A stretch of DNA of 33,999 nucleotides, taken from the NCBI GenBank assembly GCA_000995415.1, contig LCEX01000031.1:1-33999 (forward strand), written 5' to 3'. Positions within the stretch are counted from its first letter, which is position 1. Every line of letters begins with the position of its first letter. The position numbers and the translations under genes are program-made. Positions 1 through 33,999 of this stretch are shown one piece after another. Origin of the DNA: Candidatus Gottesmanbacteria bacterium GW2011_GWC1_43_10. GTDB lineage: Bacteria > Patescibacteriota > Microgenomatia > UBA10105. The notes beneath the pieces are model-generated. The model ran no database searches, had not been told where the DNA came from, and was given only the letters and a program-made list of their open reading frames with translations.

Positions 1-2
1 TT

Positions 3-722
3 AAATTAAAAGACACGGGAAGTCAACGATTCCCGGCAGTGACTTTGGGAGTCAGTAGCAGTTTGAAACCCGGTGAACCTTTGGTTATCCTCGGATTTCC
101 GTCGTTGGTAGAAGGGGATAGTCGTGGAAATTCACTTATTGATTACACCAACGCTGCCCGTACCCAATCAGTCACTCAAGGAATTGTGAGCGCTTTGAAG
201 CATGATAACACTGGGCGGTTGCTCATTCAAACTGATGCCTCAATTGAACGGGGTACGAGTGGTGGTCCCGCATTTAACAGCAAAACTGAAGTAGTAGGTA
301 TTGTTACTTTTGGAGTAGAGGGAACTTTGGGGAATTATAATTTTTTGCGCGATACCGCTGATATAAAAAGTTTACTAGATACCAATCAAATCCCCGTTCA
401 AAAAAATCCAGTATTTGAAAAGTGGCGTGAAGGCTTGACTTATTTTTGGAACGGATATTATACAAAAGCTTCCAACAACTTTAGGCTGGTTAAACAAATG
501 TATCCCGGACATCCCACTGTAGATGAGTATATTTCCGAAGCCAAAGCGGCGATTGTTCAAGGTAAAGACCGAGGATTATTTTTGGGATTTGAAAAAGAAG
601 TATTGATCAGAGTGGTATTTTATACATTTCTGTTTTTAATCAGTAGTTTGTTAGTTTGGAAACTTTTGATGGCAAAGAAAAACCATATTGTCGTTTCCAG
701 TCAAATCAGGACCGAAGTTTGA
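3..722 (+). CDS. Trypsin-like serine protease (S1/HtrA-like), 5' truncated by window edge, C-terminal TPR-like region and TM anchor
   Basis: Frame is open to the window start; GTSGGPAF catalytic Ser motif; C-terminal hydrophobic segment VLIRVVFYTFLFLISSLLVWKLL. Confidence 0.8.
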   Translation, partial: KLKDTGSQRFPAVTLGVSSSLKPGEPLVILGFPSLVEGDSRGNSLIDYTNAARTQSVTQGIVSALKHDNTGRLLIQTDASIERGTSGGPAFNSKTEVVGIVTFGVEGTLGNYNFLRDTADIKSLLDTNQIPVQKNPVFEKWREGLTYFWNGYYTKASNNFRLVKQMYPGHPTVDEYISEAKAAIVQGKDRGLFLGFEKEVLIRVVFYTFLFLISSLLVWKLLMAKKNHIVVSSQIRTEV

Positions 723-770
723 TATACTTGTATCTCAAAGAAATACTTGACATGAGTTACGCACCTTGTC

Positions 771-812
771 ATTATCCGGCTTGCCTGCTCGCCTTTGGAG
801 GGACCGGATAAT
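771..812. repeat. Stem-loop (9-bp stem attatccgg/ccggataat)
   Basis: Perfect inverted arms 771-779 and 804-812 downstream of the protease. Confidence 0.5.
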
Positions 813-833
813 CTATACAAATAAAACTTATGG

Positions 834-856
834 ATTCCCGCTTTCGCGGGAATGAC
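834..856 (+). repeat. REP-like hairpin attcccgc-tttc-gcgggaat-gac (copy 1)
   Basis: 8-bp perfect stem, 4-nt loop, trailing gac; same design at 23260, 27659 (inverted), 27975. Confidence 0.85.
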
Positions 857-896
857 AATCTAAATCACATAAAACTTCGTAAGTCCTAACTTTAAT

Positions 897-934
897 TAGT
901 TGATTGGATAATTTGATTATTGGATAATTGCATT
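897..934. repeat. AT-rich repeats of attggataatt word directly before dcd (half cassette)
   Basis: gattggataatttgattattggataatt; same word as spacers at 29571 and 31918. Confidence 0.6.
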
Positions 935-1504
935 ATGATTCTTTCTGACCGCGATATCAAAAAGGCACTGCAAAATAAACGCATTACATTTAAACCAACT
1001 TTAGATCTGACTACTCAGCTGGGATCTTGTTCCATAGATTTGCGCCTGGGGACCACATTTCGCGTATTTAAACACAGTCGGTTTGCTTTTATCGATCCGC
1101 ATGACAAGAAATTGGCAGAGAGCATGATGGAAGAACAAATTGTGAAAATGGGTGAGGCGTTCATTTTGCAACCCGGAGATTTTGTGCTTGCTACCACCAT
1201 CGAATCATTTACATTACCCAACGATTTGCTGGCTCGGCTTGAGGGGCGTTCTTCACTTGGTCGTTTGGGAATTGTGGTTCACTCGACTGCTTCTATTTTT
1301 GAACCGGGTTGGGATGGAGTGGTCGTTATGGAACTCGGAAACATGGGCCGGATGCCGGTCGCGCTTTATCCCACGATGCGGATTTGTGCGCTGACTTTTG
1401 AGGAACTGACTTCAGATGTTGATGTTCCTTACAATCAAAAAAAACACGCTAAATATATCAAGCAAACTGCTCCACTAGCGAGTAAGATCGCGGAAGAAGA
1501 GTGA
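935..1504 (+). CDS. dcd: dCTP deaminase
   Basis: MILSDRDIKKAL N-terminus; GRSSLGRLGIVVHSTASIFEPGWDG motif; ATG at 935 preferred over TTG 920. Confidence 0.9.
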   Translation: MILSDRDIKKALQNKRITFKPTLDLTTQLGSCSIDLRLGTTFRVFKHSRFAFIDPHDKKLAESMMEEQIVKMGEAFILQPGDFVLATTIESFTLPNDLLARLEGRSSLGRLGIVVHSTASIFEPGWDGVVVMELGNMGRMPVALYPTMRICALTFEELTSDVDVPYNQKKHAKYIKQTAPLASKIAEEE

Positions 1505-1513
1505 GTCAATTTT

Positions 1514-1771
1514 ATGACCGAGGTCATTTCAGAGGTTCCGGTTACATTGAAAGTAATACAGACGACAGATAAATTTTTCCGATTAGAAATTGTTTGTGGC
1601 CTTTGTGACGCGTTTAATCAAAGCTTTGTTTTTTACGAACCGGAATCAACGCTTCCGGTGGACACAGAACAAGCGGCGCTACGTCATTATCAAGAAACAG
1701 GTCATCCAGTCGAACGTATTTTATATCTTCCCATAGGTATGAAAACTGCACCTGCTTTCTTTAACATGTAA
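1514..1771 (+). CDS. Hypothetical protein (85 aa)
   Basis: ORF just downstream of dcd, same strand. Confidence 0.5.
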   Translation: MTEVISEVPVTLKVIQTTDKFFRLEIVCGLCDAFNQSFVFYEPESTLPVDTEQAALRHYQETGHPVERILYLPIGMKTAPAFFNM

Positions 1772-1858
1772 CTTGAAAGTATCTAAACGGATTAAAAGGA
1801 TACAAAACATAGAAGAGGTTTAAAGCTATTCAACCCGTCGGTTGATTTTAAAAGACTT

Positions 1859-2863
1859 ATGGTGTTAAGACTAGGTGAAGGTGCTCGGGGTAACGGCCAT
1901 TATGCGCATAAACCTGATCTTCTGCATGTTTTACCGTTAGAGCGTTCTAACGGCGCCACCAATTCCAATGATTATCTCGTTATACGATCCGACTTAAGTA
2001 CTCCTGGGAGTGCAGAGGTTTATCGTCTTGCGGCTGAAGGGCAGTTGTCTCCGTTACATCGTAGTTTAAGTTCTTCAGTGCCTACGGAGTTGTTAGCGGC
2101 TGGTTTTCCAAATGAGGAAAAAAGGACAAAATACATCGTTCAACCTTATCCGTTTCTTAAAAAGGTAGATGGTCCTCGAACAGGGCCGTTTGTTTTAGGT
2201 GTATTTCCTGCTTGTTTACCAGAGAAACGGCATTTAATGTTAGTTGTGGATACGAGTAATGGTGTGAATTATCCAAGACTGGTTACAACTCTTAGAGACT
2301 TGTTCCAACATAAAGATCCGGAAACATTTGCGCATAGTCAAAGGGTGGCAGAGTTGGTACGGAGAGCAGGTGAGGCACTTTTGCCTAAAATCAATTCTCA
2401 ACTACTTTGTCGTATGGAAAGAGGTGGTTTTCTTCATGATATTGGTAAATTAGACCTTCCACAAACAATCATTGATACGCCTGCAGGTCACAATTTGTCC
2501 AGAGAACAGCGGGATCTTATTCGCGAACATCCACGGTATGCTGTACAAGTCATGCAGGCTCTCCCCGAATTATTTAGTCCAATGGAGGTGGAGATGGTAG
2601 GTTATCACCAGGAAAAATGGGACGGGACGGGTTATCCCCATAGATTACGAGGCGGACGGATTCCTTTGCCGGCGCGTGTTTTGGCTCTTGCTGATACTTG
2701 GGATGCGATGCGAAGTGACCGGCCATACAGAAGAGCAATGCCAGCAAACGAAGTTAGGAGTTATTTTACCGCCCAAAAGGGGCATGCTTTTGATCCCTTT
2801 TTGGTTGATGCTTTTCTAGAAGTTGTGGATCGGATAGAGCAAGGTATGGGATATCCTGTGTGA
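1859..2863 (+). CDS. HD-GYP domain protein
   Basis: HSQRVAEL, FLHDIGKLDLP, GYHQEKWDGTGYPHRLRGGRIPLPARVLALADTWDAM. Confidence 0.88.
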   Translation: MVLRLGEGARGNGHYAHKPDLLHVLPLERSNGATNSNDYLVIRSDLSTPGSAEVYRLAAEGQLSPLHRSLSSSVPTELLAAGFPNEEKRTKYIVQPYPFLKKVDGPRTGPFVLGVFPACLPEKRHLMLVVDTSNGVNYPRLVTTLRDLFQHKDPETFAHSQRVAELVRRAGEALLPKINSQLLCRMERGGFLHDIGKLDLPQTIIDTPAGHNLSREQRDLIREHPRYAVQVMQALPELFSPMEVEMVGYHQEKWDGTGYPHRLRGGRIPLPARVLALADTWDAMRSDRPYRRAMPANEVRSYFTAQKGHAFDPFLVDAFLEVVDRIEQGMGYPV

Positions 2864-2872
2864 AGAGTATAA

Positions 2873-3631
2873 TCAGTTTTTGTGGCACAGGAGAGCTAAG
2901 AATAAAGGGAACTCACTGCGACTTCTATTTTCCATTTTCGCCGCAGATCCGACGCTGATTTTGTCAGAAGTCCACTCTGCCAACTTTTCGATCATAAAAC
3001 CATTGTTTGTGATCATTTCGGAATAAGCAGAGATGGGTAAATGAAACGTCCAGGTGATGGATTTGCCAATTTGGCCGGGGTGCATGTTGATCGGTATCTC
3101 AAGTGGTGACAGATACCGGTTGATGCGGCGGTACTGGAGTTTGTTTTGGGGATCAATTTCCCAACTGGATTGGCGGGGAATGCGAAAACAGGGGTGGTTG
3201 AGGACGATCAGCAGTTTACCTTTGGGTTTGAGAAAACGGGTTGCGTTAGTGATGACATTAGTTGCATCTTTGATGTTTTGCAAAGCCAAAATGACTGTCG
3301 CGTGGGTAAAATTGGTGGTTAAGGCGAGACTTTGTGTCACGTCGCTGACTACAAAATGGTGCCGCGGATTTTTATCTTTGTTTTTGGCAAATTGGATGAG
3401 CTTGGGAGCTGCATCAATACCATAGTATGTCACCGCTTTTGGTAAATAGCGGGCCAAAATGCCGTTGCCACAAGCCAAGTCAAGGAGTGTTGAATCGGGT
3501 TTGAGATCCAGAAGTTGCAACGATTTGGGGATGATCACGTGTTCATGGAAATATTGGCCTTTGACGTCTACCAATTCGTTGTACCAACGGGCTTCGTGGT
3601 TCCAGGAAGTAGGTTTTTTAGGTCGGAACAT
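2873..3631 (-). CDS. Class I SAM-dependent methyltransferase
   Basis: LLDLACGNGILARYLP motif I; downstream Rossmann-like motifs. Confidence 0.85.
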   Translation of the reverse strand: MFRPKKPTSWNHEARWYNELVDVKGQYFHEHVIIPKSLQLLDLKPDSTLLDLACGNGILARYLPKAVTYYGIDAAPKLIQFAKNKDKNPRHHFVVSDVTQSLALTTNFTHATVILALQNIKDATNVITNATRFLKPKGKLLIVLNHPCFRIPRQSSWEIDPQNKLQYRRINRYLSPLEIPINMHPGQIGKSITWTFHLPISAYSEMITNNGFMIEKLAEWTSDKISVGSAAKMENRSRSEFPLFLALLCHKN

Positions 3632-3653
3632 ATATTTTGGTAGTAGTTGGTTT

Positions 3654-4304
3654 TTAAATTAACTTTGCCAAATGATTTTTTACGGCAACTAGGTCTGGGA
3701 AAATTTTATCAGCAGCAGAATAATCTAACTGTTTGGTATAAATCCCGGGAATAGCAAAACAGATCATTTGAGCGGCCTTGGCTGCAGCCACTCCGGTCAA
3801 TGCATCTTCCAAAACCACACACGACTCGGGTGCCACACCTAGTGCTCGGCCGGTTTTTTGGTAAACCTCCGGGTGCGGTTTGCCTTGTTTGACATGGTCA
3901 CTACCAACAATTACTGGGAAAAACTCACGCAGGCCGAATCTGTTCATCACAAAATCTATATACCAGGATAGAGCACTAGTACCTAGTCCCACTGGGACTT
4001 TCTTCTTTTTCAGAAATTGTAGAAGCTCTAAGGCACCGGGTGCTAATTCAAGCGTATTTTCAATAAGAGATTTAAATAGCTGGTCACGTTTTTGCACCAA
4101 TCTATTTACACTATCGGGAAGCGACCAGCGCTTTTGCAACTTGGCATATTCTTCAACAATGCGTTGACCGGTAAACTCTTTGACGTGAGTTAGACTATAA
4201 CGTTTACTGTATTCGGCGAATAACGATTTATTTGCTTGAAAATGGACTGGTTCCGAGTCGACTAAGACGCCATCCATATCAAAAATGACGGCTTTGATTT
4301 TCAT
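3654..4304 (-). CDS. HAD-superfamily hydrolase, beta-phosphoglucomutase-like
   Basis: IFDMDGVLVDSEPVH; VVLEDALTGVAAAKAA; overlaps glmS stop by 4 nt. Confidence 0.9.
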   Translation of the reverse strand: MKIKAVIFDMDGVLVDSEPVHFQANKSLFAEYSKRYSLTHVKEFTGQRIVEEYAKLQKRWSLPDSVNRLVQKRDQLFKSLIENTLELAPGALELLQFLKKKKVPVGLGTSALSWYIDFVMNRFGLREFFPVIVGSDHVKQGKPHPEVYQKTGRALGVAPESCVVLEDALTGVAAAKAAQMICFAIPGIYTKQLDYSAADKIFPDLVAVKNHLAKLI

Positions 4305-6265
4305 TTTACAGTCACACTTTTGGCTAAATTTCTGGGTTTATCCGGATCCAGGCCGCGGTAGATGGTGATGTAATAAGCCAAAGCCTGTGCGGTCACGACA
4401 TTGGGAATGATCGTTGCCTCGCGGGCGTCAGTAACGGGCAAATAATAATCAAAAATCTCATGAGGCTTATGGGAAATGCCGATTATAAATCCGCCGCGGG
4501 CTTTCATTTCCATAGCTCCAGCCAAATTGGCACCATAAGTTTCATCATTTGGCAAAAAAGCGATGCAAGGTACACCCTTTTCCACCAGAGCCAAAGGTCC
4601 GTGTTTGAGTTCACCTGCCGCCATGCCCTCGGCGTGGATGTAGGCAGTTTCTTTGATTTTGATCGCTGCCTCAAGACTGGCCGGATATGAAAGGCCGCGG
4701 CCGATGACATAGATGTCACGGGCGCTTTTGAGTTTATCAGCTAACTTTTGCAATCTTTTGATATTGGCTTCCGAAAGAACTTGTTTAGTGGATGCGGCGG
4801 CCTGCAAAATCACTTTTTTGCCTTCTCCAATTTTACCGGCCAGAGCATAAGCCAAAAGAGTGAGATGGCTAAGTTTGGCAGTTAACGCTTTGGTTGAAGC
4901 CACACTTTTCTCGGGTCCGGCCCCAACTAGCATTTTATAATCAGCTTCGCGGTAAAGAGTTGAACCCATGACATTAACAAGCGCAAAAATTTTGGCCCCT
5001 CGGGCCCGGGCTTTTTTGATTGACTCAAGCGTATCCATGGTTTCTCCGGATTGGGATAGGGCCATCACCAAGCTTTTACTGGTCAAAAAATCCAAATGGT
5101 AGCCAAATTCGCTGCCTATAGCCCAATTGACATGCCGCTTGGCAATTTTGGAAAACAAGTAACTACCAGCGATGCAGACATAAGAAGCGCTGCCGCAACC
5201 GACCATATAAGTGCCAAATGATTTTTTGATAGTTTGGGCGAGTTTTTCGACGTGAGTGCTAGTGGTTTGGGCGATGTCGGCGATGATTTTTGGTTGTTCA
5301 TGGATCTCTTTAAGCATGAAATAGGGATATTTTCCTAAATCCACCTGTGCCACAGACCAATTAAGTTTTTGGGGTTTAAAAGTCACCGGTTTGTTTGTGC
5401 GGACGTTGACGATTTTTACATTTTTATTAGAAACAATTGCCATTTCATCATCTTCCATAAAATGGACATTTTTGGTGTAGGGTAAAAGGGCGGCAGCATC
5501 GCTAGCTAAGAAGTTTTCATGATCACCAAAACCAATAACGAGCGGAGAACCATTGCGTACAGCCACAAATTCTCGGGTTTGATGGTTTATGGCAATGATA
5601 GCATTTAAGCCCTGCATTTGGTTAAAGGCTGCCCGCACTGCTTGGGGGAAATCTAACTTATTATGATTCACATTTAACCCCTCCTCACCTCCCCTTAAAT
5701 TAAGGGGAGGAAGGGTGGGGTTATTGAGAGGGGAATTACTTCTCCACTTTTTAAGAGGAGGTAAGGTGGAGTTAGATCCACAAAAATACTCTTCAATCAT
5801 ATGTGCGATTACTTCGGTATCTGTTTCGGAAATAAACTTGTGATTCTTTTTTGTGAGTGCTTTTTTGATCTCATCATAGTTTTCGAAAATACCGTTGTGG
5901 ACAATGGCGATTGATTTGGTGCAATCCAGATGCGGGTGGGCGTTGATGTCAGTCACTCCGCCGTGGGTGGCCCAACGGGTGTGGCCAAGAGCGAAACTGC
6001 TCGGGGGGAGGTCGTAAACGGTTGAGCTGCCTATTTTCCCGGCCTTTTTTTTGACTACGATGGTTCGTAACCCCTCTTGACCTCCCCTGATCCTAAGGGG
6101 AGGAATTTCCCCTCTTAAGATAAGAGGGGATGAAGGGGAGTTATGAAGTGGTACTTCTGCCACGCCCCAGCTATCGTATCCCCGATATTCCAGAGATTTG
6201 AGTCCATCAAACACGATCTGAGCGCCGTTTGATTTAGGGCCAACGTAGCCAAAAATTCCACACAT
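4301..6265 (-). CDS. glmS: Glutamine-fructose-6-phosphate aminotransferase (isomerizing) with two in-frame palindromic-element insertions
   Basis: MCGIFGYVG N-terminus, LGHTRWATHG, two SIS domains, C-terminal NLAKSVTVK. Confidence 0.95.
   Translation of the reverse strand: MCGIFGYVGPKSNGAQIVFDGLKSLEYRGYDSWGVAEVPLHNSPSSPLILRGEIPPLRIRGGQEGLRTIVVKKKAGKIGSSTVYDLPPSSFALGHTRWATHGGVTDINAHPHLDCTKSIAIVHNGIFENYDEIKKALTKKNHKFISETDTEVIAHMIEEYFCGSNSTLPPLKKWRSNSPLNNPTLPPLNLRGGEEGLNVNHNKLDFPQAVRAAFNQMQGLNAIIAINHQTREFVAVRNGSPLVIGFGDHENFLASDAAALLPYTKNVHFMEDDEMAIVSNKNVKIVNVRTNKPVTFKPQKLNWSVAQVDLGKYPYFMLKEIHEQPKIIADIAQTTSTHVEKLAQTIKKSFGTYMVGCGSASYVCIAGSYLFSKIAKRHVNWAIGSEFGYHLDFLTSKSLVMALSQSGETMDTLESIKKARARGAKIFALVNVMGSTLYREADYKMLVGAGPEKSVASTKALTAKLSHLTLLAYALAGKIGEGKKVILQAAASTKQVLSEANIKRLQKLADKLKSARDIYVIGRGLSYPASLEAAIKIKETAYIHAEGMAAGELKHGPLALVEKGVPCIAFLPNDETYGANLAGAMEMKARGGFIIGISHKPHEIFDYYLPVTDAREATIIPNVVTAQALAYYITIYRGLDPDKPRNLAKSVTVK
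5676..5772. repeat. Tandem pair of palindromic repeats inserted in frame in glmS
   Basis: aacccctcctcacctccccttaaattaaggggagg... plus a second, degraded copy; encodes NPTLPPLNLRGGEEGLN. Confidence 0.85.
6068..6142. repeat. Second palindromic repeat insertion in glmS
   Basis: aacccctcttgacctcccctgatcctaaggggagg + cccctcttaagataagagggg; encodes SPLILRGEIPPLRIRGGQEGL. Confidence 0.85.
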
Positions 6266-6419
6266 AAATTTTGCTTAAATTTCCTGCCCGGCTAAAACTC
6301 CAGTCTCGAAATCGTAGAGGATCAGAGCGTAATAGTCAAGTGAATCTGCAAACTTGATAAAAAGACAAAGTATAGTAGTTGACACGCGCGAGATTTTATT
6401 CTATATCTTTAGCAAATAT

Positions 6420-6710
6420 ATGAGTGAGAGAGCTCAAAAACTGACTAGCCGGCCTGTAAGGATGTCTGATGGCCGCTTCGCCTTACCTGCAACAGCACCA
6501 GAAGTGAATTCACATTTACACCAAGCTGTACGAGTGGTTGATAAACTTTTGTTAAGTCAAACATCTATTATTGTTTTAAGTCCCAAGCGGGCTATCATTC
6601 AACGAGGTGACCAGCCAGATCATTGGAATATAATGACACCTGGCGAATTTGCATCTTATAAACAAGAGATTGAAGACTATAGACAGAGGATGGAACTAGC
6701 CTATAAATAA
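6420..6710 (+). CDS. Hypothetical protein (ORF 6354-6710; start uncertain)
   Basis: Open frame; ATG 6420 or TTG 6354. Confidence 0.4.
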   Translation: MSERAQKLTSRPVRMSDGRFALPATAPEVNSHLHQAVRVVDKLLLSQTSIIVLSPKRAIIQRGDQPDHWNIMTPGEFASYKQEIEDYRQRMELAYK

Positions 6711-6742
6711 AGGATGGAATAAACTGGCACAGATCATTCTAG

Positions 6743-7384
6743 TTGATGAAAAACAACAGGAAAAAGCACTATCTTTCGATCATGGGAACGATGGGATCTG
6801 GTAAAACTACGGCAGTTAAGTTGCTTGCCAACCATTTAAAGTTCCATTTGCTTGAAGAAAACTTCGGTACCAATGCCTTTCTACCAAAATTTTACCAAGA
6901 TATGGAGAGGTGGGCATTTCACTCGCAGGCGTTTTTTCTCCTAGAGAAGGTGAGTCAGATACTAGGAATTCCCAAACTTCTCAGTTCTCGCTCGGTAGTT
7001 CAGGACACTTTGCTGCAACAGGATGTATTTTCTTATGCCAAAGCCCAACACGTTTTGGGACATATGGATGATGACGAGTGGCGGCTTTACCAAAAAATCT
7101 ACCGTTCATTTGAGCCATATTTTCCGCGTCCCGATTTGCTCATCTACTTGGAAACTTCGTTGACGGTTCTACGTGATCGAATCAAATCGCGAGCCAGGAC
7201 TTATGAGCAGAGCATTCCGAATAAATATTTAGAACTCCTCGATGATCTGAATCACAAGTGGCTATCGGAAAATAAAACCATACCGGTTATAATAGTCAAA
7301 ACCGATGGTATAAATATTGTTAGAAATAAGAAAGCGCAAACAGAGTTTGTAGTTCTGATCAAAAAACGTCTAAAATATGGCTAA
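6743..7384 (+). CDS. Deoxynucleoside kinase family protein (dAK/dCK/dGK-like)
   Basis: GTMGSGKTTAVKLLA; FLPKFYQDMERWAFHSQAFFL; PDLLIYLETS. Confidence 0.9.
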   Translation: MMKNNRKKHYLSIMGTMGSGKTTAVKLLANHLKFHLLEENFGTNAFLPKFYQDMERWAFHSQAFFLLEKVSQILGIPKLLSSRSVVQDTLLQQDVFSYAKAQHVLGHMDDDEWRLYQKIYRSFEPYFPRPDLLIYLETSLTVLRDRIKSRARTYEQSIPNKYLELLDDLNHKWLSENKTIPVIIVKTDGINIVRNKKAQTEFVVLIKKRLKYG

Positions 7385-8054
7385 CAGGTTTTCGCAAATC
7401 AAGGTTTTGATCTGGGATTTTGACGGAACGTTTTATAAACCTAACGCTGCGTTGTGGCAAGACGTGCGGCAAGCCGAATATCAGACGATCATGAACCACA
7501 CAGGTTGGTCGAAGAAAAAAACAGTGATCGAGTTTGAGGACACACATAAACACAAGTTTGGCAGTGCCACTCAAGTCGCAGCTTTTTTGAGTAGAATTTC
7601 TATCGTAGAAGCTGCAGTAGAAATGGAAAATTATTTTGACCGCCGCAAATATGTCCAGCGAGATGAAAAATTGATTGCTCTATTTGCCAAACTCAAAAAC
7701 TTCCGCCATTTTACTTTGGCCAACGGAGTTATCGAAAAACACAAACAAACTTTGGCTGTTTTAGGTATTAATCCTGAAATTTTTGAAGAAATGGTGACTT
7801 CAGAAACAGTGGGTGTCACCAAACCAAATCCCAAAGGTTTTGAATATATTTTGGATAAAACTAAATTGGCACCTTCTGCACATCTCATGATTGGCGATCG
7901 GGAAGCGATTGATTTGGTTCCGGCCAAACAACTGGGGATGAAAACCTGTTTGGTCTGGTCGGATGAAAAAAGCGAAATTGCCGATGCGACACTTTCTTCA
8001 GTATACGAAGTCAGCAGTTTGTTTCTACAAAATCCCCAAAATCCTGGAATGTAA
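7377..8054 (+). CDS. HAD-superfamily hydrolase
   Basis: VLIWDFDGTFYKPN; TLANGV; KPNPKGFEYIL; MIGDREAIDLVPAKQLGM; overlaps upstream kinase. Confidence 0.85.
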   Translation: MANRFSQIKVLIWDFDGTFYKPNAALWQDVRQAEYQTIMNHTGWSKKKTVIEFEDTHKHKFGSATQVAAFLSRISIVEAAVEMENYFDRRKYVQRDEKLIALFAKLKNFRHFTLANGVIEKHKQTLAVLGINPEIFEEMVTSETVGVTKPNPKGFEYILDKTKLAPSAHLMIGDREAIDLVPAKQLGMKTCLVWSDEKSEIADATLSSVYEVSSLFLQNPQNPGM

Positions 8055-8140
8055 ATACATATCACTCCGGGAATGAAATATGGCTGCATTCCGGGATTTA
8101 AGGAAAATTGAGATACAATATTAGATTCTAAATCAAGTTT

Positions 8141-8746
8141 ATGAAAAAAGAAAAACTGATTGTTTTTGAGGGCATAAGTGGCACGGGTAAAGAAACCCAA
8201 GCCAAGCTGTTACGTGATTATTTATCCAAACAGAAAATTACCACCCAAATCGTTTATCATCCGACACCGGAAATGAAAACCATTTTGTCAACTTGGCGAA
8301 AACTTCGGAATATTGATCGTTTGACTGAAGTATATCTTTTGATGGCAGATAGATCTGATCGCGTGCGACAAATCATCCAACCGGCGCTCAAAAGAGGAGA
8401 CTGGGTGATAAGTTTGAGAAATTATGTAAGTGCGCTGGTTTATCAAGGTAGGTCTGAAAAAGACCGAGATTGGATTTCACGCGAGTTTGCGCATTTTGAA
8501 CCTCAGCCAGATTACTTATTTTATTTTGATATAGATCCGGTCCACGTGCTTAGTCGAATCAAGAAAAGATACCAAGAAACAGGTGAGGCTTTGGGGTCTT
8601 TTGAAAAAAGGGAATTACTTGAAGAAAAACTAGCGGCTTATAAAAAAGTCTTGCAAATGATTCCGCATATTACTATTGATGCCAATTTGTCTATTGAACA
8701 AATCCACTTTGAAATCATTACTCATCTTGGAGTTAGTTTAACCTGA
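8141..8746 (+). CDS. Thymidylate-kinase-like P-loop kinase (divergent paralog)
   Basis: LIVFEGISGTGKETQAKLL; LLMADRSDRVRQIIQPAL; ALVYQG. Confidence 0.75.
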   Translation: MKKEKLIVFEGISGTGKETQAKLLRDYLSKQKITTQIVYHPTPEMKTILSTWRKLRNIDRLTEVYLLMADRSDRVRQIIQPALKRGDWVISLRNYVSALVYQGRSEKDRDWISREFAHFEPQPDYLFYFDIDPVHVLSRIKKRYQETGEALGSFEKRELLEEKLAAYKKVLQMIPHITIDANLSIEQIHFEIITHLGVSLT

Positions 8747-8901
8747 ATTACGAAATGAAAATCTAAGTTTTGGATTATAGATTCCCTCTCTTGGTAAGAG
8801 AGGGTTAGGGTGAGTTAGTTACTTAAACAACTCCTCCTGACCTCCTCTTCTGAAGAGGAGGAAACTATAATCCGGAAGTTAACTTCATTTCGTAACTTAT
8901 T
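8745..8901. repeat. Composite nested inverted repeat (outer ttacgaaatgaa/ttcatttcgtaa arms enclosing GAGGGG-type hairpins)
   Basis: Inverted arms near 8749 and 8888; inner ccctctc...gagaggg and cctcctcttctgaagaggagg. Confidence 0.7.
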
Positions 8902-8967
8902 GAATAAATTCTTTCCGGCTGCCGTATTGCGCTCACAATATAATTTTGTTACTATAAGTTTCGTTAT

Positions 8968-9609
8968 ATGAAGCGCGGATATTTTATTACATTTGAGGGA
9001 GGCGAAGGGGCCGGCAAATCTATTCAGGTAGAGATTTTAGCTAGTCATTTGCATGAGGAAGGTTATCATGTCAAAGTCACCCGCGAACCAGGGGGCACGC
9101 GCATCGGCGAACAAATCAGAGCAATTACTCATAGTAGTGAAAACGTAGATCTTGAAGCAACGACTGAAGCATATTTGATGGCAGCAGCTCGGGCGCAACA
9201 CGTGGAACAGGTGATATTTCCATCTCTTGAAGCCGGGCATATTGTTGTTTGCGATCGCTACGTGGATTCAAGTATCGCTTATCAAGGATATGGAAGAAAG
9301 TTGGGCCCGGAGAAAATTGCTGAGCTTAATGAACTGGCCGTCAACGGAGCCATCCCTGACCTTACTTTACTTTTGAATGTACCCATCGAAAAGGGACTGA
9401 GACGCCGAAATAAATCTTTAAAACCGCGCGACCGACTGGATTTGCAACAAAAAGAATTTTATGAGCGAGTTTATGTCGGATATCTAGAATTAGCCCAAAA
9501 AAATCCCCAGCGTTATGTAGTCATTGATGCGACAAAACCGATTGAGCAGGTGGGTTCTGAGATTTGGGAAGTAGTCCGACAAAAATTGCAAAAGCATCAT
9601 GGCAAATAA
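8968..9609 (+). CDS. tmk: Thymidylate kinase
   Basis: FITFEGGEGAGKSIQ; VTREPGGTRIGEQIR; CDRYVDSSIAYQGYGR. Confidence 0.93.
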   Translation: MKRGYFITFEGGEGAGKSIQVEILASHLHEEGYHVKVTREPGGTRIGEQIRAITHSSENVDLEATTEAYLMAAARAQHVEQVIFPSLEAGHIVVCDRYVDSSIAYQGYGRKLGPEKIAELNELAVNGAIPDLTLLLNVPIEKGLRRRNKSLKPRDRLDLQQKEFYERVYVGYLELAQKNPQRYVVIDATKPIEQVGSEIWEVVRQKLQKHHGK

Positions 9610-10186
9610 ACTTAAACCCAAAAAAGGCAAATTGACGGTCATTGCTGGCCCCATGTTTGCCGGTAAAACTACCAAGCTTCTTACCCTTTTTTCAGTTCTC
9701 TCAGATCTCGATTTTAGTGTTTTGTGTTTTAAAGCCGAAGCCTTAAGTAATGGCGGCATGGGACATACCCGTTCGCATGATGAACGACCATTGCCAGTGA
9801 TTTATATTGACATGAACAAACCGGAAAAAATTTTGCACTACGTGGGGAGTGGTGGGATCCAAAAAGTGATCATTGATGCGGTACATTTTTTCCCAAAGAC
9901 CAGTTTTATGGGTGTGGTTGATACGCTTTTAGCACAGGGTATTGATGTTTATGTGAACGGTTTGATTTTTGATTATCGCAAAAAGGAATATGGGGCTACA
10001 CGTGTACTTATGAAAAAAGCTGATGAGTGCATCGAGCAATATTCCATTTGCGTCAAATGTGGGGGTCGTGCCGCTCACACCGAGCGCGTTTCGGGAAGTA
10101 CCGAGGTCTCAATTGGCACTACGGGCCGCAAAAAAGCTGAATATGTCGCAGTTTGCAGTACTTGCCACAAGGTTTATCAAGGGTAA
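9599..10186 (+). CDS. tdk: Thymidine kinase (TK1-type) homolog with altered active site
   Basis: VIAGPMFAGKTTKLL; two CxxC-type zinc knuckles; EYVAVCSTCHKVY; IIDAVHFF where IDExQFF is expected. Confidence 0.8.
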   Translation: MANKLKPKKGKLTVIAGPMFAGKTTKLLTLFSVLSDLDFSVLCFKAEALSNGGMGHTRSHDERPLPVIYIDMNKPEKILHYVGSGGIQKVIIDAVHFFPKTSFMGVVDTLLAQGIDVYVNGLIFDYRKKEYGATRVLMKKADECIEQYSICVKCGGRAAHTERVSGSTEVSIGTTGRKKAEYVAVCSTCHKVYQG

Positions 10187-10191
10187 ATATT

Positions 10192-10773
10192 ATGACCACG
10201 ATTTATATTTGCCGACACGGAGCTTATGAAAACCCGCAAAAGGTTTTTCATGGCAGATTGCCGGGTTTTCCTTTGTCTCAAATAGGCAAAACCCAGGCGC
10301 GCAAATTGTCCCTGGCGCTTAAAAGTAAACCAATTGCTGCTATTTACTCAAGTCCTTTGACCCGGGCCTACCAAACAGCGGAAATTATAGCCCGCCCTCA
10401 TAAACTAAAAATTACTCAGGATGATCGACTCATGGATGTGAGTACTCCGCTCCAAGGGAAACCGCTGACTTTGATTTTTAAAATCGAGGGAAATTTTTAC
10501 CAGGAAAAATATATTAAAAAAGGCGGAGAAAGATTGGGTCAGGTATTCACCCGGATCAAAGAGACAGTTGACGACATCTTGCAAAAACATGCGGGTTTTG
10601 AGGTAGTCGTAGTCACGCATGGAGACCTGATCATGAGTTTCAAATCGATGTTACTTGATGGAAAATTGCCGAAATATTACCCTTATGTTTCTGATTATGT
10701 GGCCCAAGGAGTAGGATACAAACTGGTATTTAACGGCCATAAATTCAGTCATCTCAGCCCCATCTTTTCATGA
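10192..10773 (+). CDS. Histidine phosphatase (phosphoglycerate mutase-like)
   Basis: IYICRHGAYENP; YSSPLTRAYQTAEII; VVVTHGDLI; ATG 10192 preferred over TTG 10153. Confidence 0.88.
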   Translation: MTTIYICRHGAYENPQKVFHGRLPGFPLSQIGKTQARKLSLALKSKPIAAIYSSPLTRAYQTAEIIARPHKLKITQDDRLMDVSTPLQGKPLTLIFKIEGNFYQEKYIKKGGERLGQVFTRIKETVDDILQKHAGFEVVVVTHGDLIMSFKSMLLDGKLPKYYPYVSDYVAQGVGYKLVFNGHKFSHLSPIFS

Positions 10774-10913
10774 AACGTTTTCCCCGTTGCAAAGCAGCAA
10801 AAAATAGACTACTATTTAGTACCATATGATCTGATAGTCCTGCTCCAAACTAGCTTCGCTTGTTCCAGCCCTTTCTGCTATATTATATTTATTCTATATA
10901 AAAGGAGACTATC

Positions 10914-12236
10914 ATGAACAAATTAAATAAAACTGACCTGGAAATCGCAAACCTCATCAAACTCGAAGAAAAACGGGAGACAGAGGTCTTGGAGATGATC
11001 CCTTCGGAAAATTACGCCTCGACAGCGGTACGTGAAGCGATTGGCTCGGTTCTCACCAACAAATATTCCGAAGGTTATGCCAATAAGCGGTATTATCAGG
11101 GCAATCGTTACGTAGATGAGGTTGAAAAGTTAGCTGTTCTGCGCGCGAAAGAGTTATTCAACGTACCTCATGCCAATGTCCAGCCTTATTCCGGAAGTCC
11201 GGCCAATTCTGCAGTTTACTTTGCATTACTTCGCCCCGGGGACAAAATCATGGGTTTGCGCTTATCAGGCGGGGGACATTTGACACACGGACATCCAGAC
11301 GTGACTTTTTCCGGCCGCTATTTCAAATCAGTCCAGTATGACGTGGAATCAGATGGTTGGATTGATATGAACAAGGCAGCGAAACTGGCTAAAAAAGAAA
11401 AGCCGGATATTATTGTTGTTGGCACTACAGCATATCCCAGGATTTTGCAATGGAAGAAATGGCGCGAAATTGCCGATAAATGCGGAGCTTTGATTTTGGC
11501 TGATGTTTCCCATATTGCCGGGATGATTGCAGGCGGAGCATATCCATCGCCCGTGCCTTATGCTGATGTTGTGATGTTTACGACCCACAAGACCATGCGC
11601 GGGCCGCGAGGCGCGGTCTTATTAGTAACCAATCGGGGTTTGAAACGTGATCCGGATATGGCCAAAAAGATTGATAAAGCTATTTTTCCCGGACTTCAGG
11701 GCGGGCCGCATGACAATGTCACAGCCGCAATTGCGGTGTGTTTCAAAGAAGCCCAAAATCCCAAATTCAAAAAATACGCCCAACAAATCGTCAATAATGC
11801 CAAAAAACTGGCTGAAGTTTTGCAAAAAGAGGGATTTGTTTTGACTTGTGGGGGGACTGACAGTCATTTGTTAGTCGTTGATTTGCGGCCGCAAAAAGTG
11901 ATTGGCAATATTGTCGCCGAAGCTTTGGAAGTAGCCAATATTGTCGTCAACTATAATACTGTCCCGCATGATACCAACCCGCCAATGTATCCGTCGGGAA
12001 TTCGACTTGGGACTCCGGCCATCACAACTCAAGGAATGAAAGAGCCGCAGATGCGTCTGATTGGCGGTTGGATAGCTGATGTGATTCGCGAAGTTGCCCA
12101 TTATCGTTTGCCCGCAGCCAAAGAAGAGCGGAGTAAATATGTGAGTGGGGTGAAAGCGGAGTTGTGGAAAAATAAAAAGTTACTGGATCTGGGCAAAGAA
12201 GTCAAAAGCCTGTGCCACAAATTCTCAGATGATTAA
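10914..12236 (+). CDS. glyA: Serine hydroxymethyltransferase
   Basis: EMIPSENYAS; NKYSEGYANKRYYQGN; TTHKTMRGPRGA; aaggaga SD upstream. Confidence 0.95.
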   Translation: MNKLNKTDLEIANLIKLEEKRETEVLEMIPSENYASTAVREAIGSVLTNKYSEGYANKRYYQGNRYVDEVEKLAVLRAKELFNVPHANVQPYSGSPANSAVYFALLRPGDKIMGLRLSGGGHLTHGHPDVTFSGRYFKSVQYDVESDGWIDMNKAAKLAKKEKPDIIVVGTTAYPRILQWKKWREIADKCGALILADVSHIAGMIAGGAYPSPVPYADVVMFTTHKTMRGPRGAVLLVTNRGLKRDPDMAKKIDKAIFPGLQGGPHDNVTAAIAVCFKEAQNPKFKKYAQQIVNNAKKLAEVLQKEGFVLTCGGTDSHLLVVDLRPQKVIGNIVAEALEVANIVVNYNTVPHDTNPPMYPSGIRLGTPAITTQGMKEPQMRLIGGWIADVIREVAHYRLPAAKEERSKYVSGVKAELWKNKKLLDLGKEVKSLCHKFSDD

Positions 12237-12254
12237 GGTCTAAGAAAGTAAAGT

Positions 12255-12629
12255 ATGACTTTAGAGTTAGAACCACCACTTTCATCCGGAATTAGCAGAG
12301 ACGTGCTCTTTGAAGCTTTAAATAGTTATTATATGTCGCAAGGACTGTTATCACCTACGAGGGCACGCCGTGAAGCAACATATGTGAGTAATAGCCTATT
12401 TAATTGTTTGGTTGAAGATAAGGTATACAGAGAAGAGCTGCCCAATGGACTTGTACGACAAACCCTTACACCACAGGCGGTGAGAGACATAACTAATGTA
12501 GATTCAGCAGTGCGGGCCTATAGTGATGGATGGCTTCACCTTAGAAGAGGCAGCGAGTTAGGCCCTCTCCGTTGGGGGGCATTGCGCACTGTGCTTCAAG
12601 GCCTTGCAGATTCAACTGGGATGAGGTAA
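12255..12629 (+). CDS. Hypothetical protein
   Basis: Open frame between glyA and rpsB. Confidence 0.45.
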   Translation: MTLELEPPLSSGISRDVLFEALNSYYMSQGLLSPTRARREATYVSNSLFNCLVEDKVYREELPNGLVRQTLTPQAVRDITNVDSAVRAYSDGWLHLRRGSELGPLRWGALRTVLQGLADSTGMR

Positions 12630-12767
12630 AATATACTTATTACTCACACTCAAATAGTATCTTCCCCTTGATAAGTTCAAGGAATATTGAGTGGTGGTTA
12701 AAGCCCCCTTCGTCCTTTCAAATGGACTGCGGCGGGCCAAGGGAGATACGCTAAGAGCTTTTTTTAT

Positions 12768-12791
12768 AAGCACCGGCGTATCGGTGCTTTT
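12768..12791 (+). terminator. Rho-independent-like hairpin aagcaccg-gcgtat-cggtgctt-tt
   Basis: 8-bp perfect stem followed by a short T tract. Confidence 0.6.
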
Positions 12792-12796
12792 AATTT

Positions 12797-12897
12797 AAAG
12801 TGCAAAGATCAAAGATCAAAATGACAGTGTAAAATTAAAAAATTTTTACATTTTGAATTGTAATTTTGATTTTTACACTTTGATTTTTAATCTAAAC
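12797..12897. repeat. Heptamer-word inverted-repeat spacer upstream of rpsB
   Basis: AAAGTGC|AAAGATC|AAAGATC|AAAATGA ... reverse complement on right arm. Confidence 0.8.
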
Positions 12898-13851
12898 ATG
12901 CAAGATATTTCTTTAAAAGATCTACTTGAAGCCGGGTGTCATTTTGGCCACAAATCCGATCGTTGGCATCCCAAAGCTGCGGGATTCATTTTTCAGGAAC
13001 GCGACGGAATCCATGTGATTGATCTGGCCAAAACCAAATCCGGTCTGGCGCTAGCTGCGGAGTTTATCAAGCAGTTGGCCAAATCCGGCGGCACAGTGCT
13101 GTTTGTCGGCACCAAACGCCAGGCAGCAGCCATCATCAAAGAAGAGGCAGAGACTGTCGGAGCGGCCTATATCAAAAAACGCTGGATCGGTGGCTTTTTG
13201 ACCAATTGGGAACAAGTACACAAAAACCTCGAAAAAATCCGCCGTCTCACCGAAGAGGAAAAAAACGGCACTTGGAACAAATACCCCAAACACGAACGGG
13301 TCAAGCTCAGCCGATACCTGCACAAGCTCAATGAGTTTTATGGCGGTGTGGTGCCGCTTACAGAGCCGCCAAAAGCGTTGGTGGTCATAGATATCAAACG
13401 TGAAGCAGTGGCTGTAGCGGAGGCCAACAATGTCGCGACCCCTGTGATAGCAGTGGTCGATACCAACTCGGACCCCACACCTGTCCAATATGTGATTCCC
13501 GCCAATGACGATGCCGTCGGATCAATCAAATTTATTACTCACTATTTAGCCGAGGCGTATCGCGAAGGAAACGAAGAAAGAGCCAAAGAAACAGAAAAAA
13601 GCCAATCCGAAGCAAAAGTAGAAAAGGTAGAAGAAGTAGGAAAAGTAGAGAAAGTATCGGCCAAAGGCCGACTGGCCGTTGGCCAGGAAAAAGTAGAACA
13701 GGCAGAAAAGGTATCGGCCAAAGACCAAGCAACCACTGTTCAGGAAAAAGCAGAGCAAGTTGAGAAGCAAGTTGACGTAGCAGTTAAACCTGAAGCAAAG
13801 CCGCAAGACGCGCCGAAAAAAAGTGGAAGAAAGAAGAAGACAGTAGAGTAA
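12898..13851 (+). CDS. rpsB: 30S ribosomal protein S2 with long Lys/Glu-rich C-terminal extension
   Basis: ISLKDLLEAGCHFGHKSDRWHPKAAGFIF; FVGTKRQAAAIIKEEA; WIGGFLTNW. Confidence 0.95.
   Translation: MQDISLKDLLEAGCHFGHKSDRWHPKAAGFIFQERDGIHVIDLAKTKSGLALAAEFIKQLAKSGGTVLFVGTKRQAAAIIKEEAETVGAAYIKKRWIGGFLTNWEQVHKNLEKIRRLTEEEKNGTWNKYPKHERVKLSRYLHKLNEFYGGVVPLTEPPKALVVIDIKREAVAVAEANNVATPVIAVVDTNSDPTPVQYVIPANDDAVGSIKFITHYLAEAYREGNEERAKETEKSQSEAKVEKVEEVGKVEKVSAKGRLAVGQEKVEQAEKVSAKDQATTVQEKAEQVEKQVDVAVKPEAKPQDAPKKSGRKKKTVE
13648..13761 (+). repeat. Two tandem 57-bp (19-codon) units in the rpsB tail
   Basis: EKVSAKGRLAVGQEKVEQA / EKVSAKDQATTVQEKAEQV. Confidence 0.8.
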
Positions 13852-13946
13852 AAGTACCAAGAGTACCACGAGCATCACAAGTACCACGGGAAGAAAGATC
13901 ATACCCATGATACTCGTGATACACTTGATACCCGTGGTACCTTTTT
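13852..13946. repeat. Nonamer-word inverted-repeat spacer upstream of tsf
   Basis: GTACCAAGA|GTACCACGA|GCATCACAA|GTACCACGG ... right arm complementary. Confidence 0.85.
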
Positions 13947-14408
13947 ATGATTGACCTAAACAAAATCAAAACCTTGCGCGAAAAAACCGGTGCGGGTATT
14001 TCCGAATGCCGGGAGGCTCTTGATGTTGCCAATGACGATTTAACCAAAGCTGAAAGTTGGCTCAAAGAGCATGGGATAAGCAAAGCCAGTAAAAAAGCTG
14101 ATCGGCAAACGAGTCAAGGTGTAGTTGAATCTTACGTTCATGGTGCCGGTAAAATCGGCGTCTTGGTCGAAGTCAACTGCGAAACTGATTTCGTGGCCCG
14201 CACAGATGATTTTAAAAAATTGGCGCATGAACTGGCTATGCAAATCTCAGCGATGAATCCCAAAACGCCTGATGAGTTACTCAAACAGCCGTACATTCGT
14301 GACCAGCAGTTGACGGTAGCGGACTTGATCAAATCCGTGATTGCCAAACTTGGCGAAAATATCCAGGTGAAGCGGTTTACACGGCTTGTTTTGGGATCAG
14401 AAAATTAA
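13947..14408 (+). CDS. tsf: Elongation factor Ts (short form)
   Basis: KTLREKTGAGISECREAL; VEVNCETDFVARTDDF. Confidence 0.95.
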   Translation: MIDLNKIKTLREKTGAGISECREALDVANDDLTKAESWLKEHGISKASKKADRQTSQGVVESYVHGAGKIGVLVEVNCETDFVARTDDFKKLAHELAMQISAMNPKTPDELLKQPYIRDQQLTVADLIKSVIAKLGENIQVKRFTRLVLGSEN

Positions 14409-14659
14409 AGTCCCAGGTGAGGTGTTTCCTGAAAATGTTCAGGACAAAATGTTGGTAGCCCCTTAATCACATGAGTTGGGAGGAAACAGTTTGTTGCTCT
14501 TAATTTTTCTTCCATCATTTCTGGAGTAAGGCATCCTTGACAATAACTTACCCATAAAATTTCGCCTTGGACATAAACTATAGAGATATGTCCATCTATT
14601 AGTTCATCAACACCCCGATTAGGTATTTTTGATCCATTACGTCTTTCGTGTCTACTCAT
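14405..14659 (-). CDS. Hypothetical protein
   Basis: Open frame, convergent with tsf (4-nt overlap). Confidence 0.45.
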   Translation of the reverse strand: MSRHERRNGSKIPNRGVDELIDGHISIVYVQGEILWVSYCQGCLTPEMMEEKLRATNCFLPTHVIKGLPTFCPEHFQETPHLGL

Positions 14660-14767
14660 TCTGGCTAATTTCTGGCACAGTCTTTATAGATTATCAAAAA
14701 TATAATTGATTTTAAAACTTCTTGTCAAGGGGTTCTTTGAAAGTTGAGCAAATTTATTGAGATGATT

Positions 14768-15364
14768 TTACGTACTGAAAACCAGCGATCCCCGCGGATT
14801 TGGTGCTTTTGTTGCTGGAAGATTGAGTAATTCACTTTTTTCGGTAAAGAACTTCAGGACTTCAAGAGCAACCTCTTTATACGTCGCCATGACTATGATT
14901 TTTTGTCTAGGATTTAACTTTTTATAAAATGTACCAATACTTTTACCTCCTAATAAGTCGTTTAATTCTTGAGCCCGTCTTTCAATTTCCGCTCCGACTG
15001 CTTTTGTTTTTAACTTATCGCTTAAGAAATGAAGCGAGTAACGAACTCCTGCGAGGCTGTTTCCCCGGAGTGGGTTACGAAGACTAGTTTCGGCAGACGG
15101 CTCACTAACGCTTTTCATGAAACTCAATCTAGCTTGCCTGCGTTTGGTATGATCAGTTCCAAAGCTATCTGGGATTGGGACACTATCAATAAATAGCCTA
15201 AGTGCGTTTAAATGCCGCATTACATCAAGAGTGTTTCCTTCTGTAATAGGTTGGAGAAAATCCTCCAAATCTGCAGGTATTTTTGGCGCACTGATAACGG
15301 CTTGTTTATACACAAAACCAGCATCAGGTACATCATTAAGTGTTAGACCTTGTTCAGGCAGCAT
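14768..15364 (-). CDS. Hypothetical protein (198 aa)
   Basis: Open frame; no family recognised. Confidence 0.55.
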   Translation of the reverse strand: MLPEQGLTLNDVPDAGFVYKQAVISAPKIPADLEDFLQPITEGNTLDVMRHLNALRLFIDSVPIPDSFGTDHTKRRQARLSFMKSVSEPSAETSLRNPLRGNSLAGVRYSLHFLSDKLKTKAVGAEIERRAQELNDLLGGKSIGTFYKKLNPRQKIIVMATYKEVALEVLKFFTEKSELLNLPATKAPNPRGSLVFST

Positions 15365-15428
15365 ATGTTTAATAAATTCTGGCCTATAGAAATGGCCGAA
15401 TAGAGTATTTTACTCTTTTTTTCTCCGC

Positions 15429-15456
15429 TTGCATAGTCTGGGTGTTTGGGTATAAT
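15429..15456 (+). promoter_or_regulatory. Sigma70-like promoter TTGCAT-N16-TATAAT before frr
   Basis: -35 at 15429-15434, -10 at 15451-15456, ATG at 15467. Confidence 0.6.
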
Positions 15457-15466
15457 ACAATTAGTC

Positions 15467-16030
15467 ATGGATGATCAATTCAGTTTAGAAATCAAAGGCA
15501 AGATGGTGCGGGCGTTTGAAGTGACGAAAAACGACCTGGGGACAGTGCGGACAGGTCGAGCCACACCAGCCTTGGTTGAGCACATCGAAATCACTGCCTA
15601 CGGCGGGAGCCAGAAGCTAAAACTTCGGGAAATGGCTACAATTACAACCATTGACTCCAAATCACTCGTGATCCACCCTTTTGATCCCACAACTCACGAA
15701 GACATCATCAAAAGCATCTCAGAGGCCAATACTGGTCTCAATCCGGTGGCTGACGGAAATGAGATCCGGATAAATATCCCCCCCCTTTCTGCCGACCGCC
15801 GACAGGAGTATGTCAAACTAGTCCATGCCAAACTGGAAGCTGGCCGGATCATGATCCGACAGATCCGGCATGAGGAAATGGCCGATCTGAAGCGCGATTT
15901 TGAGGCTAAATTGGTGACGGAAGATGACAAAAAACACTATGAAAAAATCATCCAGCAGATCACAGACGAAATGATTGCGGAAATTGATAGATTGGGAGAA
16001 CTTAAAGAAAAAGAGCTGATGCAAATATAA
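15467..16030 (+). CDS. frr: Ribosome recycling factor
   Basis: VRTGRATPALVEHIEI; IRINIPPLSADRRQEYVK; ATG 15467 preferred. Confidence 0.95.
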   Translation: MDDQFSLEIKGKMVRAFEVTKNDLGTVRTGRATPALVEHIEITAYGGSQKLKLREMATITTIDSKSLVIHPFDPTTHEDIIKSISEANTGLNPVADGNEIRINIPPLSADRRQEYVKLVHAKLEAGRIMIRQIRHEEMADLKRDFEAKLVTEDDKKHYEKIIQQITDEMIAEIDRLGELKEKELMQI

Positions 16031-16126
16031 GAAGCGTTTAGGGTTTAGCGTATAGCGTATAGTGAATAAATCGTTTACAATAGTTTTTTCTAAACGCTAG
16101 AGGCTTTACGCTAAACGCTATTTATT
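16031..16126. repeat. Heptamer-word (AGCGTWT) inverted-repeat spacer upstream of rseP
   Basis: agcgttt agggttt agcgtat agcgtat ag ... ctaaacgctagaggctttacgctaaacgcta. Confidence 0.9.
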
Positions 16127-17203
16127 ATGTTGATAACCATTCTTGTTTTTGGCATTGTGCTTTCGATTTTGGTTTTTGTCCACGAGTTGGGTCATTTTTT
16201 GGTGGCCAAAAAATTGGGAATTAGAGTCGAGGAATTTGGATTTGGATTGCCGCCGCGAATTTGGGGAAAAAGGTTTGGAGAAACTATCTATTCCGTCAAT
16301 TGGTTACCGATTGGAGGCTTTGTGAAGCTTGCCGGAGAAGATATCGAGGAGTTTGATAAGCCACTTACGTCCGAAGAAAAACGCCGGTATTTTTTTGCCA
16401 GAAGTAAAAAAGAGCGGGCGGCGGTGCTTTTAGCCGGAGTGACGATGAATTTTCTTTTGGCAGTCGTTATCATTTCCTTTATTTTCACCCAAGGAGTGTT
16501 TGTGCCTACAGACCGCGTTCATATTGAAAAAGTTGTGGCGAATGGTCCAGCAGATGCAGCTGGTATCAAAGAAAAAGATGTGATTGTTTCTTTTGGTGGC
16601 CAAAAAATCAAAACGAGTGAGGATCTCATCCGCATCACCAAGGAGCGGGTGGAACAACCTATTGATGTCGTCATTGAAAGGTCAGGCGAGCGGGTGACTT
16701 TAAATGTCACTCCCAGACGCAATCCGCCAAAAGATGAAGGACCGATGGGAGTGGTGATTTCAAATCTGGAAGAACGCAAATATGCGTGGTATCAAGCTCC
16801 TTTTTATGGACTCATGGAGGCACTCAATATTTCCTACCAGATGATTGTGTCACTAGGTACTCTTCTGTGGCGACTCCTGACTTTTCAAAAACTATCTGCT
16901 GATATTGCCGGTCCCATTGGTATCGCTCAAGCCACAGGTCAAGCTGTACAATATGGGGTGATGGCGGTACTCCAACTCATGGGAATACTTTCTTTAAATT
17001 TGGCCATTATTAACGTTTTGCCGATACCGGCTTTGGATGGAGGGAGACTCTTATTTGTAGTACTTGAGAAATTTATCGGTAAACGCGTCAAACCCCAGGC
17101 GGAACGTATGGCACACCAAATAGGCATGATTTTTTTACTGGCTCTGATTGGACTGGTGACGATCAATGATCTTTTACGCTTATTCCGGGGTAATTTCTTA
17201 TGA
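16127..17203 (+). CDS. rseP: RIP/site-2 zinc metalloprotease
   Basis: HELGHFLVAKKLGI; PDZ domain; NVLPIPALDGGRL. Confidence 0.92.
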   Translation: MLITILVFGIVLSILVFVHELGHFLVAKKLGIRVEEFGFGLPPRIWGKRFGETIYSVNWLPIGGFVKLAGEDIEEFDKPLTSEEKRRYFFARSKKERAAVLLAGVTMNFLLAVVIISFIFTQGVFVPTDRVHIEKVVANGPADAAGIKEKDVIVSFGGQKIKTSEDLIRITKERVEQPIDVVIERSGERVTLNVTPRRNPPKDEGPMGVVISNLEERKYAWYQAPFYGLMEALNISYQMIVSLGTLLWRLLTFQKLSADIAGPIGIAQATGQAVQYGVMAVLQLMGILSLNLAIINVLPIPALDGGRLLFVVLEKFIGKRVKPQAERMAHQIGMIFLLALIGLVTINDLLRLFRGNFL

Positions 17204-18879
17204 AATATTCGCATCTTTTTGGAAAAACCAGTCATGGCGAAACCGGAGGGTCGAAAATTGTCAGCCATCAGCTTTTGACGCGCGCCGGATTTATCGCTGA
17301 GTCCACTGCCGGCCGGTATTATTTTTTACCTCTGGGTTGGCGGGTGCATGAGAAAATTAAGAAAGTAATTAAAGAAGAGATGGACGGGGTTGGTGCCCAG
17401 GAAATGATCGCCCCGATTCTACACCCTCTGGAACTTTGGAAAGAAACCAATCGCACGAGCTCTGTCGGGTTTGAACTCATGTCGATCAAAGACCACAGTG
17501 GGTTTGAGTTTGCATTGGGTGGCACGGCCGAGGAAATGTTTGTGGATCTAGTACGCAAGACCAAATTGAGTTACCGCGAATTACCGTTTAATGTTTATCA
17601 GTTTTCGACTAAATTCAGAGATGAAAAACGCGCCCGCGGTGGACTTTTGAGGGTGCGAGAATTTGTGATGAAAGATGCTTATTCATTTGACAGGAGCGAA
17701 GAGGAGTTTAAGAAAGTTTATGGGTTGATGGCCAAGACTTATTCACGGATTTTCAAAAGGTTAGGCCTGGATACTTATAAAGTTGATGCCGACAATGGTT
17801 ATATCGGCGGCGAATATTGCCATGAATACCAAGTGGAATCAGAAATTGGTGAGGGCCATTTTTTCATGACCGAAGACCGAAGTTATATTGCACACGCTGA
17901 TGTAGCCAGATTTAAACGGGATGAGAAAAACATGCACGAAGAACTCAAGCCTTACAAAGAAGTTAAAGCCGTCCGGGGAACCACTATGGAAGATGGAGTG
18001 AAACTTCATGGGCTTCCTCTTTGGCAACAAATCAAAGACTTTATGGCGGTTGATGAAAAAGGCAACTTGATTTTGGCAGTGATTCGCGGAGATTTGGGAG
18101 TCAATGAAATAAAACTGGCCCGTGCGGCAGGTGCTTACCATTTGCGGCATGCGACAGCTGAAGAGATCCGGAAGTTAGGGAGCGAACCGGGATTTATATC
18201 ACCAGTTGGCATGAAAGGCAAAGTCAAAATCATCGGCGACATTTCACTGCGGACTATTAAAAATGCTTACGGCGGCGCCAACAAACTCCATCTTGATGCG
18301 CTTAATATGAATTTAGGTCGCGATTATACAGTAGACGTCGAAGCAGATATTGCTTTGTGTCAGGATGGATTTATGGCTGAAAATGGCCAGAAATTGATTG
18401 AGAAACGCGGGATTGAAGTGGGAAATATTTTCCAACTCGGCTACCATTACACACATAAAATGAAAGGCGCAGTTTTTATTGACCAAGATGGCCACGAAAA
18501 ACCGTACTACATGGGTTGTTATGGGATTGGGATTGGTCGGACATTGGCCACGATTGTTGAAAAATACCACGATGATAAGGGAATCCTTTGGCCTCAAGAA
18601 GTAGCACCATTTGCCGCACATCTCATTTCTTTGCCAGGCGGAGAAGCCCAAGCAGAAAAAGTGTACCAAGAATTAACGGCTCATGGAGTCGAAGTCCTCT
18701 GGGATGACAGGTCAGAAGTGTCAGCCGGCGTCAAATTTGCCGACTGCGATCTGATTGGGATTCCAATCAGATTAGTAGTCTCCAAAAAAACCGGTGATCA
18801 AGTGGAAGTAAAAAAACGAACTGAAAAAGAGAATAAATTATTTCAAAAAGATCAACTATTAAATTTTCTAGAACAGTAA
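17200..18879 (+). CDS. proS: Prolyl-tRNA synthetase
   Basis: GFELMSIKDHSGFEFALGGTAEEMF; FRDEKRARGGLLRVREFVMKDAYSFD; 4-nt overlap with rseP. Confidence 0.95.
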   Translation: MKYSHLFGKTSHGETGGSKIVSHQLLTRAGFIAESTAGRYYFLPLGWRVHEKIKKVIKEEMDGVGAQEMIAPILHPLELWKETNRTSSVGFELMSIKDHSGFEFALGGTAEEMFVDLVRKTKLSYRELPFNVYQFSTKFRDEKRARGGLLRVREFVMKDAYSFDRSEEEFKKVYGLMAKTYSRIFKRLGLDTYKVDADNGYIGGEYCHEYQVESEIGEGHFFMTEDRSYIAHADVARFKRDEKNMHEELKPYKEVKAVRGTTMEDGVKLHGLPLWQQIKDFMAVDEKGNLILAVIRGDLGVNEIKLARAAGAYHLRHATAEEIRKLGSEPGFISPVGMKGKVKIIGDISLRTIKNAYGGANKLHLDALNMNLGRDYTVDVEADIALCQDGFMAENGQKLIEKRGIEVGNIFQLGYHYTHKMKGAVFIDQDGHEKPYYMGCYGIGIGRTLATIVEKYHDDKGILWPQEVAPFAAHLISLPGGEAQAEKVYQELTAHGVEVLWDDRSEVSAGVKFADCDLIGIPIRLVVSKKTGDQVEVKKRTEKENKLFQKDQLLNFLEQ

Positions 18880-19144
18880 CAATAAAAGAGTTACGAAAAA
18901 AGGTAAACAACTACTACGCAAGTCCTAATAATAAAACAACAATAAAATAATATTTCTAATTTCATAAAGTTCCATTTTTACGACCTGACTTTCTCAAATT
19001 AGTGTCCAATTTTTGATTATTTTGAGCACACCCTTTTCAGTTTGTGCGTAAACAACCAAAGTTTAAATTAGTGTCCTCAAAAATGTTTCAAGAAGGCCGG
19101 TTGAAAAAGATGTCTATTTCCAGATAGTAGATGGATTCTATTGG

Positions 19145-19483
19145 TTGCTCACAGATCTCAAATCAGAGCCTGAAATGAAAGTGTTTCTTAATGATTTCTT
19201 CACCAAAACAGAACGAATAATGTTAGCTAAAAGATTAGCCATAGCACTTATGGTGATGAAGGGTTATGAAACAAAAATTATTGTTGAAGTTTTGCGTGTA
19301 AGCAGTGCTACTGTTTACCACACTCAAGAATGGTTGAACCATGGAGGATCGGGGTTAAAAATGGGTTTAAATAAATTGATGCGCCAGGAAAAGTTGCAAA
19401 AATTTTGGACAAAAGTAGACAGATTTCTGGAAGAATTTGTATTCAAACCATCACTCTTATCCCGTATACCCAAGAACACATAA
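19145..19483 (+). CDS. TrpR-like (YerC-type) DNA-binding protein; start uncertain, could extend upstream to 19067
   Basis: FFTKTERIMLAKRLAIALMVMKGYETKIIVEVLRVSSATVYHTQEWL HTH; in-frame upstream FQIVDGFYWLL lacks ATG/GTG. Confidence 0.75.
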   Translation: MLTDLKSEPEMKVFLNDFFTKTERIMLAKRLAIALMVMKGYETKIIVEVLRVSSATVYHTQEWLNHGGSGLKMGLNKLMRQEKLQKFWTKVDRFLEEFVFKPSLLSRIPKNT

Positions 19484-19484
19484 A

Positions 19485-19514
19485 AGTAATATATCAATAT
19501 ATTGATATATTACT
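19485..19514. repeat. 30-bp perfect palindrome AGTAATATATCAATATATTGATATATTACT
   Basis: Identical to its reverse complement; starts 2 nt after the TrpR-like stop codon. Confidence 0.95.
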
Positions 19515-19633
19515 AAATAAACATTTATTTCTTAGAAAGAAATCTATATAACTTAGTCACTGTTTCTACTCCAAAGAAACTTCTATTTCAAAAAAACTTT
19601 GAGAGGTGTCTCACTAAATTACAGCGAATGGTG

Positions 19634-19639
19634 TATAAT
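19634..19639 (+). promoter_or_regulatory. -10 element TATAAT before mevalonate kinase (near-leaderless spacing)
   Basis: gtgTATAATtaggcaATG; ATG 19646. Confidence 0.5.
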
Positions 19640-19645
19640 TAGGCA

Positions 19646-20725
19646 ATGAGTTTAAGCCGTACTATCCATGTTTCCACTCCAGCAAAAATTCATCTTTTAG
19701 GTGAACATGCGGTGGTATTTAACAAGCCAGCTTTAATGACTTCCGTTGATCTTAGATGTCATGCATCTCTTACCGCCTCAAATAGCGAAACAATTGAAAT
19801 TACTTCAAAGAATATTTCAAAAACTATACAGTTGACTTTTTCCCAAATAAAATTAAAAACTGAAGACGCTCAATCTAAGTGGAATCAGTATTTTAAGACT
19901 AATGACATTAGTGTTCTTAAATCAATATGTTCAAATGAATTAGATTATTTAGCAATTGTAGTTGGAGAATCGCTGAAGTTATATAATGTTCCTTCTCTCG
20001 CGAAAGGTTTTTCACTTGTGATAGATTCTCAAATACCCCTCGGTGGAGGCCTTGGATCTTCGGCGGCATGCTCAGTATCGATAGCTGGTGCGGTTTCAAT
20101 TTTTCTCGGCAAACCTTTACAAAAAGAAGTCATTAATGAAATCGCCTACTTAGCCGAGCAAAAGAAACATGGTCTGCCATCGGGTGGTGATAATTCAACT
20201 GTATGTTATGGCGGGCTTGTGTGGTTCAGAAAAGAGACTCCAGATTTGAAAATTATTCAACCCATGCCCTTTACTATTCCATCTGATTTAGCAAAGAAAT
20301 TTACTCTTATAAATACTGGTAAACCGTCAGAATCAACTGGCGAAATGGTTTCACTTGTTCGTACTTTGAAAGAAACAGACCCCACCATTGTTGATGCTTT
20401 TCTACAAGAACAGGAACGATTAACAAGAGATTTAATTGGGGTTGTTAAAAATTCTAACGAAAAGGAATTCATCAGAGTTATCAGGGAGGGAGAAAAAAAT
20501 CTTGAACGAATTGGTGTTGTATCTGATTACGTAAAACCTCTCATCCGCGAAATTGAATTTGCTGGCGGAGCAGCAAAAATATGTGGAGCAGGCGGTAAAA
20601 CGAAAGCAACGGGTATTATTTTGGCATATTCTCCTGAGACAGCAATAGTTGAGAAAATTGCAACATCACACAACTTTTCCTATTTTTCACAACAGCTTGG
20701 TGTTGACGGAATTAAAGAGGAATAG
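19646..20725 (+). CDS. GHMP kinase, mevalonate kinase-like
   Basis: STPAKIHLLGEHAVVFNKPAL; IPLGGGLGSSAACSVSIAGA; HGLPSGGDNSTVCYGG; GAGGKTKATG. Confidence 0.85.
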   Translation: MSLSRTIHVSTPAKIHLLGEHAVVFNKPALMTSVDLRCHASLTASNSETIEITSKNISKTIQLTFSQIKLKTEDAQSKWNQYFKTNDISVLKSICSNELDYLAIVVGESLKLYNVPSLAKGFSLVIDSQIPLGGGLGSSAACSVSIAGAVSIFLGKPLQKEVINEIAYLAEQKKHGLPSGGDNSTVCYGGLVWFRKETPDLKIIQPMPFTIPSDLAKKFTLINTGKPSESTGEMVSLVRTLKETDPTIVDAFLQEQERLTRDLIGVVKNSNEKEFIRVIREGEKNLERIGVVSDYVKPLIREIEFAGGAAKICGAGGKTKATGIILAYSPETAIVEKIATSHNFSYFSQQLGVDGIKEE

Positions 20726-20727
20726 TT

Positions 20728-22830
20728 ATGGCAGGAAATGTTGAATTGAGAAATATCGCATTATTGGGTCGATACGGAGTTGATTATCGTCGCGAGAGTG
20801 GTCATGATGTTTCGGAAGCACACAATATTCCCCATCTTCGAAATGTTGCTGATTTAACCCAGTTAGTTGCTGACCTTTATGGATACACCGATCGAGAAAA
20901 AAAACTTGCATATACTTCTGGGTGGTTTCACGATACTGTTCGTTCCCCAAGCGAAGATCCGTCGGTAGCAGACGATGAAGCAAGCGCGAAAGAAGCAGTG
21001 AAAATATTATATGATGCTGACGGTCGAAACGTAATTAAAACAACTACAGAGGAGAGAGAGGCGATATCCTTTGCAATTAAACAACATGGTCACTTCCCGG
21101 ATTTACTCGCCGATGAAAAGACAAGAAATGCTAATCCACGATCCCTCGAAGAAAAACTTTGGCTAGCACTCTTTGTAGCAGATAAAATGGAAGCAAATGG
21201 GGTTAGGGTTATTGCTAGACGGTCCAGTTTTGTTGCAGGAGATAGGCTTAAAAGTGAAAAGGGAGATTGGAGAAATTTTGGTTTTCAACCGGATCGAGAC
21301 GAAAATTTGGTTGTAGCTATCGAAAGTATTTTGCGATTGACTTTTGTAAATCCCGAAGAAGTTTATCCGGAATCTATCCAGCCCCTCGTCCATCCATTAT
21401 ATGAAGCTCAACGCGAATTTGTTTTAGGTATTTGTAAAGCATCAGGGCTTAAAGTAGTGGATTTAGCGCAAATGTTGCTGAATAATAAGACTGCTGAAGG
21501 CAAGAATATTTTAGTAGCACGAAAAATTAAAGCACCTGCAAATATTGGAGAACTTGTTGCAATAATTGCTTCCAGGGGACATATAACAGATAAAAAAATT
21601 GTAGCCACATCTGACGATGTTGCTGCTTCAGCGCATGAAACAGTTGGGTATTTCAGTGATCACTATCGTGATGATCTTGATCAGTTAGTTGAAAAATGGG
21701 TACCAGCCAATAAAATTTCCCAACAATGGCAAAAGGCAATGGTTGAATACAATAATGGCGCTTGGTTAAAAGGAAAAAAAGAAGAATTTGCTTTGGCAAG
21801 AAGAGTAAAAGAGAATACCAAGCACGATGAGTCCCTCATGCCATTGCGGATGGGACCGGCAGCGCGGGTACCTTTTTATGCATACCCCGCTTGGGGTTTG
21901 GATCCATTAAACGAATCTCAAATTGTTGAGCTTTACAGAGCAGAATGGGCAATGGGCAATCAGAATCAACTAGCGTTAGTTACGCAAGCCTCTGAGGAAT
22001 CCGGCTTCGGAAATTATCCCAAACTTTTAAGACAAAAAAACGCCGACGTAGTTGCCGCTATCTTAAAAGATTATCAAACAACTGATGGTTTGCGTATTTT
22101 AGACGTTGGCGCCGGACCTGGTTTATCGGCTCTGGCTATATACGATGCCCTACCAGATACTGTAAAAGCCAAAACGACAATTCTCCTTCTTGATCCATCG
22201 GCAGCGAGTCTTCATGCAGCAGAAAAACTTCTTAAGGAACATGGAGTCAACTTTCAGATTATCCACGACGTGGATTTACATATAGATAAACATGTTCAAC
22301 CCAACAGTGTTGATATTGTTACGGGCGTGGCTTCAATACACCACCACGCGCAAATTCCTTTTGATATTTATCATCAGGTGCTAAAGCCCGGAGGATTTGC
22401 CATTTTTGCAGATTGGCATAACTCCATTTGGGAGCATCCGCGTCGAGTTTATGATTTTCTTCAGACTTTTGATTGGGCAACCAAAAGCGAGGGTTTAAAA
22501 GAATGGCGTGAAATGTATCCTGCGGCTAATGTTTCGGTGGAAGAGCCCATCAATCCGGCTGATCAACAAGCAAACAGAGATATTATTAAATTCTGGCAGG
22601 GATATGCTAATATAGTGAGGCAAAATGGCCATCTTGGTCCTAATGCTATCTGGCCGCTTGAAGGGCATAGACCCGTTGAGCGTTACGTTAAGGCGATGCA
22701 AGACGCAGGATTTGCCCTAGTTTCTAAAGGAATAAAACAACTTTTTGAACGAAATGTTTTAGAAAGTAATCCTCATCAAGTTCTTCCTGATTCTCGATTG
22801 TTAATGGTAACAGTTGGACAAAAAGTTTAA
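20728..22830 (+). CDS. HD-domain phosphohydrolase fused to class I SAM methyltransferase
   Basis: N-terminal H(22)...TSGWFHDTV...FVADKMEANGV; C-terminal LRILDVGAGPGLSALAIYDAL and VLKPGGFAIFADWH. Confidence 0.75.
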   Translation: MAGNVELRNIALLGRYGVDYRRESGHDVSEAHNIPHLRNVADLTQLVADLYGYTDREKKLAYTSGWFHDTVRSPSEDPSVADDEASAKEAVKILYDADGRNVIKTTTEEREAISFAIKQHGHFPDLLADEKTRNANPRSLEEKLWLALFVADKMEANGVRVIARRSSFVAGDRLKSEKGDWRNFGFQPDRDENLVVAIESILRLTFVNPEEVYPESIQPLVHPLYEAQREFVLGICKASGLKVVDLAQMLLNNKTAEGKNILVARKIKAPANIGELVAIIASRGHITDKKIVATSDDVAASAHETVGYFSDHYRDDLDQLVEKWVPANKISQQWQKAMVEYNNGAWLKGKKEEFALARRVKENTKHDESLMPLRMGPAARVPFYAYPAWGLDPLNESQIVELYRAEWAMGNQNQLALVTQASEESGFGNYPKLLRQKNADVVAAILKDYQTTDGLRILDVGAGPGLSALAIYDALPDTVKAKTTILLLDPSAASLHAAEKLLKEHGVNFQIIHDVDLHIDKHVQPNSVDIVTGVASIHHHAQIPFDIYHQVLKPGGFAIFADWHNSIWEHPRRVYDFLQTFDWATKSEGLKEWREMYPAANVSVEEPINPADQQANRDIIKFWQGYANIVRQNGHLGPNAIWPLEGHRPVERYVKAMQDAGFALVSKGIKQLFERNVLESNPHQVLPDSRLLMVTVGQKV

Positions 22831-22844
22831 GATAAAGGAGGAGT

Positions 22845-23830
22845 ATGAAAAAAATTACTATATCGGCTCCGGGCAAGCTCATGCTTTTGGGAGAGCATGC
22901 GGTTATTTATAATCGGCCATGTTTGGTTACCGCAGTTGATCAGCGAATGAAGGCAACTGTGGAAGTCACTGACGATTCGATATTTAGTTTAGAAGCGCCG
23001 GATGTGAATGTCACTGGTTATTCAAAACCCATGAAGGAATTGGGTAAGGGTGAGATGCCAAAAGGTGCTCAATTTGTGGAAAATGCAGTGCGAAATTTTT
23101 CAGAAAAATATCATCTCACAGGTGGATTGAAAGTAACAACGCATTCAGAGTTTTCCTCTCAATTTGGATTCGGTTCATCATCTGCTTCAACAGTGTGTGT
23201 CGTTAAGGCGTTGCGGGAAATGTATTCTTCGAACGAAGTGAGAAGTAATATTAAAGTAGATTCCCGCCTGCGCGGGAATGACGAAAAGAAAGAATTGTTT
23301 GATATTGCCTACAAAACTGTTTTGGATGTGCAAGGCAAAGGTTCTGGATTTGATGTAGCTGCCGGTATTTATGGCGGTTGTTTATATTTTGTTACTGGTG
23401 GATGCCATTAATAGTAGGTTATACGGGTATTAAAGCAGATACGATTACGCTTGTAAATCAAATATCGGTAAAGAAAAAACAATATCCGGAAAAAATGGAA
23501 AAATTATTTAATGCTATTGTCCAACTAGTTGAACAGGCAAAAGTCGCACTACAAACAAATGATTATGAACGACTTGGAAAACTGATGGACTTTAATCAAG
23601 AATACTTGCGTGACTTAGGTGTTTCCTCTGAAAGACTGGAAAACTTAATTGACGCTTCTAAAAAATCAGGAGCATATGGGGCGAAGTTATCCGGAGCTGG
23701 AGTGGGAGATTGCATGATTGCTCTTGCTCCTCCCGACAAAACTCAAGCTGTCAAACAAGCAATTTCCGAAGCAGGGGGACAAGTGATAGAAATTGAAACA
23801 AATGTGGAGGGAGTTAGGGTAGAGGACTAA
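22845..23830 (+). pseudogene. Second GHMP kinase (mevalonate/phosphomevalonate kinase-like) split by a -1 frame break near 23396-23404
   Basis: ORF 22845-23411 (APGKLMLLGEHAVIYNRP, GFGSSSASTV, GKGSGFDVAAGIYGG) continues in another frame as MPLIVGYTGIKADT...LSGAGVGDCMIAL (to 23830). Confidence 0.8.
23260..23282 (+). repeat. REP-like hairpin attcccgc-ctgc-gcgggaat-gac (copy 2), inside kinase ORF
   Basis: Encodes DSRLRGND in frame. Confidence 0.9.
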
Positions 23831-23902
23831 TGTAAGTTCTTGCTGACGCTCGAACAATAAAATCATATTCTTCGAACGAAGTGAGAAGTTACCATAATTT
23901 TT

Positions 23903-24880
23903 ATGAAAGCCACGGCAGTTGCACCATCAAATATCGCTTTTATCAAGTATTGGGGTCGAAAGGATGAGGTCTTAAGACTTCCGGAAAATGGGAGTCTTTC
24001 CATGAATCTGAGTGGTTTGCAAACCACAACCACTGTTGAGTTTTCTCCCCAATTTACAGAAGATTACATTGAGATAAATGGCATTCGTGAACCAAATGAA
24101 GGTAGCCGGGCGATCAAACATCTGGATAGAGTTCGGGCACTGGCCAAAATAGCTGATAAAGCCAAGGTGGTCACCAAAAATAATTTTCCGATTGGCACCG
24201 GACTTTCTTCATCTGCTTCCGGGTTTGCAGCGTTAACCGTTGCTTCTGCAAAAGCTGCGGGGTTAAACCTTTCGGAAAAAGAATTATCGATTCTGGCTCG
24301 TCAAGGATCTGGATCCGCCTGCCGTTCAATTCCCGATGGGTTCGTGGAATGGTTGGATGGTGATACTTCAGATGCTTCATATGCGGTTTCCCTATATCCG
24401 CCTGACTATTGGGACTTGATAGATGTGGTAGCAGTGGTCAGTGAGGGGAGAAAAGATGTGCCAAGTTCTGAGGGACAAAAATTAGTAAGCACAAGTCCAT
24501 TTTTTCCTGTGCGCAAAGCCCATATCCAAGAAAAATTAGCCCTTTGCAAAAAAATACTCGCAGAAAAAAACTTTACCAACTTGGGGGAACTTATGGAAGC
24601 TGAAGCTTTGGAAATGCACGCTGTAATGCTGACATCAAAACCATCTTTAATTTATTGGACCCCGGGTACACTCACCATCATGAAACTCACCAAAAAATGG
24701 CGCGCAGAAGGTATTTCAGTTTATTTCACGATTAATACCGGTCAAGACATTCATCTGATTTGTGAGTCAAAGACGCAGGAAGCAGTAGTGGAAAAACTCA
24801 AACAAATCCCGGAAGTAAAAAATATTATTGTCAACACTCCAGCCCAAGGCGCACATCTAATTGACACTCATTTATTTTAA
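23903..24880 (+). CDS. mvaD: Diphosphomevalonate decarboxylase family protein
   Basis: APSNIAFIKYWGRKDE; LPENGSLSMNLSGLQTTTTVEF; GTGLSSSASGFAAL; GSGSACRSIPDGFVEW; PGTLTIMKLTKKWR. Confidence 0.9.
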   Translation: MKATAVAPSNIAFIKYWGRKDEVLRLPENGSLSMNLSGLQTTTTVEFSPQFTEDYIEINGIREPNEGSRAIKHLDRVRALAKIADKAKVVTKNNFPIGTGLSSSASGFAALTVASAKAAGLNLSEKELSILARQGSGSACRSIPDGFVEWLDGDTSDASYAVSLYPPDYWDLIDVVAVVSEGRKDVPSSEGQKLVSTSPFFPVRKAHIQEKLALCKKILAEKNFTNLGELMEAEALEMHAVMLTSKPSLIYWTPGTLTIMKLTKKWRAEGISVYFTINTGQDIHLICESKTQEAVVEKLKQIPEVKNIIVNTPAQGAHLIDTHLF

Positions 24881-25021
24881 AATAATTTAAAAATACCGGA
24901 GGTGTCTAGCTAACCCACTCGTCGGGTGGGAGTGGAATTCATTTATTTTAGCCAAATTCCTCAGACACTATTATACCTCGCAAAACCCAAGAATTGATAT
25001 ATTGTGATATAGTTACATTCT

Positions 25022-25660
25022 ATGAGAGAAACGCATCGACCTACAACTACGGATGTAGAGTTGTTTATGGAAGGGATTGGTTATCCGGTAAAAAGAGAAG
25101 CGATTAACGAAGTGTATCCAGTGTTTTTCCAAGAGCGAAGGGTCTTTCGCATTGCAGATCGAGTATATAAAGTAAGACCACACGATTCTGATGCAGAGGC
25201 AGAATTTGAAATACTTCGACACTTGATTCCATTTTATCATAAATATAATAAACACTTAGGAAGGTTGATGGTAAAAAACACCGATTTCACTCGCTATCTT
25301 ATAATTGATATGCCTTATATTGGAAGAAATATTAATGACATAGCCATTGAAATGGATATAAACGCATATAATGGTGAATCAGGTCATAGCGAATTTAGCG
25401 GACTTACCAAGAGAGGAGTTGTTGACTTAATACATCGTTTACATCAGGATCAACTCCAGTTCAGTAGGCAACACGGAAAAATACACGGTGACATTATGCA
25501 AAATCGTGCACCAAACAACGTGTTGTATCATCTCGAGAGTAACAGACTTTACTTGATTGATGCAGAAGCTTACGCTCCGGCTGACCGCGCAGCTATAGGC
25601 CGTTTTGAGTATCAAATTAAAGCCTTACATGATTATATGTTGAGCTTCGTTTCACAGTAG
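25022..25660 (+). CDS. APH/protein-kinase-fold phosphotransferase-like protein
   Basis: HGDIMQNRAPNNVLYHLESNRLYLIDAEAY resembles HxDxxxxN ... DxE catalytic loop. Confidence 0.55.
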   Translation: MRETHRPTTTDVELFMEGIGYPVKREAINEVYPVFFQERRVFRIADRVYKVRPHDSDAEAEFEILRHLIPFYHKYNKHLGRLMVKNTDFTRYLIIDMPYIGRNINDIAIEMDINAYNGESGHSEFSGLTKRGVVDLIHRLHQDQLQFSRQHGKIHGDIMQNRAPNNVLYHLESNRLYLIDAEAYAPADRAAIGRFEYQIKALHDYMLSFVSQ

Positions 25661-25772
25661 AGAAAATAAGAAAGGTAAACAACCAGTCGGGTTGATTTGG
25701 TTCTAAAATACCCAAGGCAGGTGTAGCTTTTCAACTTCAAGATTGACATACAGTTTACTTTTTATTAAGCTG

Positions 25773-26237
25773 ATGAAAGATATGTTATACGGTGGAATGT
25801 TTTGGCCATATTACATAAAAAAAGCAGATGTAAAAGACCTTATTCATGCTCGGAAATTAAATCTGGCTTTAATCACTGGTGCTACATCACTGGTGATTGT
25901 GGTACTTCATTTGGTTGTGTTTCCAAAGCTAGTGAAATTATACGCCGATTATTCGCTCACAAAACCAATTATTATTGAAATTGAACCCTATATCGTGGGA
26001 GCGCTTGTGCTCATTTCAATTGCATTGATTTATTATTTCTATTTCACGGATTATATAGACAAGCAGATTAATGGAAAAATTGTCAAATATAAAGACGATG
26101 AAATGATTAAAACTAGTGAGATTTTGGATAGAAAGCAGGAAGTTGGAGTGTTTATATTTTTACTATTAGCAGTATGTTTTTTGATATTTTCTTTGATTCA
26201 ACCTATATATAATCTTACTAATACGATATCAAGATAG
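25773..26237 (+). CDS. Small multi-TM membrane protein (ORF from 25743)
   Basis: Three hydrophobic segments; ATG 25773 or TTG 25743. Confidence 0.55.
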   Translation: MKDMLYGGMFWPYYIKKADVKDLIHARKLNLALITGATSLVIVVLHLVVFPKLVKLYADYSLTKPIIIEIEPYIVGALVLISIALIYYFYFTDYIDKQINGKIVKYKDDEMIKTSEILDRKQEVGVFIFLLLAVCFLIFSLIQPIYNLTNTISR

Positions 26238-26278
26238 CAGACTTGTTCGCTATGGTAATTCCTAGTATATTTGCCCCA

Positions 26279-26385
26279 TGTTTACGATCGTTACCCACCA
26301 TACTCCGGATTTGGATGCAATCACTTCGGTGTGGCTGATCAAACGTTTTTATACCCTCAATTCCACCCCCGGGGTGGAAAGCTGA
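26279..26385 (+). pseudogene. Truncated 5' fragment duplicating the start of the downstream DHH-like gene
   Basis: MFTIVTHHTPDLDAITSVWLIKRF identical at protein level to 26810 onward, then diverges and stops. Confidence 0.85.
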
Positions 26386-26477
26386 GTTTTAGGAAGCCAA
26401 CACGTTAGAAGCCAACTCGCTAGTTGGGAAGGCGTGCATACGGTCTTTATTGCGCAAGTGCTGTAAAATATGTGAGT

Positions 26478-26741
26478 ATGTCTAGGAGGTCGCCAGAAAT
26501 TAAAGATGGAGGAGAATTCAGTAACAGGGGACCTTTAGAGGTAGCGCGGGCAATCAGGGGAACTGAATTGTTAGAAAGAGCATTTCCTCCAGAGCCTGAT
26601 TTTCCGATAGAACTACATAGTTCTTTACCTGATCAAGGTGGCTGCAGATACGCCATCCTTTTTGCAGCAGTAACGTTTACCGTTTGTGGCGCAGGCGCTT
26701 TTTGTGTAGGTATCCTATCCAATCTACCTACACTTAAATAA
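26478..26741 (+). CDS. Hypothetical protein with one TM segment, lying between the stub and the intact gene (ORF from 26424)
   Basis: Open frame MSRRSPEIKDGG...YAILFAAVTFTVCGAGAFCVGIL. Confidence 0.4.
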   Translation: MSRRSPEIKDGGEFSNRGPLEVARAIRGTELLERAFPPEPDFPIELHSSLPDQGGCRYAILFAAVTFTVCGAGAFCVGILSNLPTLK

Positions 26742-26809
26742 TTTACCAGTGGGTATGGAATCAAAAGTTTTCGTTGATTCACTATACTAAGTACGCTATA
26801 CTTACCTTC

Positions 26810-27655
26810 GTGTTTACGATCGTTACCCACCATACCCCAGACCTTGATGCCATCACTTCGGTGTGGCTGATCAAACGTTTTCTTCCCAACTGGCAGGATT
26901 CACAAGTAAAATTTGTTCCGGCAGGGAAAACTTTGGATGACCAAATTCCCGAAACGGATGCTCACGTACTGCATGTGGATACCGGTTTTGGCATGCTTGA
27001 CCATCACCAAAATGATGATGACACCTGTGCAGCCAAAAAAACGTATGCCTATCTGCGCACCCAAATTGACAAAAAAGGCAAATGGAGCGATGAAGCGCTG
27101 GAGCGAATTTGTGATGTAGTCAATTTTTATGACCATTTTGGCGAAGCCAAATTCAAAGATGCGACGGCTGACTATCACGCGTTTGATAGTGTGAGCATCA
27201 TTGACGGGCTCAAGTTTGTGTTTGAAAATGATGCCGGGCAAAATCACAAAATATTGGAAACCGGGTTTGTCATGCTGGATGCGATTTACAAAGTGATGCA
27301 GGAAAAAGTTTGGGCCGAAGAGATTATCGAAACCGATGGTATCAAATTTAAAAGTCAGTGGGGTAAAGCAATAGCTTTTGAGACATTAAACGACGCGGTG
27401 CTCAAAGTTTCCCAAAAAATGGGTTATGTAGTTTCGGTGCGTAAAGATCCCAAAAAAGGCTACGTGCGGATCAAGGGGTTGCCAGGGACCAGTGTTGATT
27501 TTACCCGAAGCTACGAAACGTTAAAACAAAAAGATCCTCAAGCGACTTGGTTTTTGCACTCCAGCAAAAAAATACTCTTAAATGGCACGACCAAAAATCC
27601 GGATATGCGGCCGACGAAGTTATCGTTAGATAAAATTATTGAAGTTCTTAAGTAG
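26810..27655 (+). CDS. DHH-like phosphoesterase family protein
   Basis: VTHHTPDLDAITSVWL; HVDTGFGMLDHHQ; GTG start with TATACT at 26797. Confidence 0.65.
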   Translation: MFTIVTHHTPDLDAITSVWLIKRFLPNWQDSQVKFVPAGKTLDDQIPETDAHVLHVDTGFGMLDHHQNDDDTCAAKKTYAYLRTQIDKKGKWSDEALERICDVVNFYDHFGEAKFKDATADYHAFDSVSIIDGLKFVFENDAGQNHKILETGFVMLDAIYKVMQEKVWAEEIIETDGIKFKSQWGKAIAFETLNDAVLKVSQKMGYVVSVRKDPKKGYVRIKGLPGTSVDFTRSYETLKQKDPQATWFLHSSKKILLNGTTKNPDMRPTKLSLDKIIEVLK

Positions 27656-27658
27656 TTT

Positions 27659-27681
27659 GTCATCCTCGCGCAGGCGAGGAT
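27659..27681 (-). repeat. REP-like hairpin gtc-atcctcgc-gcag-gcgaggat (copy 3, inverted orientation)
   Basis: 8-bp perfect stem, 4-nt loop, leading gtc. Confidence 0.9.
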
Positions 27682-27686
27682 CTCTC

Positions 27687-27971
27687 ATGAAATACTTTGT
27701 GTATATTTTGATGAGTTTTTCCGGTGTTTTATACATAGGTGTAACCAACAACTTGATTCGTAGAGTATACGAACACAAAGAAAATTTAATAGAAGGATTT
27801 ACCAAGAAATATAGAATTAAAAGCTTAGTTTATTACGAAGAATTTAGTGATATAAAGGATGCGTTAACACGCGAAAAACAGTTAAAACATTGGAACCGAG
27901 AATGGAAACTAAACTTAATAAAAGAATTTAATCCGACACTCACGGATTTATATAAAACAATTACTAATTAA
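27687..27971 (+). CDS. GIY-YIG family endonuclease
   Basis: MKYFVYILMSFSGVLYIGVTNNLIRRVYEHKENLIEGFTKKYRIKSLVYYEEF; REKQLKHWNREWKLNLI. Confidence 0.92.
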   Translation: MKYFVYILMSFSGVLYIGVTNNLIRRVYEHKENLIEGFTKKYRIKSLVYYEEFSDIKDALTREKQLKHWNREWKLNLIKEFNPTLTDLYKTITN

Positions 27972-27974
27972 TAG

Positions 27975-27997
27975 ATTCTCGCATTCGCGAGAATGAC
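27975..27997 (+). repeat. REP-like hairpin attctcgc-attc-gcgagaat-gac (copy 4)
   Basis: 8-bp perfect stem, 4-nt loop, trailing gac. Confidence 0.9.
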
Positions 27998-28013
27998 AAA
28001 AATGGGAGGTTAT

Positions 28014-28496
28014 ATGACAACTGACATAATCAAGATTGATAATCCGAACTCTGTTAATTTAATAATCGGGCAATCTCATTTCATCAAATCCGTTGAAGAT
28101 TTGCATGAAGCACTCGTGGGTGTTGTCCCGGGAATCAAATTTGGCTTGGCATTTTGTGAAGCATCGGGACCAAGACTTATCAGAAAATCGGGAACCTCTG
28201 AGACAATGATTGAATTGGCTGTTAAAAACGCTAAAAGAATTGGTGCCGGACACGCCTTTTATATTTTTTTGGAAAATGCATTTCCGATCAACGTTTTAAA
28301 TGCAATCAAAATGGTGCCGGAAGTTGTAAATATTTTTTGTGCCACAGCCAATCCGGTTGAGGTGATCGTTGCCCGTACCCAACAGGGTGGAGGAATACTT
28401 GGAGTTGTTGACGGAGGCGCACCTACACTGGTGGAAAAAGACGCAGAAGTAAAGCATCGTAAAGACCTGTTGCGGAAGTTTGGATACAAACTATAG
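28014..28496 (+). CDS. Adenosine-specific kinase family protein
   Basis: VNLIIGQSHFIKSVEDLHEAL; GIKFGLAFCEASGPRLIRKSG; GILGVVDGGAP; start 28014 with gggagg SD. Confidence 0.85.
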   Translation: MTTDIIKIDNPNSVNLIIGQSHFIKSVEDLHEALVGVVPGIKFGLAFCEASGPRLIRKSGTSETMIELAVKNAKRIGAGHAFYIFLENAFPINVLNAIKMVPEVVNIFCATANPVEVIVARTQQGGGILGVVDGGAPTLVEKDAEVKHRKDLLRKFGYKL

Positions 28497-28528
28497 TATT
28501 TACGAAACATTTCAAAGGTAAGTAATCG

Positions 28529-28927
28529 ATGGAAAATTGCGTTTTTTGCGAAATCGTAGCCAAAAAAGCACCAGCCTTCATAGTTTATGAAGATGATGAG
28601 ACAATCGCATTTTTGGATAGGTATCCGCAAACCCTGGGGCATCTACAGCTTGTTCCCAAAGTCCATCACCGCTGGATTTATGAGCTACCAGATATTGGCA
28701 CTTTTTTTGCTACCGCACAAAAGATAATTCGTGTTATAATACCAGTACTTGAAGCAGACCATGTGACATTGGGTACGTTTGGGCGGGAAGTAAAACACGC
28801 CCATTTGTGGATAGTGCCACAGTACAAAAAAGAAATTGGCTTACAAGAAGGCAAACAGCGACAACAGGAAAAACCAACCCAGTTAGCACAATTACTGAAA
28901 GAAACATTGGGGGGAGGTGTCTCATGA
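28529..28927 (+). CDS. HIT family protein
   Basis: CVFCEIVAKKAPAFIVYEDDETIAFLDRYPQTLGHLQLVPKVHH; HAHLWIVP. Confidence 0.88.
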   Translation: MENCVFCEIVAKKAPAFIVYEDDETIAFLDRYPQTLGHLQLVPKVHHRWIYELPDIGTFFATAQKIIRVIIPVLEADHVTLGTFGREVKHAHLWIVPQYKKEIGLQEGKQRQQEKPTQLAQLLKETLGGGVS

Positions 28928-28930
28928 TTC

Positions 28931-29119
28931 ATGATTGTAGTCAAAGCCCAACCTGGCGATACGTCAGATTCATTAATCCGTAAATTTTCGAAGAAAGTTT
29001 TGGCGGAAGGTATTCTGCAGGATTTAAAAAAACACGAATTCTACCAAAAACCAGCAGAAATCAGAAAAGAAAAAGCCAAACTCCTGAAACGCCGAAAATT
29101 TACGCGACGAAATTATTAA
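28931..29119 (+). CDS. rpsU: 30S ribosomal protein S21
   Basis: Small basic protein: DSLIRKFSKKVLAEGILQDLKKHEFYQKPAEIRKEK. Confidence 0.85.
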   Translation: MIVVKAQPGDTSDSLIRKFSKKVLAEGILQDLKKHEFYQKPAEIRKEKAKLLKRRKFTRRNY

Positions 29120-29123
29120 ACTC

Positions 29124-29570
29124 ATGTTACTGGACGATTTAACCCAAGATTTGAACCAGTCACTCAAGAGTGGCGATAAACTTCGCACGGAAACGTTGCG
29201 GTATCTCATTGCGGCGATCAAAAAATTTGCGATAGATAACTATCCGCCTGCCTCTGGAAAAGAGCTGACAGACGAAGATGTCACCAAAGTCATCCGTAAG
29301 CAAGTGAAAACCCACGAAGAGTCAATTACCGCATTTACCCGGGGCGTAAGACCGGATTTGGTCAGTAAAGAAACTGTAGAACTGGCGATTCTCAAAACTT
29401 ATTTACCTCCGGAAATGACAGATGAGGAGATTAGGTTGATAGTTAAATCAGTTACCGGAAGCGGACAAATGCAGTTTGGTCAAGTGATGGGTGCAGTCAT
29501 GGCTCGTATTTCCGGTAAGGCAGGTGGAGACAGGGTAGGAAAGATAGTGAAGGAAGAATTACAAAAATAA
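29124..29570 (+). CDS. GatB/YqeY domain-containing protein
   Basis: LTQDLNQSLKSGDKLRTETLRYLIAAIK; YLPPEMTDEEI; GQVMGAVMARISGKAGGDRV. Confidence 0.9.
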   Translation: MLLDDLTQDLNQSLKSGDKLRTETLRYLIAAIKKFAIDNYPPASGKELTDEDVTKVIRKQVKTHEESITAFTRGVRPDLVSKETVELAILKTYLPPEMTDEEIRLIVKSVTGSGQMQFGQVMGAVMARISGKAGGDRVGKIVKEELQK

Positions 29571-29656
29571 TTATCCAATTTCAAATAAGTACCAATTATC
29601 CAATAAATACAAATAATATTGGATAATTTGAAATTTGATAATTGGATTATTTATAC
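29571..29656. repeat. Inverted-repeat spacer of CCAAT/ATTGG words upstream of ybeY
   Basis: attatccaatttcaaataagtaccaattatccaat ... attggataatttgaaatttgataattggattattt. Confidence 0.85.
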
Positions 29657-30073
29657 ATGATTAATGTTTTGATTTACAAAGAATCACGGTTTCCTGCAGA
29701 CAGGGTCAAAATCCGGCAGTTCGTCGAACAGTACCTGACCCATAAAATCAGCGGCAAAATCGAAGTGGGAGTTTCGATAGTGGGAGATCGGAAAATGAAA
29801 CAATTAAACACGACTTATCGAAAACTTCCGGAAACGACTGATGTGTTATCTTTCCCTCTGGATGATCCGGGTGTGTCAACCCGCGAAGATATCAAAGTGG
29901 GTTTTTCACCGGAAAAATCAGCTCCGGACAAAACTTGGCGTTTGGGCGATGTGATCGTTTCTTACCCTCAAGCCGTCATGGAAGCAGCTGAAAATAATAA
30001 ACTGGTGGATGAGCAAATTCAGGCATTGATCGCACACGGACTTGACCACTTGATGGGTATACACCACGAATAA
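29657..30073 (+). CDS. ybeY: Endoribonuclease YbeY
   Basis: TTDVLSFPLDDP; GDVIVSYPQA; AHGLDHLMGIHHE. Confidence 0.9.
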   Translation: MINVLIYKESRFPADRVKIRQFVEQYLTHKISGKIEVGVSIVGDRKMKQLNTTYRKLPETTDVLSFPLDDPGVSTREDIKVGFSPEKSAPDKTWRLGDVIVSYPQAVMEAAENNKLVDEQIQALIAHGLDHLMGIHHE

Positions 30074-30170
30074 ATGAGCGTATAGCGTAGAGCGTCTAGC
30101 GTTCAGTGACATTTTTGTGTAATATCTTTTTAGTCTATACGCTAAACGCTATACCCTAAACGCTTTTTTT
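30074..30170. repeat. Heptamer-word (AGCGTWT) inverted-repeat spacer upstream of dnaX
   Basis: gagcgta tagcgta gagcgtc tagcgtt cag ... ctatacgctaaacgctataccctaaacgc. Confidence 0.9.
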
Positions 30171-31517
30171 ATGGTTTTTTATCTCAAATATCGTCCGCAA
30201 ACTTTGGCCGAACTTGATAATACGGAAGTAGCCGAACGGATGGCCAAATATTTGAGTAAACCCAGCATTCCGCACGCTTTTCTTTTTACCGGACCCAGAG
30301 GTACAGGGAAAACCTCAACTGCCAGGATTTTAGCTAAAAGCATCAACTGCAAATCCGCAAAAACTCCGGGCGAAGCCTGCGGCAAATGCGATAGATGTTT
30401 AAGTATTGGAAAGGGTGAAAATCTGGATGTTTTGGAAATCGATGCAGCTAGTAACCGCGGGATTGAAGAAATCCGCGATTTACGAGAAAAAATCAAACTA
30501 ACCCCCACAAATCTCAAATACAAGGTGTATATCATTGACGAAGTACACATGTTGACGACCGAAGCTTTTAATGCCTTGCTTAAGACACTCGAGGAGCCTC
30601 CCAGCCACGCGATTTTTATCCTAGCTACGACAGAGTCCCACAAAGTGCCGGAAACTATCAAGTCCCGCTGCATTCGCATAGATTTCCACAGGGCTAGCAA
30701 TAGCGAAATTTTACATTCGTTAAAGCGGGTGGTAAAGGGCGAAAAATTAGACATTGAAGAAGCAGCGCTCACCGAAATTGCAAGGGGGGGAGATGGGTCT
30801 TTTCGGGATGCCACCAAAATACTTGAAGAAGTAGCTTTGGAAAACAAAAAAATTACTCTAGTTGAAGTAGCGCGTAAATTGGGCAGTGCAGATAGCGCGT
30901 TACAAACCAAGTTTTTGGAAGCCTTACGCCAAAAACAGACGAAAGAACTATTGTTGTTGATCCAACAATTGGTTAGAGACGGCAAAAATGTCCGGCAGTT
31001 TTTTATTGATTTACTAAAAAAACTTGAAGAACTATTGCTCGCAGACTTCACCAAACAAAAATCAGAGTGGAAACGAGAAGATTTACTTTCGGCGATTGAA
31101 ATTTTCAGCCGAAGTTTTGCGGAACTGAAAACAGCAGTGATTCCTGCCTTACCTTTTGAGTTGGGAATAGTCGAATACTCCGAAAATGTAAAATTGCCGG
31201 CGCCAACTGACCTGAAACCGGCTCCCGGGGCTGCTTTTTCACCTGCGTCCGTAGTATCTGGTAACGCCGGTCCTGTAGCTAGTAAATGGCCGGAAATTTT
31301 GGAAGCCCTAAAACCGTTTAACCACTCAATTGTGGGGGTGTTGCGTTCGTGCAAACCGGTAGATCTAAGTAATGATACTTTGACTATCGAGGCTGCCTAC
31401 AAATTCCACGCCGAGAGACTAGATGAACCCAAATTTCATGATATAATTACCAGTGTGATCAAGAAGATGTTGGGTTTGGATGTCAAAGTACAAGTGGTAC
31501 TAAAGAAGAGAAATTAA
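30171..31517 (+). CDS. dnaX: DNA polymerase III subunit gamma/tau
   Basis: YRPQTLAEL; HAFLFTGPRGTGKTSTARILAK; CGKCDRC; EVHMLTTEAFNALLKTLEEPP. Confidence 0.95.
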   Translation: MVFYLKYRPQTLAELDNTEVAERMAKYLSKPSIPHAFLFTGPRGTGKTSTARILAKSINCKSAKTPGEACGKCDRCLSIGKGENLDVLEIDAASNRGIEEIRDLREKIKLTPTNLKYKVYIIDEVHMLTTEAFNALLKTLEEPPSHAIFILATTESHKVPETIKSRCIRIDFHRASNSEILHSLKRVVKGEKLDIEEAALTEIARGGDGSFRDATKILEEVALENKKITLVEVARKLGSADSALQTKFLEALRQKQTKELLLLIQQLVRDGKNVRQFFIDLLKKLEELLLADFTKQKSEWKREDLLSAIEIFSRSFAELKTAVIPALPFELGIVEYSENVKLPAPTDLKPAPGAAFSPASVVSGNAGPVASKWPEILEALKPFNHSIVGVLRSCKPVDLSNDTLTIEAAYKFHAERLDEPKFHDIITSVIKKMLGLDVKVQVVLKKRN

Positions 31518-31644
31518 ATTGTTTAGCCCGCCTCCGCTCGAATTCACCTCGAGGCTTACAGTCTCGTAGTTGAATGCTCGCTTCGGTGGGTTCAATCCCG
31601 CAAATCATATAATAATAATGAAGGTGGGATAGAAGAGGAGTATT

Positions 31645-31917
31645 ATGCAAAATCCACTAAAAATGCTTGGGGATCTAAATAAAATGCGGCAACAAGCGGC
31701 GCAAATCCAAAAAGATTTGGAGGCGCAGGAATTTACGGTCGAACGCGGCCGGATCAAAATCGTGATCACCGGCAACCAAAGAGTGGTTTCAGTCTTTATC
31801 GATGGCCAAAACGTGCCGGAAATGGTAGAGATATTAAATGATGCGATTAAACAATCCCAGCAAGCAGCAGCCAGTAAACTTGCCGCCATTTCCCAACAGA
31901 TGGGATTAGGTCAGTAG
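31645..31917 (+). CDS. YbaB/EbfC family nucleoid-associated protein
   Basis: Follows dnaX; MLGDLNKMRQQAAQIQKDLEAQEFTVERGRIKIVITGNQRVVSVFID. Confidence 0.9.
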   Translation: MQNPLKMLGDLNKMRQQAAQIQKDLEAQEFTVERGRIKIVITGNQRVVSVFIDGQNVPEMVEILNDAIKQSQQAAASKLAAISQQMGLGQ

Positions 31918-32007
31918 GGAATTATCCAATAATCCAATTTCTAATTATCAAATTATCCAATTGGTATTTATTTGAGAATTTGATTATTTGACAATTGGAT
32001 AATTACG
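31918..32007. repeat. Inverted-repeat spacer of CCAAT/ATTGG words upstream of the PfkB kinase
   Basis: aattatccaataatccaatttctaattatcaaattatccaatt ... gagaatttgattatttgacaattggataatt. Confidence 0.85.
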
Positions 32008-33009
32008 ATGAATATCGTTGTTACCGGTTCTTTGGGCTTTGACTACATCATGGATTTTCCAGGGCGATTTGCAGACCGGATCATGCCGGATAAGATCCAC
32101 AAAATCTCTCTTTCATTTCTGGTTGACAAATTAACCAAAAACTTCGGGGGAACTGCTGGAAACATTGCCTACAATTTAAAATTATTGGATACAAACCCTT
32201 TGATTTTAGCTGCAGCCGGAAACGATTTTGCACCATACAAAATCCATCTTCATAAATTTAAAATTGAAACCAAACTCATTAAGGAAGTGACTAAAGTCGC
32301 GACCGGTTCTTATTTTGTGGTCACTGATCAAGAAGATAACCAAATCGGCGCTTTTTATACCGGAGCCGTCAATTTTGATGAAAAATTATCGCTAACTAAG
32401 ATCAAAGACAAAGCGTCTTTTGTGGTAATTGCTCCAACTACACCTCCGGCCATGAAAAAGTTTGTGTTGGAATGTCAAAAATTGAAATTGCCATATCTTT
32501 ATGATCCGGCGTTTCAAATTGGCAATTTTTCAAAAGCAGAATTGATTGCCGGAATTTCCCAGGCAACTATTTTGATTGGTAATGATTATGAAATAGATTT
32601 AATTTTGAAAAAAACCGGACTTAGCAAAAAACAATTATTAAAACAAGTACCGATTATTATTACAACGTTAGGAAGTAAAGGGTCGTTGATTGAATATAAC
32701 CCCACCCCTGCCTCGCCGGCAGGCAGGCTTCCTCCCCTTAAATTAAGGGGAGGTGAGGAGGGGTTATTAACTATTCAACCAGCCAAGCCCAAAAATACAT
32801 CAGATCCGACAGGTGCCGGAGATGCTTACCGCGCCGGATTTTTAGCCGGATACTTACGTGGATTTGACCTTAAGACTAGCGGACAAATGGGGAGTGTGGC
32901 CGCGGTTTACACTGTCGAAAAATACGGCACCCAAACGCACAACTATTCAATAGGCGAGTTTTCAAAAAGATATCAGGAAAACTTTGGAATAAAACTTGAG
33001 TGGCCATAA
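32008..33009 (+). CDS. PfkB-family carbohydrate/nucleoside kinase with in-frame palindromic insertion
   Basis: GSLGFDYIMDFPGRF; FGGTAGNIAYNLKLL; DPTGAGDAYRAGFLAGYL. Confidence 0.9.
   Translation: MNIVVTGSLGFDYIMDFPGRFADRIMPDKIHKISLSFLVDKLTKNFGGTAGNIAYNLKLLDTNPLILAAAGNDFAPYKIHLHKFKIETKLIKEVTKVATGSYFVVTDQEDNQIGAFYTGAVNFDEKLSLTKIKDKASFVVIAPTTPPAMKKFVLECQKLKLPYLYDPAFQIGNFSKAELIAGISQATILIGNDYEIDLILKKTGLSKKQLLKQVPIIITTLGSKGSLIEYNPTPASPAGRLPPLKLRGGEEGLLTIQPAKPKNTSDPTGAGDAYRAGFLAGYLRGFDLKTSGQMGSVAAVYTVEKYGTQTHNYSIGEFSKRYQENFGIKLEWP
32698..32767. repeat. Nested palindromic element inside PfkB kinase ORF
   Basis: aaccccacccctgcctcgccggcaggcaggcttcctccccttaaattaaggggaggtgaggaggggtta. Confidence 0.9.
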
Positions 33010-33013
33010 ACAT

Positions 33014-33049
33014 ACTCCCGAAGTGTAAATATGCTTCCACTTCGGGAGT
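33014..33049. terminator. Strong stem-loop (12-bp perfect stem) after the PfkB kinase
   Basis: actcccgaagtg ... cacttcgggagt; no immediate T-run. Confidence 0.5.
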
Positions 33050-33220
33050 GGAACAAGTTTTTGTACGGTTTAAGCTTGGGCAAACGTATATTTATTGCCG
33101 TTACCTAAAAAATACTTTCGGATAACCGTGCAGGGTTTTACTTGACTTGACAAGAAAATTGAGTTATTAACTTAAATCAATTACATAAACATTATCGAAC
33201 TGTTCGAAAGAAAGGGATTT

Positions 33221-33999
33221 ATGAGTAAATCTGTTTCATCAGATATAGCAAGTCTAAAACTGGCCGCGGAAGGCAAGAAAAAAATTGAATGGGCCGGACA
33301 GAACATGCCGGTCATGAAACTCATAACTCAAGAATTTGCCGTCACCAAACCACTCAAGGGGTTGACTATTGGCGCCTGTTTACATGTCACTTCTGAGACA
33401 GCCAATCTCGTTTTGGCTTATTTGGCCGGTGGGGCCAAAGTGGCATTGTGCGCTAGTAACCCGTTGTCTACCCAGGATATGGTAGCTGCTTCATTGGTCG
33501 TTGATTACAACGTACCGGTGTTTGCAATCCACGGCGAAGATAAAAAAACCTATTACAAGCATCTACAACAAGTTTTGGATTTTCATCCGCAACTTACGAC
33601 CGATGATGGAGCTGATTTGGTGACGCTTTTGCATACTGATCGCAAAAAGCAAATCCCGGAAGTATGGGGAAGTGCTGAAGAAACAACTACCGGTGTGATT
33701 CGGCTAAAAGCTATGGCCAAGGATGGAGCGCTTCAAATCCCGGTACTCGCAGTAAATGATAGTGACACCAAACATTTATTTGACAATCGCTACGGTACAG
33801 GTCAATCAACTGTCGACGGCATCATCCGTACGACCAACATGTTGCTTGCCGGCAAACGGGTGATTATCTGCGGATACGGTTGGTGTAGTCGCGGTGTGGC
33901 GACACGGATGCGCGCGGCAAGACCCGGCCCATACTCAGCCAGACTCCGCGTGACGGCGCGGCCCGCCACCGCCGTGGCTTTCTCGATCGCCAGCGACCC
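33221..33999 (+). CDS. ahcY: S-adenosylhomocysteinase, 3' truncated; terminal ~90 bp look foreign
   Basis: GLTIGACLHVTSETANLVLAYLAGGAKVALCASNPLSTQD; NDSDTKHLFDNRYGTGQSTVDGIIRTTN; GYGWCSRGVA. Confidence 0.92.
   Translation, partial: MSKSVSSDIASLKLAAEGKKKIEWAGQNMPVMKLITQEFAVTKPLKGLTIGACLHVTSETANLVLAYLAGGAKVALCASNPLSTQDMVAASLVVDYNVPVFAIHGEDKKTYYKHLQQVLDFHPQLTTDDGADLVTLLHTDRKKQIPEVWGSAEETTTGVIRLKAMAKDGALQIPVLAVNDSDTKHLFDNRYGTGQSTVDGIIRTTNMLLAGKRVIICGYGWCSRGVATRMRAARPGPYSARLRVTARPATAVAFSIASD

Follow-up and report, generated by a model that had tools for sequence, protein, structure and literature searches.

A short gene for a GIY-YIG nuclease in the window (the whole 33,999-nucleotide stretch of DNA analyzed here, from Candidatus Gottesmanbacteria bacterium GW2011_GWC1_43_10) resides between two inverted hairpins of the CGTC REP type. 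Related genes and hairpins are associated across many bacterial phyla, form exact-ended units, and have co-evolved, and we consider it likely that the gene of the window, with the hairpins on either side of it, represents a single small, autonomous, REPtron-like mobile element whose nuclease recognizes the CGTC hairpins that flank it. The repeats are known; as far as we have searched, both the gene partnered with them and the resulting element are new.

Members of the CGTC REP super-family carry a CGTC or TGTC tag, a stem of 8-9 bp starting with AT, a loop of 4-5 nt, and a short unpaired tail, and they occur predominantly as head-to-head dimers, with some units located inside genes (Di Nocera, De Gregorio, and Rocco, 2013; PMC3733652). 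The hairpins flanking the window gene have the same anatomy, including an 8-bp stem with AT first, a 4-nt loop, and a TGTC tag, and the tail of this hairpin type is C followed by T or C, not strictly CCA. When the sequence was re-read, the ORF, which carries a Pfam GIY-YIG match, and both hairpins were found exactly where the original prediction had placed them, with 5 nt separating hairpin and ORF on the 5′ side and 3 nt on the 3′ side. Folding z-scores are -5.1 and -4.2 for the 5′ and 3′ hairpins, respectively, and exact matches to the GTC-hairpin pattern occur in the window at this element only, with 0 expected from 100 shuffles. The outer bounds of the element were set by analogy with duplicated copies in another genome (G138) and with copies in Bradyrhizobium.

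Table 1. Coordinates of the proposed element and of other hairpins in the window, with the hairpin families of the related genes in the same genome.
Feature	Position	Strand	Details
Whole element: REP, GIY-YIG gene, inverted REP	27659..27997	+	339 bp; ends GTC / GAC
5′ CGTC-type REP	27659..27681	+	GTC + ATCCTCGC-GCAG-GCGAGGAT; tag GTC 27659-27661 (with 27658: TGTC); stem 27662-27669 / 27674-27681; loop 27670-27673
GIY-YIG nuclease gene	27687..27971	+	ATG..TAA; 94 aa; Pfam PF01541, E=3e-14; hairpin family ATCCTCGC/ATTCTCGC type
3′ CGTC-type REP, inverted	27975..27997	-	ATTCTCGC-ATTC-GCGAGAAT + GAC; tag GAC 27995-27997
Gene-less inverted REP pair (REPIN/MITE-like)	768..856	.	hairpins 768-812 (TTATCCGG type) and 834-856 (TTCCCGC type)
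Solo REP	23260..23282	-	in frame inside GHMP-kinase ORF (22845-23411)
Second hairpin family, copies	5688-5710, 6108-6130, 8784-8804, 8841-8861, 32731-32753		
Contig 3 gene			hairpin family CCCGA..GAGGG
Contig 5 gene			hairpin family TTCTGG..CCAGAA
Contig 10 gene			hairpin family CTGAACTTGTTTCAG

The further hairpins noted in the original prediction, at 834 and inside the kinase gene, are indeed of the same kind, and the former is paired with a second hairpin in inverted orientation. The latter CGTC hairpin encodes a peptide (..DSRLRGND..) and resembles the RPE insertions of Rickettsia; in this region (22845-23830) the GHMP-kinase ORF stops early and overlaps an ORF in another frame, indicating that either the gene is broken or the assembly has slipped. 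The window also contains a second, distinct hairpin family (CCTCCCCTTAAATTAAGGGGAGG and similar) with a 9-10 bp stem and a 3-nt loop, of which two copies are identical though 27 kb apart.

The protein encoded by the window gene matches only GIY-YIG in Pfam and not Y1_Tnp, and thus it is not a RAYT as judged by the presence of an HUH/Y1 domain. It belongs to a subfamily with the motif YIGVTxxLxRRVYEHK..GFTKKY..REKQLK, in which residues Y6, Y16, G18, R26, H30, E63, and N82 are 97-100% conserved, and a search of NCBIfam returned no model for this subfamily. An AF2 model of the window protein has a mean pLDDT of 94.6, and the nearest solved folds identified by Foldseek are those of UPF0213 and SLX1 (structures 1zg2, 1ywl, and SLX1), the latter being a nuclease that acts on branched DNA. 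We judge the product to be a one-domain GIY-YIG nuclease that appears active, with its catalytic residues intact.

The source genome (1.42 Mb in 56 contigs) encodes 10 small GIY-YIG proteins and one UvrC-like protein, and four of the small ones form a single subfamily in the protein alignment. On reading the flanks, we found that all four subfamily genes lie between inward-facing hairpins, with the tag outside and the stem adjoining the gene, and that the remaining six small GIY-YIG genes have no such hairpins. Each of the four genes has a different hairpin family. In a 311 kb sample of the genome, from which the dispersal and pair counts were taken, all four families are dispersed (16, 10, 6, and 4 copies), and reversed-sequence controls for the same four yield 0 copies. 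Hairpins led by GTC form 17 inward pairs and 0 outward pairs in this sample. When all 64 lead trinucleotides were compared, unrelated leads gave at most four inward pairs, and the 15 obtained with TCA are the same elements shifted by one base. A covariance model finds 77 hairpins in the genome at E<=0.05, and nearly all of the displayed hairpins have an inverted partner, which makes them head-to-head dimers. Most dispersed copies are such inverted pairs lacking a gene, and they resemble REPINs or MITEs. Covariation within the hairpin alignment was left out of the evidence because the hairpins had been picked for perfect stems. Chance, or a background of generic intergenic hairpins, was rejected as the source of this pattern on the basis of the shuffles, the reversed patterns, the 64 lead trinucleotides, and the control ORFs described below.

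Beyond this genome, we collected 80 subfamily loci from the genomes of 85,488 species; these are best matches and not a random sample, and they come from Patescibacteria lineages, Pseudomonadota, Bacteroidota, Cyanobacteriota, Chloroflexota, Nitrospirota, and other phyla. Under a strict test that demands a perfect 6-bp arm after GTC no more than 160 bp away, inward hairpins are present at both ends of 31 of the 80 genes, compared to 0 of 318 control ORFs (the other ORFs of the same loci), and at one end or more of 60 genes, compared to 11% of the controls. By the same test, about a quarter of these subfamily copies have no inward hairpin; in 10 of the 80 loci (12.5%) the hairpins at both ends face outward, and five of the 80 genes contain premature stops. 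In a second set of 36 subfamily loci, nine have hairpins at both ends and 21 have any. Among 27 loci of other GIY-YIG families, the corresponding numbers are zero and two, and the idea that just any GIY-YIG gene would have this arrangement was rejected. The original prediction had identified, as findings that would speak against it, other GIY-YIG copies without hairpins and hairpins equally frequent beside random genes. Flanking is instead a feature of the subfamily, and neither the other families nor the control ORFs show it at both ends. We also considered whether the gene is phage or plasmid cargo, and rejected this idea on finding few matches, those to phages being distant.

Subfamily genes are also present in records of Neisseria, Sinorhizobium meliloti, Azospirillum lipoferum, and Novosphingobium. 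The flanks were read at two of these, revealing outward-facing hairpins in Neisseria and no clear inward pair in S. meliloti. The gene in Neisseria gonorrhoeae sits among dRS3-like hairpins and that on S. meliloti pSymB among multi-copy, RIME-like repeats, and these two loci connect older named repeat families with the subfamily gene.

Hairpin and protein have diverged together. In all 17 loci where the hairpins of both ends could be typed, the two types are identical (7.1 expected, with a maximum of 15 in 2000 shuffles). On the protein tree, 11 changes of hairpin type are observed, compared to 24.5 when types are shuffled (minimum 19) and 22.6 when they are shuffled within phyla (minimum 16). 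Host phylogeny alone therefore does not account for hairpin type, given that every within-phylum shuffle exceeds the observed count. When only Pseudomonadota are considered, significance is lost, with 51 of 500 shuffles reaching the observed value. Because the types were defined after the sequences had been viewed and the tree derives from 98 columns, the exact counts of type changes are soft, but the contrast is still large.

Several observations support mobility of gene and hairpins as a unit. In G138, two near-identical copies (L264 and L265) reside approximately 10 kb apart on opposite strands, and their likeness begins at GTCATTCCGG and ends at CCGGAATGAC(G), its limits coinciding exactly with GTC and GAC. 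With a Bradyrhizobium element as the DNA query, more than 20 copies were recovered from congeners, with bounds near query positions 640-644 and 1040-1043, which are the hairpin tags. We also compared occupancy among five syntenic 80-kb stretches of Bradyrhizobium, where gene-less pairs of 78-79 bp (gap 0-2) and 86 bp (gap 3) are present in some species and absent from others. The gene-bearing unit is likewise missing from some species, and approximately 56 bp beside it differ as well. The empty sites sought by the original prediction are found for gene-less pairs and, imperfectly, for the gene-bearing unit. Searches of plasmid DNA contributed no clean unoccupied site. With this one imperfection, the data reveal what is expected of a transposable element, namely an exact-ended unit, different locations, and unoccupied sites. 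No target-site duplication is visible at the Bradyrhizobium sites or at L264 and L265, and to our knowledge none is expected for RAYT/IS200-type elements either. The few unoccupied sites compared share no conserved target sequence.

One intergenic spot in Bradyrhizobium is, depending on the species, occupied by the GIY-YIG element, empty, or filled with other sequence, and further copies often lie within a few kb of it, making it a possible local hot spot. Elsewhere, a single intergenic position (near 4486 of locus L249 in G103) and its syntenic counterparts in G133 and G021 (L244 and L257) carry different hairpin families (CCGGGTTCG.. versus GATTGCTTCGCTGCGCTCGCAATGAC), as if one had been replaced by the other.

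Gene and hairpins also co-occur among genomes. In 240 genomes of the class, with the gene called at E<=1e-18 and hairpins called when at least two matched the model, 63 have both, 42 have hairpins only, 13 have the gene only, and 122 have neither (OR 14.1, p=3e-17). These p-values are optimistic, since each genome is counted as an independent observation and some of the hairpins used to train the model lie near GIY loci. Mean hairpin number is at least 14.0 per genome with the gene and at least 2.3 without it (counts up to ~31), and 11 GIY-positive genomes have 0 model-detected hairpins. The link between RAYTs and REPs rested on genes located between two inverted REPs, on co-evolution of protein and REP, and on correlation of gene presence with REP abundance (Nunvar 2010, PMC2817692). 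All three features are found here in statistical form, and they support the analogy with RAYTs and REPs that the original prediction had drawn.

We infer that the nuclease mobilizes the element, by cleavage and transposition chemistry of the following kind. The protein, probably as a dimer, would bind two hairpins, either single-stranded during replication or extruded as cruciforms, and would nick at the GTC tag. GIY-YIG enzymes hydrolyze DNA without a covalent enzyme-DNA intermediate, and none is known to act as a transposase. Because this chemistry is hydrolytic, joining would be left to host replication, ligation, or recombination, with the element perhaps copied into the cut site in a homing-like manner. 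Such a route would differ from the covalent strand transfer of RAYTs. Hairpin pairs that lack a gene would be moved in trans, as miniature derivatives.

The most serious alternative is that the CGTC hairpins are moved by a different enzyme (a RAYT or some other Y1/HUH transposase), or by replication slippage and recombination among the repeats, and that the GIY-YIG gene is cargo, captured between a pair of hairpins and benefiting from their movement. Genes matching Y1_Tnp exist in the genome of the window and in 165 of the 240 genomes, and they correlate with the hairpins, albeit more weakly than the GIY-YIG gene does (OR 4.3 overall and 3.1 in GIY-negative genomes). Moreover, a strong subfamily match is absent from 42 of the 105 hairpin-bearing genomes. 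Among the 14 of these gene-negative genomes that are hairpin-rich, remnants were found only in G269, where a flanked copy has decayed, and in G020, where a contig ends in a fragment; the others showed other GIY-YIG types only, or none in the case of G012. However, GTC hairpins flank none of the four Y1 genes in the genome of the window, which led us to reject a RAYT as the mobilizer, and the 2013 survey is in agreement (PMC3733652). Captured cargo would also leave unexplained the matching of hairpin type to protein clade, the flanking of the same subfamily in many phyla, and the persistence of the GIY-YIG effect in Y1-negative genomes (OR 14.5, p=5e-4). Overall, we regard capture as unlikely. 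RAYT-sized Y1 transposase genes on contigs 43, 9, and 10 of this genome have different termini of their own, and the copy on contig 43 is bracketed by GGACGGTCCTTTT inverted repeats.

Somewhat less probable still is a caretaker role, wherein the nuclease processes CGTC hairpins at cruciforms or stalled forks, as an SLX1-like enzyme and not as a mobilizer, and the gene is retained and co-evolves with the repeats. The resemblance to SLX1 and the co-occurrence and co-variation of gene and repeats are compatible with this role, but it does not require that the gene be flanked inwardly by its own substrate, that diverging copies each have their own hairpin family, or that gene and hairpins be duplicated exactly as a unit. 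We also asked whether the hairpins might simply be ordinary terminators or mRNA-stabilizing stem-loops around a short monocistronic gene. They lie only a few nt from the start and stop codons and could act in RNA, and REPs often reside downstream of genes. Yet no run of T residues follows them, an Rfam search with the hairpins matched no family, and neither the GTC tag, nor the fact that both hairpins face inward, nor their absence around 318 other ORFs is explained, and so a role in expression seems very improbable. An autonomous element mobilized by its own nuclease accounts best for these features.

CGTC REPs have been reported in Neisseria, Rickettsia, Wolbachia, rhizobia, and other bacteria, and the enzyme that spreads them has been in question since 2013. 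The neisserial dRS3 and rickettsial RPE-4 and RPE-6 repeats are members, Bradyrhizobium and S. meliloti are among the listed hosts, and no dedicated transposase was found in that survey, which does not mention GIY-YIG proteins (PMC3733652). With less assurance than for the window element itself, we lean toward the view that there is a phylum-spanning class of minimal transposable elements in which a single-domain GIY-YIG nuclease moves both the hairpin-ended units and the pairs without a gene, and that this nuclease is the missing enzyme of the CGTC REP super-family (dRS3, RPE-4/6, and others). A dedicated GIY-YIG partner, if true, would answer this question and would constitute a second, non-homologous solution to REP mobilization. 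The original prediction had called the system possibly undescribed; this does not hold for the repeats, whereas for the nuclease partner we found no link between GIY-YIG proteins and REPs in open-access PMC text, including papers citing PMC3733652.

Relative to the CGTC REPs described earlier, we propose a gene partner and widen the range to Patescibacteria and many other, uncultured phyla. The UPF0213 or YhbQ-like small GIY-YIG proteins and SLX1 share the fold and size of the window protein, but hairpins of this kind do not border the other small GIY-YIG genes, either here or in relatives. GIY-YIG homing endonucleases such as I-TevI and T4 Seg share the catalytic domain and probable mobility, but the window gene lies outside introns, encodes a single domain, and is flanked by dispersed hairpins. 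The closest parallel is with RAYT/TnpA-REP REPtrons and REPINs, built on GTAG REPs (Nunvar 2010; Bertels and Rainey 2011), where a short gene likewise lies between inverted REPs, the dispersed REPs form inverted pairs, the REP evolves together with the protein, and gene presence tracks REP number. In contrast to those systems, a GIY-YIG nuclease here takes the place of the HUH/Y1 transposase, GTC replaces GTAG as the tag, and a genome carries several copies of the gene with a separate hairpin family for each.
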